Of a stretch of 64,000 bases of DNA, positions 1 through 64,000 are shown in pieces (position 1 is the stretch's first letter; each line of letters starts with the position of its first letter). This DNA is from Nonomuraea sp. PA05 (GTDB taxonomy: Bacteria; Actinomycetota; Actinomycetes; Streptosporangiales; Streptosporangiaceae): the NCBI RefSeq assembly GCF_008086045.1, contig NZ_VSEY01000003.1, positions 124,001 to 188,000 on the forward strand, given 5' to 3'. The position numbers and the translations under genes were made by a program. The notes beneath the pieces were generated by a model that ran no database searches, had not been told where the DNA came from, and saw nothing but the letters and a program-made list of their open reading frames with translations.

Positions 1-1
1 C

Positions 2-679
2 GAGGTCCACAAGTACCCGGTGGTCCTGGTGGAGAACGTGCCGGAGTTCCAGGACTGGACGTTGTACGGCTGGTGGCTGGACGGGCTGCGGTCGCTCGGT
101 TACGACCGGATCACGCCGCTGTTGCTCGACGCCGCCGACTACGGGCACGCCCAGCACCGGATCCGGCTGTTCATCGTCGCCACCCGCAACGGTTTGGCTG
201 TGGACCTGACCCCGCCCGGCATGGCGCGCGTGCCGGCGTCCGCGATCCTCGACGACGACCCGGGCAAGCTCGTCACTCGCCCGCTGTACGTGTCGCCGCA
301 GATCGCCCAGATCCGCGACGAGGACGTGCCGCACCTGGTGACGTACCGGCGCAACGCCAAGGCCAAGCGCGCCGATCGGCATCCGATCGCCTGCGTCACC
401 GCGGGAGGCAACCACCACGCCGTCGCCACCGTTCGTGAAGGGCGGGCTTGGCATCGGCTGCTGACCAACCGCGAGTGCGCCCGCGCTCAGGGCTTCCCGG
501 ACTCGTACGAGTTCGTCGGCGACGGCAAGCAGGTCAAGAAGCAGATCGGCAACGCCGTCCCGGTCGGCATCGCCCGTTGGCTGGGCGAGCGCGTCGCCGC
601 GGCAATGAGAGGCGAGTCCACTGCGTCGGCGATCCAGTCGGTCGCCTACCAGCCCTCCCTGTTCGAGGAGGTGGCCTAG
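2..679 (+). CDS. DNA (cytosine-5-)-methyltransferase, C-terminal part (5' end outside window)
   Basis: The open frame enters from the left edge, so the N-terminal SAM-binding motifs are missing. What remains is the classic C5-MTase core: motif IV with ENVPEF right after VVLV, motif VIII as [10 protein letters not shown], a target-recognition stretch, and motif X as [20 protein letters not shown] near the C-terminus. It would transfer a methyl group from SAM to cytosine C5 in DNA. No restriction endonuclease is visible next to it, and the following genes are small phage-type genes, so an orphan, self-protecting phage methyltransferase is the likely role. The stop at 677-679 is followed at once by the next start. 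Confidence 0.93.
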
Positions 680-841
680 GTGCTCCCTGAGTGCTGCGAG
701 AAGGCCGTGGAGCGCGGCGAGTACGACGAGCACCGCCTGGTGTGCGTGCACCGCTCTCCGGCCCCAGTGGAGGAGCCGGAGACAGAGCCCCTGTTCGACA
801 TCGACCCGCCCAAGACCGAGGAAGGAGGGCCGCTGCTGTGA
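680..841 (+). CDS. small acidic protein, 53 aa, unknown
   Basis: GTG start directly after the methyltransferase stop; the stop TGA overlaps the next GTG by 3 nt. The product has two adjacent Cys near the N-terminus, a third Cys (LVCVH), and a Pro/Glu-rich tail. No family is recognised. Support comes from tight coupling on both sides and uninterrupted codon use like its neighbours. Confidence 0.6.
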   Translation: MLPECCEKAVERGEYDEHRLVCVHRSPAPVEEPETEPLFDIDPPKTEEGGPLL

Positions 842-1164
842 CCATCCCCGAGCCTGAGATGCGAGTCACCCGCTACGAGTTCTGCTGCCTGCCCGAAGGC
901 CATATCGACGCCCCGCACTTCACGATCTCCGTCGAGTATCGGGGGCGCGGTTTGTGGGCGGTTCTCGACGGGCCTTTCGCTCTCGACGCGGACGGCCGCA
1001 AGGACTACGAGCCGCGCCCGTCGTCGCGGGAGGACGACTGGCTGGCCACGCACCGGTTCGACCTGGACACCGCGAAGCGGATCGCGGTGAAGGCCGCCAA
1101 GGTCCAGACGGTCAACGGCCACACGGTGGCGGACGTGCTCCAAAAGGGCGCGGCAGATGCCTGA
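838..1164 (+). CDS. hypothetical protein, 108 aa
   Basis: GTG start overlapping the previous stop (GTGA). The product has mixed alpha/beta character, with a Cys pair (EFCCLPEGH), an aromatic beta-rich middle (FTISVEYRGRGLWAVL) and a helical C-terminus. I do not recognise a family. It is part of a chain of overlapping small genes between the two DNA-modification genes. Confidence 0.7.
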   Translation: MTIPEPEMRVTRYEFCCLPEGHIDAPHFTISVEYRGRGLWAVLDGPFALDADGRKDYEPRPSSREDDWLATHRFDLDTAKRIAVKAAKVQTVNGHTVADVLQKGAADA

Positions 1165-1363
1165 CTATCCCCTGATCGACGTGTGGGCGGTCCTCCGCGA
1201 CCCGGACATCCCCGCAGCGGTGGGGCAGCGGCTGCTCGACCGCCAGAGGGCCGTGAGCGCCGGGGAGACGCCGGCGGTGTGCCCGGAGGAGGACAAGCCG
1301 TTCCTGGCCCGTCACATCGTCCCTGCTTTTCCCGTACAGGACTCTCCCGAGGAGGCGCTGTGA
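1157..1363 (+). CDS. hypothetical protein, 68 aa
   Basis: The ATG start overlaps the previous gene by 8 nt and the stop overlaps the next ATG by 1 nt. It is a short soluble protein starting MPDYPLIDVWAVLRDPDIP. Function unknown; position suggests cotranslation with its neighbours. Confidence 0.65.
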   Translation: MPDYPLIDVWAVLRDPDIPAAVGQRLLDRQRAVSAGETPAVCPEEDKPFLARHIVPAFPVQDSPEEAL

Positions 1364-1764
1364 TGCTGCACCTCGTCCAACTCGACTGCGACCCGACGCA
1401 CCTGTTCCGCGCCCTGAAGCAGGCCGGGATGAGGCCGACGCCTCCAGAGCCGTTCGGCCCGTGCGGCGTGGTCCTCCTGCTGCGGGACCTCTCGGGAACG
1501 CCAGCGGGGAAGGTGATCGTCACCCAAGGACCGCTCGACGACACCGAGTGGTTGCACGCCTCCATCTCGTGGCGGGACCGGATGCCCACCTACGACGAGC
1601 TGACGGTGGTGAAGGCGGGAGTGTTCGGCCCCGAGCGGGAGGCGTACCAGGTGTTCCCGCCGCAGGACCGGCACGTCAACATCCACAACTTCGCCCTCCA
1701 CCTGTGGGGGAGAGCGGACGGTGTTCGGGTCCTGCCGGACTTCGGCCAGTGGGGGACGATCTGA
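1363..1764 (+). CDS. hypothetical protein, 133 aa, single alpha/beta domain
   Basis: ATG within a TGATG overlap. The product has a hydrophobic strand (CGVVLLLRDLSGTPAGKVIVTQ) and then a WLHASISWRDRMPTYDEL segment. The latter resembles a small uncharacterised domain often found in actinobacterial phage proteins that begins with a Trp-x-His-x-Ser motif (tentative). Function unknown. Tight overlaps on both sides show it is a genuine gene. Confidence 0.7.
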   Translation: MLHLVQLDCDPTHLFRALKQAGMRPTPPEPFGPCGVVLLLRDLSGTPAGKVIVTQGPLDDTEWLHASISWRDRMPTYDELTVVKAGVFGPEREAYQVFPPQDRHVNIHNFALHLWGRADGVRVLPDFGQWGTI

Positions 1765-2018
1765 TGCCGCGGCCCACCTTCACCGAGTGGACGGAGATCC
1801 GCCTGATCGGCTCTCAGGCGGCCGTTGACGGCGCTGACCGCATTCTTCGCGAGACGGGCGCCGAGATCGCCACCGACAGCGGCACACAGCCCGCCCGCAA
1901 GGGCGGAGACGGAAAGGTCCGCCGCTACGTCGTGGCCCGCCTCGCCGAGTCTCCGGACGTTTCCAGAACGGTTCGGAACAGCTCGGAACGATCCCGAACG
2001 GAGGCGAATGATGCCTAG
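1764..2018 (+). CDS. hypothetical protein, 84 aa
   Basis: ATG in a TGATG overlap with the preceding gene. The C-terminus overlaps the start of the helicase-methyltransferase gene. The first half (IRLIGSQAAVDGADRILRETGAEIA) looks like a small alpha/beta fold and the tail is Arg/Ser-rich. Function unknown. Confidence 0.65.
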   Translation: MPRPTFTEWTEIRLIGSQAAVDGADRILRETGAEIATDSGTQPARKGGDGKVRRYVVARLAESPDVSRTVRNSSERSRTEANDA

Positions 2019-4539
2019 CCAGTCGTACACCGACTTCCTCGCGGGCAAGGCCTCGCTCGCCGAGCCTGCCGGGTTCACCACGGAGCCTGTCGAGGTGCAC
2101 CCAATCTTGAAGCCTCACCAGCGGGACATTGTGGTGTGGGCGGTCCGAGGTGGCAGGCGGGCGGTGTTCGCCGCATTCGGACTCGGCAAGTCCGTGATGC
2201 AGTTGGAAATCCTGCGCCTCACGCTCGCCCACTCCGGTGGCGCACGCGCCCTCATCGTCTGCCCGCTCGGTGTGCGAGGCGAGTTCATCCGGGACGCCGC
2301 GATGCTCGGCCTCACCGTGACGTTCGTCCGCGCCTCCGGCCAGGTGAACGGGCCGGGCCTGTACGTCACGAACTACGAGAGCGTGCGGGACGGGAAGCTT
2401 GACCCGAACCTGTTCGACGCCGTCAGCTTGGACGAGGCGTCGGTGCTGCGCTCGTTCGGCTCCAAGACGTACCAGACGTTTCTGTCCCTGTTCGGCGATG
2501 TCCCTTACCGGTTTCTGGCGACCGCCACGCCGGCGCCGAACCGGTACAAGGAGCTCATCCACTACGCCGGGTTCCTCGGGGTCATGGACACCGGGCAGGC
2601 CTTGACGCGCTTCTTTCAGCGCGACTCGACCAAGGCGAACAACCTGACCTTGTACCCGCACAAAGAGCGCGAGTTCTGGCTGTGGCTCAACACGTGGGCG
2701 GTGTTCCTACAGAGTCCTTCCGATCTCGGCTACGACGACACCGGATATGACTTGCCGCCGATCGAGGTCCGGCACCACGAGGTGGCGGTGGATCACTCTG
2801 ACGCGCCGGTCGACCGGGACGGACAGGCCGCGTTGTTCCGCGGTGGCGCGCTTGGTGTCGAGGATGTGGCGCGGGAGAAGAGGGACACGCTCCCGGCCCG
2901 GATCGACCAGCTCATGTCCATCGTGGGCGCCCACGTCGCCGACCACCCGGGTGACCAGATCATCATCTGGTGCGACCTGAACGCCGAACAGGACGCCATC
3001 GAGCGCGCTCTCGCCGCCGCAGGCCTGACCTACTCCTCCGTTCACGGGTCTCTCCCGCTGGAGGAGGCCGAGAGACGGCTGCAGCAGTGGCGCGACCGGG
3101 AGACATACGCCTTGATCGGCAAGCCGGTGATGCTCGGCCAGGGCATGAACCTGCAGCAGTGCTGCACGGCCGTGTTCGTCGGCGTCACCTACAAGTTCAA
3201 CGACCTGATTCAGGCCGTCCACCGCATCCAGCGCTACGGACAGACCCGCACCTGCTACGCGCACATCATCCATGCCGAGTCCGAGCGTGAGGTCGTCCGC
3301 ACCTTGCAGGAGAAGTGGGCCCGACACAAGGAACTGACCTCGACCATGAGCGACATCATTCGCGAGCACGGCCTGTCGAGTGCCAGCATCGCCGCCGAGC
3401 TTGTCCGCTCCATGGGAGTGGAGCGGATCGAGGCGAGCGGCAACGGCTGGCTGGTGGCCAACAACGACTGTGTGCTGGAGACGCAGGCGATGGAGGCCGA
3501 CAGCGTCGACCTGATCGTCACGAGCATCCCGTTTTCGAACCACTACGAGTACACGCCGAGCTACAACGACTTCGGGCACACCGACAACAACGATCACTTC
3601 TGGGCCCAGATGGACTTCCTGACGCCCGAGCTGTTGCGGGTGTTGCGGCCAGGCCGGGTCTACGCCTGTCACGTCAAGGACCGCATTCTGTTCGGAGCGG
3701 TGACCGGCGCCGGCGTGCCCACCGTCTCCCCCTTCCATGCCGAGGCACTGATGCATGGCCGCCGCCATGGGTTCGACTACATGGGCATGATCACGGTGGT
3801 GACGGACGTGGTCCGAGAGAACAACCAGACGTACAGGCTCGGCTGGTCTGAGCAGTGCAAGGACGGCACCAAGATGGGCGCCGGGTCCCCCGAGTACATC
3901 CTGCTGTTCCACAAGCCGCAGACCGACCGTAGCCGCGGCTACGCCGATGTCCCCGTTGTGAAGGATAAGGCCTCTTACACGCGGGCCCGGTGGCAGGTGG
4001 ACGCGCACGCCTTCTGGAGGTCGTCCGGTAACCGGCCGCTCACCCCGGAGGAGTTGGCGGCGCTCCCGCCCGACCAGATGTCACGGCTGTTCACGGAGAA
4101 CACGCTGCGCCAGGTGTACGACTACGAGGCGCACGTCCGCATCGGCGAGGCGTTGGAGGGGCGGGGCGCGCTCCCAGCGACGTTCATGAGCCTCGCCCCT
4201 GGCTCGCACCACCCGGAGGTCTGGCACGACGTCAACCGGATGCTCACGCTCAACACCGAGCAGTCCAGGCGGCGCCAGCAGCTCCACGTATGCCCTCTCC
4301 AGTGGGACATCGTGGACCGGCTCATCACCCGGTTCAGCAACCCGGACGAGCTCGTTTATGACCCGTTCGGAGGTCTGTTCACGGTGCCCGTTCGGGCGCT
4401 CCATCTTGGTCGGCGCGGCCGAGCCGCGGAACTCAACACCAGCTACTTCCTCGACGGCATCAAGTATCTCCAGGCGCAAGAGCGGAAGGCCGACATGCCC
4501 GGACTCTTCGATTTGATCGAGGTGGCCGATGCGTCCTGA
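2008..4539 (+). CDS. SF2 helicase-DNA methyltransferase fusion, 843 aa
   Basis: N-terminal half: SNF2/SF2 helicase with Walker A FGLGKS at residues 57-62, DEAS (motif II) at 142-145, TATP (motif III) at 172-175, then a C-terminal helicase lobe containing VMLGQGMNLQQC and IQAVHRIQRYGQ. C-terminal half: beta-class amino-methyltransferase with catalytic SIPFS (a DPPY-type variant) at about 505-509, the typical LLRVLRPGRVYACHVKDR strand-helix, and the SAM motif YDPFGG near 784. Order (catalytic motif before SAM motif) matches N6-adenine/N4-cytosine enzymes. It probably translocates on or remodels phage DNA while methylating it. ATG 2008 or 2011 follows a GAGG and lies inside the previous gene's end. 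No nuclease domain is seen. Confidence 0.92.
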   Translation: MMPSQSYTDFLAGKASLAEPAGFTTEPVEVHPILKPHQRDIVVWAVRGGRRAVFAAFGLGKSVMQLEILRLTLAHSGGARALIVCPLGVRGEFIRDAAMLGLTVTFVRASGQVNGPGLYVTNYESVRDGKLDPNLFDAVSLDEASVLRSFGSKTYQTFLSLFGDVPYRFLATATPAPNRYKELIHYAGFLGVMDTGQALTRFFQRDSTKANNLTLYPHKEREFWLWLNTWAVFLQSPSDLGYDDTGYDLPPIEVRHHEVAVDHSDAPVDRDGQAALFRGGALGVEDVAREKRDTLPARIDQLMSIVGAHVADHPGDQIIIWCDLNAEQDAIERALAAAGLTYSSVHGSLPLEEAERRLQQWRDRETYALIGKPVMLGQGMNLQQCCTAVFVGVTYKFNDLIQAVHRIQRYGQTRTCYAHIIHAESEREVVRTLQEKWARHKELTSTMSDIIREHGLSSASIAAELVRSMGVERIEASGNGWLVANNDCVLETQAMEADSVDLIVTSIPFSNHYEYTPSYNDFGHTDNNDHFWAQMDFLTPELLRVLRPGRVYACHVKDRILFGAVTGAGVPTVSPFHAEALMHGRRHGFDYMGMITVVTDVVRENNQTYRLGWSEQCKDGTKMGAGSPEYILLFHKPQTDRSRGYADVPVVKDKASYTRARWQVDAHAFWRSSGNRPLTPEELAALPPDQMSRLFTENTLRQVYDYEAHVRIGEALEGRGALPATFMSLAPGSHHPEVWHDVNRMLTLNTEQSRRRQQLHVCPLQWDIVDRLITRFSNPDELVYDPFGGLFTVPVRALHLGRRGRAAELNTSYFLDGIKYLQAQERKADMPGLFDLIEVADAS

Positions 4540-4756
4540 CCTGACTCCTGATGCGGCGCAGGCCCGCATGGACGACCTAGCCCTGGACCGCTTCTACCGG
4601 TGGCTGGACCGCATCGCCCCACACCCCGGCTGCTGGGAGAAGGCCGCAGCCGACGCGTCGGCGCCCCCGGAACTGTCCGAGCTGGTTCGGATGATGCGCG
4701 ACTACACCGACGTCGGTACCCGTGCAAGCACCAAAGAGGAGGAGACTCGTGCCTAG
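4529..4756 (+). CDS. hypothetical protein, 75 aa
   Basis: ATG start 11 nt inside the fusion gene. Mostly helical, with an LDRFYRWLDRIAPHPGCWEKAAAD segment and an acidic tail. Its stop overlaps the WhiB-like start. Function unknown; probably cotranslated. Confidence 0.7.
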   Translation: MRPDLTPDAAQARMDDLALDRFYRWLDRIAPHPGCWEKAAADASAPPELSELVRMMRDYTDVGTRASTKEEETRA

Positions 4757-5045
4757 CGCCCGGATCCCAGAGAAGACCGGCAACGGCAGCGGCTGGCGCC
4801 AGCGGGCTGCCTGCCGCGACATGGACGCAGAGACGTTCTTCCCGGTCGGGAACACCGGTTATGCACTCATTCAGGCAGCGGAGGCCAAGCAGGTCTGCGG
4901 GTCGTGTTCAGTCGTCGCGGCGTGCCTGGATTGGGCGCTGACCATGGGCGAAACCGGTATTTGGGGCGGCAAGACGGAGGAGGAACGCAAGTCCCTCAAG
5001 CGAAGCCTTCAGCGTCGTGCCCGCGCTGAGACGGCGGTGGTGTGA
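4749..5045 (+). CDS. WhiB-like iron-sulfur transcription regulator
   Basis: 98 aa with the Wbl signature: four Cys (AACRD, then CGSC, then AACLDWAL) that should ligate a 4Fe-4S cluster, followed by the G-I-W-G-G turn and a basic C-terminus (KSLKRSLQRRARAE) for DNA or sigma-factor contact. Length is normal for the family. I chose GTG 4749, which overlaps the previous stop; an earlier ATG at 4722 would only add a basic leader. Phage WhiB proteins are known to influence host transcription and superinfection, so a regulatory role in lysogeny is plausible here. Confidence 0.95.
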   Translation: MPSARIPEKTGNGSGWRQRAACRDMDAETFFPVGNTGYALIQAAEAKQVCGSCSVVAACLDWALTMGETGIWGGKTEEERKSLKRSLQRRARAETAVV

Positions 5046-5398
5046 TGGCCGAGCACCCGCACGGCAGCGCCCACCGCTACCGGTCTGGCGGTTGCCGCTG
5101 CCCGCGCTGCACCGCGGCGCACGCCCGCGCGCAGAACGTCTACCGGCTCGCTGTCAAGACGGGTGACCATCGCCCGGACGCGGAGGCGGAGAAGGTCCGC
5201 AGGCACGTGCAGACGCTCAGGGACGCCGGGATGAGCCTGCGGCAGATCGCCATCGCGGCGGGCGTGTCGAAGGGTGTCGTGGACGCCCTCATCTACGGCG
5301 TCCCCTCGCAGGGGCGCCGCCGCTCCAGCCGGATCAGGCCTGCCAACGCCGACAAGCTGCTCGCGGTCCAGCCGCGCCAGCAGGCCGGGGCGGCGTGA
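5042..5398 (+). CDS. Cys-rich HTH DNA-binding protein (paralogue A)
   Basis: 117-118 aa (GTG 5042 or ATG 5045 inside the previous stop). The N-terminus has HGSAHRYRSGGCRCPRC, a short CxCxxC metal-binding-like module common in actinophage proteins. The middle contains a clear helix-turn-helix (MSLRQIAIAAGVSKGVVDALIYG). The tail is basic. It is likely a small DNA-binding regulator. The next gene encodes a longer relative, so this is a tandem duplication beside the WhiB-like gene. Confidence 0.85.
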   Translation: MMAEHPHGSAHRYRSGGCRCPRCTAAHARAQNVYRLAVKTGDHRPDAEAEKVRRHVQTLRDAGMSLRQIAIAAGVSKGVVDALIYGVPSQGRRRSSRIRPANADKLLAVQPRQQAGAA

Positions 5399-6057
5399 TG
5401 GGCGAGGTCCGTCACGGCACGATCCGCCGCTACAACGCCTACCGCTGCCGCTGTACGCCGTGCAGGGCGGCCAAGAGCCGTTACGACGTCAACCGGCGCC
5501 GCCTCATGGCGTACGGGCGGTGGACGGCGTACGGCGATGCCGGGTTCGTCCGTGCGCACGTGGCCGGGCTGATGGCCCGCGGGCTCAGCCCCACGGCGAT
5601 CGCGGACCTGGCGGGCGTCCACGCCGAGTGCGTGCTGCAGGTGCTCAACGAGCAGCATGTGCGCGGCCCGCTCGACATCAACGCCCGCTCACTCCTGGCG
5701 GTCTCGTTCGACCTCGACGCGATCCCGGACCGGGTGCTGATCGACGCCACGGGCACCCGCCGCCGCGTTCAGGCGCTCGTCGCCATCGGGTATTCGCTGA
5801 GCGCCCAGTGCGCCCTGCTGGGACGCACGGTCAACAACTACTACAAGGTGCTGCGCAACCCGCGCGTGTTCGCCGAGACGGCCCGCGCGGTCCGCGACCT
5901 GTATCGGGAGTTGTCGAGGACGCCGGCCCCGCCCTCGCGCGGCGCCAAGCTGGCCTGCCGTCGCGCTGCCCGTAACGGGTGGCTGTCACCGCTGGCGTGG
6001 GACGACATCGACGACCCCAACGAGAAGCCCAAGGGTGTCCGCCGGGAGGCGTCATGA
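5395..6057 (+). CDS. Cys-rich HTH DNA-binding protein (paralogue B, longer)
   Basis: 219-220 aa. The N-terminus (HGTIRRYNAYRCRCTPC) aligns with the preceding protein and a first HTH follows (LSPTAIADLAGVHAECVLQVLNE). A second HTH-like segment (ALVAIGYSLSAQCALLGRTVNNYYKVLR) is present around residues 125-155. Starts overlap the previous stop (GTG 5395, ATG 5398). It ends convergent with the minus-strand gene at 6084. It is probably a regulator made from the same building block as its neighbour plus a second DNA-binding unit. Confidence 0.85.
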   Translation: MMGEVRHGTIRRYNAYRCRCTPCRAAKSRYDVNRRRLMAYGRWTAYGDAGFVRAHVAGLMARGLSPTAIADLAGVHAECVLQVLNEQHVRGPLDINARSLLAVSFDLDAIPDRVLIDATGTRRRVQALVAIGYSLSAQCALLGRTVNNYYKVLRNPRVFAETARAVRDLYRELSRTPAPPSRGAKLACRRAARNGWLSPLAWDDIDDPNEKPKGVRREAS

Positions 6058-6083
6058 CTTCTGGGGCTCGGGTAGCCAGCAGC

Positions 6084-6329
6084 TCAGGAGTCGGAGGACT
6101 CGGAAGGCGCGATGCCGGCGTTTCGGGCGGCCACCTGGAAGCGCCGGACCTGCTCGCGAGTGATCTTCAACTCGGTGGCGATGTCCTTCTGCTCAACGCC
6201 CCCAGCGCGGGCCAGGAGGATCTCTCGCCCAAGCTCGGCTTGCGCGTCGGCGATGAGCTGCTTGGCGCGGGCCTTGGCTTCCTCAAGTGCGGCGTTCGCG
6301 GTTCGGATGCCGGTCATGGGGTCGGACAC
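6084..6329 (-). CDS. small helical HTH-type protein, 81 aa
   Basis: Minus-strand gene facing the plus-strand operon end. Residues 12-40 form an Ala/Glu/Lys amphipathic helix; residues 45-72 (GVEQKDIATELKITREQVRRFQVAARNAG) form a helix-turn-helix. Upstream (6330-6464) is the only AT-rich stretch nearby and is shared with the divergent gene at 6465. A small regulator controlling that divergent region is the natural inference; no exact family is recognised. Confidence 0.7.
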   Translation of the reverse strand: MSDPMTGIRTANAALEEAKARAKQLIADAQAELGREILLARAGGVEQKDIATELKITREQVRRFQVAARNAGIAPSESSDS

Positions 6330-6397
6330 CTTTCCATGGTCGCACCTCTAATGAGGCCAATATATCAGAGGCCCCAAGCCGTGAAGCCTCAAACATG

Positions 6398-6424
6398 TAT
6401 GCCAACAAGTGTGTGGCATATAGT
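6398..6424. promoter_or_regulatory. palindromic operator candidate overlapping a -10 box
   Basis: Arms TATGCCA (6398-6404) and TGGCATA (6414-6420) form a perfect 7-bp inverted repeat with a 9-nt spacer, between divergent genes. A TATAGT -10-like box (6419-6424) overlaps the right arm and faces the gene at 6465. A repressor bound here could block that promoter. The 9-nt core GTGGCATAT recurs at 21637-21645. Confidence 0.5.
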
Positions 6425-6464
6425 GGACGGGTCGGGCGTTGCCCCAGTGACCCCAGGAGTGCCG

Positions 6465-7364
6465 ATGGCCGTCGGTAAGCGTCTCAGGTTCCAGATCTTC
6501 CGCCGCGACAACTTCGCCTGCCGCTACTGCGGACTGGCGGCAAAGGATGGGGCGGTCCTTGAAGTCGATCACATGACCCCCAGGTCCGATGGCGGCCGAG
6601 ATGTACCCACGAACCTGATCACGGCATGCGAGGACTGCAACTCAGGCAAGAGCGATATCGCCTTGGAGTCCGCCGTTGTCGAGGACGTTCCTCAGGCCGA
6701 CCTGGACGCCGCCATCGCTGCTCGCGCACTCGCGGCCGAAGAAGGCGACGAGGAAGAACTGGCGGAGTGGGTGCACGACTTAGAGATCGCTTCTGCCGTC
6801 AGGTGGTATTCGGGCTTCGGCCGGAACCTTCCCCACCCGTTGGAGAGTGGCGCCTGGCTGGTGTCGTTCACCACCGCCGTAGCGACCGGCCGAAAGGCCG
6901 AAGACATCCTCGCTGCTTGCGAAGCTGCAGGAGAAGCCCGCAAGCCTGAACTCGCGGTGTTCCTCCCCCCGGCAGGTGCCGATCGTGGAACGTCCGAGGA
7001 GGAGGCCGACGCGATCATTGCTCACGCCTATCTCGCCGGCTTCACCCCTCCAGAGCGAGTCAAGCTGCTCTGGGCCGCTCGACGGGACATCGGCGACCGC
7101 TGGCCGTCCGAACGCGAATTGATCACGGCTGCTGCTAGCAAGGGGCGGTTTGTTATCGAGGAGTTCGGCCGCGACAAAGAAGCGCTCCTGGCATGGCTGC
7201 AACGCCTTCCTGGCGACGAAGGATCCCTTGCGTTGGTGAAGGCGACCGCCGAGTGGGATGCCGCCTGCAAAGGACATCGCCGAACTTCTGCCTACGAGTG
7301 CCCTGATGAGGTGCTCGAAATCGCGGTCAGTCACACGCTTGGTGCGACGGTGCCCCATGCCTAG
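6465..7364 (+). CDS. HNH endonuclease domain protein, 299 aa
   Basis: The N-terminal HNH fold is textbook: RFQIFRRDNFACRYCG, then LEVDHMTPRSDGG, then NLITACEDCNSGKSD, giving the CxxC/CxxC zinc pairs and the catalytic DH at residues about 33-34. The remaining ~230 residues are helical, acidic and unrecognised, with no second known domain. ATG 6465 has AGGAG five nt upstream; GTG 6447 and 6459 are alternatives. A stand-alone nuclease at the head of the replication module, possibly acting with the replisome-organizer-like gene that follows. Confidence 0.88.
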   Translation: MAVGKRLRFQIFRRDNFACRYCGLAAKDGAVLEVDHMTPRSDGGRDVPTNLITACEDCNSGKSDIALESAVVEDVPQADLDAAIAARALAAEEGDEEELAEWVHDLEIASAVRWYSGFGRNLPHPLESGAWLVSFTTAVATGRKAEDILAACEAAGEARKPELAVFLPPAGADRGTSEEEADAIIAHAYLAGFTPPERVKLLWAARRDIGDRWPSERELITAAASKGRFVIEEFGRDKEALLAWLQRLPGDEGSLALVKATAEWDAACKGHRRTSAYECPDEVLEIAVSHTLGATVPHA

Positions 7365-7428
7365 TCGTCGAAGACAGGGCCTGCTCCGCAGTTCAACCAA
7401 TCCCTACTGATCCACCTGGAGCAACACC

Positions 7429-8511
7429 TTGCCACGGATGCGCACGCTCAAGCCGGAAGCGTTCAGTTCGGAGACCCTCACCGAGGTCTCCGTACATGCA
7501 CGCTGGAACTTTGCCGGCTTGTGGACTTACGCCGACGACGAGGGACGCGGCCGGGCCGAAGTGCGACTCATAAAAGCCGCCGTTTGGCCGCTGGACGACG
7601 ACGTCACGCCGCGGGAGGTGGCAGCCTTCCTCGACGAACTGGAGGCGGCACACCTGATCTGTCGATACGAGAGCGGCGGCAAGCAGTACCTGCACATCGT
7701 GAATTTCGCGGAGCACCAGAAGCCGAACCGTCCCGTGGCGAGCAAACTCCCTGAGTGCCCGAAGGTGACCCACGGAGGGCTCACTGAGGACTCAGTGAGC
7801 AGTAACGAAGATGTCATTCGGACCGCGCGCAGCATTGGGCGGGCACTGGACTGCGCCGACCTGGGCGCCATGTGGGAAGTTTCCGAGCAAATCTCCGACG
7901 CAGCCCTCATTGCCGCAGGTCAAATGGCAATCACTGAGGACTCACTGAGGACTCACGGAGCCGTTGAGCGGAACTCGTTCACGAACACTCCTACTCCTAC
8001 TCCTCTCCGTACGGAGGGAGAAGGAGATGTAGATGGAGCGTCGGAAATTGGAGCTGAGAAGTCTGCGACTTCTCAGGAAACGTCCGAAGCCGACGGCAGC
8101 GCCGAAGACGAGGAAGAAGCCGAACCGTCACGCGAGGACGTCGAGCGCCTGTGCAGGCACCTGGCTGATCGCATCGTGGCGAACGGGTCCAAGCCCCCCA
8201 CCGTCGGAAAGCGCTGGAGGAACGCCGCCCGCCTGATGCTCGACAAAGACGGGCGGACCGAGGAGCAGATCCACCTCGCCATCGACTGGTGCCAGAACGA
8301 CGAGTTCTGGCGCTCCAACATCCTCAGCATGCCGACCCTGCGCGACCAGTACGACCGCCTGCGCCTCCAGGCAAAGAACCAGGTTGGCCGCCGGTCGCAA
8401 GCCCCTAGTCAGCGCTCTACGACTGACGAGCGCGTCGCCCAGGCCCAAAGCCTCAAGGAGCGCTTCCGCTCCGGCATGCCCCCAACGATCCAAGGAGAGA
8501 TTGCGCAATGA
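7429..8511 (+). CDS. phage replisome organizer / replication initiation-like protein, 360 aa
   Basis: The N-terminus (RMRTLKPEAFSSETL, then ARWNFAGLWTYADDEGRGR and LLDELEAAHLICRY-type winged-helix) is the typical start of actinophage replication proteins that bind the origin. The centre is low complexity and acidic (about residues 190-225). A second helical domain (CRHLADRIVANGSKPPTVGKRW) resembles the DnaD/DnaB-like C-terminal module used to recruit helicase. TTG 7429 is preferred because TGGAG lies 7 nt before it. The gene overlaps the loader-like gene by 4 nt. Confidence 0.8.
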   Translation: MPRMRTLKPEAFSSETLTEVSVHARWNFAGLWTYADDEGRGRAEVRLIKAAVWPLDDDVTPREVAAFLDELEAAHLICRYESGGKQYLHIVNFAEHQKPNRPVASKLPECPKVTHGGLTEDSVSSNEDVIRTARSIGRALDCADLGAMWEVSEQISDAALIAAGQMAITEDSLRTHGAVERNSFTNTPTPTPLRTEGEGDVDGASEIGAEKSATSQETSEADGSAEDEEEAEPSREDVERLCRHLADRIVANGSKPPTVGKRWRNAARLMLDKDGRTEEQIHLAIDWCQNDEFWRSNILSMPTLRDQYDRLRLQAKNQVGRRSQAPSQRSTTDERVAQAQSLKERFRSGMPPTIQGEIAQ

Positions 8512-9071
8512 CTCCCGAAGAGGTGATCGACCTGCTCACGACCGCTGCGGCATACGACCGGCGCAAGGTCGGTGAGGCTGACGTGGTCGCCTGGCACGCC
8601 GCCGTGAAGGACCTGGACTATCTCGACGCCCAGGACGCGGTGATCGCGCACTACACGCTGACGACGGAGTGGCTGATGCCCGCCCATGTCCGCAAGGGCG
8701 TAAAGGACATCAGGGCGGCGAGGCTGGCGCGTGAGCCCGTTCCGGCGCCCCCTGCCGAATTGGCTGACAGGCCCCGCGACTACAGGGCGGCGTTCCAGGC
8801 CGCGCTGGCGAAGATGGCCCGCGGGTTCGCGCTGCCCAGGCAGATCACGGCCAAGGTGGAGCCGTCCACGGAGTACCTCGAGATCCGAGGTGTCGACCAC
8901 GACCCGCTTCGCGTCGCTGCGATCCGCGTGTCGTGCCCATGGCCGCCATGCCGGGCGGTGCCCGGCGCTGTGTGCGTAGACGCGGATGGCCGCAGGCTGA
9001 CTGCTCCGGCGCACGAGGCCCGGCTGAAGGCCGCTGGCGTCGGCGACGACGAGCACCGGGTGTCGGGGTGA
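8508..9071 (+). CDS. helicase-loader-like protein with C-terminal zinc finger, 187 aa
   Basis: Residues 1-70 (MTPEEVIDLLTTAAAYDRRKVGEADVVAWH and so on) match the G39P-type phage helicase-loader/inhibitor helix bundle, including the conserved AYDRR and AWH. The C-terminal 45 residues hold CPWPPCRAVPGAVCV and then PAHEAR, the actinobacterial zinc-finger module that usually binds DNA. ATGA overlap with the initiator-like gene supports a shared role in loading the host DnaB at the phage origin. No helicase gene of the DnaB type is present in the window. Confidence 0.75.
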   Translation: MTPEEVIDLLTTAAAYDRRKVGEADVVAWHAAVKDLDYLDAQDAVIAHYTLTTEWLMPAHVRKGVKDIRAARLAREPVPAPPAELADRPRDYRAAFQAALAKMARGFALPRQITAKVEPSTEYLEIRGVDHDPLRVAAIRVSCPWPPCRAVPGAVCVDADGRRLTAPAHEARLKAAGVGDDEHRVSG

Positions 9072-9077
9072 GGTGCC

Positions 9078-9359
9078 GTGACCACCGCCGACCTACGCGA
9101 CCTGGACGAGGCGACAAGGGCTGCTGTCGCTGCCCTGGCGCACAGGGTCCGGGAGCGGGAAGCCCTCGCTGAACGCCCCGACGCCGAACTGTTCGCTGGT
9201 GAGTTCATGACCGCGCTCCGCGGGCAGGGCTGGCGGCCGACCGCGGCCCGGCCTGCGCGACCGTGGCAGCAGCAGATCGGCCCTCCGCCCCGCCCGGAGA
9301 TCGCCCACCGCGGCGCCGAACTCGCCCGGCGAGCCATGGCAGGCGAGGAGGTGCCGTGA
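9078..9359 (+). CDS. hypothetical protein, 93 aa
   Basis: GTG start 6 nt after the loader-like gene. Helical and Ala/Arg-rich, with an unstructured Pro-rich middle (RPARPWQQQIGPPPRP). Overlaps the next gene by 4 nt. No recognised family. Confidence 0.65.
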   Translation: MTTADLRDLDEATRAAVAALAHRVREREALAERPDAELFAGEFMTALRGQGWRPTAARPARPWQQQIGPPPRPEIAHRGAELARRAMAGEEVP

Positions 9360-9562
9360 ACCCGGAGTTGGAAGCCCGCCTGTGGTCGCTGGAAGCGGAG
9401 CGGCTGCGCCCTGTCCCGCCGAAGCCGCCTACGACCGGGATGGACCGGCGGGCGATCGAGAGGGTCATCGACTCTCTGGTGGCGCTCGGCCTGGACGACG
9501 AAGACGAGGCGCCCGACTCTGACCAGGACGTTCACGACGGCCCGAGGGAGAACCCGCAATGA
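9356..9562 (+). CDS. hypothetical protein, 68 aa, acidic tail
   Basis: GTG in a GTGA overlap. N-terminal half basic/helical (ELEARLWSLEAERLR), C-terminal half very acidic. Overlaps the following ATG by 4 nt. Function unknown. Confidence 0.6.
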   Translation: MNPELEARLWSLEAERLRPVPPKPPTTGMDRRAIERVIDSLVALGLDDEDEAPDSDQDVHDGPRENPQ

Positions 9563-9864
9563 CGTGCATCGCGTTCGGTCACGACGACGCGCAGGAGGCG
9601 CTCCGCCAGTTCCTGTCAGGTGACGACAACGGCAGGTGGTGTACCGGCCGGCGGATCGCCCGCTACATCGCCCGCCCAGACGATCGAGGTCTGGCGGCCG
9701 TGATCGTGGACCCGGGCGAGTACGAGGACCTCCAGGAGGCGCAGGCGGCGCTGAACGCGATGCGGCAGGTGCTCGGCCGCTACCCCGAAACCGACGTCGG
9801 CGAGCCCGCCTCTCCCGTCCCCGTCCCGACACTCACCGAGCCTGAGGAGGCCCGTAAGCCATGA
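9559..9864 (+). CDS. hypothetical protein, 101 aa
   Basis: ATG overlap with the previous stop. It contains a short beta-rich core (GLAAVIVDPGEYEDLQEAQAALNAM) reminiscent of antitoxin N-termini of the Phd type (weak), then a Pro-rich tail. No toxin partner is apparent, so I leave it unassigned. Confidence 0.6.
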   Translation: MTCIAFGHDDAQEALRQFLSGDDNGRWCTGRRIARYIARPDDRGLAAVIVDPGEYEDLQEAQAALNAMRQVLGRYPETDVGEPASPVPVPTLTEPEEARKP

Positions 9865-10364
9865 GTGACACCAAGACCGAGATCCGCGTCCCGTGCGGCA
9901 ACGAGGACCACGACGAGCCCACCCCGGCGGTCGCTCGCCTGTCGTGGCCGGACGGCCGCTTCCGGCCGGTGCTCGCCTGCCAGGAGGACTTCGAGGAGGC
10001 GCTGGCGCAGCAGGCCGAGGAGCGGCTGACGCTTCTGATCGAGCCGATCAAGCCTGAGGGTGAGCGTAAGGGCCCGAAGGACTACACCGAGGCGATCCGG
10101 CAGGTGGAGCGCGCCTTCCGATACGCCTACGCCGAGCCGGTGAAGGCGATCCTGCTGGAGGCTCCCGACAAGCCGTGCCTGGAGGAGCTTCCTGAGACGC
10201 TGGAGGAGCGGCAGAAGCTTCCGGCCCGCTTCCACACCCCGCACTGGCTGGGCGACTGCATCCCGAAGGCGTGGGTGTGCAACGTCTGCTGGGACGAGGG
10301 CTCGGTGACGCGGTGGCCGTGCAAGGCCGCTGCTGAGTTCGGGGGCGAGGTGTTCGCCCGATGA
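9861..10364 (+). CDS. hypothetical protein, 167 aa, with Cys motifs
   Basis: ATGA overlap. The N-terminus looks like a small beta domain with VPCGNEDHDE, the middle is helical and the C-terminus carries CIPKAWVCNVCWDEGSVTRWPC, a probable zinc-binding cluster. Function unknown; it lies in the replication-linked chain. Confidence 0.65.
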   Translation: MSDTKTEIRVPCGNEDHDEPTPAVARLSWPDGRFRPVLACQEDFEEALAQQAEERLTLLIEPIKPEGERKGPKDYTEAIRQVERAFRYAYAEPVKAILLEAPDKPCLEELPETLEERQKLPARFHTPHWLGDCIPKAWVCNVCWDEGSVTRWPCKAAAEFGGEVFAR

Positions 10365-10648
10365 GCACCGAGACCGCGCTGTCCGTGGAAGCCGAAGTCC
10401 GAGCCGCTGCCGTCAAGATCCGCACCGACAAGGGCCACCCGAACGGCGAACTCGTCGCTGAACTGCTGGACCACCTCGCGTTCGAGATGGAGTGCGAGGA
10501 CGCCGAAGAGCAGGATTTTCCCGAGCATGTTCCGCAGTGGCGGCGGATGGTGGTCGACCACCGGGGAGAGGGCAGCTTCGCGTGGACGACCGCGCTGGTG
10601 CTCGCCCGGGTCGTCAACGGGACAGGGCAGGAGGTGGCCTCGCGATGA
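10361..10648 (+). CDS. hypothetical protein, 95 aa
   Basis: ATGA overlap on both sides. Helical, acidic in the middle (MECEDAEEQDFPEHV). The end (AWTTALVLARVVNGTG) is echoed in the product of 11803-12264 (MAVARVLNGTS), suggesting the two share a C-terminal motif. Confidence 0.65.
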   Translation: MSTETALSVEAEVRAAAVKIRTDKGHPNGELVAELLDHLAFEMECEDAEEQDFPEHVPQWRRMVVDHRGEGSFAWTTALVLARVVNGTGQEVASR

Positions 10649-11013
10649 GTCCCGTAGACGTGTGCGGAGCGGTGAGCGAGCACGGGGACGTGTGCGGCCT
10701 CCCGCCCCACCGCACGGGCCTCTGCCGGTCGAACGGTCCTCGCAAGCATGTGTCCTCGCCAGAGAAGGCGTCCAAGCCGTGGCGCTGGTACAAGAACGCC
10801 GCCGTCGCCTGGAACACGGTTCACCCGGTCGGCACGCCGGTCCTGGCATGGCCAGGCGCCCGCGACGACGAGCCGCTGGTGACCCGTACCCGGACGCCAG
10901 CGTGGACGCTCGGCCACGGTGCTGCCGTGGTGTCGGTCGAAGGCCGGTCGGGCGGTATCGCCCTCACCCACATCGAGCCCGTCGAAGCTTCCGAGGAAGT
11001 GGTCTCCCGATGA
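10645..11013 (+). CDS. hypothetical protein, 122 aa, N-terminal Cys module
   Basis: ATGA overlap. N-terminus MSPVDVCGAVSEHGDVCGLPPHRTGLC is a short Cys/His cluster common in phage and streptomycete proteins; the rest is a beta-rich domain (TPAWTLGHGAAVVSVEGRSGGIALTHIEPV). Function unknown. Confidence 0.65.
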   Translation: MSPVDVCGAVSEHGDVCGLPPHRTGLCRSNGPRKHVSSPEKASKPWRWYKNAAVAWNTVHPVGTPVLAWPGARDDEPLVTRTRTPAWTLGHGAAVVSVEGRSGGIALTHIEPVEASEEVVSR

Positions 11014-11810
11014 GCGACACCACCACACGGCAGCTCATGGACGCGCTGCTCGCCCACTACCGCAAGCCCGGCACCGACCAGGACGGTGAGGTACTCATCC
11101 CTGAAGTGGCCGCCCCTGGCTCCAGCCGCCGCGCCGATCTCGTACGGGTCGGACTGTGGTCGAGCAGGGGGTACGGCATCGACGTGCACGAGCTGAAGGT
11201 CAGCCGCGCGGACTGGCTGCGCGAACTCGACGACCCAGCGAAGGCGGAAGCCTGGTGGGAGCACTCCAGCCGCTTTTGGATCGTCGCCCCGCCGAACATG
11301 ATCCAGCCGTCCGAACTGCCGACCGGCTGGGGCCTGATGGTGCCGCCCACGTCAGCGAACCATCGCCGCTTCAAGGTGGTGGTGAAACCCGCCGAGCGCC
11401 AGCCGAAGCTGACGCTGGCGCTGATGACCGAACTGGTGCGGCGGGCCGACAACATCCGCGCCGGTGAGATCTGGCAGATCAAGCAGGAGCACCGCAACGC
11501 CCTCTACGAGCAGGAGCAGAAGATCCGGCAGGAGATCGGCTCTTCCCGACTCGACTACGAGACCCAGGAGCGCCTGGAACTGTTGGACAAGATCGAGGCT
11601 GCGATGGGGATGCAGATCACGCGGTACGCGTCCCGCAGGGACGAGCGTTTCGTGGGCGTGGAGGAGTGGGTGGCGGCCGTCGCTGAGTTTACGCCCGATC
11701 ACGTCGCGCTCCAGCGGCACCGCCGCGAACTGGACGGCATGGAGGATCGGATCCGCCGCGCTGCGAACTTCGCGCTGACCAACCTCCCGGAGCGAGGCGA
11801 CCATGGCTGA
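11010..11810 (+). CDS. MmcB-like PD-(D/E)XK nuclease-family protein, 266 aa
   Basis: The N-terminal domain has RRADLVRVGLW, then YGIDVHELKVSRADWLREL and SSRFWIVAPPNMI, the D-x(n)-E-x-K arrangement of the MmcB/restriction-like fold. The C-terminal half is a long coiled coil (about residues 140-260) with basic and acidic heptads. MmcB-type proteins are linked to DNA repair; here a phage recombination or end-processing role is inferred. Overlaps neighbours by 4 and 8 nt. Catalytic activity is not proven by sequence. Confidence 0.75.
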   Translation: MSDTTTRQLMDALLAHYRKPGTDQDGEVLIPEVAAPGSSRRADLVRVGLWSSRGYGIDVHELKVSRADWLRELDDPAKAEAWWEHSSRFWIVAPPNMIQPSELPTGWGLMVPPTSANHRRFKVVVKPAERQPKLTLALMTELVRRADNIRAGEIWQIKQEHRNALYEQEQKIRQEIGSSRLDYETQERLELLDKIEAAMGMQITRYASRRDERFVGVEEWVAAVAEFTPDHVALQRHRRELDGMEDRIRRAANFALTNLPERGDHG

Positions 11811-12264
11811 CACCACCGAGAAAACGATCGCGTCCGAACTGCGAGAGGCGGCGGCGAGAGCGCGCGAGCACCTGTTGTCGCATGTGGTCGCTGAGGTGCT
11901 TCCGCAGACCGCGATTGTGGTGCTGTGCGGCAGCGTCCACGAGGAGTCGGCGGTGACCTGCCGCAACTGTGTCCTGTTCGACGTGAAGGACCGGGTGCTG
12001 GCCCGCTTGGTGGCGACGCTGATCAACGCCCGTGAGCCTCTCGCTTCCTGGCTGGAGCAGGTGGCGGAGGTCTTCGACAAGGAGGTCATCTGCGACCAGC
12101 CGGAGTGCCCCGCATGCGGTGACGGCTGCCATGTCGATCACGGCACGCTCCTCGTCCATGACGGCGGCTGCGGAGGTGTCCTGCTCGATGTGGGTGAGGA
12201 CCGGTGCTCCTGCTTTGCGGGCGGGATGGCTGTGGCTCGTGTCCTGAACGGAACCTCCCGGTGA
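11803..12264 (+). CDS. hypothetical protein, 153 aa, Cys-rich
   Basis: ATG start 8 nt inside the nuclease gene. Two Cys pairs (VTCRNCVLF and CDQPECPACGDGC) suggest zinc binding. C-terminus ends MAVARVLNGTSR, like the product at 10361. Unknown role. Confidence 0.65.
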   Translation: MADTTEKTIASELREAAARAREHLLSHVVAEVLPQTAIVVLCGSVHEESAVTCRNCVLFDVKDRVLARLVATLINAREPLASWLEQVAEVFDKEVICDQPECPACGDGCHVDHGTLLVHDGGCGGVLLDVGEDRCSCFAGGMAVARVLNGTSR

Positions 12265-12512
12265 GCCGCGTGGATGACATCTTCTACGAGCTGGTGTGGC
12301 GGCCTCGCTGGACTGGCCCGTTGGTCGAGACGTCTCCTCCTGCGCCCGCCAGGCGCGTGGAGGTCCTGCCGAAAACCGACTGGGCGGAGACTGCCGAAGA
12401 GGTGGCCGACGAAGCCGAGTCCGAGCGTGTGCGGCTCGCCGATCTGGTTGCTGCGGGCTTGTCTCCGCTGGAGGCTGCCCGGCTGCTGTTCGCCGAAGGG
12501 ACCGCGTCGTGA
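12261..12512 (+). CDS. hypothetical protein, 83 aa
   Basis: GTG overlap. Short protein whose last third (RLADLVAAGLSPLEAARLLFAEGT) is a helical hairpin similar to HTH-flanking helices. Function unknown. Confidence 0.6.
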   Translation: MSRVDDIFYELVWRPRWTGPLVETSPPAPARRVEVLPKTDWAETAEEVADEAESERVRLADLVAAGLSPLEAARLLFAEGTAS

Positions 12513-12637
12513 CCCGCCGGGACTGGTACTTGAAGACGCTCGCCCTGATGGAGGCGGCGGCCGTCGTCGAGACGGACCCGCGACGCGAGGACGCCCCCGT
12601 TCAGACGATCGACGAGGAGGCCACCGATGTGGCGTAG
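12509..12637 (+). CDS. small protein, 42 aa
   Basis: GTGA overlap with the previous gene. 42 residues, N-terminus VTRRDWYLKTLALMEAAAVVE, acidic tail. Its end overlaps the DUF397 gene. Support is only from coupling. Confidence 0.5.
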   Translation: MTRRDWYLKTLALMEAAAVVETDPRREDAPVQTIDEEATDVA

Positions 12638-12905
12638 GTCCAGCTTCTGCAACGGCGCTACCGCGTGTGTGGAGGTGGCGGAGGTCGAGGGCTTGGTGGC
12701 GTTACGGGACTCGAAGGAGCCGGACGGCCCGGTGCTGCTCTACAGCCGCCTTGAGTGGGAGGCGTTCCTGGCGGGCGTCCGAGCCGGAGAGTTTGATCTG
12801 GCGGTCCTTTGCGCTTCGGCGGGGGACGGCTCGGACGGAGATGCCCGCGCTCGCGCCTCAGAGGCCCCTACGGCGCGAGAAGACGCGTCTCAGGTCTCCG
12901 TGTAG
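12627..12905 (+). CDS. DUF397 family protein, 92 aa
   Basis: Contains the DUF397 hallmarks in order: WRRSSFCNG, CVEVAEV, VALRDSKEPDGPVL and EWEAFLAGVRAGEFD, filling residues 2-58. The last 34 residues are Ala/Ser-rich and disordered. DUF397 proteins are abundant in actinomycetes, normally encoded beside an XRE-type HTH partner, and act as small regulators (WhiJ/BldB-type systems). No such HTH gene is adjacent here. The gene closes a transcription unit just before a strong hairpin. Confidence 0.92.
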   Translation: MWRRSSFCNGATACVEVAEVEGLVALRDSKEPDGPVLLYSRLEWEAFLAGVRAGEFDLAVLCASAGDGSDGDARARASEAPTAREDASQVSV

Positions 12906-12917
12906 CGCCCGCCCCGT

Positions 12918-12952
12918 CTCGCGGGGCTCTGGGGTACCTACAGCCCCGCGAG
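12918..12952 (+). terminator. hairpin, 11-bp perfect stem, GGTACCT in loop
   Basis: Arms CTCGCGGGGCT (12918-12928) and AGCCCCGCGAG (12942-12952), 13-nt loop containing GGTACCT. It follows the DUF397 stop and precedes an AT-richer leader. No T-tract, so either a factor-independent actinobacterial terminator or an RNA element. Confidence 0.6.
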
Positions 12953-13022
12953 GCGAACTCCAGTTCCCAGCAAGATCGAAATATGCAGCTTCAAGATCAA
13001 TGTTCGATAGGAGATCCGAACG

Positions 13023-13367
13023 ATGCGAGGCATCAACGAGCCGCCCGTGAAGGTCTGGCTGGTGTGGTCCAACGAGCACGACGCCTGGTGGGGGCCCGCA
13101 AGGCGGGGCTACACGCACGACGTGTGGGCCGCAGGCCGTTACGCCGAGACGGACGCGGCCGTGATCTGCCGGAGGGCGGCGTATGGCTGGCGTGAGGGCG
13201 CGCTCCCGCCCGAGGTGATGGTCTCCGCGCCGGAGAACGACCAGGACAAGTTCTCCGTGGACGACCTGCGTCACATGCCCGAGCGGATGGCTGCGAGAGC
13301 TGAGGAGGTCACCCGGGAGGCGATCGCCAAGAGGCGGGCCGAGCAGGACAGCGAGGTGTCCCGCTGA
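13023..13367 (+). CDS. hypothetical protein, 114 aa
   Basis: First gene after the hairpin; TAGGAG at 13008-13013 is well spaced from ATG 13023. N-terminus (VKVWLVWSNEHDAWWGPARRGYTHDVWAAGRY) is a Trp-rich beta module seen in phage accessory proteins; the C-terminal half is a charged helix. Upstream 12960-13007 is AT-richer and probably holds the promoter. Confidence 0.75.
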   Translation: MRGINEPPVKVWLVWSNEHDAWWGPARRGYTHDVWAAGRYAETDAAVICRRAAYGWREGALPPEVMVSAPENDQDKFSVDDLRHMPERMAARAEEVTREAIAKRRAEQDSEVSR

Positions 13368-13654
13368 TGGCCCGCTACCGCAAGACGATCGAGGTCGAGG
13401 CCGTCCAGTGGACGGGAGACAACCGCGATGAGGTGCTCGCCCTCGTCGGCTCGTTCAGATCGAGGACGACCTTCACCAGCCACGAGCCGTCGCTGGTGCA
13501 GATCTGGATGACTGAGTGGCACCGGATGGAGGTCCCTGTCGGCGACTGGATCGCTGAGGAGCCGATGGGCGACACGATGGCCCTTCGCCATGTGTGGGTG
13601 TCCGAGTTCGCCGCTGGCTACCAGCCCGTCCAGGACATCGAGGCTGCCCAGTGA
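13367..13654 (+). CDS. conserved phage protein, 95 aa (YRK...EAVQWTG family)
   Basis: Opens MARYRKTIEVEAVQWTGDNRDEVLALVG, the pattern of a widespread small phage protein family (typically KYRKKPVVIEAVQWTG) of unknown function; the conserved GDWI and final VWVSEFAAGYQPV are also family-like. The start overlaps the previous stop. Confidence 0.75.
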   Translation: MARYRKTIEVEAVQWTGDNRDEVLALVGSFRSRTTFTSHEPSLVQIWMTEWHRMEVPVGDWIAEEPMGDTMALRHVWVSEFAAGYQPVQDIEAAQ

Positions 13655-14073
13655 GCAGCGTCTACCGCGTCCTCTGCCTCTCCCACGACCCGGCCATCAT
13701 CCTCTCCGAGGTCGAGTACCACCGACCCGAGGCGGCCGTCTCGGATATCGCTGCAGGCATCGACGGCCACGCAGAGTGTGATCTGCTGATCGGCCGGTAC
13801 TCGTACCCGCTGATCGAGGTCGGCTGCCCGCCCGCCACCGGCCCTGAACGGTCAGGCCGCCCCCGCTGCTCCACCCACTCCACGACGGAGTGGGTGGACG
13901 TGGCATGGCTGCGGATCCTCCTCGCCGTGCACCGCAACGGCACCAAGGAGATGCAGGAACTGGTCGGTGCCACGCAGCTCCGCCACTGGTCGTACGAGCG
14001 GTTGCGACGCCTCCGCGACGAACTCGGCATCGACGCGGACGAGCCCGCCGACCAGTCTGGGGAAGGCCGGTGA
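13651..14073 (+). CDS. hypothetical protein, 140 aa
   Basis: GTGA overlap. Beta-rich first half (VYRVLCLSHDPAIILSEVEYHRPE) with several Cys; the last 60 residues form helices (WLRILLAVHRNGTKEMQELVGATQLRHWSYERLRRLRDELG). Function unknown. Convergent with the minus-strand RHH gene 4 nt away. Confidence 0.65.
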   Translation: MSSVYRVLCLSHDPAIILSEVEYHRPEAAVSDIAAGIDGHAECDLLIGRYSYPLIEVGCPPATGPERSGRPRCSTHSTTEWVDVAWLRILLAVHRNGTKEMQELVGATQLRHWSYERLRRLRDELGIDADEPADQSGEGR

Positions 14074-14077
14074 ACGG

Positions 14078-14350
14078 CTACTCGGCGGCGGTCTCGGGTT
14101 CGCCGGCGTGCTGCTTTCGGGGGCGTCCAGGGTGCATGCGGGCGCGGCGCTCTGCCAGCTCCTGCTCGGCTGCCGCGAGCTTGTCCAGCTGGGCCTCGCC
14201 TCCATGGCGGTTGATCTGCCGTCGCATGTGGTCGAGCAGGTCGGCGGTTCGGTTGGTTCCGAGCTGCTTGCACACCTCGCCGTATGCCTCCCAGAGGACT
14301 TCAGGCACCCGGATTGGGCGGGGCTTGGTGACCTGGTCGTCGCTGCTCAT
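14078..14350 (-). CDS. ribbon-helix-helix-like DNA-binding protein, 90 aa
   Basis: Residues 10-50 (PRPIRVPEVLWEAYGEVCKQLGTNRTADLLDHMRRQI) fit the RHH beta-strand plus two helices; the C-terminus is a charged coiled helix. The gene points left, and its start faces three copies of GTATCTACA at 14367-14431. Autoregulation and control of the divergent rightward genes is the likely job. Confidence 0.75.
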   Translation of the reverse strand: MSSDDQVTKPRPIRVPEVLWEAYGEVCKQLGTNRTADLLDHMRRQINRHGGEAQLDKLAAAEQELAERRARMHPGRPRKQHAGEPETAAE

Positions 14351-14363
14351 GGCGTCCCTTCGC

Positions 14364-14434
14364 TGTGTATCTACAGAAATCTTCTCAGAGGTATTGCGTA
14401 TCTACAAGCATGAGAGTTAATCTGTAGATACACA
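14364..14434. promoter_or_regulatory. three GTATCTACA repeats between divergent genes (operator cluster)
   Basis: GTATCTACA occurs at 14367-14375 and 14398-14406 in the same orientation and as TGTAGATAC at 14423-14431. The outer pair forms a 13-bp perfect inverted repeat (TGTGTATCTACAG with CTGTAGATACACA). The cluster lies directly upstream of the RHH gene and the gene at 14457, in AT-rich DNA. Confidence 0.65.
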
Positions 14435-14456
14435 ACAGGACGCCAGGGAGAACAAG

Positions 14457-14597
14457 ATGACTTTCGCCCAGATCCTCGCCGCAGACCCGAACACCACCGA
14501 CGCCGACATCGAGGACTTCACCTCCTACATGAGCGACGCGGACGCGGACCGCTTCTGGAGGCAGGTCCGCGAGACCCGGGACGCGCTCCGCAAGTAG
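14457..14597 (+). CDS. small protein, 46 aa
   Basis: ATG 14457 preceded by CAGGGAGAACAAG. Sequence starts MTFAQILAADPNTTDADIEDF and ends RETRDALRK; helical, acidic. First gene rightward of the operator cluster and followed by a hairpin, so it looks like a regulated single-gene unit. No family recognised. Confidence 0.7.
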   Translation: MTFAQILAADPNTTDADIEDFTSYMSDADADRFWRQVRETRDALRK

Positions 14598-14604
14598 GAC
14601 CTCA

Positions 14605-14627
14605 GAGCCCCGGGAAGACCGGGGCTC
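14605..14627 (+). terminator. hairpin terminator-like, 9-bp stem
   Basis: Arms GAGCCCCGG (14605-14613) and CCGGGGCTC (14619-14627), 5-nt loop, immediately after the 46-aa gene; pyrimidine-rich downstream. Confidence 0.6.
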
Positions 14628-14687
14628 ACCCCCCCTCTCCCTGAACCCGACCGGAAGATCCCGCGACCAGCGCCACGGAGGACCGAG

Positions 14688-14873
14688 ATGACCGCTCCCA
14701 CCGCCCCGCACTCCGACAACCGGTGCACCGCCACCGCTGAGACGTGGGGAATGACCTTCCGCTGCACACGCCCCGCCGACCATCCCGGCTCGATGCACAG
14801 CCTGAACATGTCCGAGCCCGAGCAGCCCGCCCCTGCCACTCCCCGATCTTGTCCGCCCCTGCCGCTGCCGTAG
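14688..14873 (+). CDS. small Cys/His protein, 61 aa
   Basis: ATG preceded by GGAGGACCGAG. Contains NRCTATAETWGMTFRCTRPADHPGSMH, a short CxnCxxxxxH cluster often seen in actinomycete proteins, then a Pro-rich tail. Probably binds a metal; function unknown. Confidence 0.65.
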   Translation: MTAPTAPHSDNRCTATAETWGMTFRCTRPADHPGSMHSLNMSEPEQPAPATPRSCPPLPLP

Positions 14874-14881
14874 GAGCACCG

Positions 14882-15280
14882 ATGACCACCCAGCCCAAGC
14901 CGGTCTCCCCGTCCGGCATCTCCCGCCAGTTGCGCAACGCCGGATACCCCGTCATCGGGGTCGGTATCGGCACCGGCCGCCGCCTGCCCGGCGTGTACGT
15001 GTCGGGCAGGCGGAAGTTCGGCTCCGTGACGGTGATGGTCAGGAACGACGACAACCCGGGGCGGCGTGCCGAACTGGCGGCCGAGGTGGCGGAGTTCCTG
15101 CGGAAGGCGGGGCGCTTCGTGGACCACACGCCTGGCAAGTGGGTGTTCAGCGTCCGCGCCACCGGCCCCGCCCCGGGACGCCTCGTCAAGGCGTTGCGTG
15201 AGGCCGCCGCCAACTTTCCGCCGATGGAGCCGGACCCGCACGTGTGCGAGACCGACTGTGAGTGCCAGAACGACGACTGA
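14882..15280 (+). CDS. hypothetical protein, 132 aa
   Basis: ATG 14882 with TAGGAG upstream. Basic alpha/beta domain (SGISRQLRNAGYPVIGVGIGTGRRLPGVYVSGRR), Cys-rich acidic end (VCETDCECQNDD). Function unknown. Confidence 0.65.
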   Translation: MTTQPKPVSPSGISRQLRNAGYPVIGVGIGTGRRLPGVYVSGRRKFGSVTVMVRNDDNPGRRAELAAEVAEFLRKAGRFVDHTPGKWVFSVRATGPAPGRLVKALREAAANFPPMEPDPHVCETDCECQNDD

Positions 15281-15303
15281 CCGCCCCTGACGTAGGAGAC
15301 CTG

Positions 15304-15588
15304 ATGAGAACCACGCTCTCGCCCGAACGTCTCGCTGTTCTCGCCGCCGAAGGGAAGGCGGAGGCAGCGAAGAGTCGTTTCGTGGATCCGTGCGCCGCCG
15401 CTCAGTCGAAGAAGCTGCTGCGCGAGCGTGGCGAGGAGTGGGCGGCGAGCGTCCTCATGCGGGACCTATCGCGCCGCTCCCTCGCCTTCCCGCACCTGCC
15501 GTGGCTGGAGGATGGCGAGATCGAGACGCTGATTCTCGCCGACCGCGCCGAATGGGAGCAGATCACCCGCGCGTTCGAGAGCGCCTGA
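15304..15588 (+). CDS. hypothetical protein, 94 aa
   Basis: ATG 15304 has TAGGAG six nt upstream, favouring it over an in-frame start at 15262 inside the previous gene. Helical throughout. Followed by a GGTACCT-loop hairpin. Function unknown. Confidence 0.65.
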   Translation: MRTTLSPERLAVLAAEGKAEAAKSRFVDPCAAAQSKKLLRERGEEWAASVLMRDLSRRSLAFPHLPWLEDGEIETLILADRAEWEQITRAFESA

Positions 15589-15598
15589 CCTCTCCCTC

Positions 15599-15621
15599 TC
15601 CCCGGTACCTCCTGCCGGGGA
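15599..15621 (+). terminator. hairpin with GGTACCT spanning stem-loop, 7-bp stem
   Basis: Arms TCCCCGG (15599-15605) and CCGGGGA (15615-15621); GGTACCT straddles the top of the stem. Second of three hairpins of this type in the small-gene array. Confidence 0.5.
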
Positions 15622-15659
15622 CCGGGACACCCAACCCCTCAACGACCAAGGAGTTCCCC

Positions 15660-15872
15660 GTGAGTGACAACGAAGAGACCGTGAAGCTGAAGGTGAACGT
15701 CAGCCTGATCACCTCGGTGCGCAGCAACACCGAGAGCGTCATCGACACGGGCGAGACCCGCGAGGACTGGGACGCCATGACCAAAGCCGAGCAAGAGAAG
15801 CTCGGCAACGAGCTGTACAGCGAGTGGGTCGCCACCATGACGTCCGGCGGCTGGGAAGTTGTGGAGGACTGA
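15660..15872 (+). CDS. hypothetical protein, 70 aa
   Basis: GTG 15660 with AAGGAG upstream. Beta strand (VKLKVNVSLITSV), acidic middle, C-terminal EWVATMTSGGWEVVED. Function unknown. Confidence 0.65.
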   Translation: MSDNEETVKLKVNVSLITSVRSNTESVIDTGETREDWDAMTKAEQEKLGNELYSEWVATMTSGGWEVVED

Positions 15873-15875
15873 CCG

Positions 15876-16331
15876 ATGAGCGAAGAGAAGCACCAGGGGT
15901 GCCGGGCCTGCGACCGTACCGACGTGAGCTTGAAGGCGGACGGGACGTTACGCATGCACGTCCGCAGCAAGGGCGGCAACGCCTGGCTCGCCCCGGGCGG
16001 GAACCGCTGCCACGGCGCTGGTGAACCGCCCAAGGGCGTGCTCGGCCACTACGCGAAGCAGGTGATCGCAACCCTGCTGCCGTACTTCTCCGACCTGAAG
16101 AAGCCGTACGTGGCCGAGGTGATCGGCGAGGCGGTCCAGAAGCACCACGCCAGCCCCAGCGAGACGTTCGAGGCGATCCTCGACGGCGGCTCGGCCAACT
16201 GGCGGCTCAAGCCGGACGGGCGCAACACCGGACGGGTCAGGCTGGCCTGCTACCGGCTCAACGAGCGCCCTGAGGACCTGGCCCTGGAGGAGCGGGTAAA
16301 TGCCGCCCTCGCAGAGATCCGCTACCGCTGA
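15876..16331 (+). CDS. hypothetical protein, 151 aa, N-terminal zinc-finger-like
   Basis: ATG 3 nt after the previous stop. N-terminus CRACDRTDVSLKADGTLRMH, then GGNRCHGAG, forms a C2-H-C type finger; the remainder is helical and basic (YFSDLKKPYVAEVIGEAVQKHH). Likely nucleic-acid binding. Followed by the third GGTACCT hairpin. Confidence 0.65.
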   Translation: MSEEKHQGCRACDRTDVSLKADGTLRMHVRSKGGNAWLAPGGNRCHGAGEPPKGVLGHYAKQVIATLLPYFSDLKKPYVAEVIGEAVQKHHASPSETFEAILDGGSANWRLKPDGRNTGRVRLACYRLNERPEDLALEERVNAALAEIRYR

Positions 16332-16339
16332 CCATCCAG

Positions 16340-16370
16340 CCCTGTCTCTCCGGTACCTGGCGAGACAGGG
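16340..16370 (+). terminator. hairpin, 9-bp stem, GGTACCT in 13-nt loop
   Basis: Arms CCCTGTCTC (16340-16348) and GAGACAGGG (16362-16370) with GGTACCT at 16352-16358. Same loop length and motif as the hairpin at 12918. Confidence 0.6.
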
Positions 16371-16379
16371 CGGTAATCC

Positions 16380-16420
16380 ACAAGACCAGATCGACAACGG
16401 CAGATCTACAAGACCAGATC
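16380..16420 (+). repeat. direct repeat ACAAGACCAGATC, two copies plus a partial
   Basis: ACAAGACCAGATC at 16380-16392 and 16408-16420 (28-nt period), with ACAAGA again at 16422. They lie between the hairpin and the gene at 16441, where a promoter would be expected, and could be regulator sites. Confidence 0.5.
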
Positions 16421-16440
16421 CACAAGAGGAGCCCTCGAAC

Positions 16441-16713
16441 ATGGCCAGCGAGCAGTTCCCTGACCGTCTCCTCCGCCACGGCTACGACAGCGAACGAACC
16501 CGGGCGAGAAGCAACTTGGAGATCGAACTTCGTGACGCCCGAGCGGTCCTGGACCAGCTCACCGAGATCGTGAAGGACGACACCGCGACCATTGTCGGCT
16601 CCACGGCGGCGCGACTGGGCCGCACCGTCGCCGATCTGGTCGCCTACGCGAACGCTCTGGACATGGCCAACCGTCTGGCGTTCCTCTGCCCACCCGCCCC
16701 CGAGGAAGGTTGA
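16441..16713 (+). CDS. hypothetical protein, 90 aa
   Basis: ATG 16441 preceded by GAGGAG. Helical protein with a long amphipathic segment (RSNLEIELRDARAVLDQLTEIVKDD). First gene of a new overlapping chain that runs to 21.6 kb. Function unknown. Confidence 0.65.
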   Translation: MASEQFPDRLLRHGYDSERTRARSNLEIELRDARAVLDQLTEIVKDDTATIVGSTAARLGRTVADLVAYANALDMANRLAFLCPPAPEEG

Positions 16714-16718
16714 TCCCG

Positions 16719-16871
16719 ATGCCTGACGTAACCGTCCCCGACTGGCTGTTGCAGTCCGCTCTCTCCTCCTGGCGGCGGGATCCGAGCCTCTGCCTGGAGG
16801 AGCGGATGCGGGCCGTCCTCGTTGACGCCCTCACCGAGTACCGGATCGTCTACGGGCCGGAGGAGGGCTGA
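16719..16871 (+). CDS. small protein, 50 aa
   Basis: ATG 16719 with GAGGAAGG upstream. Starts MPDVTVPDWLLQSALSSWRR and ends EYRIVYGPEEG. Helical; no family. Confidence 0.6.
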   Translation: MPDVTVPDWLLQSALSSWRRDPSLCLEERMRAVLVDALTEYRIVYGPEEG

Positions 16872-16877
16872 TCCCCG

Positions 16878-17144
16878 ATGGCTTTGATCACTGACACCCC
16901 GTACGGGCGTAACGCCGTAGACGCCCTGAGCGCCGCTGTCGCGCTCGAACGCGACTTCCCCGGCTGGCTGGCCGCGACCCTCGCCACCGTCGCCGCCTCC
17001 CAGCCTCACGGCTCCTACGACCTCACCGCAGGACGGCCCGGCTCGTGGGAGGCAGACCTAGTTCGGCGGCTGCTGGCCGGCACTGTGGGCGAGGACGACG
17101 AATACCTCGGCATGTACCGGGAGGGTGGCAGCGATGATGAGTGA
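16878..17144 (+). CDS. hypothetical protein, 88 aa
   Basis: ATG with GGAGGGCTG upstream. Helical N-terminus, acidic C-terminus; overlaps the next gene. Unknown. Confidence 0.6.
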   Translation: MALITDTPYGRNAVDALSAAVALERDFPGWLAATLATVAASQPHGSYDLTAGRPGSWEADLVRRLLAGTVGEDDEYLGMYREGGSDDE

Positions 17145-17646
17145 GACCGCTGACTGGCCGTACGACGCCGACCAGCATGACCCGCTCACCAAGCTCCGCA
17201 TCCCGGTGACGTGCTTCGTTCCGCGCTGGAAGTACGCGGCGTCGTTCGACCGGGAGTCTGAGGTGCGGCCCACCGACTGGGAGGCTGCGCAGCTCGTCTC
17301 GTTCATCGACGAGTATCGCGAGCACTGGTTCAACGAGACGTGGAAGGCGAAGCTCGCCGAGCGGCCGTTCGATATCGACAGCGGCAATCCCACCAGGATC
17401 TTCCACAAGTGGGCGGACGGTGACTGGTCCTACCGGGTGGTGACGTGGCAGTACGGGCCGGTGTGGGTGCCGGTCTTCCCTCGCCTGCGCGGCACGCACC
17501 TTGACGACCGTCCGAACTGGGCAGGCCCGATGACGCTGGTGCAGGTGATGGACCGCATCTACACCGTCGGTGGCGAGACGTTCAAGCACTGGACGGACTG
17601 GAAGGCCGCCCACCCTGAGATCTTCGGCGAGGTAAGCCGTGGCTGA
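17134..17646 (+). CDS. hypothetical protein, 170 aa, Trp-rich
   Basis: ATG 17134 or 17137 is 8-11 nt after GAGGG; GTG 17125 is less well placed. The protein is rich in Trp/Tyr (RIPVTCFVPRWKYAASF, TWQYGPVWVPVFPRLRG) and looks like a compact beta domain. Function unknown. Confidence 0.65.
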   Translation: MMSETADWPYDADQHDPLTKLRIPVTCFVPRWKYAASFDRESEVRPTDWEAAQLVSFIDEYREHWFNETWKAKLAERPFDIDSGNPTRIFHKWADGDWSYRVVTWQYGPVWVPVFPRLRGTHLDDRPNWAGPMTLVQVMDRIYTVGGETFKHWTDWKAAHPEIFGEVSRG

Positions 17647-17863
17647 TCAGGAGAATCCACTCACCTGCGAGTACTTCCCGAACCACCCAGCAACGCAGGT
17701 GCTCTCCGCTGATCTCTTCGGCATGGGCAGGCACACCACGTTCTGCTGCGCCCAATGCGGCGACGAGCAGGAGGGGCACGTTCGCCGCATCGACCCGCAC
17801 GCCGTCGTGTGGCGGTTCACCATCACCCCGATCACCCCGATCAAGGAGAAGGCTGATGCCTGA
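17639..17863 (+). CDS. hypothetical protein, 74 aa, CxxC
   Basis: GTG start 8 nt inside the previous gene. Contains TTFCCAQCGDEQEGHVRRID, a probable half zinc ribbon. Function unknown. Confidence 0.6.
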   Translation: MADQENPLTCEYFPNHPATQVLSADLFGMGRHTTFCCAQCGDEQEGHVRRIDPHAVVWRFTITPITPIKEKADA

Positions 17864-18125
17864 TGATCTGCACGTGCTGATCCGCCGAGCCATCAACGAC
17901 CCCGGAACGTTCACCACGCGGCGGGAGGGCGAGACGGTTGGTGACTGGGCGGCGAGAGCGGTTCCGATCTCGCTTCGCTCGGGCGACGACGACATGGTGA
18001 CCGTGATGGCCGGCGACATCGCGATCGCGCTGGCGTTCATGAAGCACGCTGGGGACGCCCCCAGAGACGTGGTACGGCGTCTCGCTACGGCCCTGGCAGA
18101 GCAGGGGATGACAGACCGTGCCTGA
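17856..18125 (+). CDS. hypothetical protein, 89 aa
   Basis: ATG overlap of 8 nt. Helical, with VTVMAGDIAIALAFMKHAGDAP in the centre. Unknown. Confidence 0.6.
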   Translation: MPDDLHVLIRRAINDPGTFTTRREGETVGDWAARAVPISLRSGDDDMVTVMAGDIAIALAFMKHAGDAPRDVVRRLATALAEQGMTDRA

Positions 18126-18657
18126 CCTTCCCGAGGAAGCCGTCCAGGCCGCTGCGTCAGCGATCTCGCGGATGCTGTTCTCTGGCCAGCCGGAGTACGG
18201 GACGTGGATGGAGCACGACGAAGACCTCGCCCGCGCGGCTGTCGAGGCTGCTGCTCCTGTCCTCGCCGCCCAGGCCTGTGTTGGTGAGCGAGCCCGCTGT
18301 ATCGCCGACCTCCGCGCCCGTGCCGCTACCGAGCGGGCGCTCCCGCAGGAGAGGCGCGCGGCAGGAGAACCGACCGTCGTCGCAGACCTATGGCAAGGCC
18401 ACGATCGGGCGATGAGTCTGGAGTGGGCGGCCGAGGTCCTCGCCACCGAGAACGGGGGAGCCCGTGATGGTGGCGAGCACGAGCACCGGCAGGCGGCTGA
18501 GCGTCTGCTGGACCTTGTCGACCCGAAGCGCCCCGGCTATGACCCTGACCGCTTCGACGCCTTCCTTGCCGACCACGGACTCGTCTACCACCCGCGCATG
18601 AGAGACACCCTGAAGGCGGCAGCTCACCTGATCGGAGGAGCCCATGAACCCCGCTGA
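18118..18657 (+). CDS. hypothetical protein, 179 aa
   Basis: GTG overlap of 8 nt. Ala-rich helical protein with charged segments; contains LLDLVDPKRPGYDPDRFDAFLADHG. No family recognised. Confidence 0.6.
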   Translation: MPDLPEEAVQAAASAISRMLFSGQPEYGTWMEHDEDLARAAVEAAAPVLAAQACVGERARCIADLRARAATERALPQERRAAGEPTVVADLWQGHDRAMSLEWAAEVLATENGGARDGGEHEHRQAAERLLDLVDPKRPGYDPDRFDAFLADHGLVYHPRMRDTLKAAAHLIGGAHEPR

Positions 18658-18916
18658 GGTGATCGCTGAGGCTCGTATCGCCGCGTTTGAGGAACGCTGG
18701 GGTGACGGCTCCGCCTCCCGGGAGACGTTCTTTAAGGAGGCGCAGCGAGACCTGGACGCGTTGGCCGGCGCAGGCATGGTCGTCGTCTCCGCTGAGGACC
18801 TCCGCGCCGCCATCGAGGTCCTGGAAGCGGTGAACGACCCGTGGCGGTACATCACAGAGGAGCCGGACCTGCTCAACCGCCTCCGTGCCGCCCTACCCGA
18901 GAGGAGCGACCCGTGA
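18644..18916 (+). CDS. hypothetical protein, 90 aa
   Basis: ATG overlapping by 14 nt, AGGAG upstream. Resembles streptomycete small proteins with a C-terminal VVVSAEDLRAAIEVLE segment. Unknown. Confidence 0.6.
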   Translation: MNPAEVIAEARIAAFEERWGDGSASRETFFKEAQRDLDALAGAGMVVVSAEDLRAAIEVLEAVNDPWRYITEEPDLLNRLRAALPERSDP

Positions 18917-19065
18917 GGTATGTGATCCAAGAGCACTACGACGACCTGCGACAGGTGTGCACCAACACAGGAGACTGCGACTGGCGCGGCGGCGTCAATG
19001 ACGAGCCGTGGAAGGTGTGCCCTCGCTGCTTCTCCGGGCTCGAGGCGGTGGGTCCTGGTGCCTGA
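18913..19065 (+). CDS. small zinc-ribbon-like protein, 50 aa
   Basis: GTGA overlap. Four Cys spaced as CTNTGDCDWRG and VCPRCF indicate a compact zinc finger. Unknown role. Confidence 0.6.
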   Translation: MRYVIQEHYDDLRQVCTNTGDCDWRGGVNDEPWKVCPRCFSGLEAVGPGA

Positions 19066-19294
19066 GACGCTGCTTGACGATCTCCCGCTGGGCCTTTTCA
19101 CCGTTGAGTGCGACGGAAGCGCCTGCGGGTCCGGCTCCGCCTTCGGCTGGCACGTCCACCTGGAGCAGCACGGCAGGGCTCCACTGGGGCGAGTCCGTGT
19201 CACCGAGGGCAGACGCACCTACCTGACGGAGGTGCGGGAGCTGCCGACATCCGACGCCTTGCTTCTGGCGATTCAGGGAGCCGTCCGTGCCTGA
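19058..19294 (+). CDS. hypothetical protein, 78 aa
   Basis: GTG overlap of 8 nt. Beta-rich with two Cys (VECDGSACGSG). Unknown. Confidence 0.6.
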   Translation: MPETLLDDLPLGLFTVECDGSACGSGSAFGWHVHLEQHGRAPLGRVRVTEGRRTYLTEVRELPTSDALLLAIQGAVRA

Positions 19295-19499
19295 CTTCAC
19301 CGCCGAGATCCGTCAACTCGTCACCCTGAAAGATGACGACCTGCAAGAGCGCGTTTACGTGGCCCGCCAGGTCCTGAATCGGGCGCACCGAGAAGGCTAC
19401 GAGGAGGGCTACGAGCAGGCGATGCGGGACCGAGGGTTGGCCGACGTGATCGCCCGCCTCGAAACGCACGCCGCCCAACGTGAGGAGAACGATGTCTGA
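19287..19499 (+). CDS. hypothetical protein, 70 aa
   Basis: GTG overlap of 8 nt. A single long charged helix (DLQERVYVARQVLNRAHREG and onward). Unknown. Confidence 0.6.
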   Translation: MPDFTAEIRQLVTLKDDDLQERVYVARQVLNRAHREGYEEGYEQAMRDRGLADVIARLETHAAQREENDV

Positions 19500-19770
19500 G
19501 CCCATCACCGTCTACATCGCTGAAGTGATCTGGTTCAGCGGTAACCCCGTGGACGGGCGTAAGCGCGTGGCCGTGGGTGCCAGCCTCGAAGCAGCCTTGA
19601 ACGCCCTCCGTACCGACGACATCTTCGGTGGCGACCTCGTGGCCACGACGGTCAACAATGCCGCTCTGGGGACCAAGGGAGCACGCACGTGGGCGGTGCA
19701 CGAGCGCGACGAGGAACCCGACGACGAGGGCTGCCTGTGGATCACCGAGGAGAAGGTGACCCATGACTGA
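19492..19770 (+). CDS. hypothetical protein, 92 aa
   Basis: ATG overlap of 8 nt, GAGGAG upstream. Beta strand start (ITVYIAEVIWFSG), acidic C-terminus. Unknown. Confidence 0.6.
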   Translation: MSEPITVYIAEVIWFSGNPVDGRKRVAVGASLEAALNALRTDDIFGGDLVATTVNNAALGTKGARTWAVHERDEEPDDEGCLWITEEKVTHD

Positions 19771-20308
19771 CGACTCCGTACAGCTCCGGGATGTCCTGAA
19801 GAGGGGCTACCAGAAGGCCGTTGCCGCCGAGTTGACCAGGCAGCGCACCCGTGCCGAGGAAGCCGAGCAGGACCGCGACCACTGGCGGGAACGTGCCGAA
19901 AAGGCCGAGCGCCGCCTGATCGAGATCCGCCGCTACATCGACGAGGACTTCCGGTTCTGGTGTTCCCCTAACGGCGTGGCAGGCCGGTACGCGAGAGACC
20001 TGGTCGCCTACATCGACCGCCTCGACGGGAGAGGGGAGGACGCCTACAGCATCGTCCGAGCCCAGTTGAAGGCCATCCGCGAGGAAGCCGCCGGCCTCGC
20101 TGCCAAGCTGGGCGAGGCCGAACTGGCGCTCGCCCGCATGGAGAACCTCAGGGACAAGTGGCTGGCGTGGCCGCCGGACGACATGCACCACGCGGCAGGG
20201 CTCATGCTGTCCAAGTACCTGGACGGCACCGCGTACGGCTCTGATGAGCCACGGCCTGACCCGCCCAGCCTGCCCCCTGAGACGACAGCCACCGAGGAGG
20301 AGACGTGA
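19763..20308 (+). CDS. coiled-coil protein, 181 aa
   Basis: ATG overlap of 8 nt. Residues 25-60 (RQRTRAEEAEQDRDHWRERAEKAERRL) and 95-130 are strong coiled coils; Pro-rich tail. Common type in actinophage accessory regions; function unknown. Confidence 0.7.
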   Translation: MTDDSVQLRDVLKRGYQKAVAAELTRQRTRAEEAEQDRDHWRERAEKAERRLIEIRRYIDEDFRFWCSPNGVAGRYARDLVAYIDRLDGRGEDAYSIVRAQLKAIREEAAGLAAKLGEAELALARMENLRDKWLAWPPDDMHHAAGLMLSKYLDGTAYGSDEPRPDPPSLPPETTATEEET

Positions 20309-20502
20309 CCACCGCTGAGGATCGCTGGCACTCCCGCCAGTGCGCCTACGGCCGGACCGGCGACCCAGAGGACGAGTGCCACTGCCCCGACCCGATCACC
20401 CCGGACGCGCCCCGCAAGACGTGCGGGCACACGATGGACACCTACTGCACCTGCTACCTGCTGGAGTACGTGAACCCGGACGACTACGGGCCGTTCGAGT
20501 GA
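20305..20502 (+). CDS. small Cys-rich protein, 65 aa
   Basis: GTGA overlap. Six Cys including RQCAYGRTGDPEDECHC and CGHTMDTYCTCYLLEY; likely metal binding. Unknown. Confidence 0.6.
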   Translation: MTTAEDRWHSRQCAYGRTGDPEDECHCPDPITPDAPRKTCGHTMDTYCTCYLLEYVNPDDYGPFE

Positions 20503-20888
20503 ACCTCCTCAACCTTGACGCCCCTCCCTTGTCGCCGATGCTGTGTCTGGGAGGCTGTGGCCGTCACCTGACTGCGCCGGAGTCGAGAAGGCGCGGTTTC
20601 GGGCCGGAGTGTGCCGAGAAGCTCGGGATCATCGACCCGCCAGGCCCGCGCTTCTCCCGCCGTTCTGGTGGATGCTGCGAGGGACAGGCCAACCTCCTGG
20701 AGGAAGCCATGCTGTACATCACCACGGACGCGAGCGACTTCTACCACCGCGACCAGGAATGTCCTGCCTTCCAGCGCGGACGCAACGCCAGCGCACCGAA
20801 CAACTACGAGAGCCACCCCATCCGCGAGGTCTCCGAAGAGGAGACAGCGAAGATGAGGCCCTGTACGACCTGCCTGGGGGAGACGTGA
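20499..20888 (+). CDS. DUF6011-like Cys protein, 129 aa
   Basis: GTGA overlap. N-terminal CLGGCGRHLTAPESRRRGFGPECA matches the small zinc-binding pattern of DUF6011 (CxxCGRxLxxPxSxxxGxGPxC). The second half (YITTDASDFYHRDQECPAFQRG, then MRPCTTC) adds another Cys/His cluster. Function of the family is unknown. Confidence 0.7.
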   Translation: MNLLNLDAPPLSPMLCLGGCGRHLTAPESRRRGFGPECAEKLGIIDPPGPRFSRRSGGCCEGQANLLEEAMLYITTDASDFYHRDQECPAFQRGRNASAPNNYESHPIREVSEEETAKMRPCTTCLGET

Positions 20889-21259
20889 CCGACACGCGCG
20901 CCCAACTCCAGTACTGCCCTGAAGCGTTCGTCAGGATGCGCCTGGACGAGCGCGAGAAGGACGCCTGCGGGGCTCTTGAGATCAACCAGAAGGCCCGCGA
21001 CGCCGGTCTGATGGGCTCGACCCTGTGGGAAGAGGAGGACGCAGCGATGCACGCCGTCCTCGCCGACGTGAAGTCGAAGCGGTGGATCCTCGACATCATC
21101 CAGCCCGACCTCGACGCGGGTACGCAGGTGTTCGGCCCTGATCGTGACGGGTTCGAGCGGTGGGGCAAGGCGTACCTGATCGCGTGCGCCCTCGCTGAGC
21201 CGTGGGCCGACCATGAGGACTACAGCCACAAGTGGGCGAAAGGGGAAGTCGAGCCGTGA
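20885..21259 (+). CDS. DUF6221-like protein, 124 aa
   Basis: GTGA overlap. The arrangement (RMRLDEREKDA, a central Trp/acidic stretch, VLADVKSKRWILDI, and the end AEPWADHEDYSHKW) resembles DUF6221, a family widespread in actinomycetes and their phages. A second member lies at 23929. Unknown role. Confidence 0.65.
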   Translation: MTDTRAQLQYCPEAFVRMRLDEREKDACGALEINQKARDAGLMGSTLWEEEDAAMHAVLADVKSKRWILDIIQPDLDAGTQVFGPDRDGFERWGKAYLIACALAEPWADHEDYSHKWAKGEVEP

Positions 21260-21618
21260 CTGACCGCGCGAAGGAACTCCAGGAGGCGATCGACTCCGCC
21301 AACGAGGAGGGCTTCGCCTCCCTCGACCAGGCCGCCGCCGACGAACTGATGCGCCTGTGGGGAGACCTTCACGAGCAGATCCGCTTCGCCTACAACGGTT
21401 GTTGGTCAGCAGGGTGCGAGGATGTCGCCCGCCGAATCGCGGTCCTCACCCGAGCGCTGGGCAGGGCCACACCCTGGCAGCAGGTCCAGATCGAACTCGT
21501 GGAGACGGGCATCTACCAGAAGCTGCACGACCTGTTGGGGATCCCGTACGAGCAGCCCGACATGCAGGCGGTAGTCGAGGTGCGGGCCGAGCGGGAAGCG
21601 AGCCTCGCCGCGAACTGA
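21256..21618 (+). CDS. hypothetical protein, 120 aa
   Basis: GTGA overlap; last gene of the chain that began at 16441. Helical with conserved-looking WGDLHEQIRFAYNGCWSAGCEDVARR. Unknown. Confidence 0.6.
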   Translation: MTDRAKELQEAIDSANEEGFASLDQAAADELMRLWGDLHEQIRFAYNGCWSAGCEDVARRIAVLTRALGRATPWQQVQIELVETGIYQKLHDLLGIPYEQPDMQAVVEVRAEREASLAAN

Positions 21619-21636
21619 GGTGTCACCTGCACATAC

Positions 21637-21768
21637 GTGGCATATTTGACCTTGGAAGCGAAGACGGCCCTCCACCCCCATGGAGAGCCGCCCCGTCCCA
21701 CTACCCTCGCTGAGCCTCATCCACCGCAGAACGAAGCCTCCCGTAAGCGTACATTCGGGGAGGCCGAA
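21637..21768 (+). promoter_or_regulatory. intergenic region with GTGGCATAT, candidate promoter
   Basis: 150-nt gap before the gene at 21769. GTGGCATAT at 21637-21645 repeats the right arm and -10 of the 6398-6424 site, followed by TTGACC. The region also contains a run of translatable codons but no ribosome site, so I read it as regulatory. Confidence 0.4.
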
Positions 21769-22554
21769 ATGTCCCAGCGCACCTACGACCTCGAACGCCT
21801 GTGTGCCGGCGCCTGCATGAACGGCTACCGGCGTAAGGTCCGCTCCTACGAGCACGCCTACGCCGTCTACCGCGCCGCCCATACGGAATGGCAGGCCGAC
21901 GCCGCGGCGTGGCATGCCCCGCTCGTGTGGCCAGACGAGCCCGCCGAGCCGGAGGAGCCGCGCCTCCCGTACCGGATCGAGGGTGACCCGGTGTTCTGCC
22001 CGGACTGCGTGTACGCCTGCAAGTCGAAGCTGTCGAAGCTGGACGGCGCCGCCTGCGTGTACCTGCGGGAAGCGGACGGATTCCGAGGCCAGTCCGACCA
22101 GGCGAAGGTGTCGTCCAAGGGCAGCGAGCCGCCGTCGCTGTCGCCGGCCGTCGAGGACATCGACGAACTGGACGGGTGGCTGCGCGACTGGAAAGCCGCC
22201 TACCTGGGGGCGGAGACGATGGCCAGGCAGGGCATGCTCGCCGACTCCGTCACCCTGGGAACGGCATGGCTGGTGGTGCGAGCGGAACGCATCCTCGCCC
22301 ACCCGGACCTGGCGCCCGCGTTCGGCGAGGAGGTCAACCGCTGGCACGGCAGGCTCGTCCGCTACGACCCGTCAGACGTTGTCGTCGAACCGCTCAGGGG
22401 AGCGCGCTGCGCGGAATGCAACGGTCTCACCCTGGAGCGGAAGGTGGGCGAGGACAAGGTGACGTGCCGGCGCCGTACCTGCGAGCGGGTCCTGAAGTGG
22501 TCGGAGTACCAGGAGTTGGTGGACGAGGCCAAGAAGGTACGTAAGGCATCGTGA
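21769..22554 (+). CDS. hypothetical protein, 261 aa, N- and C-terminal zinc-finger motifs
   Basis: ATG 21769 with GGGGAGG upstream. N-terminal part has CAGACMNGYRRK and VFCPDCVYAC; C-terminus has ARCAECNGLTLERK and VTCRRRTCERVLKWSEY, like a zinc ribbon followed by a helix. The middle is helical. Probably nucleic-acid binding; no named family. Starts a new transcription unit. Confidence 0.7.
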   Translation: MSQRTYDLERLCAGACMNGYRRKVRSYEHAYAVYRAAHTEWQADAAAWHAPLVWPDEPAEPEEPRLPYRIEGDPVFCPDCVYACKSKLSKLDGAACVYLREADGFRGQSDQAKVSSKGSEPPSLSPAVEDIDELDGWLRDWKAAYLGAETMARQGMLADSVTLGTAWLVVRAERILAHPDLAPAFGEEVNRWHGRLVRYDPSDVVVEPLRGARCAECNGLTLERKVGEDKVTCRRRTCERVLKWSEYQELVDEAKKVRKAS

Positions 22555-22733
22555 TTGTGAACGCCTCCCCGAACTCTCCTCTCGATGTCGTGCGCATGCC
22601 CAACGGGGATGTTCTGCTGCTGCCTGCAGTGTGGCCCGTGCGCCTCACGCCGGAGCAGCGTAAGGACCTCTGTGAACGGTTGTGCGGCGAGTCGCCTGGA
22701 CAGGATTGGACAAGTCCATCGCGAGCGGTCTAA
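22551..22733 (+). CDS. hypothetical protein, 60 aa
   Basis: GTG overlap of 4 nt. Contains VVRMPNGDVLLLPAVWPVRLTPEQRKDLCERL, a short beta hairpin plus helix. Followed by a terminator. Unknown. Confidence 0.6.
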   Translation: MIVNASPNSPLDVVRMPNGDVLLLPAVWPVRLTPEQRKDLCERLCGESPGQDWTSPSRAV

Positions 22734-22758
22734 CGTTGGGAAACAGCGGACGATCTAT

Positions 22759-22785
22759 GCCCCGGAACGCTTCCAGCGCCGGGGC
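22759..22785 (+). terminator. intrinsic terminator, GCCCCGG stem followed by TTTCG
   Basis: GCCCCGG (22759-22765) pairs with CCGGGGC (22779-22785), with an inner CGC/GCG pairing (22768-22770, 22776-22778), then TTTCG. It ends the 21769-22733 unit. The same stem-then-CTTTCG style recurs at 49546 and 41940. Confidence 0.75.
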
Positions 22786-22810
22786 TTTCGCGTGTCTGGG
22801 GGTGGCCCGG

Positions 22811-23056
22811 ATGCGCTTCCACTACGACCCCGACGGCGAACCGTGCGTCACCCGGCAGCAAGCCGCCGATCTCAAAGGCGTGAAGCCGGCAACGGTGGAT
22901 CGGTGGGTTCGCATCGGCTACCTCGCCCCGGTCCCCGGCTGTCCGCCGCGCCGGCGCTTGTTCAAGGTCGCTGACGTGGATGAGGCGGATCGCATGGCGT
23001 ACGAGGCTGCGGTCCGTACGTCGGGCAGCGGCAAGCGGGTCACCCGCGCAGCCTAG
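22811..23056 (+). CDS. MerR/excisionase-type winged HTH protein, 81 aa
   Basis: ATG 22811 has GGGGG 7 nt upstream; ATG 22757 would place the start inside the terminator. Sequence TRQQAADLKGVKPATVDRWVRIGYLAPV, then RRRLFKVADVDEADR, is the small winged-HTH of the MerR/Xis superfamily. It could be an excisionase (recombination directionality factor) or regulator. An integrase is not next to it in this window, so the excisionase reading is unproven. Confidence 0.75.
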   Translation: MRFHYDPDGEPCVTRQQAADLKGVKPATVDRWVRIGYLAPVPGCPPRRRLFKVADVDEADRMAYEAAVRTSGSGKRVTRAA

Positions 23057-23079
23057 ACAGCCGTAGAGATTCCCATAGA

Positions 23080-23112
23080 CGCGCGTCCCTTCGGTGCTGA
23101 GGGAGACGCGCG
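23080..23112 (+). terminator. hairpin CGCGCGTC/GACGCGCG after HTH gene
   Basis: Arms 23080-23087 and 23105-23112, extended by CCT/AGG. A second imperfect hairpin (GGGGGTTG with CAACCCCC) lies at 23231-23262. The 23057-23287 gap otherwise holds no gene I can support; GGAG before 23288 is the next ribosome site. Confidence 0.55.
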
Positions 23113-23287
23113 GCTCCGCAGGACGTGCCCCCATGGCCTGTGTCGAGCCCTCCCCAGGTCGCCCGGTCCCGTGTCTGCGAGGGTCGCGGGCCGGGCGGCC
23201 AACCCCTCATCGTGCGGCCTGCCTCTTCCGGGGGGTTGGTGGCGGGCCGCACCACAACCCCCTGTACAGCCCCCTTGGAGATCACCG

Positions 23288-23929
23288 ATGAAGGTGTACG
23301 CCGCGATCAGCAACTACGACTCCTACGACTACGACGGTGGCTACGAAGTGGTCGGCGTATTTGCCGACCGGGTCGACGCCGAGCAGTGCGAACTCGCAGA
23401 TGGAGTGCTGGCATTCGACGTGTTGGACGGCCCGGCGTACGTGCGGGACCGGCACGTGGTGACCCTGTACGACAGTCTTTTCCGTGGCCCCGAGCGGACG
23501 TCTTACCGCCGCATCGACACAGGCAACGGCGACACGCTGGAGGAGCACGGCTGGCGGGCCGTGTTCGAGACGTTCGACTCAGGTCGCGCGGACGCGAAGA
23601 TGGCCGAGTGGCAGGCCGAACATAAGCGGCGCGCCGCCGAGTTCGTCGCCTCGCTGGACCGTATCGACGTGAAGGTCTGGTACGAGCCAGGTGACGGATA
23701 TGCGTTGGTGCTGACGCCGCTGCACCTGCCGGAGAGAGCGCTGCGGGTGTCGCGTGACTTGATCACCGACCAGGCGGGCATGCCGCGAGGAGCGACCCTG
23801 CATGCCCAGTGGTTCACCGTGGACACGTTGACGCTGGACCACATCGACGGGTTCAAGGTGTGCCGGGCCCCGGCCAAAGACGGGCTTGCGACGCTACCGA
23901 CCGCGACCGCTTCCAGGGCGAGTTCCTGA
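23288..23929 (+). CDS. hypothetical protein, 213 aa, acidic
   Basis: ATG with TTGGAG upstream. Begins MKVYAAISNYDSYDYDGGYEVVGVF followed by DAEQCE, similar in style to small phage/plasmid proteins starting MKVY and carrying a YDYDG motif. The rest is alpha/beta with a helix (RADAKMAEWQAEHKRRAAEF). Function unknown. Its stop overlaps the next ATG. Confidence 0.7.
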   Translation: MKVYAAISNYDSYDYDGGYEVVGVFADRVDAEQCELADGVLAFDVLDGPAYVRDRHVVTLYDSLFRGPERTSYRRIDTGNGDTLEEHGWRAVFETFDSGRADAKMAEWQAEHKRRAAEFVASLDRIDVKVWYEPGDGYALVLTPLHLPERALRVSRDLITDQAGMPRGATLHAQWFTVDTLTLDHIDGFKVCRAPAKDGLATLPTATASRASS

Positions 23930-24399
23930 TGGCCTCCGACGAGATGCTGTCCTGGCTGAAGGCGACGATCGAGGGCGACAAGGCGCTAGCCGAGGAGAAC
24001 TTGGGTGAGGTCTGGGCCGCCGCCGACGACCGTGACGAAGGGTTCTTCATCGAGATCGAGGACGCCGGGGCTTTCGGCAAAGCCTGCGGGTGCTGCATAA
24101 CCGGCACCCTGTGCGAGGTCGAAGCGAAGCACGTCGCTCTCCACGACCCGCGCGACACGATCGCCCGGTGTGAGGCCGAATTGTCGGTACTGGATCTCTT
24201 CGAGAAGCACGGCTACGCGCTCGGAGGGGCCTACTTTGGCGCGCTGCATGATGCGTTGGGCCGCCTGGTGGTGGGCTACCGCCACCGCGCCTGCCGACGG
24301 GACACGCTTCGGAGGAAGCGGAAGAGGAAGAGATGTACTGGGACTACGACCCGGAGCAGGGCATGCGCCTCTGGGGTCCAGACTCGGAAGAGCCGATAG
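23929..24399 (+). CDS. DUF6221-like protein, 156 aa, odd basic C-terminus
   Basis: TGATG overlap. MLSWLKATIEGDKALAEE, HVALHDPRDTIARCEAELSVLDL and GYRHR follow DUF6221 order. After YRHRACRRD the frame runs into a highly basic stretch (RRKRKRKR) and a Thr/Arg tail that is atypical; a different frame there encodes a small ORF. A recent frameshift of the C-terminus is possible. Confidence 0.7.
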   Translation: MASDEMLSWLKATIEGDKALAEENLGEVWAAADDRDEGFFIEIEDAGAFGKACGCCITGTLCEVEAKHVALHDPRDTIARCEAELSVLDLFEKHGYALGGAYFGALHDALGRLVVGYRHRACRRDTLRRKRKRKRCTGTTTRSRACASGVQTRKSR

Positions 24400-24431
24400 A
24401 GGTTATCCCGCCCGCCCAATGCTGGCGCTGA
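24333..24431 (+). CDS. small ORF, 32 aa, with good ribosome site
   Basis: ATG 24333 preceded by GAAGAGGAAGAG, overlapping the end of the previous gene in another frame. Product starts MYWDYDPEQGMRLWGPDSEE and ends QCWR. Short but well placed; unknown. Confidence 0.4.
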   Translation: MYWDYDPEQGMRLWGPDSEEPIEVIPPAQCWR

Positions 24432-24442
24432 TCCCGTAGACC

Positions 24443-24519
24443 TCCGGGCGGGCTTGGTACGGCTTCTCTCACAACGATCAGCCGCACGCCTTCGCTTGGG
24501 CTTCCCTGGCCCGCCCGGA
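24443..24519. repeat. 11-bp perfect inverted repeat, 55-nt spacer
   Basis: TCCGGGCGGGC (24443-24453) and GCCCGCCCGGA (24509-24519). A second short pair (AGCCGC and GCGGCT) is nearby. Lies in the 150-nt gap before 24584; possibly a terminator or RNA structure. Confidence 0.45.
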
Positions 24520-24583
24520 CATCAACCACGCGGCTGCGGACTCACTCGAATAGTCGTTCGACCTCGCGGGTAGGCTCGCCCAC

Positions 24584-24811
24584 ATGCAAGACCCGCCCTC
24601 CGTACGTCTCCCTCACCACCCCGCCGGCGCAGGGCTCCTCCACCAGTGGAGAAAAACCCGGACGGGCCAGTGGGAAGCGCTGGTGGAGTACGTGCTGGAC
24701 GTCCCCGGCTACAAGGGTGGGCTGGAACCCCACCGGTCCTGGCTGCAGGCGTACGAGGTAGAGCCGATCAAGGGCGTCGACTACTCACGGGTACCACGCT
24801 CGCGCGCCTGA
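24584..24811 (+). CDS. hypothetical protein, 75 aa, probably leaderless
   Basis: No SD; TAGGCT lies seven nt upstream of ATG, matching the actinobacterial TANNNT -10 used for leaderless mRNAs. Product contains WRKTRTGQWEALVEYVLDVPGYKGGLEPHRSWLQAYEVEPI, a beta/aromatic domain typical of small streptomycete proteins. Converges with the gene at 24816. Confidence 0.6.
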   Translation: MQDPPSVRLPHHPAGAGLLHQWRKTRTGQWEALVEYVLDVPGYKGGLEPHRSWLQAYEVEPIKGVDYSRVPRSRA

Positions 24812-24815
24812 CCAC

Positions 24816-25124
24816 TCACTCAGCCACTGCAGCGCACCGGCAAGGCACCGTCACCAGAGTCCCGGCCTCTTCGTCGATGTGGGCGAGCTGACCGGATCCG
24901 AAGCACAACCGGCACAGGAATGCCCTGGCGATGAGCGGGTCCGTCCACACCTTGTGGTCGGTCGCGGTCGGCGGTGGAGGAGGCGGCTTCTCGCTCCGCT
25001 CGGCAGGCTCGTTGTCGCCTCCCACGGTGCCTTGCCCGCCGCAGAAGCGGCACGCCAGAAACAGCGGCCCGAACTGCTGCCCGCGCCGGCCTCCGCACTC
25101 CGGGCACGTGATGGGGTCGGTCAC
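24816..25124 (-). CDS. DnaJ-type zinc-ribbon protein, 102 aa
   Basis: Minus strand. CPECGGRRGQQFGPLFLACRFCGGQG and CRLCFGSG provide CxxCxG repeats as in the DnaJ central zinc domain; poly-Pro linker in between. Probably a metal-binding adaptor. Its start is one base after the stop of the next minus gene at 25126. Confidence 0.65.
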   Translation of the reverse strand: MTDPITCPECGGRRGQQFGPLFLACRFCGGQGTVGGDNEPAERSEKPPPPPPTATDHKVWTDPLIARAFLCRLCFGSGQLAHIDEEAGTLVTVPCRCAAVAE

Positions 25125-25125
25125 G

Positions 25126-25275
25126 TCACGCCCGGCCGGTTCCGTTGCAGGTGTCGCACGCCACCCACTGGCGGTTGGCGCCCTTCTTGCCGTTCATCTC
25201 CATCCACTCCCCGCCCGCACCGAGGCAGGTACCGCACACCGGGGGCGCTTCGTCGTCGTCACCTTGCTTCGCCAT
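25126..25275 (-). CDS. small DnaJ-type zinc protein, 49 aa
   Basis: Minus strand, ATG at 25275, TACGGT seven nt upstream suggests a leaderless start. Two CxxC(x)G units (VCGTCLGAGG and ACDTCNGTG). Forms a pair with 24816-25124. Confidence 0.65.
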   Translation of the reverse strand: MAKQGDDDEAPPVCGTCLGAGGEWMEMNGKKGANRQWVACDTCNGTGRA

Positions 25276-25356
25276 GCCCGCACCGTAACGGCGCAGGCAC
25301 ACGCTGTCTGTGACTACTGAGTTCGACACCTGTACTGCCAACACAGCCGCGTCCGA

Positions 25357-25378
25357 AGGCCCGCCACTGTGCGGGCCT
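25357..25378 (+). terminator. hairpin AGGCCCGC/GCGGGCCT before structural module
   Basis: Arms 25357-25364 and 25371-25378, 6-nt loop, immediately upstream of the strong SD at 25390. Could separate early and late transcription. Confidence 0.5.
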
Positions 25379-25402
25379 CCGTCATGTCCGGAGGTGATCG
25401 GC

Positions 25403-25690
25403 GTGCGCGAGGAGTACAACCCCGCAGTTCACGGCTCCTACGCGTCTTGGCTCCGCAACAAGGGAGTCCAGACCCGCGCCAGCGGATGGACGAACGCCAC
25501 CCACGACCAGGTGACGGAAGGCCGTGACCGGTTCGGCCAGCGCTTCAAGCGCACCACCGACCAGCTCGGCCATGACGTCATCCAGCACGGCAACGACCAG
25601 CAGTCCGTCATCGCGCGCATCCAAACCGTCCGCGCACACGTTCCCGCCTCCGCGTCGAAGAGGGAGATCACCGATGTCATCGAGCGCTGA
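25403..25690 (+). CDS. small fibre-cassette protein, 95 aa (copy 1)
   Basis: GTG 25403 with GGAGGTGAT (25390-25398), the strongest SD in the region; an upstream in-frame start at 25310 would bury the hairpin. The segment SYASWLRNKGVQTRASGWTNATHDQVTEG, then FKRTTDQLGHD, is clearly homologous to the product of 48820-49050 (YAEQLRRKGIQVRTTGW, FKRTTDQAGHE). Unknown role next to a tail-like protein. Confidence 0.75.
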   Translation: MREEYNPAVHGSYASWLRNKGVQTRASGWTNATHDQVTEGRDRFGQRFKRTTDQLGHDVIQHGNDQQSVIARIQTVRAHVPASASKREITDVIER

Positions 25691-25898
25691 GCGCGCCGCC
25701 GAACTACGAGCACAGGCCGACGCTCTCGACGCGATGGCCGGCCTCGAAAACGACCTCCTGGCCGCGAAGGAGAGCGGCGACAAGGCCGCCATCCGGGAGG
25801 CGTCTCTCGCGCTGCGGGAGGCCCGATCCCAGACCCGCACCGAGGGCACGACGGTCGGCGGCGACGCCTTCGTCAGCCCCACTTCTGAGGAGGTCTGA
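25674..25898 (+). CDS. helical protein, 74 aa
   Basis: ATG 25674 with AGGGAG upstream, overlapping the previous gene. One long helix (AERAAELRAQADALDAMAGLENDLLAAKES) ending acidic. Unknown; possibly a coiled-coil partner of the cassette. The copy at 48.8 kb lacks this gene. Confidence 0.65.
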   Translation: MSSSAERAAELRAQADALDAMAGLENDLLAAKESGDKAAIREASLALREARSQTRTEGTTVGGDAFVSPTSEEV

Positions 25899-25900
25899 TC

Positions 25901-26353
25901 ATGGCTGTCACCGCTTCGGGCATCTACATCGCCACGATCGTGGACGTGTTCGACGACACCCAGCTCGGCCTGGACCTGTCGTCGGAGACACAGCTCAAGG
26001 TCGCCCTCTTCACGAATTCGATCACACCCAACTTCAGCTCGGACACCGCGTACGGCGTGTCCCCGTACAACGCGAACGAAGTCAGCGGCACCGGCTACAC
26101 CGCCGGTGGGGCAACGCTCACCACCACCACATTCACGGGCAGCTCCGGCTCGACCACGTTCGACGCGGCCGACTCCTCCTGGGCGTCTTCGACGATCACG
26201 AACGCCCGCGCCGCCCTCATCTACGCCGACGGCCTGGCGGGCGACAACGCGGTGGTACTCCTCAACCTGGGCCAGGATTACAGCACGTCAGCGGGCACGT
26301 TCCTCCTGCAGTACAGCGGGTCCGGCATCTTCACGGTCGATTGGACGCCGTGA
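25901..26353 (+). CDS. phage tail-associated beta protein, 150 aa (copy 1)
   Basis: Shares order and motifs with the product of 49062-49529: LKVALFTNSITPNF (copy 2: FKGALFTGSVVPDF), Y-G-x-SPxN, SGTGYTAGG (SGPGYTAGG), and LLIY/ALIYADG with a final beta strand. Likely a small tail or virion decoration protein. Followed by an intrinsic terminator. Confidence 0.75.
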   Translation: MAVTASGIYIATIVDVFDDTQLGLDLSSETQLKVALFTNSITPNFSSDTAYGVSPYNANEVSGTGYTAGGATLTTTTFTGSSGSTTFDAADSSWASSTITNARAALIYADGLAGDNAVVLLNLGQDYSTSAGTFLLQYSGSGIFTVDWTP

Positions 26354-26383
26354 CCACCTGCCGCTGACACCCACCCGACCCTC

Positions 26384-26399
26384 ACCGCCTCCGGGCGGT
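26384..26399 (+). terminator. intrinsic terminator ACCGCC-TCCG-GGCGGT + T-run
   Basis: 6-bp stem, TCCG tetraloop, then TTTTCT. Placed between the beta protein and the fibre gene, so it could attenuate fibre expression. Confidence 0.7.
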
Positions 26400-26421
26400 T
26401 TTCTGCTGTTCGGGGGCGGGC

Positions 26422-29307
26422 GTGGCGATTGCGATCGACTCCTCTTCGCCTGCCCTGGTCACCGACACTGACGCCGTCACCACGGCGAGTTTCACCGCGC
26501 CCGCCAACAGTCTCCTGGTGGCGTTGTGTGCCTCCAACTCCGGAGCGGTCACCCACACCGTGACCAACTCGGGGACCGCGTTGACGTGGACGTCGCGGGT
26601 GCGGCGGATGCTGGGCGACGACGCGGGCGCGTACACGCCGGCGGTGGAGATTTTCACCGCCCCCGCTGCCGCGTCGGCGGCCCGCACCGTCACCCTGACG
26701 AGCAGCAACGGCGGAGACTTCGTCGTCTTGAAGCTGCTGGTGGTGACGGGTGCGGACCTGGCGTCTCCTGTGGGGAACGTCGGCGAAGGCAGCTCGGCCA
26801 CCAGCAGCATCACCCCGGCTGTCTACACCTCCAGCGTCGCGGGTTCCCGAGCGGTCGGCATCGCGGTGGACGCCCTCGAATCGGGCGCCGTCACCAGCAG
26901 CGACACGGGCTTCCCGTGGGATGAGTTCTTCCAGACTGCCGGGATAGCGGTCCACAAGGCCGCCAACACGGGGTCTTCTGGCACGTCAGTCACCCTGAAC
27001 TTCAATGGTGGCGGCCTGTCGCGCGAGTGGAACTGGGCGGCGGCGGAGATCAAACCGTCTGCGGGTACGGGCGCGACCGCGACCCCTGCTGCGGTGTCGG
27101 CTACCGCGTCGGTCCCGTCCCCGGCGGTGTCGGTGACCGCGACGGCGACTCCTGCGGTGGTGCCGGCTTCGGCGGCCGTTCCGGCTCCTTCCCCCCGTAC
27201 GGGCTCAACCGCCACCCCGGCCGTGGTGGCGGCGACGGCGGCGATTCCCGCCCCGTTGGTGTCAGCCAGCGCGACACCCTCGCCCGCAACGGTGGCAGCG
27301 ACCGCATCCGTCCCGGCTGCGACCGTGTCGGCGCAGGCGTCAGCGACCGCAACCCCGCCAGTGGTCGCGGCTACCGCTGTCGTGCCCGCCCCGGCAGTGT
27401 CCACCAGCGCGGCCGTCGAGTTCGTCGACGCCGCCCACTCCGAATCCACCATCGGTAACCTGCCCGTCGGCATCCAGGAAGGCGACGTCCTCCTCGCGAT
27501 CGTCCAAGACGCGGAACTCCTGGACGGGCCTGACGGTTGGACGGAGATCGGCGTCGGCCGGGTGGGCCAGCAATTCGACGGCAACGCCTGGACCACGACC
27601 GTCACCGGCGACCCGACCGACCACACCTGGATCGGGTCCAGCAGCGGCCCCATCATCGACATCCTCGCCTACCGCGGTACGACCGCGCCGGCCATCTACG
27701 CCCAGTCCGACGCCGCCGACCCGGTAGCGCCATCGGTGACCACCGTCACGGCGAACTCGCTGCTGGTGGTCCTGTACGCGGACGAGTCGTCGCAGGATTT
27801 GACCGCCCCAGCCGGGATGACCGACCGGACCCCGCTGTCCGCGCAGGCCTACAACGCCGAAGCGGATCAGGTCGTCGCCTCTCCCGGCGCCACGGGCACG
27901 CGCACGTTCGGCGGTGTCGGTGACGCGATCGGCGCCTGGTCGATCGTGCTGGAGCCCGCCGCCCCGGACGGGAACGCCACCGCCAGCCCGCCCGCCGTCT
28001 CCGCCACCGCGGCGATCCCGGCCCCTGCATCAAGCACGAGCTCTGCGGCTTCGCCGGCTGTGGTGGCCGCGCTGGCGAGCATCCCGTCGCCGTCCACACG
28101 AACGGGCTCGGCTGCAGGCCCGGCTACTGTCCCCGCCGCGGCGTCCATCCCTGCCCCGGGCGTCGCGGCGGGCTCCACCCCAACCCCTGCCGCCGTCCAG
28201 GCCGCCGCGTCCATCCCCGCCCTTGCCATTTCCACCGGCTCTACAGCCGCCACGAACGTCGTCGCAGCCACGGCGACGATCCCGGCGCCCACCACCACGG
28301 CCGGGGCGACCGCGGCTCCTGACGTGGTTCCAGCGACCACCACCGTCCCGCAGGCGACCACCACGACGGGCTCAACGGCGAGCCCCTCCGTTGTCGCCGG
28401 CACAACACAGACCCCCGCTCCAGCCGTCTCAGCGGGCGCTACGGTCACAGCCGGCGCGGTCCAGGCCGTAGCGTCTGTTCCTCAGCCGGCCGTCGCCACC
28501 GGTCAGGTTGCGCAACCTGCGACCGTCACCGCGACGGCCGCCATCCCGGCGCCCACCGTTTCGTACGGGCAGACCGTCACCCCTGCCGTCGTCGCTGCTT
28601 TCGCTTCAGTTCCGGCGCCGAGCATCCAGACGGGCTCCAGCTCCACCGCCACCCCGGACACGGTGACCGCCGCCGCGGCGATCGCGTCTCCGGCCGTGAC
28701 GACTGGAGCGACCGCGCAGCCTCCTGTGGCGGCTGCTACAGCGTCCGTGAGCGCCCCTCAGGTGTCGGCAGGCTCCACCGCCCCGCCGGACCCCGTGGAA
28801 GCGTCTGCGTCGATTCCAGCGCCAACCGTCAGCGCGGGAGCGACCGCAACGCCCGGCACCGTCCAGGCGAGCACCAGCATCCCGGCCCCGACTGTCGAAG
28901 CCGACGGGAACGCCGCCGCCACACCAGCGACGGTCACCGCCGCGGCGAGCATCCCGTCCCCGGCCACGGGCACCAGCTCCACGGCCACGCCGGCCGTCGT
29001 GCTCGCCACCGCTGCCGTGCCCACGCCGACGACCTCGGTCCTGGTTGCTGCCACGCCCGCGGCTGTGCAGGCCTTCGCCACGATCCCCGCGGCCCTGGTG
29101 TCGACGACAGCACGTCCTCCCGCCGTGGCTGCGGTCGCGTCCATCTCGGCGCCGTCCGTGTCCGCGGGAGCGTCTCCCGATCATCTACCCCCAAGGCTCG
29201 GCGGCGCTCTGGTCGCCCAGCACAGCCTGGGCGGCTCCCGAATCGAAGGCCATGGTCTCGGCGGCTCCAAGGTCACCACGGGTCAGCTCGGCGGATCTCT
29301 CACGTGA
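26422..29307 (+). CDS. large repeat-containing fibre-like protein, 961 aa
   Basis: GTG start inside GGGGCGGGCGTG. Residues 1-210: beta-rich domain (SVTLNFNGGGLSREWNWAAAEI at its end). Then about 5 repeats of a 22-residue unit with consensus T-A-x-P-x-x-V-x-A-x-A-x-I-P-A-P-x-V-S-x-G-S; a second globular beta domain (about 333-512); then about 18 more repeats; then LGGS-type Gly repeats at the very end (LGGALVAQHSLGGSRIEG). Looks like an elongated virion fibre or a surface-exposed adhesin. No enzymatic motif seen. Confidence 0.8.
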   Translation: MAIAIDSSSPALVTDTDAVTTASFTAPANSLLVALCASNSGAVTHTVTNSGTALTWTSRVRRMLGDDAGAYTPAVEIFTAPAAASAARTVTLTSSNGGDFVVLKLLVVTGADLASPVGNVGEGSSATSSITPAVYTSSVAGSRAVGIAVDALESGAVTSSDTGFPWDEFFQTAGIAVHKAANTGSSGTSVTLNFNGGGLSREWNWAAAEIKPSAGTGATATPAAVSATASVPSPAVSVTATATPAVVPASAAVPAPSPRTGSTATPAVVAATAAIPAPLVSASATPSPATVAATASVPAATVSAQASATATPPVVAATAVVPAPAVSTSAAVEFVDAAHSESTIGNLPVGIQEGDVLLAIVQDAELLDGPDGWTEIGVGRVGQQFDGNAWTTTVTGDPTDHTWIGSSSGPIIDILAYRGTTAPAIYAQSDAADPVAPSVTTVTANSLLVVLYADESSQDLTAPAGMTDRTPLSAQAYNAEADQVVASPGATGTRTFGGVGDAIGAWSIVLEPAAPDGNATASPPAVSATAAIPAPASSTSSAASPAVVAALASIPSPSTRTGSAAGPATVPAAASIPAPGVAAGSTPTPAAVQAAASIPALAISTGSTAATNVVAATATIPAPTTTAGATAAPDVVPATTTVPQATTTTGSTASPSVVAGTTQTPAPAVSAGATVTAGAVQAVASVPQPAVATGQVAQPATVTATAAIPAPTVSYGQTVTPAVVAAFASVPAPSIQTGSSSTATPDTVTAAAAIASPAVTTGATAQPPVAAATASVSAPQVSAGSTAPPDPVEASASIPAPTVSAGATATPGTVQASTSIPAPTVEADGNAAATPATVTAAASIPSPATGTSSTATPAVVLATAAVPTPTTSVLVAATPAAVQAFATIPAALVSTTARPPAVAAVASISAPSVSAGASPDHLPPRLGGALVAQHSLGGSRIEGHGLGGSKVTTGQLGGSLT

Positions 29308-29320
29308 GGAGGTGGACGCG

Positions 29321-29668
29321 GTGCCGGACTTCGTCAACTTGACGCTGGTGGAGGACGACAACGAGTCCGCGTCCTTCCGCATCGTCGACGACTCGGGGAC
29401 CGCTCTCAGCCTCACGGGCGCGGACGTGTTCGCTGTCATCAAGGCGAGCCAGGCTGTGGAGGACGACGCCTCGACGGGCGTGTTCACGCTGACCGAGGGC
29501 GACGGCGTCACGATCGACGACGCAGCCCAAGGCCTGATCACGCTCACCTTCCCCGAGAGTGTGACCGAGTCGCCGGGCGTCTGGTTCTACAAGATCAGAG
29601 TGACTCGCGGATCCCCATCGGCTACCAAGACAGCCATCGAGGGGTGGCTGTCCGTCGCCGATGCCTAG
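29321..29668 (+). CDS. Ig-like/baseplate-type beta protein, 115 aa
   Basis: GTG 29321 with GGAGG (29308-29312). Pattern VNLTLVEDDNESASFRIVDDSGTALSLTGADV then ITLTFPESVTESPGVWFYKIRVTRG resembles the N-terminal domain of phage upper-baseplate (BppU-type) or Ig-like tail proteins. Overlaps the HNH gene. Confidence 0.7.
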   Translation: MPDFVNLTLVEDDNESASFRIVDDSGTALSLTGADVFAVIKASQAVEDDASTGVFTLTEGDGVTIDDAAQGLITLTFPESVTESPGVWFYKIRVTRGSPSATKTAIEGWLSVADA

Positions 29669-30023
29669 GCGGGCAGCGTCGGTCTGTAGCACGCCGGGCT
29701 GCCCGAACCTGTGCGACGGCGGCCGGTGCCCGGAGTGCCGTAGCGCTGCTGAGAAGGCTCGTGGCAGCGCCTCACAGCGCGGCTACGGCTCCCGCCATCG
29801 TGATCGGTTCCGTACGGGCGTGCTGGCGAAGCACCCCACGTGCGTGCTGTGTGGAGCCGCACGGAGCACCGTGGCGGACCATCACCCGATGGACCGCCGA
29901 GAGCTGGTAGCCCGAGGGCTGGACCCGGACGACCCGAAGTACGGGCGCGGCCTGTGTGCCTCATGTCACGGCAAGGCCACACAGGCGAACGAGAGCCAAA
30001 AGGGCGGCTGGAACGCCCGATAG
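29661..30023 (+). CDS. HNH endonuclease, 120 aa
   Basis: Compact phage HNH: CSTPGCPNLCDGGRCPEC zinc module, then SRHRDRFRTGVLAKHPTCVLCGAARSTVADHHPMDRREL and GLCASCHGKATQ. His pair HH is in the expected DHHP-type position. HNH proteins next to terminase genes assist cos-type packaging in siphophages; here the terminase is about 3 kb further right, separated by accessory genes. Confidence 0.9.
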   Translation: MPRRAASVCSTPGCPNLCDGGRCPECRSAAEKARGSASQRGYGSRHRDRFRTGVLAKHPTCVLCGAARSTVADHHPMDRRELVARGLDPDDPKYGRGLCASCHGKATQANESQKGGWNAR

Positions 30024-30135
30024 TAACTCTCCGTGCACGTCGTCCTGACGTGCACAAAGTCAGCCTCTCGCACGGGCGGGTAACCGTCGAAGCGCCCGCC
30101 CATGTTACGCACCGTTGCCACGAAGGAGTTCGGTC

Positions 30136-30288
30136 ATGAACGTCCCCGACCTCTTCACTCTTCTCGCCCTGATCGCTTTCCTCGCAGCCTCCGTAGTGGG
30201 CTTCGTCCACAAGTCGTGGGTCGCAGCCCTGTTCTGCCTCGGCTTCGCCTTCCTCGTGCTGGCCGGCGCCGACCTGATCAACCCTTGA
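30136..30288 (+). CDS. small two-TM membrane protein, 50 aa
   Basis: ATG 30136 with AAGGAG at 30123-30128. Two hydrophobic spans (LFTLLALIAFLAASVVGF and VAALFCLGFAFLVLAGADLI) separated by a short HKSW loop. Follows the HNH gene and ends before a double hairpin. Could be a holin-like or accessory membrane protein; unknown. Confidence 0.7.
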   Translation: MNVPDLFTLLALIAFLAASVVGFVHKSWVAALFCLGFAFLVLAGADLINP

Positions 30289-30301
30289 CCCACACAAGAT
30301 C

Positions 30302-30359
30302 CTCCCGTTCGCGGCGGGAGGTAGACGGCCCCTGAGATCTCCCTGACTCAGGGGCCGTC
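30302..30359 (+). terminator. tandem hairpins, second with 12-bp perfect stem
   Basis: First: CCTCCCG with CGGGAGG. Second: ACGGCCCCTGAG (30326-30337) with CTCAGGGGCCGT (30348-30359), 10-nt loop. Marks the end of the membrane-protein unit. Confidence 0.6.
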
Positions 30360-30378
30360 GCCACACCAGGGAGAAACC

Positions 30379-30645
30379 ATGCAAGAGCGCGAACTGTCCA
30401 TCACCGGACCGGTCTTCGGCCCGACAGTGAAGCTCGGCGACCATGAACTGAGCCGAGCCCTGCGCGGTCTGACGATCCGCTTCCAAGCAGGCGAACGCCC
30501 GGCCGTCGAGGCTGAACTCCTCATCGACGCCATCGAGGTGGCCGATCTCGGCGTCCGAGACTCCGAGGTCGTCCTGTCCATGCCCGACGCAGCGCGAGAC
30601 GCGCTGATCGCTCTCGGCTGGACTCCTCCGGCAGGTGACCGATGA
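30379..30645 (+). CDS. hypothetical protein, 88 aa
   Basis: ATG with AGGGAG upstream. Starts MQERELSITGPVFGPTVKLGDHEL; ends PPAGDR, a motif that recurs at the end of 30941-31438 (PAAGDR). Beta-rich. Unknown. Confidence 0.65.
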   Translation: MQERELSITGPVFGPTVKLGDHELSRALRGLTIRFQAGERPAVEAELLIDAIEVADLGVRDSEVVLSMPDAARDALIALGWTPPAGDR

Positions 30646-30944
30646 CCACGGTCCGCGTCTCCTGGGTCCCCGCTACCGGCGAGCCTGTCGAGCTCGGAGA
30701 AACCGTGTCGGACCTGAAGTTCGTCACCGGCCCGCCTACGCCGATCGAGATGCTGTCCAAGACTCAACGGTTCCTCGTGGTCTCTCCGTCGCTCCTGGAG
30801 CGGACGGGACCGTACACGCTCAAGCTGCGAGGCCGCCTGCTCTGGTCCGGCTACCGGCTGGTGTTCGGCCGCACGAGCCCGCGCTCCCGCAGGGCGAAGA
30901 CGGAGTACCACCGCCGCTCCCGCTCGCGGGGGAGGAAGCGGTGA
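30642..30944 (+). CDS. hypothetical protein, 100 aa, basic C-terminus
   Basis: ATGA overlap. Beta domain with a very basic end (RRAKTEYHRRSRSRGRKR). Perhaps nucleic-acid binding. Unknown. Confidence 0.6.
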   Translation: MTTVRVSWVPATGEPVELGETVSDLKFVTGPPTPIEMLSKTQRFLVVSPSLLERTGPYTLKLRGRLLWSGYRLVFGRTSPRSRRAKTEYHRRSRSRGRKR

Positions 30945-31438
30945 GCGCCCGCGTCGTCCACGCCGTGAGGTGCGCCCCCGACTCGACCTCGCCAGTGAAG
31001 ATGTTCTGGCGCTGCTCCTGTGGCGGTGACGGCCATGATGTGCCAGGAGCGCAGCTTCCCTGCCCTTCCTGCGGCGAGACGATCCGCGTGCCCGAGACGC
31101 CAACGGACGCGCCCGTCTCCTCCCCCGAACTCATCGCTGGCGTGGAGCGGGCCACGCAGGAAGCCCTGTCCAGAGACATGCGCTTCGATCTTCGTGAACT
31201 CGCCTACCGCATCCTCATCAACCCGGACCTGGTCTTGTTCGGGCAGAGAGGCGGAGGCGTCGGCATGTACTGCCGGGCCTGCACGCCGATAGCTCATGAG
31301 ACGATCGCCTACCTCGGAGCGAAGGAAGGCGAGCAAGCAGCGAACACGGGCATCACCTTCGCCACGTCCGTCTCCGGGCTGTGGAGCCAGGCCCTCATCC
31401 ACCTCGCCATTCACCACCCGGCAGCAGGTGACCGATGA
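30941..31438 (+). CDS. hypothetical protein, 165 aa, N-terminal zinc ribbon
   Basis: GTGA overlap. Residues 20-50 form CSCGGDGHDVPGAQLPCPSCG; the C-terminal half (LFGQRGGGVGMYCRAC, then FATSVSGLWSQALIHLAIHH) aligns with the 88-aa product of 32091-32357. The latter may be a shortened paralogue. Unknown. Confidence 0.65.
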   Translation: MSARVVHAVRCAPDSTSPVKMFWRCSCGGDGHDVPGAQLPCPSCGETIRVPETPTDAPVSSPELIAGVERATQEALSRDMRFDLRELAYRILINPDLVLFGQRGGGVGMYCRACTPIAHETIAYLGAKEGEQAANTGITFATSVSGLWSQALIHLAIHHPAAGDR

Positions 31439-31734
31439 GCATCGTCCCTGTCCCGATAGACGAGACGCAACGCACCATCGACCTGCCACCAGGCCCGGCC
31501 CTGCTGTACGTGACCGAGGGCGACAACCCGACGATCACCATCCTGGACCGCGCCCCCATCGGGAACCTGCCCGCAGGCCGTGATCGAGTAGTGTGCCTTG
31601 CCTTGCTCGGGTACGTCATCGAACAACTTCACGCGCCCAGGCTGCACATCGAGAACTGCGAGCCCGGCTCTCCCGAAGACCTCGCCGCTCGCAAACGGTT
31701 CGGCCTCAGGACGCCCACCCGCGAGAGAGAATGA
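31435..31734 (+). CDS. hypothetical protein, 99 aa
   Basis: ATGA overlap. N-terminal beta region (VPVPIDETQRTIDLPPGPALLYVTE), helical end. Unknown. Confidence 0.6.
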   Translation: MSIVPVPIDETQRTIDLPPGPALLYVTEGDNPTITILDRAPIGNLPAGRDRVVCLALLGYVIEQLHAPRLHIENCEPGSPEDLAARKRFGLRTPTRERE

Positions 31735-32072
31735 CGGGCATGGAGATCGCCGCCACCGTCACCTATCAGGGACAGGCCATGCTCATCCCGAAGAGCGACG
31801 GCCGGGACTATCCGTGCCAGGCGCGAGTCCGCGTCTACCACGACATCCCCGACCTTGGCGGTGACCGGCCATACATCAGGGATGCGCACAGGTGGGACGC
31901 GGACATCACCGGCGATCTACTGACGGACGCACGCCCACCCTACGGCGAGGCCACGCTGCGCCTCCCCGACGGCAGCACCGGCGACGCCATGTTCCAGGCG
32001 ACCGCACCGCGAGTCGGTTCACTGACGTGGGACGGCGCACTCACCGGCCTCGGACGGTCGCCCACCGAGTAG
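31731..32072 (+). CDS. hypothetical protein, 113 aa
   Basis: ATGA overlap; ATG 31740 is an alternative start. Beta-rich protein (IAATVTYQGQAMLIPK ... TLRLPDGSTGDAMF). Unknown. Confidence 0.6.
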   Translation: MTGMEIAATVTYQGQAMLIPKSDGRDYPCQARVRVYHDIPDLGGDRPYIRDAHRWDADITGDLLTDARPPYGEATLRLPDGSTGDAMFQATAPRVGSLTWDGALTGLGRSPTE

Positions 32073-32090
32073 CGCGGTAAGGAGGTGCTG

Positions 32091-32357
32091 GTGACAGTGG
32101 ACCAGAACCTCCATGACCGAGCGCCTGTCGATGCTCTCCTCGAAGCCCTGACCCACCCGTCCCTCTACCTCCTGGGTGGCGAGGACGGAGGAGTAGGGCT
32201 CCACTGCCGCGACCACCATGACGGCGGCCGGCCTCTCGCCTACTACGACCGGACCGGTAGCACGTACCCAGACCCGTGCGTGGCCAACATCGCCACCATC
32301 CCGGGCCTATGGGCTCACGCCATAGACCACCTGGCAGCCCAGCACCAGCAGCCCTGA
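32091..32357 (+). CDS. short paralogue of 30941-31438 product, 88 aa
   Basis: GTG 32091 after AAGGAGG (32079-32085). GGEDGGVGLHCRDH and IPGLWAHAIDHLAAQH align with the last 90 residues of the 165-aa gene. Unknown role. Confidence 0.65.
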   Translation: MTVDQNLHDRAPVDALLEALTHPSLYLLGGEDGGVGLHCRDHHDGGRPLAYYDRTGSTYPDPCVANIATIPGLWAHAIDHLAAQHQQP

Positions 32358-32358
32358 C

Positions 32359-32706
32359 CTACCTGTGCTTCAGCCTGGTGAGCTTCAGGTCCTCACCCTC
32401 ACCTGCTGCGAGCACCACCACGTACGGCGTGGCATCCACGCCACCACCGACGAACACACCGCGGAACGTACGGCCGGCATCCATGTCCCTCGCCACCCGT
32501 GATGCTGCGCCCTTGGCCAGGTAGCCGATCGACACAGGGATCTCACCCTGGCTCGGCACCACAGCCAACACCCGCACCGCGTCCGAGTCGTAAGGATTGT
32601 CCGGCTCACGCACCAGCTCGACCTCAGAGCCTGCCTTCACATACCTCGCGAGATCGCCCTGGTACTTCGCTCCACGCAACTTCACTGCGGAGTACTCGAC
32701 ATGCAT
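32359..32706 (-). CDS. stand-alone HIRAN domain protein, 115 aa
   Basis: Minus strand, converging on 32357 with one nt between stops. Sequence RYVKAGSEVELVREPDNPYDSDAVRVLAV, then IGYLAKGAASRVARDMDAG, is the HIRAN signature (basic strand, ENPYDxxAV, IGYL). HIRAN binds DNA ends and is usually fused to helicases or nucleases. Here it is free-standing and expressed opposite to the late genes: a moron candidate, perhaps in DNA-end protection or host interference. Confidence 0.85.
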   Translation of the reverse strand: MHVEYSAVKLRGAKYQGDLARYVKAGSEVELVREPDNPYDSDAVRVLAVVPSQGEIPVSIGYLAKGAASRVARDMDAGRTFRGVFVGGGVDATPYVVVLAAGEGEDLKLTRLKHR

Positions 32707-32940
32707 GCGAAACAGCAGACCACCTCATGATCCGCGCGAACACGCGAGCGAGGTAACTGTCCGTATCTGGACACGGTGCCGGGGTGGGGCATGACCTGCT
32801 ACAAACATGCTAAAACGAGGACCGCGGGGGAGGCGGCTCCGAGGTCCGCCAGGTCAGAGAGTCCTTGATCAACTTCAGGTGGTGACGCAAGGTGACCATC
32901 GCCCGATGCCGCGCAACGCGGCTGAGGAGTAGTGAGTGCT

Positions 32941-33411
32941 ATGCCGAGAGGCGGACACGCCGCGTCCGGTCCTGCGCCTGATCCGAACGCGCTCCGGCGC
33001 AGTCGGCCCGCGGACGCAGCCACGTGGACCACCCTTCCTTCTGAGGGACGGGATGGAGACCCTCCCGAGTGGCCTCTGCTCGAACCGGACGGCCGCGAGT
33101 GGGAGCTGTGGACGGACTTCTGGTCCCGCCCGCAGGCGCTGATGTGGGAGAAGATGGGCCAGCTTTACGAGGTCGCGATGTGCGTGCGCATGCTGGCCCG
33201 CGCCGAGCAGCCGAAGTCGTCGATCGAGCTGCAGAAGGTGGTCCGGCAGTACTTCGACTCGCTCGGGCTGTCCACGCAGGGCATGCTGCGCAACCGGTGG
33301 CGGCTGTCGGATGCGGCGCCGGCCGAGCCGTCGAAGGCGCAGAAGGCTCCGCTGCGTAGGTCGGCGAGGAGTCGTCTCACGGTGATCTCGGGCGATGCCT
33401 CCGGCGAGTGA
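32941..33411 (+). CDS. phage terminase small subunit, 156 aa
   Basis: Position directly before the large subunit (17-nt overlap) and helical content fit TerS. ATG 32941 follows GAGGAG by 11 nt. The preceding 230 nt (32707-32940) contain no supportable gene. Product has RSRPADAATWTTLPSEGRDGDPPEWPLLEPDGREWELWTDFW and a coil (ELQKVVRQYFDSLGL), matching actinophage TerS. It should recognise pac/cos DNA and feed the packaging motor. Confidence 0.85.
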   Translation: MPRGGHAASGPAPDPNALRRSRPADAATWTTLPSEGRDGDPPEWPLLEPDGREWELWTDFWSRPQALMWEKMGQLYEVAMCVRMLARAEQPKSSIELQKVVRQYFDSLGLSTQGMLRNRWRLSDAAPAEPSKAQKAPLRRSARSRLTVISGDASGE

Positions 33412-35035
33412 GTTCGTCGTCGACTTTCCGACGCTGTGGGTGGCGATCGACTGGATCGAGGAGCATTGCAGCGTCCCGGACGGGTTCCGCAAGGGCGACC
33501 GGTTCGAGATGTACGACTGGCAGCTCTGGTGCACGGCCAACCATTACCGGGTCAAGCCGGCCGCCACGCTGGGCCAGTTGGCTCCTGCGTTCCACAATCG
33601 GCGCTCGCAGGTCATCGCTCCGCAGAAGACCGGCAAGGGGCCGTGGTCGGCGTCGATCATCTGTCTTGAGGCTGTCGGGCCTGCCGTGTTCGCGGGCTGG
33701 GCCACGGGCCATGAGGTGTACGACTGCCGCGACTACGGGTGCGGGTGCGGCTGGTCGTACGAGTACGAGCCGGGCGAGCCGATGGGCATGCCGTGGCCGA
33801 CACCGCTGATCCAGCTCCTGGCCACGTCCGAAGACCAGGTCGACAACGTGTACCGGCCGCTGCAGGCGATGGCCAAGTCGGGGCCGCTCGCGGATCTGAT
33901 GCGGACGGGCGAGGAGTTCATCCGGCTGCCGAACGATGGCCGGATCGACGTCGTCACCTCGTCGGCGACGTCACGGCTGGGTAACCCGATCACGTTCGCG
34001 ATGCAGGACGAGACGGGCCTGTACACGAAGACGAACAAGATGGTGCGCGTCGCCGAGACGCAGCGGCGCGGCGCCGCCGGCATGGGCGGGCGGACGATGG
34101 AGACGTCGAATGCCTGGGACCCGTCCGAGGAGTCGGTAGCGCAGAGGACGTCGGAGTCGCAGCGGCCGGACATCTTCAAGTTCCACCGCGTCCCGCCTGC
34201 CCACCTGTCGTACAAGAACAAGGCCGAGCGGGCGAAGATTCACCGGTTCGTGTACCGCGGCTCCACTCACGTTGACCTTGACGCGATCGAAGCCGAGGCA
34301 GCGGAGCTGCTGGAGAAGGACCCGGCGCAGGCCGAACGGTTCTTCGGCAACAGGGTCGTGTACGGCCAGGGCGGCTACATCGACGGCGACGTTTGGGACG
34401 GTCGGGAGGCGCCCCGCGAGGTCCCCGACGGTACGCCGATCGTGCTCGGCTTCGACGGCAGCGATGTGGACGACTGGACGGGCATCCGCGCGGAGACCGC
34501 GGACGGCTACCAGTTCACCCCCACGTACGGGCCTGACAAGGTGCCGACGGTGTGGGATCCGGCGGCGTTCAGCGGCCAGGTGCCGCGGCTTGAAGTGTCT
34601 GCCGCTGTGGACGAGCTCATGACGCGTTTCCAGGTGGTGCGCATGTACGCGGATCCGCCGGACTGGAAGTCGGAGATCGACGCCTGGGTGGAGAAGTACG
34701 GCGAGAAGGTCGTCATCCGGTGGGCGACGTACCGGCCGGTGCAGATGCACGCCGCGTGTCAGCGGCTGCTGGTCGATGTCGGCAAGGCAGGGTCGCCGTT
34801 CACGCATGACGGCTGCCCGACGACCGCGATCCACCAGCGGAACACGCGAAAAGCGCCACGGCCTGGCCAGCGGTACGTGCTGGCGAAGGCGTCCCCCACT
34901 CAGAAGATCGACCTGACCGTGTGCTCCGTTCTCGCGCACGAGGCGTACGGTGACGCGCTTGCTGCGGGCCTGTTCACGGTCGAGAAACCCGCGGAGAACC
35001 TGATCTACACGGCGTCATCGACACGGCGGAGGTGA
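33395..35035 (+). CDS. phage terminase large subunit, 546 aa
   Basis: ATPase domain with Walker A APQKTGKG (residues 76-83), Arg-rich upstream helix, and the acidic motif in FAMQDETGLY (Walker B/catalytic region, about 207-216). The nuclease half starts at VLGFDGSDVDDWTG, giving the first catalytic Asp of the RNase H-like fold. Length is normal for HK97-type phages. The two domains drive DNA translocation into the procapsid and cutting of concatemers. Confidence 0.95.
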   Translation: MPPASEFVVDFPTLWVAIDWIEEHCSVPDGFRKGDRFEMYDWQLWCTANHYRVKPAATLGQLAPAFHNRRSQVIAPQKTGKGPWSASIICLEAVGPAVFAGWATGHEVYDCRDYGCGCGWSYEYEPGEPMGMPWPTPLIQLLATSEDQVDNVYRPLQAMAKSGPLADLMRTGEEFIRLPNDGRIDVVTSSATSRLGNPITFAMQDETGLYTKTNKMVRVAETQRRGAAGMGGRTMETSNAWDPSEESVAQRTSESQRPDIFKFHRVPPAHLSYKNKAERAKIHRFVYRGSTHVDLDAIEAEAAELLEKDPAQAERFFGNRVVYGQGGYIDGDVWDGREAPREVPDGTPIVLGFDGSDVDDWTGIRAETADGYQFTPTYGPDKVPTVWDPAAFSGQVPRLEVSAAVDELMTRFQVVRMYADPPDWKSEIDAWVEKYGEKVVIRWATYRPVQMHAACQRLLVDVGKAGSPFTHDGCPTTAIHQRNTRKAPRPGQRYVLAKASPTQKIDLTVCSVLAHEAYGDALAAGLFTVEKPAENLIYTASSTRRR

Positions 35036-35041
35036 CGCCCG

Positions 35042-36586
35042 GTGGCCATGCCCCTGCCTGTCTCGGACATGACGGCCTCGGATGAGGCGCGCAAGGCGGT
35101 CAACCTACTGAATCGGCTCGCCGACGAGCTGCGCAGGCGGGAGACGGAAACCACGCGGCGGCTTGACTACTACAAGGGCAAGCACAAGCTCTGCTACGCC
35201 TCCCCGGAGTTCCGCGACTATTTCGCGGACCGGTTCAAGGGGTTCTCCGACAACTGGACCGCGCCCGTGGCGGCGGCGCCGGCCGAACGCATGAACGTGC
35301 TCGGGATCCGGCTGGACCCGGACGAGCGCACTGCGGACAAGGGTCTGTCGGAGGCGTGGAAGGTCGCCGACTGCGAACGCACCTCATCCGAAGCGTTCGT
35401 CGTCACGCTGGCTGCGGCCCGCTCGTACTGCCTGGTGTGGGGCAACCCTGCCAACGAGGAAGAGCCGCGGGTGACGTGGGAGCGCCCGGATCAGGCCATC
35501 GTGGGTTACGACTCCGACACCGGGGAACGGTCGGCGGCGCTGAAGCTGTGGGCGGACGACACGCTGGAGTACGCCACCTTGTACACCCGCACCGAGGTGT
35601 GGAAGTTCTCCAGGCCGCGGTATGCCCGCACCGGGTACAGCGTGTCTGGGCTGATCGTCCCCGCGGGGAGCGACGTGGTGCGGAACGCGGGCCCGTACGG
35701 CTGGCAGCCGCGCCAGGGCGACCTCGACACCACGTGGCCGATCCCGAATCCGATGGGTGTCGTCCCGATGGTGGAGCTGCGGAACCAGACGCTCCTCGAC
35801 GATGAGCCGCTGTCCGACATTTCGGGTGTGATGGCCATGCAGGACGCCATCAACCTGACCTGGGCGTACCTGATGAACGCCTTGGATTTCGCGAGTTTGC
35901 CGCAGCGGGTCGTCATGGGCGCGGACGTGCCCAAGGTGCCGATCCTCGACGACAGCGGGCAGAAGGTCGGTGAACGCCCGATCGAGTTGGACACGCTCAT
36001 CAACGAGCGGATCCTGTGGCTGACCGGGGACGCCAGCATCGGGTCGTGGCCGGCAGCGGATCTCGCGGCGTACAGCAACGTGATCGAGCGGGCGATCGAA
36101 CACATCGCCGCCCAGACCCGGACCCCGCCGCACTACCTGATCGGCAAGGTCGCCAACCTGTCCGCTGAGGCGCTCACCGCAGCGGAGACCGGCCTGGTGT
36201 CGAAGACGGGCGAGCGGATCGTCTACGTCAACTCCTCCATCCGCGAGATCCACTCCCTCATGGCCAACGCCATGGGCCACGAAGGCAAGGCCAAGGCGTG
36301 CCAGCGCGGCACCGTCATGTGGGCCGATACCCAGTTCCGGGCGCTCGGCCAGAAGGTTGACGCGCTGATGAAGCTGAAGACGATCGGCTTCCCGCTGCCG
36401 TGGATCGCCGAACAGTACGGGCTCGAACCGCCTGAGGTGGAGCGGGTCATGCGCATGGCAGAAGAGATGGCGCAAATGGACCCGATCAACCAGGCGATGA
36501 ACGGCGGCGTCCAGCCGATCGCCGCCACCTCGGCAGCAGCGCAGGGCGAGGACCTGGCTGAGGTCGCGCCGGAACCGGTCAGGTAG
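35042..36586 (+). CDS. phage portal protein, 514 aa
   Basis: GTG 35042, 6 nt after the terminase stop. Features of actinophage portals: LDYYKGKHKLCYASPEFRDYF, then RMNVLGIRLD, DYDSDT/VPMVELRNQTLL, and the long helix with AAQTRTPPHYLIG and SAEALTAAETGLVSKT. The portal forms the dodecameric DNA gate at one capsid vertex and binds TerL. Confidence 0.93.
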   Translation: MAMPLPVSDMTASDEARKAVNLLNRLADELRRRETETTRRLDYYKGKHKLCYASPEFRDYFADRFKGFSDNWTAPVAAAPAERMNVLGIRLDPDERTADKGLSEAWKVADCERTSSEAFVVTLAAARSYCLVWGNPANEEEPRVTWERPDQAIVGYDSDTGERSAALKLWADDTLEYATLYTRTEVWKFSRPRYARTGYSVSGLIVPAGSDVVRNAGPYGWQPRQGDLDTTWPIPNPMGVVPMVELRNQTLLDDEPLSDISGVMAMQDAINLTWAYLMNALDFASLPQRVVMGADVPKVPILDDSGQKVGERPIELDTLINERILWLTGDASIGSWPAADLAAYSNVIERAIEHIAAQTRTPPHYLIGKVANLSAEALTAAETGLVSKTGERIVYVNSSIREIHSLMANAMGHEGKAKACQRGTVMWADTQFRALGQKVDALMKLKTIGFPLPWIAEQYGLEPPEVERVMRMAEEMAQMDPINQAMNGGVQPIAATSAAAQGEDLAEVAPEPVR

Positions 36587-36589
36587 CCG

Positions 36590-37621
36590 GTGGCGACCCC
36601 GCAGGAGATAGCGGTCGCCCACCAGCAGCGCCAGCGGAGCATCATCCTGGCGTTGATCGCGATGATTCTCGGCTGGTGGCGGCGCCTCGACCGGGCCAGG
36701 CTGACGGAGTCGTGGCAGGCCGGTGTCGGGCCGTCGATTGTGCAGACGATGGCCAGAGCCCAGACCGACATCGCCTCACTGGTGCCGTTCTACCTGCGAG
36801 ATGTGGCGCAGGCTCAGGGCATCGAACCGCCCGAACACGAGGTGGTGCCGTCGGCGTTCTCCGGCGTCGCGTCGGATGGCCGCCCGCTGGAGTCGTTGAT
36901 GTACCAGCCGGTCATCGCGCTCAAGCGGCTCCTAGCCGAAGGCGTGCCGATCGACGAGGCGATGCGCCGGGCGACCGCCCACCTGGCGATGATCGCCGCC
37001 ACTCAGGCGGCCGACGCTGGCCGCGGCGCTGTCGAGGCCGGCATGACCGCGAACCGGCAGTGGGTCATGTACGTGCGGGTGGTGAACCTGCCCGCCTGCT
37101 CCAGGTGCATCATCCTGGCGGGCCGCGTGTATTCGCACTCGACAGGCTTTCTGCGCCACCCGAACTGCGACTGCAGCATGATGCCCGTCACCGGCGACGA
37201 CGTGGCCGTCCTGTCGCCGCGAGAGCTGTTCGAGCAGATGTCGGAAGAGGAGCAGGACCGCCGTTTCGGTAAGGCCGGCGCCGAATCCATCCGTCTCGGA
37301 GCCGATCTCGGCCAGGTCGTCAATGCCCGCCGCGGAATGCAGCAGGCCAGCGTGTTCGGCAGGCAGACGCTCATCACGACCGAAGGCACAACGCGTCGCG
37401 GCGTGGCCGGACGTCGGCTGATCGAGCAGGGCGCACCCACCGTACGGGTGGTCGAGGAGTTCGCCACTCGCATCACCAGGCAAGGCCGCGAGCAGCGGCA
37501 GGTCCGACGGGAGCGAGTCCGCACACCGAGGCTCATGCCTGAGGCGATTCTGCAGGCCGCGAACGGCAACCGCGACGAAGCGATCCGGCTCCTGCAGCGC
37601 TTCGGATTCATCACCAGCTAA
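36590..37621 (+). CDS. MuF-like minor head / capsid maturation protein, 343 aa
   Basis: GTG 36590. N-terminal helices, then VNLPACSRCIILAGRVYSHSTGFLRHPNCDCSMMPV, the CxxC...HPxCxC pattern of phage minor head (Mu gpF/SPP1 gp7 type) proteins. Position between portal and scaffold supports this. The C-terminal 100 residues are basic. No separate protease gene is visible, so maturation may depend on this or on the scaffold. Confidence 0.85.
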   Translation: MATPQEIAVAHQQRQRSIILALIAMILGWWRRLDRARLTESWQAGVGPSIVQTMARAQTDIASLVPFYLRDVAQAQGIEPPEHEVVPSAFSGVASDGRPLESLMYQPVIALKRLLAEGVPIDEAMRRATAHLAMIAATQAADAGRGAVEAGMTANRQWVMYVRVVNLPACSRCIILAGRVYSHSTGFLRHPNCDCSMMPVTGDDVAVLSPRELFEQMSEEEQDRRFGKAGAESIRLGADLGQVVNARRGMQQASVFGRQTLITTEGTTRRGVAGRRLIEQGAPTVRVVEEFATRITRQGREQRQVRRERVRTPRLMPEAILQAANGNRDEAIRLLQRFGFITS

Positions 37622-37653
37622 CCGGGCCTCGCCGGGGTTTGGCAGTCCCTACA

Positions 37654-37672
37654 CCCCTGCGCAACGCCGGGG
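37654..37672 (+). terminator. hairpin CCCCxGCG/CGCxGGGG before scaffold gene
   Basis: Short imperfect stem (CCCC 37654-57 with GGGG 37669-72, inner GCG/CGC) followed by CTTC. May tune expression between the MuF gene and scaffold/capsid genes. Confidence 0.45.
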
Positions 37673-37704
37673 CTTCACCTTCACCCGCAACGGGAGATAC
37701 CCGC

Positions 37705-38544
37705 ATGACCGACCTCACCCTGCCCTTCCACCCTCGTACCGGCCTTCAGGCGATCGGGCTCCGCCGCAACGGTGTGCCGATCTGGCCTGTGCTCGGCGGG
37801 GCGGAAGACGACGACGTCATCGTCTCTGACGCCGACGACGACGCTGCCGACGCCGGCATTGGCGACGACAGCGATGACGATTCCGGCGATGGCGACGCCG
37901 GCGCGCCAGACGACGGCAAGGACGATGACTCCGACGACAAGCCGCTCGGGCCGAAGGGCGAGAAGGCGCTCCAGGCGGAGAAGGACCGGCGCCGGGAAGC
38001 GGACAGGCTGCGCAGGCAGGCGGCACGGGAACGCGATGAGGCTCTCGCCGAACTGGAGCGGCTGCGCAAGGCGGCCGAGCAGAAGCCCGCCGACGGCGAC
38101 ACGGCTGCCGACAAGGGCCCGGACCTGGACGCTATCCGCAAGGAAGCGGAGGAGCAGGCCAAGGCCGCGGTCAAGGCGGAAGTGCTGAGGGACCGCGTCA
38201 GCGACAAGATCGAAGTGATCGCCGCCAAGCGCGCCCAGGACCCCGACGTGGTCCGCACGCTGCTGCTGGCCGGCAACGAGATCGCAGACTTCCTCGACGG
38301 CGACAAGATCGACGCCGAGGCCATCAAGGAAGCTCTCGACGAGCTTCTCGAAAAGAAGCCCTACCTGGCTGTGGCAGCGCAAAGCGCCAAGCGATTCCAG
38401 GGCTCAGGGGACGGCGGTGCCCGCAAGGGGCCCCAGAAACCGGCCCAGCTCACTCAGGACGACCTCCGCCGGATGTCGCCCGAGCAGATCGTTCAGGCGC
38501 AGGACGAAGGACGTTTCGACGACCTCATGGGCCTGACGCGCTAG
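37705..38544 (+). CDS. capsid scaffolding protein, 279 aa
   Basis: ATG 37705 with GGGAGA upstream. Strongly acidic Asp/Gly-rich N-terminus (residues 33-75), then a long Lys/Glu/Ala coiled coil (EKALQAEKDRRREADRLRRQAARERDEALAELERLRKA), the standard layout of siphophage scaffolds, located right before the capsid gene. It should direct procapsid assembly and leave before DNA packaging. Confidence 0.88.
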   Translation: MTDLTLPFHPRTGLQAIGLRRNGVPIWPVLGGAEDDDVIVSDADDDAADAGIGDDSDDDSGDGDAGAPDDGKDDDSDDKPLGPKGEKALQAEKDRRREADRLRRQAARERDEALAELERLRKAAEQKPADGDTAADKGPDLDAIRKEAEEQAKAAVKAEVLRDRVSDKIEVIAAKRAQDPDVVRTLLLAGNEIADFLDGDKIDAEAIKEALDELLEKKPYLAVAAQSAKRFQGSGDGGARKGPQKPAQLTQDDLRRMSPEQIVQAQDEGRFDDLMGLTR

Positions 38545-38566
38545 CTCATCAACAAGGAAGGCTGAA

Positions 38567-39439
38567 ATGTCCATCAGGCGTTTTGTGCCGGAAATCTGGA
38601 GTGCGCGGCTGCTGGTCGCCCTCCGGAAGCGGCTCGTGTATGCGGGCCCCGGCGTTGTGAATCGCGACTACGAAGGCGAGATCGCGGAGGCTGGTGACAC
38701 GGTCCGGATCACGTCGATCTCCGACCCGACCGTGGGGACCTATGTTCCGAACGTCACCTCGATCACTCCGGAGGAGCTGACCGACGCTCAGCGCACTCTG
38801 GTGATCGACCAGTGCAAGTACTTCGCGTTCAAGGTCGATGACGTGGACGCCCGGCAGGCCAAGGGCGACGTCATCCCCGAGGCGATGTCGCGGGCCGCGT
38901 ACAAGCTGGCCGACGTCGCGGACCAGTACGTGGCGTCGCTCTACACCGGCATCCCTGCGGCAAACGTCGCTTCCGCAGTGACGATCGACACGTCCAGCCC
39001 CACCTCGTGGGCGACCGAGTCGGCGAAGGCGTACAACGACGTCCTCATCCCGCTCAAGGTCAAGCTGGACGAGGCCAACGTGCCCACCGAGGGCCGCTAC
39101 TGCGTCGTCCCGCCCGTCTTTCACGGCGTGCTGCTGCGCGACGACCGGTTCATCCGGCTCGACGCGTCCGGCACCACCGAGGGCCTGCGCAACGGCATGG
39201 TCGGCCGGGCCGCTGGCTTCGACATCCTCGTGTCGAACAACACGCCGGTCCCGGGCGCGAACCAGAACGTCGTCACCGCGGGCATCGACATGGCGATCTC
39301 CTTCGCCGAGCAGATCAACAAGACGGAGGCGTACCGGCCCGAGGGCGGCTTCAGCGACGCCGTCAAGGGCCTCACGCTGTACGGCGCCAAGCTCGTTCGC
39401 CCCGAAGCGCTCGCGTCCTGCACCGTCACCACGGGCTGA
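38567..39439 (+). CDS. major capsid protein, 290 aa
   Basis: ATG with AAGGAAGG upstream, 22 nt after the scaffold gene. FVPEIWSARLLVALRKRLVYAGPGVVNRDYEGEI, then YFAFKVDDVDARQAKGDVIPEAMSRAAYKLAD and NKTEAYRPEGGFSDAVKGLTLYGAKLVRPEAL match the P22-coat-like/HK97-fold major capsid family of actinophages. It forms the icosahedral shell. Confidence 0.95.
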   Translation: MSIRRFVPEIWSARLLVALRKRLVYAGPGVVNRDYEGEIAEAGDTVRITSISDPTVGTYVPNVTSITPEELTDAQRTLVIDQCKYFAFKVDDVDARQAKGDVIPEAMSRAAYKLADVADQYVASLYTGIPAANVASAVTIDTSSPTSWATESAKAYNDVLIPLKVKLDEANVPTEGRYCVVPPVFHGVLLRDDRFIRLDASGTTEGLRNGMVGRAAGFDILVSNNTPVPGANQNVVTAGIDMAISFAEQINKTEAYRPEGGFSDAVKGLTLYGAKLVRPEALASCTVTTG

Positions 39440-39454
39440 TCGGAGGAATGAATC

Positions 39455-39835
39455 ATGGCTCGTACCGCTGTGACCCCGCGCGCACTGGTCGCGAACGGGG
39501 GCCTCAACGGCGCCACCGGCGCCACCACCATCGACTCCACCCTCGTCACCAACGGCGTCGTCATCAACAGCGCCGATCCGGAGCACATCCTGATCCGGGT
39601 GACCAACACCGAGGGCTCGACGAACGTCGTGACCGTCCGCGCGGGCGACTACCCGCCAGCGTGGGCGGCCGGCCAGGGTGACCTCGCGGTCACCGTGGCG
39701 GCCACGACCGGCGTGCAGTTCATCGGCCCGTTCGAAAGCGGCCGGTTCCTGCAGGGCAACGGGTCGATGGAGATCGACTTCGAGACCGGCATGACCGGCG
39801 CCATCGACGTCCTGCTCATCCCGAGGGCCACCTGA
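39455..39835 (+). CDS. capsid accessory/decoration-like protein, 126 aa
   Basis: ATG with GGAGGAATGA upstream. All-beta protein (ILIRVTNTEGSTNVVTVRAGDYP ... IEVD), similar in style to the 110-aa product at 41994; such proteins sit on or next to the capsid gene in siphophages. Role inferred from position and fold. Confidence 0.7.
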   Translation: MARTAVTPRALVANGGLNGATGATTIDSTLVTNGVVINSADPEHILIRVTNTEGSTNVVTVRAGDYPPAWAAGQGDLAVTVAATTGVQFIGPFESGRFLQGNGSMEIDFETGMTGAIDVLLIPRAT

Positions 39836-40152
39836 TGGGTGACCAGCCGACCGGATGGTTCCGCGGGGAGGGCGGTGTCATCTGGCCGATGACGCTGCCG
39901 CTGTCCGAGGTGATGGCCGAGAAGCTGGTCAAGGGCTATCTGACGCGGGTGAACGCCGACGGCACCCCGTACGTGGATCCCGGCGCGGAAGGCGAGGACC
40001 CCGGCGAGCCTTCCGCTGAGGAGGCGCCGCCAGCGAACGCCAACAAGGCGGCGTGGATCGGCTACGCGCACCGCGTCCACGGCGTTCCCCTCGACGAGGC
40101 GGAAGCCCTCACCAAGCACGACCTGATGGAACTGTACGGCTCCAAGAGCTGA
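39835..40152 (+). CDS. hypothetical head protein, 105 aa
   Basis: TGATG overlap. Acidic linker then a C-terminal helical motif (NKAAWIGYAHRVHGVPLDEAEALTKHDLMELYG) that resembles a small head-completion/Ig-like addition seen in actinophages. Unknown. Confidence 0.65.
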   Translation: MGDQPTGWFRGEGGVIWPMTLPLSEVMAEKLVKGYLTRVNADGTPYVDPGAEGEDPGEPSAEEAPPANANKAAWIGYAHRVHGVPLDEAEALTKHDLMELYGSKS

Positions 40153-40163
40153 GGAGGTAGTTG

Positions 40164-40736
40164 ATGCCTCCTCTCCCTCTGGCGTCCCCTGCTGACGCTG
40201 CCAGGCTCGGCTACTCGCTCCCTGCGGGGCGGGAGATGGAGTTCCTGGCCCGCGCCTCCGCCCGGCTGCGGAGGGAGGCAGGTCGTCCCATCTCCTCCAC
40301 CGTCTCGACGGTGCGCCGGCGTGTCGACGGCGGCGCGGTCCTGCTCCCCGGGGGGCCGATCACCGCCGTGGCCACCGTCGCACGGCTGGCCGAGGACGGC
40401 GGCGCCACCCTCACCGGGTGGCGGTGGGACGGCATGGAGCACATCCACTGCATCCCGCTGGCGAGCGGGGACGTCAACGTCACCTACACGCACGGCCTGA
40501 CCGTCATCCCGGACGAGCTGCTCGACCTCGTCTGCTCCGTCGCCTCACGGCTGTCCGCAACGGACGAAGCCGCAGGAATGGAAGCCGGCATCAGGTCGGA
40601 GTCCATCGACGACTACCAGGTCACCTACGCCGCCGAAGCCGTAGAGACGGCGTCCGGCCTGCTGCCGGGTGAGTGCTCGTCCCTTGCTGGGTTCCTCGGT
40701 TCGGCACCGGGCGCGTACGTGGTGAGGCCGCGGTGA
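40164..40736 (+). CDS. head-to-tail connector (adaptor), 190 aa
   Basis: ATG 40164 with GAGGAGG. ADAARLGYSLPAGREMEFLARASARLRREAGRPI, the beta/helical ring domain, and CSVASRLSATDEAAGM fit the HK97 gp6-like connector. It follows capsid genes as expected and attaches the portal to the neck. Confidence 0.8.
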   Translation: MPPLPLASPADAARLGYSLPAGREMEFLARASARLRREAGRPISSTVSTVRRRVDGGAVLLPGGPITAVATVARLAEDGGATLTGWRWDGMEHIHCIPLASGDVNVTYTHGLTVIPDELLDLVCSVASRLSATDEAAGMEAGIRSESIDDYQVTYAAEAVETASGLLPGECSSLAGFLGSAPGAYVVRPR

Positions 40737-41125
40737 GCGTCTCCGGAGTCCTCGCCCGAGGGCGCGCGGCAGCACTGCAGTTGATGCGGGACACCTGCAC
40801 GGTGGAACGCAAGTCGGGGGAGCCGGTGCTCAATGAGGAGACCGGCCTGCTTGAGCAGTCGTGGAGCACCGTCTACACAGGTGCCTGTCGGGTCAAACCG
40901 CGGACCTCGAGAGAGGCCGAGTGGGGCGAACGCGAGGTCAGTCTGGGCTCCTACATCGCTGTACTGCCGTGGGACACCACATCGGAAATCCAGCGGGAGG
41001 ACCGGCTCCGTGTCACTGCTTCCGATGACACCTGGCTGATTGGGCGCGACCTCGAAGTGGTTGGCATTTCCCTCGCTGGGACCGCCACGGCCCGGCGGCT
41101 CCTCGTCGAAGACCGGGAGGGATGA
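40733..41125 (+). CDS. head-tail stopper, DUF6093-like, 130 aa
   Basis: GTGA overlap. RDTCTVERKSGEPVLNEETGLLEQSWSTVYTGACRVKP and DRLRVTASDDTWLIGRDLEVVGI match the DUF6093/stopper pattern of actinophage neck proteins. Confidence 0.8.
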   Translation: MSVSGVLARGRAAALQLMRDTCTVERKSGEPVLNEETGLLEQSWSTVYTGACRVKPRTSREAEWGEREVSLGSYIAVLPWDTTSEIQREDRLRVTASDDTWLIGRDLEVVGISLAGTATARRLLVEDREG

Positions 41126-41128
41126 ACG

Positions 41129-41506
41129 TTGCTTAACTGGGACACCTCCGAGGCCGAGAAGCTGGAATCCGATCTGCTCGAATCAGCTGTCCACGCCCAC
41201 ATTGGGGCGTCGGACGTCGTCCATGAGCAGGCCGTCAGGTTCCGCAACGACTGGCGAGACAACGCCCGCAAGTCCGCAGGCAAGCATGGCAAGCACTACC
41301 CATCGTCAATCACCCTGGAGCAGGTCGGCGGTGAGGCTGTCTACGAGGTCGGCCCCGACACAACGTTGCCTCAGGGCGGGATGGGTCGCGGCTTCGAGTG
41401 GGGCGGCGTCAACCAACCTCCCCACAACGACATGGGACAAGCCATCGTTGCCGTGCCCGACCGGTTCGAGGCCGCAGTGAAGACGTGGTCGGAGAAGCTG
41501 CTGTGA
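41129..41506 (+). CDS. neck/tail-completion protein (HK97 gp10-like), 125 aa
   Basis: TTG 41129 with GGGAGG 8 nt upstream; the ATG at 41122 is out of frame. Helical N-terminus and QAVRFRNDWRDNARKSAGKHGKHYPSSI fit tail-completion proteins of this position. Followed by the terminator-type gene with GTGA overlap. Confidence 0.75.
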   Translation: MLNWDTSEAEKLESDLLESAVHAHIGASDVVHEQAVRFRNDWRDNARKSAGKHGKHYPSSITLEQVGGEAVYEVGPDTTLPQGGMGRGFEWGGVNQPPHNDMGQAIVAVPDRFEAAVKTWSEKLL

Positions 41507-41919
41507 CCGCGACAACACTCGACTCCAGGCCGCTCGTCCTAGCAGTTGTCGCCATGCTCGACGCTGCGTTCCCGAACACCATCGGCATCTACTGGGGTGG
41601 CGCTCCAGCCGGGGCGGCGCGACCGTATGCGGTCATGTACCCCGACATCGGCATGGAATCCACTGCGGACAGGGCCTTGTCGGATGACGTTCCGAACGAT
41701 CTTCGCTTCCAGATCACGTCAGTGGGAGATTCGGCTGAGCAGGCGCTGCTCGTCGCAGACAAAGCGAATCGGGCGCTGCTCACCAGCTTGCTGACAGTGC
41801 CTGGTCGCCGGGTGAGGCCCATCCGGCAAGAGGCGGCACAGCCGGTCCGCCGCGACGACGAATCCAGCGCGCTCTGGCTGGCCACCGCCCAGTACCTGGT
41901 GCGCTCCGACCCCACCTAA
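41503..41919 (+). CDS. tail terminator protein, 138 aa
   Basis: GTG overlap. PLVLAVVAMLDAAFPN, then ARPYAVMYPDIGMES, RFQITSVGDSAEQALLVADKANRALL and VRPIRQEAAQPVRRDDESSALWLATAQYLVRSDP follow the tail-terminator (gpU-like) layout. It caps the tail tube at the neck. Confidence 0.8.
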   Translation: MTATTLDSRPLVLAVVAMLDAAFPNTIGIYWGGAPAGAARPYAVMYPDIGMESTADRALSDDVPNDLRFQITSVGDSAEQALLVADKANRALLTSLLTVPGRRVRPIRQEAAQPVRRDDESSALWLATAQYLVRSDPT

Positions 41920-41939
41920 CCCTTCCTCCGCTTTCTCGT

Positions 41940-41966
41940 AGCCCGCCACCCCCAGGTGACCGGGCT
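41940..41966 (+). terminator. intrinsic terminator AGCCCG/CGGGCT + CTTTCG
   Basis: Arms 41940-41945 and 41961-41966, with inner CACC/GGTG. Splits head-completion from tail-tube genes. Confidence 0.65.
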
Positions 41967-41993
41967 CTTTCGCATGCCCGAAAGGAGCCCGTA

Positions 41994-42326
41994 GTGGCTA
42001 CCCGCACAGCTCAGGCGGTCACGGTGGCTGGCGTCACGCCGACCTACCACGCAGCGACCGCCACCACCGGGGACAAGGTCCTCGCCGACGGCAGGACGTT
42101 CATCCACGTCAAGAACGGTTCCGGCGGGTCGATCACCTGCACCATCTCCGGCGCCGGTCAGACCGCCTACCTGGTGGACAACCCCGACAAGGCGTACACG
42201 ATCGGCACCGGCGCCGAGATGTGGATCCCGATGCTGCCGGAGTTCGGCGACCCGAACGACGGACGGCTGGTCACGTTCGTCTGCTCCTCGGTGACCAGCG
42301 TGACTTTCGCGGCGGTGCGCATCTGA
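41994..42326 (+). CDS. beta-structured virion-like protein, 110 aa
   Basis: GTG 41994 with AAAGGAG upstream. Similar in style to the decoration-type product of 39455 (FIHVKNGSGGSITCTISG...). May be a second head decoration or neck protein. Position suggests virion role; unknown. Confidence 0.6.
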   Translation: MATRTAQAVTVAGVTPTYHAATATTGDKVLADGRTFIHVKNGSGGSITCTISGAGQTAYLVDNPDKAYTIGTGAEMWIPMLPEFGDPNDGRLVTFVCSSVTSVTFAAVRI

Positions 42327-42532
42327 TGGCCCGCCCCACTGTCCTCGTCCGCTCCAGGATCACCGGCCACACGGCGCTGGTTTCGCCGGACGCCCTGCGC
42401 CACTTCCCCGACTTCGAGCCGGTCGACGCCGCCACTGACGCGCCGTCAACGGTTCCTGCGCCGCCGTCCGAGGCGGACACCCCCAAGCCCACCACGACGC
42501 GCCGCGCCGCGGCCAAGAACGACGAGGAGTAG
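42326..42532 (+). CDS. small protein, 68 aa, Pro/Thr tail
   Basis: TGATG overlap. N-terminus MARPTVLVRSRITGHTALVSPDAL, then disordered Pro/Thr-rich end and basic KPTTTRRAAAKN. Precedes the major tail protein. Unknown. Confidence 0.6.
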   Translation: MARPTVLVRSRITGHTALVSPDALRHFPDFEPVDAATDAPSTVPAPPSEADTPKPTTTRRAAAKNDEE

Positions 42533-42535
42533 GCC

Positions 42536-43024
42536 ATGGCTGGCGCCGACCTGTTGGGTGATGGCAACGTCAAGGTGACGTTCTGCCTCACCATCGCCAA
42601 CGTCAACGCCCCGACCGCCGCAGAGCTGAACGCGGGCGTCGACTTGCAGGAGTTCATCACCAAGGACGGGCTCGGCATCTCCCCCGAGCAGGCAGCGGTG
42701 GACAACACCGCGCTCGCGTCCCGCGATGAGACCGAAGACGCGGGAACGGTCAAGTACTCGATCGAGCTGACCGTCAAGCGCAAGGAGATCGCAGCCGAGG
42801 ACATCGGCTGGAACACGCTGGTGGACCGGCAGCTCGGCTATCTCGCGGTGCGCCGCAACATGGCCCACGAGACCGCATGGGCAGCCGACCAGAAGGGCGA
42901 GGTGTACCCGGTCCGCTGCGGTCGGCCCAACATGCAGCCGCCCGAGCTCAACGCGGCGCAGCGGTTCGTGTCCAAGCTGTTCAACCACACTGCGGCTGAC
43001 GCCGACGTGACGGTGGCCGCGTAG
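42536..43024 (+). CDS. major tail protein, 162 aa
   Basis: ATG 42536. Position directly before the chaperone pair and the fold pattern (VKVTFCLTIANVNAPTAAELNAGVDLQEFITKDGLGI ... WNTLVDRQLGYLAVRRNMAHET) match siphophage tail-tube proteins of actinophages. Its stop overlaps the chaperone start. Confidence 0.85.
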   Translation: MAGADLLGDGNVKVTFCLTIANVNAPTAAELNAGVDLQEFITKDGLGISPEQAAVDNTALASRDETEDAGTVKYSIELTVKRKEIAAEDIGWNTLVDRQLGYLAVRRNMAHETAWAADQKGEVYPVRCGRPNMQPPELNAAQRFVSKLFNHTAADADVTVAA

Positions 43025-43548
43025 TGGCCAGCATCGACGACCTGCTCGGGCAGATGCGTCTGCCCGAGCGGACCTTCAACCTGTGCACGAGGGCGGACCT
43101 TCAGGGCGAGTGGGAACAGGCCGAGCAGACGCTCGCCCGCGCCGAACTGCAGGCCCGTGACTCGCTGGTGGGCAACTCCGCTGAGGTGCGGGAACTCGCG
43201 TCCCGCGTCCAGGACTTGGAAGCGGAGATGGCCGCCCACACGGTGGCGATCAAGCTGCGGGCGCGCACCCACAAGGAGTGGATGGACCTGCTCGCCAAGC
43301 ACCCGCCACGCGAGGGCAATGACAACGACGGCGCCTTCAACAGCGCCACGTTCGGGCCTGCTCTGCTGGCGGAGTGCGCGGTCGATCCGGTGATGAGCGA
43401 GGAGCAGGCCGGCAAGCTGGTCGACTCGATGAGCACCGGCCAGTGGAACGACCTGTTCAACACGCTGTGGGGACTCAACCGGTCCGGTGTTGACGTCCCA
43501 AAATCCAGGAGAGCCTCCGAAGCTCTCCAGAGCTCGCCGAAGAAGTAG
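43024..43548 (+). CDS. tail assembly chaperone, unshifted product (gpG-like), 174 aa
   Basis: GTG 43024 overlapping the tail-tube stop. Helical chaperone (QMRLPERTFNLCTRADLQGEWEQAEQTLARAEL ... MSEEQAGKLVDSMSTGQWNDLFNTLW). Ends 45 nt after a CCCAAAA slippery site. Both this and the frameshifted form normally wrap the tape measure protein during tail assembly. Confidence 0.88.
   Translation: MASIDDLLGQMRLPERTFNLCTRADLQGEWEQAEQTLARAELQARDSLVGNSAEVRELASRVQDLEAEMAAHTVAIKLRARTHKEWMDLLAKHPPREGNDNDGAFNSATFGPALLAECAVDPVMSEEQAGKLVDSMSTGQWNDLFNTLWGLNRSGVDVPKSRRASEALQSSPKK
43497..43503 (+). promoter_or_regulatory. programmed -1 frameshift site (C CCA AAA)
   Basis: In the gpG frame the heptamer reads C-CCA-AAA, a canonical X-XXY-YYZ slippery sequence. 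A -1 slip continues at 43503 (ATC) into the frame of the downstream gene without stops, giving PKIQESL and onward. The position near the end of the chaperone gene and the reading of the next frame are exactly as in lambda-type gpG-gpGT. Confidence 0.88.
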
Positions 43549-43919
43549 CGCTTGCCGCGGCGTATAGGGTGCCGCGGTCGATGCTGCTGGGCCGTCAGCG
43601 CCGCTCGGTCACCGTGTACGAGTACGAGGACGGGCGGCTGGCCCGGTCAGTCACCACGCACGACGCCGAATGGCTGGGCGAGGACCTCGGCTATGCGAAA
43701 GGCCAGCGTCGTAACGACCTGGACAAATGCCCTGGGTGCGGACTGCCGCTCAGCGAGACCACCGACCCGGAGAACGAAGGCCGATACGAGGCGCCGCCCC
43801 CGATGCGGTGCCACGCCTGCACCCCGCTGGAGCACCGGAAGGGCGAGTACACGCAGTCGCCGCCCGGGTTGCTGTTCAGGGTGTACTTGAAGGTGAAGAA
43901 GACGCTGGCCAGGACGTGA
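43503..43919 (+). CDS. tail assembly chaperone, frameshift extension (gpT-like)
   Basis: Reached only by the -1 shift; the fusion is about 298 residues (160 from gpG plus 138). The unshifted frame has no good start except ATG 43575. The extension reads IQESLRSSPELAEEVALAAAYRVPRSMLLG and has two zinc-binding pairs (CPGCGLPLSE, CHAC). The fused form binds the tape measure protein. Confidence 0.85.
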   Translation: MQESLRSSPELAEEVALAAAYRVPRSMLLGRQRRSVTVYEYEDGRLARSVTTHDAEWLGEDLGYAKGQRRNDLDKCPGCGLPLSETTDPENEGRYEAPPPMRCHACTPLEHRKGEYTQSPPGLLFRVYLKVKKTLART

Positions 43920-44390
43920 CTACTCCCAGCCGGCGCACTCCAAGACCTTCTCTGGGTTCGCGGCGATGCACTCCTGCAACGCCTTCTGCCGGTCCGCGTC
44001 CGACTCCGCGGACTCGGTTGCCCACATGTACATGAGCAAAGCCACCGGCAAGGACAGCATCGCCAGCACCAGCCCGGTCACAGCGAACATCGTGCCGCCC
44101 TGACTTCTGGCGGCCAAGGCGATGATCGCGAGGACCGCGGTGACCAGCCCGACCAGCAGGCCGATCCCGCGCAGCGGGGTGGCGGCCAGGATGATCGCGA
44201 CGATGCCGAGGGCGACCGTCGTGATGGCTAACCCCTGGCTGCGTTGCGCTGCACGGTGGTTCGCCGGCACGGGCGTGTAGGACGGCTGCTGCTGTGGCGC
44301 GTACCGCTGCCCGTACGGGTTCGGCGGCGGCTGAGGCGGCCCGTACGGCTGGGATCCGGGCGGCTGCTCGCCGTATGGCCATGGCTGCAT
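43920..44390 (-). CDS. minus-strand membrane protein, 156 aa
   Basis: Encoded opposite to the tail operon, between chaperones and tape measure. Pro/Gln/Tyr-rich N-terminus (residues 1-45: GEQPPGSQPYGPPQPPPNPYG and so on), then about three membrane spans (LAITTVALGIVAIILAATPL, LLVGLVTAVLAIIALAA, MFAVTGLVLAMLSLPVALLMYMW) and an acidic tail. DUF4190-like layout known from actinomycete membrane proteins. Insertion here interrupts an otherwise conserved operon; a moron (superinfection exclusion or host envelope) is plausible. Confidence 0.8.
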   Translation of the reverse strand: MQPWPYGEQPPGSQPYGPPQPPPNPYGQRYAPQQQPSYTPVPANHRAAQRSQGLAITTVALGIVAIILAATPLRGIGLLVGLVTAVLAIIALAARSQGGTMFAVTGLVLAMLSLPVALLMYMWATESAESDADRQKALQECIAANPEKVLECAGWE

Positions 44391-44527
44391 TGTGTGGCTC
44401 CTGAGGCAGTAGATGGGCGCGCAGTAGACGCGCCGGAAGGTGACGCGGTTTGCACCGTGCCACGACGTGATGCATGTAGGCCACTTCTTCGGCCGGGATT
44501 GGGCCCCTTCGATCGGAGGTGAGTCCG

Positions 44528-47500
44528 ATCGCCGACAGGTCTGTAACGGTCGTCTTGAAGGGCGACGTCAAGCCGTTCGTTGCCGAGATGAGCAAGGCCG
44601 CCCTCGCCGCGAGCAAGTTCCGCGACTCGCTCGGCAAGCCGTTGCCCGTCAACCTCGACGCGGCCAGCGCGCAGGCGAAGATTCTGCAACTCGAGCGGGA
44701 CCTGGCCAAGCTGCGGGATCGCCGCGACCCCATCCGGCCAGACGTTGACACCGCGCAGGCTCAGGCGAGTATCGCGGAGTTGCAGCGTCGAATGGCGGAT
44801 CTGTCGTCACGCACCATCGGCGTGGACCTCGACGCTGGAGCCGCCAAGGCGGAGATTGCTGCGATTCAGCGGGAGTTGGAGGCTCTGAACCGGTCCTCTG
44901 CCGACATCGACGTCCGGGTGGACACGATGCGGGCGCTTGCCGATCTGCGCACCCTTGAGGCGCAGATGACTTCGGTGTCCAGCAGGTCGGCCCGGGTCAA
45001 GGTGGACGCAGACGTCGGCGGGGCGCTCGCCGGCATCGCCATGGTCGGCGCGGCCCTGGCAGGCCTGCCTGCGGTGACGAGCATCGCTGTCGGGGTCGGC
45101 GCGCTAGGCGGCGCATTTGCCGCGGCGGGGGCTGGGGCGGCAGGCTTCGCCGCCGTCGCGGTCCCGAGCCTCGGTCGCATCAACGAGGCGCTTCAGCAGC
45201 AGGCGTCTGCCGCTGGCGGAGCGGGAGGGGCCACCAAGAGCGCCGCACAGTCCGCAGCCGAGGCGGCGTCGCGGGCTCTGCAGTTGGAGCAGGCGGAGCG
45301 CCGTGTCGCGGACGCGCAGAAGAGCGTCAAGGCTGCCCAGGAAGATCTCACCCGGGCGAGGCAGGACGCTAAGCGCGCCCTTGAGGACTACGCCTTCAGC
45401 GTCAAGGACGCCGCCCTTGCCGAAGAAGATGCCGCTCTGTCTGTGGAGGAGGCCGCGAGGCGGCTGGCTGAGGTGCAGGCCGACGACAAGTCCACGGACC
45501 TGGAGATCAGGCGCGCCGAGCTGGCTCACCGGCAGGCGATGGCGCGACTGGAGGAGCAGCAGACCCGCACCAAGCGCCTGAAGGAGGACAAGGCCGAAGC
45601 GGACCGGAAGGGCGTCGAAGGGTCGGACCAGGTTCGCGCCGCCCAGGACAAGTTGCTCAAGTCGCAGCAGGATCTGGTTGAGGCGCAGAAGCAACTGACG
45701 GTCACCCAGTTGCAGCAGAAGGCTGCGATGGAGCAGGCGGGCGGCGCCGCTGGCGGGGCTGCGTCGAAGTTCGCCGAACTCAGCAAGCGTGAGCAGGCGC
45801 TCGCCAAGGACATCAAGAAGTTCCAGGACTCCTACGTCGCTTGGCAGCGGTCGTTGCAGCCGGACGTGTTTCCTGTGATCAGGTCCGGCATGGATCTCAT
45901 GTCGACCGGCATGAAACTGTCCACGCCGCTGATCAAGTCGTCGTCGAAGGCGTTCAACGAACTCCTCAAGGAACTGAACACCGAACTGAAGTCGCAGGAA
46001 TGGAAGGACTTCTTCGACGACCTGGCCGAAACGGCTCCGACAGCGATCGACAAGCTGGGCAACTCGGCGATCAACGTGGGGAACGGGCTGCGGGGAGTGT
46101 TCTCGGCGGTCCTGCCAGAGTCGACCGAACTGCTCGGCGTGGTCGAAAGGCTGACGCAGCGATTCGAGGACTGGGGCGAGAACCTCGAAGGGTCGCCAGA
46201 GTTCGAGGAGTTCCTCGCCTACGTGCGGGAGAACGGCCCGAAGGTGGCGGAGATCTTCGGGAATCTGGCCACGTTCGCGGGCAAGCTCGTGGACGTCGGT
46301 GCGGACCTCGGGCCTGGCGTGCTGGACTTCATGGTCGTCCTGTCCGACCGGCTCGCGAATCTTGAGCCTGGCCAGATCCAGGCGATCGCCACCGGCATCG
46401 GATTGATCTTCGCGGCGGCCAAGGCGGGCACCACCCTCAAGCTGGGGGCCTTCGTTCTGCTCGCCGAGCTGCTGTCGGACATGTCGCCGGGCCAGATCCA
46501 GGCGCTCGCGGTGGCGATCGCCGCCGTGGTGACCGCGGTGAAGGGCTTCCAGGCGGTCACGGGGGCGGCGGAGTTCTTCCGCGGCCTTTCCGGCAGCATG
46601 GACGCGGCAGGCAAGAGCGCGGACGGAGCCAAGGGCAAACTGACCAACCTGGCAGGGCTGCTCGGCAAAGGCGGCGTCATCGCTGCTGCCGCGGCCGGCA
46701 CCGCCCTCGCCGTCGATCAGGTGACTGATTCGCTGGACGGCCTCAACCCGAGCATCGACAAGGTCGCCGATGGGCTCGCCGACTTCGGCCGGGGTGCCGC
46801 GCCGACCGGTGAACTGCTGGACCAGCTCGACCCGAAGCTGCAGAGCCTAGTGGGCCGGTTCGAGACGTTCGGTGACTCGGCGCGCCGGCTGGCGTCGGAC
46901 AACCCGTTCGACGAGCTCGGACGTAGCCTCAGCGGCATCATCGACGACTCGTTCGGCGTCCAGCTTGATGGCGGGCGGCAAGCCATCGACAACCTGGACC
47001 AGGCGCTCGTGCAACTGGTCCAGTCGGGCCGTCCCGAGGAAGCGGCGGGCGCCTTCAACCGTCTCGCCACTCAGGCGCAGGACGCCGGCGTGCCCGTGGA
47101 CAAGCTGCGGGAACTGTTCCCGCAGTATGCGGCGAGCCTTGACGGCGCGATCCCGCAGACCGACGCGATGCGGGACGCCATGGGCCTGCTCAAGACCGAA
47201 GTCGATCCGACGGCGGTCGCCATGCAGGCCTTCAACACCTCGCTGGACACCTTCAATGCCAAGACGGACGTCGCGCAGCGGACACTCGAACTGCGGGACG
47301 CCTTCAACGAGGCGAAGAGGGCCGTCGAGGAGGCGGGCGGCAAGCTCGACCTCACGGCCGGGATGACGGACAAGCAGCGTCAGGCCGTCGTCAAGGCGCG
47401 GGACGAGTTCTCCGGCTACATCACGAAGGTCCTCGAAGCCGCGCGAGCGGCCGGCGAACTCGGGGGCAAGACGGGAGAGGCGGCCCTCAAGAGCGACGAG

Positions 47501-48778
47501 GCCAGAGACGCGTTCATCCGCCAACTGCCACAGTTGTTCGAGCTGGCGGGCAAGTCGTCCGAGGCCAAGGCGCAGATCTACAACCTGGCTGAAGGGTTCG
47601 GCGTCAACCGTGCCCAGGCCGACAAGGCAGCCACCGGCGTCAAGGGCGTCAAGGATGTCATTGGCGAGCTGAAGTCCAAGAAGGTGGATATCGGCGCGGA
47701 CGTCTCTGGGGCCATGTCGGCGCTGGGGACGCTGGGCAAGAACATCGCCGCCTTCTTCTCCAAGACGTACACCATCCAGGTCCGCACAGAGCTGCAAGAG
47801 CATGGGGCTCGGGCGTCGTGGCAGAAGAATGCGAAGGGCGCGATCAACCGGTACGCGCAAGGCGGGATCGAGCGGTACGCCGCCGGCGGTGTGCGGTCCA
47901 TGCGCCCACACCTGGCCACCCGGCCCACCATCTTGTACGGGGAGGGCGCGGATGACGAGGCCTTCATCCCGTATGAGGCGAGGTACCGCGAAGAAGCGAC
48001 CGCGCTGCTGGGCCAGGTCGCGAACGATTTCGGGCTCAGCCTCAACAACGAGCAGGCGGCTCGCGGGCTTGCGAAGTTGAGCGTCACGATCGACGACTCC
48101 GGCCTGGTGATCAGCGACAAGCTGTCCGGCGTCATGGGCTCCCTAGAGGAGACGATGGGGCAGGCCGGGTCGCTGACGTCCAGCATCAACGGGGTGGCCA
48201 CGACAGCCGAGCAGCTCACCGCGACGGTGGGTGACACGTCGGCTGCCGTGACCGACGCCGTGTCGAGCGTGGCCACCGTGACCGCCGATTCGGTGACGGT
48301 CATGTCGACGAGCGTGGATGCGCTGACGGTGTCGGTAAAGGACCTGATGACGGCGCTCGCTGAAGGGAAGGCGGGCGGCGGGTCCGGCAAGTCGGGGTCG
48401 GCGAAGAGTTCCGCGCTGAACTTGCTGCTGGAGGCGGCGAAGGGCGTCACTGGTAAGGGCGGCTCGGTCAAGGGCAGTACCCCGGTGGACATGATCGCTG
48501 GCGATTACGGGTCGGGCGGCTACCTGCGAGGCGATTCAGCGCTCACGTACGGCTCGCCGGCCAACGCCTCCAGGGTGTCGGCTCCGCAGCAGATGTCGGC
48601 CAGCAGTAGCACCACCTATGAGTCGCCCGGGGCAACGTCGGGGTCCGGCTCGGGCGGGTCCGGGTCGGGGTCTGGTGGCGGCCCGCTGGTCGCCATGTAC
48701 GGGACGACCATCCACCGCGAAGCGGACGCTGACGTTCTCGTGGCGCAGATCGGCGTGCGGGTGGATTCGCGCGGCTGA
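44528..48778 (+). CDS. tape measure protein, about 1416 aa
   Basis: Largest late gene. N-terminus ADRSVTVVLKGDVKPFVAEMSK, repeated heptad coils (LDAASAQAKILQLERDLAKLR), hydrophobic patches (GGALAGIAMVGAALAGL, GVGALGGAFAAAGAGAAGFAA), and a Gly/Ser-rich end (GSGSGGSGSG). Length sets the tail length. The perfect SD GGAGGTGA (44515-44522) points to ATC 44528, eight nt after GGAGG; GTG 44519 lies inside the SD and would give 1419 aa. Both starts share everything downstream. Confidence 0.9.
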   Translation: MADRSVTVVLKGDVKPFVAEMSKAALAASKFRDSLGKPLPVNLDAASAQAKILQLERDLAKLRDRRDPIRPDVDTAQAQASIAELQRRMADLSSRTIGVDLDAGAAKAEIAAIQRELEALNRSSADIDVRVDTMRALADLRTLEAQMTSVSSRSARVKVDADVGGALAGIAMVGAALAGLPAVTSIAVGVGALGGAFAAAGAGAAGFAAVAVPSLGRINEALQQQASAAGGAGGATKSAAQSAAEAASRALQLEQAERRVADAQKSVKAAQEDLTRARQDAKRALEDYAFSVKDAALAEEDAALSVEEAARRLAEVQADDKSTDLEIRRAELAHRQAMARLEEQQTRTKRLKEDKAEADRKGVEGSDQVRAAQDKLLKSQQDLVEAQKQLTVTQLQQKAAMEQAGGAAGGAASKFAELSKREQALAKDIKKFQDSYVAWQRSLQPDVFPVIRSGMDLMSTGMKLSTPLIKSSSKAFNELLKELNTELKSQEWKDFFDDLAETAPTAIDKLGNSAINVGNGLRGVFSAVLPESTELLGVVERLTQRFEDWGENLEGSPEFEEFLAYVRENGPKVAEIFGNLATFAGKLVDVGADLGPGVLDFMVVLSDRLANLEPGQIQAIATGIGLIFAAAKAGTTLKLGAFVLLAELLSDMSPGQIQALAVAIAAVVTAVKGFQAVTGAAEFFRGLSGSMDAAGKSADGAKGKLTNLAGLLGKGGVIAAAAAGTALAVDQVTDSLDGLNPSIDKVADGLADFGRGAAPTGELLDQLDPKLQSLVGRFETFGDSARRLASDNPFDELGRSLSGIIDDSFGVQLDGGRQAIDNLDQALVQLVQSGRPEEAAGAFNRLATQAQDAGVPVDKLRELFPQYAASLDGAIPQTDAMRDAMGLLKTEVDPTAVAMQAFNTSLDTFNAKTDVAQRTLELRDAFNEAKRAVEEAGGKLDLTAGMTDKQRQAVVKARDEFSGYITKVLEAARAAGELGGKTGEAALKSDEARDAFIRQLPQLFELAGKSSEAKAQIYNLAEGFGVNRAQADKAATGVKGVKDVIGELKSKKVDIGADVSGAMSALGTLGKNIAAFFSKTYTIQVRTELQEHGARASWQKNAKGAINRYAQGGIERYAAGGVRSMRPHLATRPTILYGEGADDEAFIPYEARYREEATALLGQVANDFGLSLNNEQAARGLAKLSVTIDDSGLVISDKLSGVMGSLEETMGQAGSLTSSINGVATTAEQLTATVGDTSAAVTDAVSSVATVTADSVTVMSTSVDALTVSVKDLMTALAEGKAGGGSGKSGSAKSSALNLLLEAAKGVTGKGGSVKGSTPVDMIAGDYGSGGYLRGDSALTYGSPANASRVSAPQQMSASSSTTYESPGATSGSGSGGSGSGSGGGPLVAMYGTTIHREADADVLVAQIGVRVDSRG

Positions 48779-48819
48779 GCCCGCTCAACATCAACACGGA
48801 TTGGAGGGCGGGCTTCGCC

Positions 48820-49050
48820 ATGCCTGAACAGCCCGATGAGGGCCTCTCATATGCGGAGCAGTTGCGCCGCAAGGGCATCCAGGTCCGGACGACGGGCTGG
48901 ACGTGGGCCACCCGGGACCAGGTGGCGGAGTGGACCGGCGCTGACGGTGGCCGCTTCAAGCGGACCACGGACCAGGCGGGCCATGAGACCACGCAGGAAA
49001 CCACCCCGGACGGCCACGAGAAGCAGCACGTCCGCGTCAACCTCAGATAG
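48820..49050 (+). CDS. small fibre-cassette protein, 76 aa (copy 2)
   Basis: ATG with GGAGGGC upstream. YAEQLRRKGIQVRTTGWTWATRDQ, then FKRTTDQAGHETTQET, matches the 25403 gene product over about 60 residues. It lies at the same relative position before a beta protein, without the 74-aa helical gene found in copy 1. Confidence 0.75.
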   Translation: MPEQPDEGLSYAEQLRRKGIQVRTTGWTWATRDQVAEWTGADGGRFKRTTDQAGHETTQETTPDGHEKQHVRVNLR

Positions 49051-49061
49051 GAGCGGACGGC

Positions 49062-49529
49062 ATGGCGATCACGCAGGACGCCTGGTTCGTGGACACCTAC
49101 GCCAAGGTCATGCGCCAGACGACGACCATTGATGTGGGCAGCACGACGCCGGGCCTGTTCAAGGGGGCGCTCTTCACGGGGAGCGTCGTGCCGGACTTCA
49201 ACCAGACGAACCCGGCCTATGGGTCGTCGCCGCTCAACAGTGGCGAGTCGTCAGGGCCGGGTTATACGGCGGGCGGGCAGGACCTGACCGTCGCCTCGTT
49301 CGGGACGCTGACGGCGACGAACAAGGTCGGGTGGCGGTTCGCCACCGTCACGTGGGAGGCCACGACGCTGAGCGCGGAGGGGCTGCTCATTTACGCGCCC
49401 GGCTTGTCGAACAAGGCGTTCGTGCTGCGGTCCTTCGACGGAGTCAAGACCACGGCGGACGGCACGTTCGAGATTTCCTTCGACTCCGAGGGCGGGGCGT
49501 GGCGTGTCGTGCTCCGCAACACCGCCTGA
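49062..49529 (+). CDS. tail-associated beta protein, 155 aa (copy 2)
   Basis: ATG with GGAGCGG upstream. TPGLFKGALFTGSVVPDFNQTNPAYGSSPLNSGESSGPGYTAGG aligns with the 25901 product. C-terminal half FATVTWEATTLSAEGLLIYAPGL also corresponds. Probable minor tail or fibre component. Followed by a terminator. Confidence 0.75.
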   Translation: MAITQDAWFVDTYAKVMRQTTTIDVGSTTPGLFKGALFTGSVVPDFNQTNPAYGSSPLNSGESSGPGYTAGGQDLTVASFGTLTATNKVGWRFATVTWEATTLSAEGLLIYAPGLSNKAFVLRSFDGVKTTADGTFEISFDSEGGAWRVVLRNTA

Positions 49530-49545
49530 CCTGGTTTCCGACCTC

Positions 49546-49567
49546 AGCCCCGCCGGCGTGCGGGGCT
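49546..49567 (+). terminator. intrinsic terminator AGCCCCGC/GCGGGGCT + TTTC
   Basis: 8-bp stem, 6-nt loop, then TTTCG. Ends the tape-measure/cassette unit. Confidence 0.75.
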
Positions 49568-49589
49568 TTCGCATGAAAGGGGCCAGGTC

Positions 49590-50036
49590 ATGGCTCGATA
49601 CACGGCCGCCGTCGAAGGTGTCGCCTCCGGCACGGCCGCCAAGACGCTGCTGCAGATCGTCGCGGGCACGCAGCGGTGCGGCGTGTACGGCATCCGCGTC
49701 TCCTGTAAGGGCACCAGCTCGATCGCGGAGCCGGTACGGTTCCGGCTGGTCCGGCAGACGACGGCGGGCACCTCGGGCGGTACGGCGTCGATCGGGTCGG
49801 TGGACTCCTCAGGCGTCTCAGCGACCGCGACGGCGAACATCACCTTCTCCTCCACCGAACCCACCTCTGGTGATCTGCTGTTCAGTCAGGAGGTGCACCC
49901 GCAGACCGGGATGGCCGAATACATTCCGCTCGGCGACGAGATCGTGATCCCGGCATCCGGTCGGCTCGGCCTGACGGTGACCGCCGCCGCGACCGTCAAC
50001 TGCACCGTCCAACTGTACTGGCGCGAAGGCCACTGA
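49590..50036 (+). CDS. beta-rich tail/virion protein, 148 aa
   Basis: ATG with AAAGGGGCC upstream. Single beta-sandwich (YTAAVEGVASGTAAKTLLQIVAGTQRCGVYGIRVSC ... TVQLYW). Similar small proteins occur next to fibre genes. Unknown exact role. Confidence 0.65.
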   Translation: MARYTAAVEGVASGTAAKTLLQIVAGTQRCGVYGIRVSCKGTSSIAEPVRFRLVRQTTAGTSGGTASIGSVDSSGVSATATANITFSSTEPTSGDLLFSQEVHPQTGMAEYIPLGDEIVIPASGRLGLTVTAAATVNCTVQLYWREGH

Positions 50037-50040
50037 ACTC

Positions 50041-50715
50041 GTGGCGACACTGCGTAACAACTTCAACGGCGGCAGCAACGGCACCGAGATCACGACAGGC
50101 AATTCTGGGGGTGTCTCCGGGGACGCCGTGCAGCACATCGTTGGCGCGCCCACCTTCAGCAACACTCAGGCTCACTCCGGAACGTTGTCGTGCGCGACTG
50201 TCGCCTCCGACTTCTCCGGGGTCGGGTTCGAACTGGCAGGGGCGACCTTCTGGGTGCGGTTCTACGCCTACCTGACGCAGCACGTGGCCGGGAGTCTGCT
50301 GCGGCTGTGGGACAACGTGGACGCCAGCGGCGCCTACCAGGGCGGCATCGAAACCAAAGCGAACGGCTTTCTCGACCTGGTATGCGGCGGCGCCACGGTC
50401 AACGTGGCCGGCGCGGCGGTGACGCTCAACCAGTGGGTGCGCGTCGAAGCCATGTTCTCCACCACGAACGGCGCGTCGGCACAGTTGTACAACTCGTCCG
50501 ATTCGGGCACGGTGTCGGCGTCGGCGTCCACCGCGTCCGACCTTGGCGGCACATGCCGGACGCAGGAGATTCTCCGGCCGTCCGACGTGACGGTCGTCCA
50601 GTATTTCGACGATTTCGCGGTCTCCACCGACGGTCCCCTGGGTCCTGCTGTCGATCCTGCCCCGCGCCCCACGCTGGTGGCTGCGACTGCCGTCCACCGC
50701 GCGTCTCGCTGGTAG
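50041..50715 (+). CDS. LamG/concanavalin-like fibre domain protein, 224 aa
   Basis: GTG 50041. NNFNGGSNGTEITTGNSGG, then FELAGATFWVRFYAYLTQHVAGSLLRLWDNVDASG and LDLVCGGATVNVAGAAVTLNQWVRVEAMFSTTNG follow the LamG-like jelly-roll of phage receptor-binding proteins. Probably binds host surface glycan. Confidence 0.7.
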   Translation: MATLRNNFNGGSNGTEITTGNSGGVSGDAVQHIVGAPTFSNTQAHSGTLSCATVASDFSGVGFELAGATFWVRFYAYLTQHVAGSLLRLWDNVDASGAYQGGIETKANGFLDLVCGGATVNVAGAAVTLNQWVRVEAMFSTTNGASAQLYNSSDSGTVSASASTASDLGGTCRTQEILRPSDVTVVQYFDDFAVSTDGPLGPAVDPAPRPTLVAATAVHRASRW

Positions 50716-50727
50716 GGGGGAGGCCGG

Positions 50728-51810
50728 GTGTCCCGGTACGGTCGCGCCTTTCCGGCCCCGCAACGCCGGACCGTCCCCTCCTACCGGGGCGTTCCGCAGC
50801 AGTTCACCCTCCCGGTTTTCGAATCGGTCAGCGAGTGGCCCAACCTTGAGGTCATCACGCCGAACGTGAACGTGCTGCTCGCACCGTTCGAGTCGGCGTC
50901 GGAGTGGCCCGCCCTGACGTTGCGCTTCGAGCAGCGGTTCACCTTGGCCCCGTTTGAGTCGCTGTCGGAATGGCCGCCGCTGGCGGTGACGATCCCGGTC
51001 AAGCCCGGTGACAGCCTCACCGGCGCGAACGGCGAGGTCGAATGGAACGGCACCCTGTGGGGGCCCGCCACCGATGTGCGGGTGCTGCTGCCTGTGGAGG
51101 GGTGGCTGGGCAGCCCGAGCATTGACAACCTGAACGTTGAGAGGCCGGGCAGGCACGGCGCGTGGGATGCCCGCAAAGTCGCCAAGCAGCGCATCGTCTC
51201 CATCAGGTTGCAGCCGAACTCGGCCGCCGACCCCACCCAGGTGCAGGACCTGATCGACCAGGTTCTGGCGGTGACCGGCATCCCTGAGGATGAGGCGCCG
51301 CTCCCGCTGGTGATCAAAGCGTACGGGGCGCCGAAACTCGCGTACGGGCAGGTCGTGGACCGGCCGCTCACCCTGGACGGCGACTACAACGTGGGCATGC
51401 CCACGATGGGCGTGGTCATCGCGTGCGCGGACCCGCGCCTGTACAGCCTGGAGCGGGCAGGCGTCACCGTCCCGGTCGGCTTGCCGACCACGCTGGCCAA
51501 CACCGGCAACGCCTCCAGCCACCCGGTCATCCGCATCGAAGGGCCGGCGACGAACCCGGTCCTGACCAACCAGACACTCGGCCGCACCCTGCAGTTCGCC
51601 ATCACGCTCGGCGAAGGCGACCTGATGGAGATCGACACCGACTTCGGGACGGCGACCGTCGCCGACGAGAACGTGATGTCCACCCTGGCAGGCTCGTCGG
51701 TGCCGGTCTCCGACTTCGTGCTGAAGGCGGGCTCCAACACCATCACCTACGCCGTCACCTCCGGCGGCGGCGAAGGCGCCGACTTCCTGTGGCGGCACGC
51801 CACCCTCTAG
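50728..51810 (+). CDS. distal tail protein (Dit-like) with N-terminal repeats, 360 aa
   Basis: GTG start. Residues 25-90 hold three copies of a repeat built around F-E-S-x-S-E-W-P (FESVSEWPNLEV, FESASEWPALTL, FESLSEWPPLAV), spaced ~27-28 residues. The rest has the Dit-like fold (VKPGDSLTGANGEVEWNGTLWGPATDVRVLLP, then MGVVIACADPRLYSLERAG), used to cap the tail and attach the baseplate hub. Confidence 0.78.
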   Translation: MSRYGRAFPAPQRRTVPSYRGVPQQFTLPVFESVSEWPNLEVITPNVNVLLAPFESASEWPALTLRFEQRFTLAPFESLSEWPPLAVTIPVKPGDSLTGANGEVEWNGTLWGPATDVRVLLPVEGWLGSPSIDNLNVERPGRHGAWDARKVAKQRIVSIRLQPNSAADPTQVQDLIDQVLAVTGIPEDEAPLPLVIKAYGAPKLAYGQVVDRPLTLDGDYNVGMPTMGVVIACADPRLYSLERAGVTVPVGLPTTLANTGNASSHPVIRIEGPATNPVLTNQTLGRTLQFAITLGEGDLMEIDTDFGTATVADENVMSTLAGSSVPVSDFVLKAGSNTITYAVTSGGGEGADFLWRHATL

Positions 51811-51857
51811 TCCTCCACCTCTTCCCCTGCTGACCGCCCGAGAGGGGAGGCGCAGGG

Positions 51858-53690
51858 ATGACCGCTGGTGTCCGCTCCGTGAAGGTCACCCACATCAACG
51901 GCGGCAACGGCGAAGCAGCCCGGGGAGCGGCCTCGCCCGGCGACGTGCTGGTGGCGTTCATGTCGGCGGACTCCGGCGGGAACTTCGCCATGAGCCTGGG
52001 CGGCGCCTGGATTTTTGGCGGCAGCATGCCGGGCGGCGTCTGGCCGGGCTCCAACAGCGGCACCTGGGCGGGCACGAAGATCTACACGAAGGTGTGCGAG
52101 GCTGGCGAGCCCGCCACCTACCAGGCGTTCGGCGGCGCGGTCGCGGACACGATGGTCACGATCGTCGCGGTCGCCGCCGCGCAGACCGACAACGTCGTCA
52201 TCCAGCTCGGCGCGAACGGATCCTCGTTCGCCCCGGGCGCGACGCCTGCCGAAGCGTCCGGCCTGCAACTGCGGTACATGGCGGGGGTGCCGTCGCCGCC
52301 TGGCGCGTCAGTGTCATGGTCGGTCCCGGCCGGGTTCACGGAGCTGGTGGACGAGCAGGGCGATTTTTTCACCTCGGTGATGGTGGCGTCGGCGCCGGTC
52401 GTGTCGTCGCTGGATGTGCCGTTCGTGACGTTCTCCTCCTCGCCTTCTCTGGCGGCGGTGCACGGCATCACGGTGCTGATCGCGTCCACGACGCCGCCGG
52501 TGCCGGATCCGCCGGTGGTGCAGCCGTACGCGCCCGGCAAAGGCTCCTCCCAGTACCGGTATGTGGTGACGGACCTGCGATCACGGCAGTACATGGGCGA
52601 CCTGGAGCTGGAGAACGTCTCCTTCGACAAACGGATCCTGCAAGCCGGATCTTTCTCGGCGACGATCCCGATCCCGTCGCGGCGGGTGGGCGACCAGATC
52701 GCCGAGATCATCCCCCGGGATGAGACGTACCTGGACAGAGGGCCGGGTGTGATCACGGTGCAGATCTTCCGTGAGGGAGAGCCGTGGGGCGAGTACTGGA
52801 TCACCTCCGCGCAGCCGTCCCGCAGCCGCCGCGGCACCCCGGAGATCCAGCTACGCGGCTCCACGCTGGAGGCCTACCTGTCCCGGGTCGAGATCCAGTC
52901 GGATCTCTTCTACACGGGCACCGACCAGGTGGAGATCGCCCGGTCGCTGCTGTCCGACCTCATGTCCGACGACCACGCGGGGATCGGCCTCAACCTGCAG
53001 TCCGGCAACTCCGGCGTCGCCCGGGACCGCGTCTACCTCGACACCGAAGGCGGCACCTACGGGCAGCGGCTCATCGAGCTGGCACAGGTCGATGACGGCT
53101 TCGAATGGATGATCAACTTCGAGCTGGTGGACGGCTCGCTGGTCCGCAACTGGGTGTGGGGCTACCCGCGGCTCGGCGTCCAGGACCCGCCCCCGCACCT
53201 GTTCGCCGACGGCCGGTCAGGCGGCGACATCCTCGAATGGAGCGAGGAGATCGACGCGCTGCGCGGCGCGACCAGGTGGCGGGCGCGCGGCTCCTCTTCC
53301 AGCGGAGACGCGTCCGTCGCCGCAACCCCGCTCATCTCCGCGGTGCACGAGGCGACCGCCCACCTCGAAGCGGGCTGGCCCCGACTGGACAAAACCCTGT
53401 CGTACTCGACAGTGACCGAGCAGGCCACGCTCGACGACTACGCCGCCTTCTGGGCACAACGAGCTGCCGGCGCCTTGCGCGTCGACCAGGTGACCGTCAC
53501 GTTCGGCAAGAACCCGTCCCTCACCCCGAACAACCTGGGCGACGCGGCGAGGCTGTACTTCAACAACGAATGGCATCTGCCGCACTGGCGGACCCGCCGC
53601 GTCATCGGCATCGGCATCACCCCCACCTCCCGCGCCAGCGGCAAAGAAGAAGCCCGATTGGTGCTCGAAGGACAGGAGGCGCCCACCTGA
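51858..53690 (+). CDS. tail hub / minor tail protein (Tal-like), 610 aa
   Basis: ATG 51858. The N-terminal 220 residues are a beta-rich insertion (VKVTHINGGNGEAARGAASPGDVLVAFMSADSGG) ending in a Pro-rich linker (PPVPDPPVVQPY). The rest has hub features: RYVVTDLRSRQYMGDLELENVSFDKRILQAGSFSATIPI, and GEYWITSAQPSRSRRGTPEIQLRG. It probably forms the tail tip through which DNA leaves. Confidence 0.8.
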   Translation: MTAGVRSVKVTHINGGNGEAARGAASPGDVLVAFMSADSGGNFAMSLGGAWIFGGSMPGGVWPGSNSGTWAGTKIYTKVCEAGEPATYQAFGGAVADTMVTIVAVAAAQTDNVVIQLGANGSSFAPGATPAEASGLQLRYMAGVPSPPGASVSWSVPAGFTELVDEQGDFFTSVMVASAPVVSSLDVPFVTFSSSPSLAAVHGITVLIASTTPPVPDPPVVQPYAPGKGSSQYRYVVTDLRSRQYMGDLELENVSFDKRILQAGSFSATIPIPSRRVGDQIAEIIPRDETYLDRGPGVITVQIFREGEPWGEYWITSAQPSRSRRGTPEIQLRGSTLEAYLSRVEIQSDLFYTGTDQVEIARSLLSDLMSDDHAGIGLNLQSGNSGVARDRVYLDTEGGTYGQRLIELAQVDDGFEWMINFELVDGSLVRNWVWGYPRLGVQDPPPHLFADGRSGGDILEWSEEIDALRGATRWRARGSSSSGDASVAATPLISAVHEATAHLEAGWPRLDKTLSYSTVTEQATLDDYAAFWAQRAAGALRVDQVTVTFGKNPSLTPNNLGDAARLYFNNEWHLPHWRTRRVIGIGITPTSRASGKEEARLVLEGQEAPT

Positions 53691-54073
53691 TGCCTGACGT
53701 CTATCCCACCGACCTGACCCAGCGGATCCGCGACCTGGAGAAAGCCGTCGAGGAACTCCGGGCGGGAGCGTCCCGCGAGGCGCTCACCGAGGCGTCGCAG
53801 GGCTGGGTGCTGAGAGAGATGGCCACCCCCAGCGTGCCGCCCACCGGCGACATCCACATCTACGCCCAAGGCGGCCAACTGTATGCCCGCTCCAGCTTCG
53901 GGACGATCGCGTTGAACGACCAGGCGAAAGCGGGCTTCGTGCAGGCGGTCGGCGCCGCGAACGCGGGCACCACGTACACGACGTCCGAGCAGGATCTGCT
54001 GAACCAGTTGAAGGACCGCGTCAACCTGATCATCACCAACATGAAGATCGCCGGGCTGATGGACACCATCTAG
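53690..54073 (+). CDS. tail fibre/tip protein with N-terminal coil, 127 aa
   Basis: TGATG overlap with the hub gene. Starts MPDVYPTDLTQRIRDLEKAVEELRAG, a coiled-coil start common for actinophage minor tail proteins, then a beta part (TGDIHIYAQGGQLYARSSFGTI) and a C-terminal helix (LLNQLKDRVNLIITNMKIAGLMDTI). Unknown exact role. Confidence 0.75.
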   Translation: MPDVYPTDLTQRIRDLEKAVEELRAGASREALTEASQGWVLREMATPSVPPTGDIHIYAQGGQLYARSSFGTIALNDQAKAGFVQAVGAANAGTTYTTSEQDLLNQLKDRVNLIITNMKIAGLMDTI

Positions 54074-54167
54074 CCCGCCCTAATGCGTGGCCGTCCGCGT
54101 ACCGGAATCCAGCCCTGAGGGTGTGCTGGGACGCGTCGGTAGAGGGAGCGCGGGCGGCCATCCCTTG

Positions 54168-54410
54168 CTAGTCAGAGCTGCTGTTCCTGCGTTCCCGCCA
54201 GGCGCGAAAGAGAAGTCCGACAACCACGACGGCAACGGAACCGGCACCGGTCAGCAACGCGTCGGAGATGTCCCCGTGGAGAAGGAACGGAACCACTGCC
54301 AGGGCGGCTGACGTGATCGCTGCCACCACCACCAGAATCAGCGCGGCCAGCCCATACCGCAACGCCCTCTTCAAGACCTCGCCCCCATGCGCGGAGTCTA
54401 GCCGCGCCAT
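54168..54410 (-). CDS. minus-strand two-TM protein, 80 aa
   Basis: Start ATG 54410 preceded by AAGGAGA, a good SD. Hydrophobic spans LKRALRYGLAALILVVVAAITSAALAVVPFLL and TGAGSVAVVVVGLLFRAW, basic ends. It is transcribed against the lysis genes, like the gene at 43920. Possible antiholin or moron; unproven. Confidence 0.7.
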   Translation of the reverse strand: MARLDSAHGGEVLKRALRYGLAALILVVVAAITSAALAVVPFLLHGDISDALLTGAGSVAVVVVGLLFRAWRERRNSSSD

Positions 54411-54487
54411 TTGTCTCCTTGATCGGTGCCGCCCGTTCCTGAGGATGCGCACGGGCGGCACCCCAACCTCCGCGAGAGAGGAACGCG

Positions 54488-54919
54488 TTGAAACGGTTCG
54501 TCCCCCTCGCGGAACATCCCTTCGAACTACTCGTCGGCCTGGCCGCGTTCCTGTCCGGTGCTGCCCTCGTGTTCGGGGCAGGACCACCCACCAGCCTGAA
54601 CGCCACCCTCCCGCCAGCGGTCGCGTGGGCGTGGGGTGGCATCCAACTCCTGGCAGGGGCGCTCATCATCGTCGGCATCGTCATCCGCTACTGGCGTCCC
54701 GCCCTGCTCATCGTCGGATTCCGGATGGAAAGAGCCGGCCTGTGGCCGCTCGCCGCCGCCGCGACTGTGTACGGGATCGTCGTCGTCGGCTACGCCGGCG
54801 TCCGCGCCATCTACCCTGCGGGCGTCCTGGTGGCAGTGGCTGTCGCGTGCGCTGCCCGTGCTGTCGCGGTGTCCCGTCTGGAGAAGACCATCCGCAAACA
54901 CACGGGAGGCACCGATTGA
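54488..54919 (+). CDS. holin-like four-TM protein, 143 aa
   Basis: TTG 54488 after GAGAGAGGAAC. Four hydrophobic segments (ELLVGLAAFLSGAALVFGA, AWAWGGIQLLAGALIIVGIVI, LWPLAAAATVYGIVVVGYAGV, YPAGVLVAVAVACAARAVAV), no catalytic motif. Position just before the endolysin supports a holin or lysis-linked role. Confidence 0.75.
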   Translation: MKRFVPLAEHPFELLVGLAAFLSGAALVFGAGPPTSLNATLPPAVAWAWGGIQLLAGALIIVGIVIRYWRPALLIVGFRMERAGLWPLAAAATVYGIVVVGYAGVRAIYPAGVLVAVAVACAARAVAVSRLEKTIRKHTGGTD

Positions 54920-55317
54920 CCGAGTGGCTGACACCGGCGGTCATCACCCTGCTGGCCGGAGGACTGATGTCAGCCCTCGGAGTCCTCGTCAAAGCCCGCA
55001 TCGACCTGCGGAAAGCCAAACTCGACGAGGAACGCCAGCCGGTAGAGCTGGAGAACGTGTTCATCGGCGGCGCCGAGAAAGCGGTGGCCGCTTTGCAGGT
55101 GGCGCTGGACCGCGCCGAATCCACGATCAACCGGCTCGAGCAGGCGCTGACGGAACGCGACCAGAAGCTGCAGGAGCGGGATCAGCGGATCGCCGAACTT
55201 GAGCTTGAGGTGACCAGGACGCTCGCCAGGCTGGCCAGGCTGCAGGAGCAGTGCGAAAAGCTCCAGACCCGCCTCGCCGACCTGAGAGTTGACCCGCGTG
55301 AGGGGGAGACCTTCTGA
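54916..55317 (+). CDS. one-TM coiled-coil lysis-region protein, 133 aa
   Basis: TTG 54916 overlapping the previous stop. One N-terminal TM (PAVITLLAGGLMSALGVLV) followed by a long coil (AALQVALDRAESTINRLEQALTERDQKLQERDQRIAELELEV). Such proteins occur between holin and endolysin genes in actinophages; perhaps a holin partner or spanin-like scaffold. Confidence 0.75.
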   Translation: MTEWLTPAVITLLAGGLMSALGVLVKARIDLRKAKLDEERQPVELENVFIGGAEKAVAALQVALDRAESTINRLEQALTERDQKLQERDQRIAELELEVTRTLARLARLQEQCEKLQTRLADLRVDPREGETF

Positions 55318-56117
55318 TGCCGTACCTGACGCAACTCGCCAAGGTGGCCCGACGCACGGGCTGCCCGGTGACGGAGGTGAGCGGTTGGAAGACGCGCGGC
55401 CACGGCCCGTTGACCGAGGTCGATGGGGTGGTTTGTCACCACACTGCGGGCTGGAACGACATGCACGTGGTCCGGGACGGGCGGCCCGGTCTGGACGGCC
55501 CTCTGTCGCAGATCTGGTTGAGGCGTGACGGGCGGATCTTCATCGTGGCTGCGGGCCGGTGCTGGCACAACGCGCCGAGCCTGTCGCTCGGCCACACCAA
55601 CAGCCGGTCGATCGGCATCGAGGCCGAGAACGACGGCAAGGCGCCGTGGCCAGCGGTGCAGCTCGACGCCTACAAGCGGCTGTGTGCCGAACTGTGCCGC
55701 GAGTTCGGGCTGCCGGTGTCCACGGTGAAGGGCCACAAGGAGGTCAACGCCTCCAAGCCCGACCCCCACAGCATCAACATGAACGCCTTCCGGAAGGACG
55801 TGGCCGCCCTGCTGAAGGGCGAACCCGCGGCGCCGGCCGACACCTCATGGACGGAGACCCTGGTGAAGGACCTGCCCCTGCTCCGGCCCGGAGACGACAA
55901 CTACGACGTCAAGACGGCACGGCACCTGCTGCGCTCCCGCGGCTACCTGCCCGAGACCGTGTACGCCGGCGCGGGGCTGGAGTCCTGGCTGGACCGCACC
56001 AGGTACGACGACGAGTTCGCCGGCCTCATCAAGGGGTTTCAGAAGCTGAAGAAGCTGGACGCAGACTCGCTGATCGGCCCCCAGACGTGGGCGGCGCTGG
56101 TGCGAGTCGCCTCGTGA
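55317..56117 (+). CDS. endolysin: N-acetylmuramoyl-L-alanine amidase with peptidoglycan-binding domain, 266 aa
   Basis: Amidase_2 domain: VVCHHTAG with zinc ligand H41/H42, GIEAENDG (residues 100-107), and the second ligand region KGHKEVNASKPDP with H140. C-terminal residues 190-266 are a PG_binding_1 repeat (YDVKTARHLLRSRGYLP ... FQKLKKLDADSLIGPQTWAALV). Cleaves the amide between muramic acid and L-Ala in host peptidoglycan at the end of infection. Confidence 0.95.
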   Translation: MPYLTQLAKVARRTGCPVTEVSGWKTRGHGPLTEVDGVVCHHTAGWNDMHVVRDGRPGLDGPLSQIWLRRDGRIFIVAAGRCWHNAPSLSLGHTNSRSIGIEAENDGKAPWPAVQLDAYKRLCAELCREFGLPVSTVKGHKEVNASKPDPHSINMNAFRKDVAALLKGEPAAPADTSWTETLVKDLPLLRPGDDNYDVKTARHLLRSRGYLPETVYAGAGLESWLDRTRYDDEFAGLIKGFQKLKKLDADSLIGPQTWAALVRVAS

Positions 56118-56239
56118 GCGACGGCCTGTGGCTGCGCTGGTGGCACACCCTGTACCCATCCTTGCTTCCGCGGCATCCCGAGCCCGCGGACGAGGGCACG
56201 CCTGAGCGCGTGCCGGGCCTCTTCGACGAGGCCAACTGA
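56114..56239 (+). CDS. small protein, 41 aa, after endolysin
   Basis: GTGA overlap. VSDGLWLRWWHTLYPSLLPRHPEP start, Pro/Glu-rich end. Possibly a short lysis accessory; unknown. Confidence 0.55.
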   Translation: MSDGLWLRWWHTLYPSLLPRHPEPADEGTPERVPGLFDEAN

Positions 56240-56272
56240 GCGAACTATTTCCAATTTTCGGAAAGAGTTCGC
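56240..56272. repeat. AT-rich hairpin GCGAACT/AGTTCGC
   Basis: Arms GCGAACT (56240-56246) and AGTTCGC (56266-56272) with inner TTTCC/GGAAA. AT-rich compared with surroundings. Immediately followed by the intrinsic terminator at 56277. Confidence 0.55.
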
Positions 56273-56276
56273 CCCC

Positions 56277-56306
56277 GAAGCGCCCCGCCCGATGCGGAGG
56301 CGCTTC
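56277..56306 (+). terminator. intrinsic terminator GAAGCGCC/GGCGCTTC + TTTC
   Basis: 8-bp stem, 14-nt loop, then TTTCATG. Closes the lysis unit; the next gene starts 34 nt later with its own SD. Confidence 0.75.
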
Positions 56307-56339
56307 TTTCATGTCACCTCCCTGTAGGAGAGCATCCTC

Positions 56340-56882
56340 ATGCGTCTCAACAAGAGCGCGCTTCTGTTCGCTGCCGTCGTCGCCGCTGCTGGCCTCGCGG
56401 GCAGCCCGGCCTCGGCCTCCAGTTCCGCCCTCGATCTGCCTGTGGGCGCGCTGACGATCGTCGAGGTCGGCACCGACGCGATGGGCAGCGACACCTTCGC
56501 GAACCGGAACCGCGAGTTCGTCACCTTCAAGGTCACGGGCGGCGGCCCGGTGGACATCGATGGCCTGGTGGTTCAGGACAACTGGTCGAAGAACAACGGC
56601 AGCCCGCACACCTGCAACAAGTACGTGATCACCGGCCTGCCGGGTCAGGGCTCCGCCGCCTTGCTCGCCGCGGGCGAGACCGTGACCGTCTACAACGGCT
56701 CCCGGTGGGGCGGCAACTACAAGGACGGCTCCGCGTACCGGCTGTACGCCAAGAGCGACGTGGACTGTGGCGCCTCCGGCCACTTCCTGAACAACGACGC
56801 CGACTCTGTCTGGCTGACCTCCGGCGCCACGCAGGTGGCCAGCAAGAGCTGGGACTGGAACGGCGGATACACCGTCAACTAG
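56340..56882 (+). CDS. secreted lamin-tail-domain-like protein, 180 aa
   Basis: ATG with TAGGAGAGC upstream. N-terminal signal peptide (MRLNKSALLFAAVVAAAGLAGSPASASS, cleavage likely after SASA). Mature part reads IVEVGTDAMGSD, VDIDGLVVQDNWSKNN, LLAAGETVTVYNGSRWGG, HFLNNDADSVWLTSGATQVAS, the LTD beta-sandwich pattern. Cys pair probably disulfide-linked. A prophage gene for an exported domain protein suggests lysogenic conversion of the host surface. Confidence 0.82.
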   Translation: MRLNKSALLFAAVVAAAGLAGSPASASSSALDLPVGALTIVEVGTDAMGSDTFANRNREFVTFKVTGGGPVDIDGLVVQDNWSKNNGSPHTCNKYVITGLPGQGSAALLAAGETVTVYNGSRWGGNYKDGSAYRLYAKSDVDCGASGHFLNNDADSVWLTSGATQVASKSWDWNGGYTVN

Positions 56883-56891
56883 GAGGTCGTC

Positions 56892-57245
56892 ATGCAGTTC
56901 AAGCTGTTCGGCCGCGACCCTGCGGCCATCCTGTACGGCCTTCAGTCGCTGCTCGCGGTGCTGGTCGCGTTCGGGACGCTGACCGGTGACGCCGCCGACT
57001 ACACGATGGTGGTGGCGAACGGTGTGATGGCGCTGATCGTGGCGCTCACCACCCGCCCGGTCGTCGTCGCCGCCATCACTGGTGCCGCGCAGACGATCCT
57101 GACCGGGATCGTCGCGTTCGGGCTGCCCGGCCTCACCTTCACCACGGAGCAGCAGGGCGTCATCGTCGCCGCCCTGTCTGCGGTGCTGGGCCTGATGCTG
57201 AGGCAGAACCAGGAGCCGAAGGAGACGGCGGTCACCAGCGCCTGA
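56892..57245 (+). CDS. holin-like membrane protein, 117 aa
   Basis: ATG with GGAGG upstream. MQFKLFGRDPAAILYGLQSLLAVLVAFGTL, then MVVANGVMALIVALTTRPVVVAAITGAAQTILTGIVAFGLPG, and a third span (GVIVAALSAVLGLML), charged tail. The FGRDPAA...YGLQSLLAVLVAFG opening is typical of an actinophage holin family. Confidence 0.8.
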   Translation: MQFKLFGRDPAAILYGLQSLLAVLVAFGTLTGDAADYTMVVANGVMALIVALTTRPVVVAAITGAAQTILTGIVAFGLPGLTFTTEQQGVIVAALSAVLGLMLRQNQEPKETAVTSA

Positions 57246-57276
57246 TCCTGTCGGTCCCGTTCGTTAGCGTGGCGGG

Positions 57277-57447
57277 GTGGATCGGTGGATATGGGTGTCC
57301 CTCACGTACGCAACCTTCGCGGTCGTCGTCAGGGATGGCCGTGTCGTCGATGCCGCCCCGATCGCCCGCTGGTCCATCGGTAAGCCGGAGCAGCGGGTGG
57401 CCGACTACTACAAGCGGAAGGGCGCGGAGTTCGTGCCGCTACCCTGA
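57277..57447 (+). CDS. conserved small actinophage protein, 56 aa
   Basis: GTG 57277; TAGCGT (57265-57270) lies six nt upstream, a leaderless-type arrangement. Sequence WIWVSLTYATFAVVVRDG ... APIARWSIGKPEQRVADYYKRKGAEFVPL matches a small conserved phage protein of unknown role. Confidence 0.7.
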   Translation: MDRWIWVSLTYATFAVVVRDGRVVDAAPIARWSIGKPEQRVADYYKRKGAEFVPLP

Positions 57448-57605
57448 CAGTGTGGTCTCGCCCCGGTATGGCCGGGTGCCGGGACTGCCCCGATCCCGGA
57501 GCACGACAGAGCCCGAATCCGGGATCCCGTAGGCCTGCCGTCCCTGTTGGCGGTAGGAGCCGGTGAGAGGTCCAGGGCGCCCTCAACACCCGGCGATCTC
57601 GCCTT

Positions 57606-57631
57606 GAGCCCCCGCCATGGTGCGGGGGCTC
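57606..57631 (+). terminator. terminator-like hairpin GAGCCCCCGC/GCGGGGGCTC
   Basis: 10-bp perfect stem, 6-nt loop CATGGT. Ends the 57277 unit. Between 57448 and 57605 I see no supportable gene. Confidence 0.65.
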
Positions 57632-57638
57632 TCGTGCG

Positions 57639-57666
57639 TTTCGAGGCCAGCCAGGGGCGCTACGGT
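57639..57666 (+). promoter_or_regulatory. candidate promoter for the structured leader
   Basis: TTTCGA (57639-57644) and TACGGT (57661-57666) with a 16-nt spacer, right after the terminator and about 200 nt before the gene at 57866. Confidence 0.4.
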
Positions 57667-57671
57667 GCCGT

Positions 57672-57858
57672 CTGGATTGGGAGTCCAGTGCCCGACTGAC
57701 CGCCCAGGCCAGGGCGGCAGGGACAAGTGGGCTGTGAAGGGTGGAGAACCCCGGGGCCTGATGTCTCGGTTAGTAACTCGCTGGACTCTCGATGAGGGCC
57801 GGGTCATCCTTCGGGATGGCCCGGCCCCTCCTCCTCGTCGAGGAGGACGTTAGGAGGA
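57672..57858 (+). ncRNA. structured 5' leader with UUCG hairpin and SD-sequestering option
   Basis: In order: CTGGA/TCCAG 7-nt-loop hairpin (57672-57688); CCGCCC/GGGCGG hairpin (57700-57717); a 14-bp stem with UUCG loop (57796-57809 with 57814-57827, one G-U); then TCCTCCTC (57829-57836) pairing with GAGGAGGA (57840-57847). The same TCCTCC could pair with the SD TAGGAGG (57851-57857) of the next gene, so the element looks like a translational switch. Not a known riboswitch class to me. Confidence 0.5.
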
Positions 57859-57865
57859 TGGCGAG

Positions 57866-58069
57866 ATGGAGCACCAGCCACCCACTGTCGTCAGATGGCA
57901 TGACGGGCGCGACGTGTACGTCTACCCGGACGGGGTTCGCCTGTACGTTGATGAGGTCCAGGCGATGCTGGCCGGCGCGGAGGAGCGGCGCATGCAGCAG
58001 CTCACGGTGGACGACCTCGACGAGGTGAGAGCAAAGATCGAGGAACTTCGAGCAGCACGGGAGGCGTAG
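57866..58069 (+). CDS. hypothetical protein, 67 aa
   Basis: ATG 57866 with TAGGAGG eight nt upstream. VVRWHDGRDVYVYPDGVRLYVDEV, then a C-terminal coil. Downstream of the structured leader, so possibly regulated by it. Unknown. Confidence 0.7.
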   Translation: MEHQPPTVVRWHDGRDVYVYPDGVRLYVDEVQAMLAGAEERRMQQLTVDDLDEVRAKIEELRAAREA

Positions 58070-58218
58070 TGGCGAGAACCGCTCTGGACTTCTACGAAGA
58101 CGAAGACCCGAACGAACTGCTGGCCATCTTCGACGCCAGAGAGAACGGCGTCACCACCTGCCCGACGTCGGCGCTGCCGCACATGCTGCTGTCTCCTACG
58201 GCTACCGAAACAAGCTGA
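58069..58218 (+). CDS. small protein, 49 aa, possibly frameshifted
   Basis: GTG overlapping the previous stop. LDFYEDEDPNELLAIFDARENGVTTCP is protein-like, but the -1 frame from about 58164 then reads DVGAAAHAAVSYGYRNKLITR, which looks more natural than the present end. A single missing base could explain it; the gene may be broken. Confidence 0.5.
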   Translation: MARTALDFYEDEDPNELLAIFDARENGVTTCPTSALPHMLLSPTATETS

Positions 58219-58274
58219 TCACACGTATCGTCAACCTCAGGCCGGTCCCCTCGGGACGCCGCTGCCTGGGCTTA

Positions 58275-58310
58275 GAGGCCCTCGCTCTCCTCCGGGAGGG
58301 CGAGGGCCTC
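58275..58310. terminator. bidirectional terminator between convergent units
   Basis: GAGGCCCTCGC (58275-58285) pairs with GCGAGGGCCTC (58300-58310), inner CTCC/GGAG with TCCG loop. Separates plus-strand late genes from the minus-strand helicase unit. Confidence 0.75.
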
Positions 58311-58326
58311 TTCGGATTGTCGGCCC

Positions 58327-58923
58327 CTACTCGGACTCCGCCACGAGTCGCTTGAATTCGGCCCAGAATTCCGGGCTGCTGTTCGCCTGCAGGCTTCGTA
58401 GCGCTGATGATGCGTTGTCGAGGCGGACAGGGATGCGGCGCCGACGGAAGCCGGCCGCGACAGCAGCCGCGTGGATCGACTTCTCGCCGCGCTGTACGGC
58501 TTCAAACTCTTCTGGCGCCTCTGCTGCCAAACGGGCTGCCGTGTATTCGGTGGACTCTCCCTGGATGGAAAACCCATTAGATTCTAATGGGTTTTCTGCA
58601 TCAGCTCTGGGTCGGCCTGGCGTGCCCGCCTTGGCCTCGCGCAGGAGGATCAGGAGATCGGGATCGTCCGTGCCAACGATGCGATCGATTAGCTCGATGG
58701 ACGCGCCCAACCCTTCAGTGGCCGGCGTCGTGACGAACTCCATGAAGCTCTTGAACATCACCACGGTCCTGGATTTGACGTCGTACCGCTCCCGCCATGC
58801 TTCCGTCTCCAGCAAGCGCTTCAGGAGCCGCGGCACGTACGCCAGGCCTGATTCACCGTTATGAACGGCGCCACGAAGGTCCGTTACGAGGTGGTCGTGT
58901 TCCACCCGCGGATCGACCGTCAT
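58327..58923 (-). CDS. partner of HNH-helicase, 198 aa, contains palindrome
   Basis: ATG 58923 overlaps the helicase stop by 4 nt, so it is coupled to it. N-terminal helices (LAYVPRLLKRLLETEAWRERYDVKSRTVVMFKSFMEFV), then IELIDRIVGTDDPDLLILL, and a ParB/HTH-like end (ARLAAEAPEEFEAVQRGEKSIHAAAVAAGFRRRRIPV). A TTA codon and an AT-rich 11-bp inverted repeat occur mid-gene (58569-58595), unlike the surrounding codon use. No named family. Confidence 0.75.
   Translation of the reverse strand: MTVDPRVEHDHLVTDLRGAVHNGESGLAYVPRLLKRLLETEAWRERYDVKSRTVVMFKSFMEFVTTPATEGLGASIELIDRIVGTDDPDLLILLREAKAGTPGRPRADAENPLESNGFSIQGESTEYTAARLAAEAPEEFEAVQRGEKSIHAAAVAAGFRRRRIPVRLDNASSALRSLQANSSPEFWAEFKRLVAESE
58569..58595. 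repeat. AT-rich palindrome AAAACCCATTA...TAATGGGTTTT inside CDS
   Basis: Arms 58569-58579 and 58585-58595, 11 bp perfect, 5-nt loop GATTC. T-runs flank both sides, so it would terminate transcription in either direction or serve as a binding/recombination site. It sits in an otherwise GC-rich gene. Confidence 0.7.
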
Positions 58924-60812
58924 TCGCCCTCCCGTGCGCCGGGAGCTACGCCGGTGGCCAGCCACTGCTTCGCGAACTGCAGACGCCTCTCAAGCTGTTC
59001 CTCGCTGCACTGACGGACTCCCCGTGACACGGGCACGCCAACGAGCTGGTTGAGGCGCCCGTTCACGGTGCCGTAAGGGATGCCGTAGGCACGCGCGACC
59101 CGCTGCGCGGCGGTGTTGTTCTGCTTCTTCAGCTTCTCCTTACGCTCGAACGGCGCGTCGGCGGCCTCCGAGGGGGGAACGGGCTGGGCCGTTGTGAAGG
59201 TGGCGCCTGCGTTGCGCAGGAGCTTGGCCACCAACGCGGTCGGCATGGCGGTGGTTGTCGGGTCCATCCGCTTGACCTGCTCGGCGTTAGCCAGCTCGGC
59301 CGGCGTGATGGTGTCGGAGTCGACGATGACGCCCTCGTCCGTTGGCGTCGCCGAGATGGGGGAAAACAGCGAGAAGAGCGGCTGCTCGCCCGACGGCCCA
59401 GAGCTTTCCCCGCCCGAGTCTCCGAGCAGTTCGGCGTCCTGCTGGTCGAGGATGTGGTCACGCTGTTGCTTGATCTGTGCGGCCATGGCCCGCAGCCTTG
59501 AGTCGTCGGGGATGTAGAGGTAGGCGGTCGGGTCGTCCTCGCCGGGGCGGATTCGTACGAGCCTGCCGACGACCTGGCGGAAGAACAACTCGGTGATCCA
59601 CGGTGTGGCGTAGACGCCGACCCGGAGTCGGGGGATGTCCACGCCTTCGCTGACCTTGCGTATCGTGACGATCCACGGAGCGGTCGACGACTTGAAGGTC
59701 TTGATCCGGCCGTCCGCCTCCGGCTCATCGGAGATCGCGAGAACGGGCGTCTGGCCTAGCGCGGTGAGCAGCTTGACCACTTCGCGGGCGGTGTAGGAGT
59801 CCTCGCAGAAGACGATGCCGCCGGCTTCGGGGTCGCTGGTGCGCACTTCGGCGAGCTGCGTGTTGGCCTCTTTGAGGACGGATGGCAGCCATTCGCCGGT
59901 GGGCGAGAGCGCGGTGCGCAGCCGGTGGGCGGCGTCGCGGTCATTGAGTTCATCCTCGAAGGTGGCGCTGCGGTTGGCGCCATTGGGAGCGGTCCACTCC
60001 ATGAGTCCGCCGCGGCGGGGGAAGAAGACGGCACGGACGACGCCGTCGGCCAGAGCCCGGTCGTAGCCGTAGCGGAAGTCCGGCGCGCCAACCCCGTCGA
60101 CGTAGTTGACGAACGGGATCTCGTCGTTGTCGGACCGGAAGGGTGTGCCGGACAGCAGGAGCTTGGCCACGGCTGGCTCGAAGGCGGTTCGTGCTCCAGC
60201 GCCCCAGGCGCGCTCTTCTCCGCCGCAGTGGTGGATCTCGTCGAGGATGACCAGCGTCGGCTTCTCGGAGACGAGCTTGCGGTAGATCTGCGGCTGCTTG
60301 GCGATCTCGGCGTAGGTTGCGGCGCACCCTTGCTCGTCAGTGGCGAGGCGGCCATCGGCGGCGTGCCAGCCGGGGTTGATGCTGATGCCCTGTCTGCTGA
60401 ACTCTTCGGCCCATTGGCTTTCGAGGCGTGCGGTCGGTACGGCGGCCACGATGCGTTGGACGCGCCCCGAGGCGAGCGCTCGGCGGGCGATTTCGATCGC
60501 CAGCCTGGTCTTGCCTGCGCCCGGGGTGGCTTCGACCAGAAAGCCGTTGCCTTCGCGCGGAATCCACAGGGTGTACTCCCTGAGGGCGTCCTCCTGCCAG
60601 GCCCGGAGCTGACTCATGCGATCCCCCTTCTGGAGATTGCATTCGGGACACAACGCTTCCCCGTTGCTCACGTCCGTTGCCCCTCCGTGGGAGTAGGGCA
60701 TGACGTGATCTCCGTGCCAGCCCGGCTGGAGATCGACTCCGCAGCGACTGCAGCGTCCATCGTTGGCCAGGAAGAGAGCGGCCCGTTGGGATTGGTTGAA
60801 ACGGCGGCTCAT
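58920..60812 (-). CDS. HNH-SF2 DEAD/DEAH helicase fusion, 630 aa
   Basis: Residues 21-60: HNH nuclease (CSRCGVDLQPGWHGDHVMPYSHGG ... CPECN) with DH at 35-36. Residues 65-450: SF2 helicase with Walker A TPGAGKT (96-102), DEIH (191-194), SGTP (221-224) and QVVGRLVR (motif VI). C-terminal about 150 residues end in a helix-turn-helix (NTAAQRVARAYGIPYGTVNGRLNQLVG). ATG 60812 follows GGGAGG by 7 nt; GTG 60818 is alternative. Predicted to move on DNA and cut or nick it; role (defence, replication, recombination) unproven. Confidence 0.88.
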   Translation of the reverse strand: MSRRFNQSQRAALFLANDGRCSRCGVDLQPGWHGDHVMPYSHGGATDVSNGEALCPECNLQKGDRMSQLRAWQEDALREYTLWIPREGNGFLVEATPGAGKTRLAIEIARRALASGRVQRIVAAVPTARLESQWAEEFSRQGISINPGWHAADGRLATDEQGCAATYAEIAKQPQIYRKLVSEKPTLVILDEIHHCGGEERAWGAGARTAFEPAVAKLLLSGTPFRSDNDEIPFVNYVDGVGAPDFRYGYDRALADGVVRAVFFPRRGGLMEWTAPNGANRSATFEDELNDRDAAHRLRTALSPTGEWLPSVLKEANTQLAEVRTSDPEAGGIVFCEDSYTAREVVKLLTALGQTPVLAISDEPEADGRIKTFKSSTAPWIVTIRKVSEGVDIPRLRVGVYATPWITELFFRQVVGRLVRIRPGEDDPTAYLYIPDDSRLRAMAAQIKQQRDHILDQQDAELLGDSGGESSGPSGEQPLFSLFSPISATPTDEGVIVDSDTITPAELANAEQVKRMDPTTTAMPTALVAKLLRNAGATFTTAQPVPPSEAADAPFERKEKLKKQNNTAAQRVARAYGIPYGTVNGRLNQLVGVPVSRGVRQCSEEQLERRLQFAKQWLATGVAPGAREGE

Positions 60813-61120
60813 CCGCACGCCTCCCCCGAAGCATGGCGCGGCGGCGTCCCCATTAACGCACAGTGAACCGCGCGGATCCGTGAGCAGAAGCGTGCCCTAT
60901 TCGAATCCGCTGCGTAGTGATTCAGCGCCTATTGCGAAGAGTTCTCGCATCAATACGGACAGCGATTACAGCACCGTGAAAGCGCCATCCAAAGATCATT
61001 GTTATGAAGATGATGGCAGAGTGTGATGCGGATCACTTGAATGCGCGATGGATTCATTAGATGATGCCCGCTTTCACTCGTTTGCCCTCATGTGATGGAA
61101 TTCTCCACAGTCGGTTGACA
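60813..61120. other. 308-nt AT-richer intergenic stretch, likely promoter of the helicase unit
   Basis: No ORF with a ribosome site seen. Base composition is visibly more AT-rich than the flanks. It must contain the promoter for the minus-strand helicase pair and probably the end of the small gene at 61121. I see no clear inverted repeats beyond short ones. Confidence 0.4.
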
Positions 61121-61264
61121 TCACCCAACGGGATGCTCTCGAAACAAGTCCCGCACGGCCTGGCTCGCCTCGGGCGGCACCTCCTCCGTGGCGAGGATGT
61201 GCTCCTCCATCTCCCTGCGTAGCCGTACTTCCGCCAAGCGCTGCTCAACCTCTTCCGGGTCCAT
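61121..61264 (-). CDS. small acidic helical protein, 47 aa
   Basis: ATG 61264 with GAGG 9 nt upstream (ATG 61273 is in frame). Sequence MDPEEVEQRLAEVRLRREME ... QAVRDLFREHPVG is a single charged helix. 308 nt upstream of the helicase start and same strand. Unknown; could be part of the same regulatory unit. Confidence 0.55.
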   Translation of the reverse strand: MDPEEVEQRLAEVRLRREMEEHILATEEVPPEASQAVRDLFREHPVG

Positions 61265-61344
61265 GGCCGACATCCTCACCCCGGTACGTGATCACCCGCA
61301 GCGATGTCCGTATCATCCCCTCGAACCACTATCGGGGGAGCGTC

Positions 61345-61662
61345 ATGGCGGATCGTGAAGTACCGAGTGACCTGCTGGAACTCAAGAAGGAGTTCCTCAA
61401 GGCCGAGGCGGAATGCGAGAGGATCAGCAGGGCGCTGCCATCCAGCGTCGACGTCGTAGCGCTCGAAGCAGAACGAGACACCGAACTGGAGCAGCAGCTC
61501 AACGAGGCGCGGGCGTGGAGGCTGAAACTGGTGGACGCCATCTACCGGCGCCCGGCCATGGCGAAAGGCGCGGAGGACCGGCTCAGGACCAGCCTGGGAC
61601 TGACACAGGCCGCCAAGGACGCCCTCGCCGCGGAGGCTGGCGACGGGTCCCCGCCCCCATGA
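61345..61662 (+). CDS. coiled-coil protein, 105 aa
   Basis: ATG 61345 after GGGGGAG. Helical: LLELKKEFLKAEAECERISRAL and VALEAERDTELEQQLNEARAWRL. A TATCAT box 30 nt upstream is a promoter candidate. Divergent from 61121-61264. Unknown. Confidence 0.65.
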   Translation: MADREVPSDLLELKKEFLKAEAECERISRALPSSVDVVALEAERDTELEQQLNEARAWRLKLVDAIYRRPAMAKGAEDRLRTSLGLTQAAKDALAAEAGDGSPPP

Positions 61663-61663
61663 C

Positions 61664-61697
61664 AACGCCCCGGCTGTGGGGAAGCAGCCGGGGCGTT
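61664..61697 (+). terminator. terminator hairpin, AACGCCCCGGCTG/CAGCCGGGGCGTT
   Basis: 13-bp perfect stem (61664-61676, 61685-61697), loop TGGGGAAG. Shares its loop with the terminator at 61994. Confidence 0.75.
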
Positions 61698-61787
61698 CCC
61701 ACATACCCCCCACGGCGCGGCGGTCCGCCGAGAAAAGCAGGGAACCTCGCGACACCAGTGCGACACAGCGGTGCTCCACTGACCGGC

Positions 61788-61985
61788 ATGACGAACACCT
61801 ACGAGATGCCAGACGGCGGCATCGAACGCGTCGGCGGCCACCCCGTCCTGCACGACGAAGCGGAAATCGACACCGCGTTCGCCGTCCGCTCCCTGCTGGA
61901 GTCGCAGTCCAGCGCGGAGGCGCGGCACCGTGTTCTCGCGTGGGTGGCCGCGAGCACTCTGGATGAAGACTCCACCCCAGTCTGA
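61788..61985 (+). CDS. hypothetical protein, 65 aa
   Basis: ATG 61788, no clear SD. MTNTYEMPDGGIERVGGHPVLHDEAEIDTAFAVRSLLES. Bracketed by two related terminators, so it is a mono-gene unit. Unknown. Confidence 0.6.
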   Translation: MTNTYEMPDGGIERVGGHPVLHDEAEIDTAFAVRSLLESQSSAEARHRVLAWVAASTLDEDSTPV

Positions 61986-61993
61986 ACAGTCAG

Positions 61994-62032
61994 ACGCCCC
62001 CGGTCATGGGGAAGCGACCGGGGGCGTTCTTT
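61994..62032 (+). terminator. intrinsic terminator ACGCCCCCGGTC/GACCGGGGGCGT + TCTTTT
   Basis: 12-bp stem (61994-62005, 62016-62027), loop ATGGGGAAGC, then TCTTTTG. Strong classical form. Confidence 0.8.
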
Positions 62033-62044
62033 TGTGCGCAGACG

Positions 62045-62317
62045 TCAGTAGATCTGCATGAGGTGCCGGTCCTCCCCGCCGATGCGGACCGCCGCGTCAC
62101 GGTACTCGGGATCAGCCAGCCTGTGGCGGTTGGACTCGGGTTCCAGACTGACGTTCTCCGTGTTGAGCAGGTGAAGGAGGGCCGCGTCTACCTCGGCCCG
62201 CGTCCACGCGCCCAGCCTGGCGCGGATCTCGTTCAGCCGAACCCAGTTGTTCTGTCGCGGGGCTGCCCTGTACGCGGCGATGATCTCCGCTATCAGGGCC
62301 CGGTCCGGGCGGCTCAC
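62045..62317 (-). CDS. hypothetical protein, 90 aa, winged-helix-like
   Basis: Minus strand. LIAEIIAAYRAAPRQNNWVRLNEIRARLGAWTRAEVDAALLHLLNTENVSLEPE reads like a winged helix (three helices plus wing). Overlaps the next gene by 4 nt. Unknown. Confidence 0.65.
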   Translation of the reverse strand: MSRPDRALIAEIIAAYRAAPRQNNWVRLNEIRARLGAWTRAEVDAALLHLLNTENVSLEPESNRHRLADPEYRDAAVRIGGEDRHLMQIY

Positions 62318-62616
62318 GTGTTCACCGCCTCTTGTGCCTCCCCGGTGGATCGTGTGGCCCCTGATGGGTTGACGGGGATCACCTTCACCTTGCTAGAGGG
62401 TGGCACTCCGTGTGCGTCCGTGTCTGTCTCGATTTCGACGACCACCAGCGGCGGCCCGTCGTCGGCGGTGTGGTCCACGTTCAGGATGAGCGGCCAGCGC
62501 CCGCCTGCTCGCGGTGGGTGCCAGCCGTTCATGGACACCAGCCGGTACATGCTGCCGCCCCTATACCGCATCTCCAGCTCGGACGCCGGCATCGTGATGG
62601 TGATGTCCTCCGCCAT
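62314..62616 (-). CDS. hypothetical beta protein, 100 aa
   Basis: ATG 62616 with AAGGAGGTG upstream, ATGA overlap with 62317. DITITMPASELEMRYRGGSMYRLVSMNGW ... beta sandwich. Unknown. Confidence 0.65.
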   Translation of the reverse strand: MAEDITITMPASELEMRYRGGSMYRLVSMNGWHPPRAGGRWPLILNVDHTADDGPPLVVVEIETDTDAHGVPPSSKVKVIPVNPSGATRSTGEAQEAVNT

Positions 62617-62697
62617 GGAAGGCACCTCCTTGTAGGTGTGGGAAGGGAATGTGGGCCCCGGCCGCGAGGTTCGGGCAGCCGGAGCCGGATGGGTGGG

Positions 62698-62714
62698 ACA
62701 CCCTCAACGGGTGT
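62698..62714 (-). terminator. hairpin ACACCC/GGGTGT between minus genes
   Basis: 6-bp stem, 5-nt loop, downstream of 62723-62932 on the minus strand. Confidence 0.45.
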
Positions 62715-62722
62715 GGGATTAG

Positions 62723-62932
62723 TCAGTCGTTCACCAGCGAGAACGGGGGACGACCAGTGCCGGGCTTCCACCGGCCGACAACCAACTGCTGCGCGTTCGG
62801 GTACTTAACCCTCCTGTCGATGACGACGTCACCGTCAGGCAGGAGGCGTACCTCGTCGGGGCGGAGGTTCTCTTCCGGGTACTGGTCGATGAACCTCTGC
62901 TTGATCTGCGAGGTCTCGTCGGGGCGAGTCAT
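62723..62932 (-). CDS. hypothetical protein, 69 aa
   Basis: ATG 62932. TRPDETSQIKQRFIDQYPEENLRPDEVRLLPDGDVVIDRRVKYPN; mixed alpha/beta. Overlaps the start of the next minus gene's end by 4 nt. Unknown. Confidence 0.6.
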   Translation of the reverse strand: MTRPDETSQIKQRFIDQYPEENLRPDEVRLLPDGDVVIDRRVKYPNAQQLVVGRWKPGTGRPPFSLVND

Positions 62933-63090
62933 CTGCGTCCTCGGAACAGCGCCGTGAGCAGCGTGTGCTCCTGCTCCGGTGTGGCGTCGGCCCATGTGCG
63001 CCCGTTCCACACCCACGCGGCTGCGGGCTGCTGTCGTGGCTGCTGTCTGCGGGTGTACAGCCGGTTCCTGTCTTGCTTCCGTTTGTTCAT
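62929..63090 (-). CDS. small basic protein, 53 aa
   Basis: ATG 63090 with AAGGAGAACC upstream. Arg/Gln-rich N-terminus (MNKRKQDRNRLYTRRQQPRQ), then WVWNGRTWADATPEQEHTLL. Follows ftsK in the same direction. Could be prophage or chromosomal; unknown. Confidence 0.6.
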   Translation of the reverse strand: MNKRKQDRNRLYTRRQQPRQQPAAAWVWNGRTWADATPEQEHTLLTALFRGRR

Positions 63091-63131
63091 GCCGGTTCTC
63101 CTTGGTTGGTTGCCGGATGAGATGGCTGTGC

Positions 63132-64000
63132 TCACGGCGCTTTCTGCGTCGCGCGGAGATTGCCGAGGAGGTCGGGCAGGTCGTCGGGCTTGACGAGCAC
63201 CTCGCGTGCTTTAGAGCCCTCGCTTGGACCGACCGCGTTCCGGCTCTCCAGCAGGTCCATCAGCCGCCCCGCCTTGGCGAACCCGACCCGCAGCTTGCGC
63301 TGCAGCATCGAGGTCGAGCCGAACTGCGTGGTCACGATCAGCTCGGCCGCCTGGATCAGCAGGTCGAGGTCGTCGCCGATGTCGAGCGCCTGCTTGGGGG
63401 CGGGCGCGGCCGGTTCGAGGTCTCGGTAGGCGGCGGCGCCCTGCTTCTTGCAGTGGGCGACGATCTGCTGCACCTCTTGCTCGGTGACCATGGGGCTCTG
63501 CAACCGGATGGGCTTGTTCTCGCCCGCGGGCAGATACAGGCCGTCGCCCTTGCCGATGAGGTTTTCTGCGCCCGGTTGGTCGAGGATGACCCGCGAGTCG
63601 GTGAGGCTGGAGACGGCGAAGGCGAGCCTGGACGGCACGTTCGCCTTGATCAGGCCGGTGACGACGTCCACCGACGGCCGCTGCGTGGCGATTACCAGGT
63701 GGATGCCCGCCGCGCGGGCGAGCTGGGTGATGCGCACGATCGAGTCCTCGACGTCGCGCGGGGCCACCATCATCAGGTCGGCCAGCTCGTCCACGATCAC
63801 CAGCAGGTACGGGTACGGCTGGTAGACCCGCTCGCTGCCCGGCGGCGGCTGCAGCTTGCCCGCCCGCACGGCCTTGTTGAACTCGTCCACGTGCCGGAAC
63901 CCCGACGCCGCCAGGTCGTCGTAGCGCCGATCCATCTCGCCCACGACCCATTCGAGGGCCTCGGCGGCCTTCTTCGGGTTGGTGATGACCGGGGTGATGA
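63132..64000 (-). CDS. ftsK: FtsK/SpoIIIE DNA translocase, C-terminal part (5' end outside window)
   Basis: Opens at the right edge and ends at 63132. [29 protein letters not shown], then Walker [14 protein letters not shown], then [30 protein letters not shown], and the gamma winged helix ([50 protein letters not shown]). Natural C-terminal end except for the final RATQKAP. Chromosomal housekeeping gene: it pumps sister chromosomes apart at the septum. It marks the right flank of the prophage. Confidence 0.96.

Follow-up and report, generated by a model that had tools for sequence, protein, structure and literature searches.

An HNH nuclease domain and an SF2 helicase share one reading frame in a prophage of Nonomuraea sp. 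PA05, and what reads as a fusion looks, from its sequence, like two cistrons in a single frame. A 630-amino acid HNH-helicase and a 565-amino acid helicase are probably both made, the shorter one from an internal start at position 60617. This is proposed because the start codon is conserved, the synonymous codons chosen at the site are those of start codons, a Shine–Dalgarno-like stretch lies ahead of it, and most relatives with separate genes part at this point. The gene is followed by a small partner protein. On balance, the pair is taken to be a conserved, mobile and mainly phage-borne DNA-processing module, consisting of a two-product gene and a coupled partner, with a job on phage replication or recombination intermediates.

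The stretch of DNA analyzed, referred to here as the window, covers 64,000 nucleotides of contig NZ_VSEY01000003.1 and belongs to a 13.1-Mb assembly of 131 contigs. The fusion and its partner had been described in a first-pass annotation of the window, from which the internal start was absent; it is new here. The features are listed in Table 1.

Table 1. Features of the helicase and partner genes, in window coordinates.
Feature	Position	Strand	Basis
Long ORF, HNH plus SF2 (XPB/RadD/UvsW-like) helicase, 630 aa	58920..60812	-	Pfam HNH and ResIII; profile matches
HNH domain, residues 1-63	60624..60812	-	Alignment of 47 sequences
Candidate Shine–Dalgarno-like GGGGGAGG, 7 nt ahead of the long-form ATG	60820..60827	-	Direct reading
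Predicted internal start ATG (Met66)	60615..60617	-	In-frame start in 72/74 distinct fusions
Shine–Dalgarno-like AGAAGGGGGAT inside the ORF, in the QKGD codons closing the HNH	60621..60631	-	Direct reading; family codon tests
Predicted short form, helicase without HNH, 565 aa	58920..60617	-	Inferred from the internal start
Partner protein, 198 aa, unnamed family	58327..58923	-	AlphaFold, library searches, adjacency
ATGA overlap, helicase TGA stop and partner ATG start	58920..58923	-	Direct reading
Strong hairpin just past the partner stop	58274..58311	-	Fold z -3.5 (- strand), -4.1 (+ strand)

The fused reading frame and its proposed internal start

The union of an HNH nuclease with an SF2 helicase, as described in the first-pass annotation, is borne out by Pfam. 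The HNH domain is matched by PF01844 with an E-value of 1e-11 and 45.2 bits against a cut-off of 21.4, at residues 23-67 as numbered on a 632-amino acid reading from a GTG at 60818. The SF2 core is matched by PF04851 (ResIII, E 1.5e-14) and PF00270 (DEAD, E 1.2e-6). An alignment of 47 sequences was assembled from relatives whose helicase scored 350 bits or more, with the window sequence added and locus L165 excluded. In this alignment, Cys21, Cys24, His33, Asp35, His36, Asn50, Cys55, Cys58 and Asn59 of the HNH domain are invariant. The long ORF therefore carries an intact HNH nuclease motif, including its metal and zinc ligands, and cleavage is predicted. The zinc cysteines are gone in the relatives L093:3132-4919 and L094:4191-5984, which retain the ADH and Asn residues. 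A profile built from the 47 sequences matches the solved structures of archaeal XPBII (2.5e-23), RAD25, RadD (3.9e-17) and T4 UvsW (3.6e-7). The AlphaFold model of the helicase, computed as a single chain, has a mean pLDDT of 85.0 and a helical C-terminus. The C-terminal helix-turn-helix (HTH) proposed earlier finds no family support, the best HTH-type Pfam match being DUF2089-HTH at an E-value of 0.21.

The internal start was assessed in a set of fused relatives chosen blind to the start codon, in which one frame contains both an HNH motif and a match to the helicase profile scoring 100 bits or more. This set comprises 75 loci, which form 74 clusters at 90% identity and 37 at 60%. In these relatives, the HNH domain closes with CN-x-x-K-G and the start codon follows 2 to 6 codons further on. 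An in-frame ATG, GTG or TTG is present at +2 to +6 past the closing glycine in 72/74 of the clusters at 90% and 35/37 at 60%, with the proviso that the loci are mutually related and that clustering by identity lessens this kinship but does not remove it. Five-codon control windows in the same genes, placed from +12 to about +400, contain such a codon at a mean of 22% and 23%, respectively, with highest values of 49% and 54%. For ATG alone, the count is 52/74, with a control mean of 8.5% and a highest value of 27%. The two exceptions are L167, which has an ATG at +8, and L178, which has no start codon at +2 to +6.

A comparison set of HNH-type motifs, with no helicase found beside them, has a start codon at the site in 4/18 cases. 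The four include L191, which is probably a divergent relative. In this locus (L191:5989-8280), the HNH is followed by an in-frame ATG at +4, the protein is matched by the helicase profile over the HNH only, and a partner relative comes next.

Conservation of a hydrophobic amino acid at the site, in place of a start codon, is rejected on the grounds of codon choice. Among the clusters lacking ATG, valine is encoded by GTG in 15/15 (4.3 expected) and leucine by TTG in 4/5 (0.5 expected), where mixed codons would be expected if the residue alone were conserved. The codons that precede the site are also biased: the glycine codon is GGA or GGG in 49/72 (25.3 expected; z 6.0) and the lysine codon is AAA in 41/73 (17.2 expected; z 7.6).

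The excess of Shine–Dalgarno complementarity depends on the 16S tail that is chosen. With the longer, actinobacterial tail CCTCCTTTCT, complementarity exceeds that of synonymous shuffles at z -5.0, and at -3.3 among the 48 genes with a high GC content at third positions. This tail was read in a 16S gene of the same genus after the shuffle test; the assembly that contains the window yielded no 16S gene. For an E. coli-type tail, the values are -1.8 overall and 0.2 in the same 48 genes. A longest-match measure against synonymous shuffles gives z -8.8, and a short anti-Shine–Dalgarno string gives no clear excess (mean -6.48 vs -5.87 kcal/mol, with 4/73 genes at p ≤ 0.05). Few genes are significant individually, with 13/73 under 0.1 for the longer tail.

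In the window itself, the predicted fold pairs AGAAGGGGGAT with an AUCUCC just upstream and also pairs the ATG, at an unexceptional energy (z -0.9). Initiation at 60617 may thus be weak, or may need ribosomes arriving from upstream. A gene caller based on codon scores starts the gene at 60617; it was trained on this very gene and misplaced the start of the partner, so that its call carries little weight. In the gene tables of three plasmid records that hold the pair, the helicase begins at this codon in two. Conservation of a start codon does not by itself prove that a product is translated from it.

A homing-type origin has also been considered, in which the HNH would be a selfish gene that settled ahead of a helicase gene and the internal start would be the helicase's old start. 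Small HNH ORFs occur with no helicase detected, and also as separate ORFs beside helicases, which speaks for this origin. However, drift should erase a superseded start, and this one is retained, together with its codon bias, in nearly all of the fusions counted above. The HNH residues are, moreover, invariant in the alignment. A homing origin is accordingly regarded as very improbable.

Split relatives, the partner and their linkage

HNH and helicase are encoded as separate ORFs in 21 loci, one of which (L193) was recognized by a weak match. In 19/21 of these, the helicase frame offers a start codon 7-23 nt past the first base of the closing glycine codon, the exceptions being L175 and L193. 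In a quick tree built from 73 fused, 16 split and 1 chromosomal sequences (90 rows), at least 11 changes between the fused and split states are required, five of which are forced by well-supported branches.

Within the genus, 54/54 genomes contain a helicase match that starts at profile position 68 or 69, i.e., without the HNH. Among the matches listed in the genus, only those of G000 and G036 span both HNH and helicase. The predicted short form is similar in extent to this HNH-less helicase and would thus match a complete helicase in layout. The sole chromosomal HNH-less copy placed in the tree falls among phage sequences.

These relatives bear on the proposal that the pair is a module for repair or genome maintenance, a bacterial counterpart of XPB-Bax1 that phages have taken up to keep their DNA intact, not to replicate it. 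Its nearest solved relatives are XPBII/RAD25 and RadD, an HNH-less relative is universal in the genus with its one placed copy sitting among phage sequences, and proteobacterial genome loci possess HNH and helicase without the partner. Nevertheless, the nuclease is of the HNH type and is absent from the universal copy, and no link of the pair to DNA damage is found among the results, so that a role in repair is considered quite unlikely. The proteobacterial loci in question (L125, L128, L129, L131, L123, L127 and L141), in which no partner was found, include Pelagibacteraceae, SAR116 and Halomonadaceae, and fused and split forms are interleaved there in the tree.

The partner is joined to the helicase gene by a 4-nucleotide ATGA overlap, which had been noted earlier and was read directly. 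Its single-chain AlphaFold model has a mean pLDDT of 89.4, with C-terminal helices at residues 125-135, 137-144 and 150-157. The earlier description of the partner as unrecognized stands, as none of four libraries (Pfam, PHROG, NCBIfam and PADLOC) gives the window protein a match at E-values up to 1. The same description had given the partner a ParB/HTH-like end, and this was not recovered: the window protein has no Pfam match, and across 68 partner relatives, 36 Pfam families match at E up to 1, with each of the 25 listed families matching one or two members at a best E-value of 0.011. Two unnamed PHROGs match one of the 68 members each (best E 0.0014). On this evidence, the family is without a strong match in the libraries used. 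The partner ORFs of L109, L113, L132, L133, L136 and L138 are about 425-460 amino acids long, roughly twice the usual length, and may contain an extra domain.

Co-occurrence of the two proteins, proposed in the first-pass annotation as a check, is found widely. The partner is adjacent to 64/77 full-length helicases recovered by the helicase search, that is, in 48/50 viral contigs and 16/27 genome loci. The counted loci are distinct, score at least 200 bits, span at least 1500 bp and have at least 500 bp of downstream room; a partner was counted as adjacent if encoded on the same strand no more than 150 bp away. Weaker, shorter and duplicate matches were removed ahead of counting, and one scan drew on the best 80 of 270 matches. 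The 13 helicase loci that lack the partner are L042, L118, L121, L122, L123, L125, L127, L128, L129, L131, L137, L141 and L159, and a frame-by-frame search of 3 kb downstream recovered no partner at any of them. As 11/27 genome loci, the proteobacterial ones included, are without a partner, the partner is not needed everywhere.

In the reverse direction, a helicase is adjacent in 21/24 loci found by way of the partner; a 25th such locus, L107, yielded no partner ORF. The three exceptions comprise a broken helicase frame (L086), a sequence that ends too early (L097) and a locus in which an HNH ORF alone was detected, about 1.7 kb upstream of the partner (L105).

The pair is mobile. It is present on three Streptomyces plasmids, and Saccharomonospora phage PIS 136, the sole phage record matched at the limits used, encodes both proteins (38.5% and 35.2% identity), their genes overlapping by 4 bases. 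The viral contig IMGVR_UViG_2895427314_000003 carries a pair identical to that of the window. Both proteins recur in a genome of the same genus (G036), 87% and 76% identical to those of the window, and the DNA alongside them resembles the endolysin region of the window. Bacterial genomes seldom carry the partner: it was matched in 4/396 genomes of the phylum, with 8 candidates per genome scored among the matches listed, and two of the four are strong, including the window's own. In the genus, 6/54 genomes have a partner match, of which two hold the pair, three hold a lone relative (L013-L015) and one gives a short, weak match. No helicase match was found within about 20 kb around the three lone relatives.

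Genomic setting and proposed role

The pair runs antisense to the late genes, beside an endolysin gene (55317-56117) and a holin-like gene (56892-57245), so that its placement next to the lysis block was correctly described at first. Between these two lies a gene (56340-56882, + strand) for a secreted-looking protein of 180 amino acids, a same-genus relative of which has a weak lamin-tail-domain match (E 4.8e-7; 30.6 bits, below the cut-off of 34.3). The hairpin past the partner stop is possibly a bidirectional terminator without a T run, judging by its predicted fold; the terminator scan called no T-tailed terminator at it. No sigma-70 promoter was found by a scan of 57200-61400.

An integrase-family gene, a YqaJ recombinase gene and a RecT gene lie about 8-16 kb to the left of the window, and the pair is thus not part of the YqaJ/RecT recombination block. 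A 791-amino acid ORF of the same prophage (2164-4539, + strand) encodes a Helicase_C domain fused with an N6/N4 DNA methylase. An FtsK/SpoIIIE protein with a gamma domain is encoded at window positions 63132-64000 (- strand) and on to about 65279, and Pfam matches none of the three genes that lie beyond it. The FtsK gene was considered as the attachment site and rejected: no exact repeat of at least 20 bases was found between the flanks, with window positions 61001-64000 compared against the region from contig position 84001 to about window position 50000.

The setting differs in other phages. From 36/39 loci, 116 neighboring genes were picked with a rough gene caller. Ten large neighbors of relatives, picked by hand, comprise seven for replication or recombination, one DNA methyltransferase and two of unknown function, a count that serves as a lead rather than a test, as the genes were self-picked and stand without a background rate from random phage genes. 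The seven are DnaB (L021), primase (L022), RecT (L096) and replication initiators (L044, L091, L179 and L183). The neighbors match 203 PHROG families. Primase/helicase, with 5 members, leads the 25 families listed, which include DnaB-like, replication initiation, primase, RecE, RecT and RusA families, alongside families of transposases, endolysins and regulators; a single gene may match several families. The window copy is itself not beside replication genes.

This divergence bears on the suggestion that the pair serves superinfection exclusion or defense, in which the partner would find incoming phage DNA, the helicase would travel along it and the HNH would cut, in the manner of a restriction enzyme. 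The window copy fits such a role as an antisense unit by the lysis block with a hairpin after it, apart from the prophage's YqaJ/RecT genes. Similar lysis genes accompany the pair in the same-genus genome, the pair occurs on the three plasmids, and the helicase resembles ResIII and PbeA. Against this, the partner has no PADLOC match in a scan of the two proteins, the similarity to defense models being confined to the helicase and HNH, and relatives adjoin replication and recombination genes in several phages. The earlier proposal of an anti-phage system is therefore unsupported, and a defensive role is judged unlikely.

The best reading of the pair is as a module for phage DNA replication or recombination that would serve in this prophage as an accessory unit. 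The position of the pair past the lysis genes and antisense to the late genes, with YqaJ and RecT elsewhere in the prophage, stands against this explanation.

Under this replication-linked reading, the gene's own upstream start would give the HNH-helicase, and the bare helicase would come from a second ribosome-binding site and start codon located where the HNH ends. Translation of the partner would be coupled through the ATGA overlap. The partner is probably a DNA-binding or loading subunit, which would presumably contact the helicase. The helicase would travel along DNA or open it, and the HNH of the long form would nick it, with the ratio of long to short form setting how frequently the motor cuts. 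The likeliest job would be to process branched or recombination intermediates while phage DNA is replicated, analogous to a helicase-nuclease repair pair (XPB-Bax1) or to a branch-migration helicase acting with a junction nuclease. More tentatively, it has been postulated that this is a widespread, unnamed phage system of three proteins from two frames, in which the internal start rations the armed, cutting motors and the partner recognizes DNA.

Comparison with known systems

The nearest precedent for a long and a short product is found in McrB-L and McrB-S, which come from one gene through an in-frame internal start and show that an enzyme can be tuned by a long and a short form of itself. 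The N-terminal DNA-binding part is missing from McrB-S. Translation of McrB-S begins at an internal site in the same frame, and the short protein can interfere with McrB-L (PMC3874153). McrBC differs in that McrB is an AAA+ GTPase, whereas here an SF2 ATPase would lose its nuclease. Pfam AAA models score below cut-off on the helicase, with HNH and ResIII/DEAD above, and among 25 of 26 PADLOC matches listed, no Mcr model appears save for the HNH stretch of a type IV enzyme (E 0.012). Cas11 small subunits also arise from an in-frame internal start within a larger gene, and their production by internal translation is described in PMC11899642. There, internal initiation produces a small subunit of Cascade rather than a nuclease-free motor.

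Archaeal XPB-Bax1 resembles the long form in tying an XPB-type helicase to a nuclease, and XPBII is the best structural match by sequence. Bax1 is a separate protein and is not known to be an HNH nuclease, and we know of no small partner of XPB-Bax1 like the one described here. The coupling of an XPB-type motor to Bax1 is treated in PMC7293015 and PMC7672443. The XPB family model NF045503 (NCBIfam) gives 11.1 bits against a cut-off of 610. RadD (YejH) shares the SF2 core, aligned over residues 70-429 with an E-value of 3.5e-9, and its family model NF053632 scores 35.5 bits against a cut-off of 720. To our knowledge, RadD has neither an HNH domain nor a partner.

The best PADLOC match of the helicase is PbeA of the archaeal PbeABCD system (E 7.7e-20). 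This similarity is that of an SF2 helicase; the partner differs in matching no Pbe model, nor any other model, in a PADLOC scan that covered the two proteins. PbeABCD acts with DNA phosphorothioation, according to PMC9239217. The model for a phosphorothioate restriction enzyme (TIGR04095) gives 47.1 bits against a cut-off of 600, and that for an EcoAI-type R subunit of Type I restriction (NF046051) gives 37.1 bits against 550. No publication naming this combination was found in literature that largely excludes subscription journals.

In two of the three plasmid records, the gene was begun at the internal start codon, and the HNH half is thereby omitted from the annotated protein. Surveys of helicase-nucleases may, by inference, miss such genes. 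Helicase-nuclease machines power replication, repair and anti-phage immunity, and a conserved internal start that releases a nuclease-free motor would, if real, be a simple way to tune cutting.
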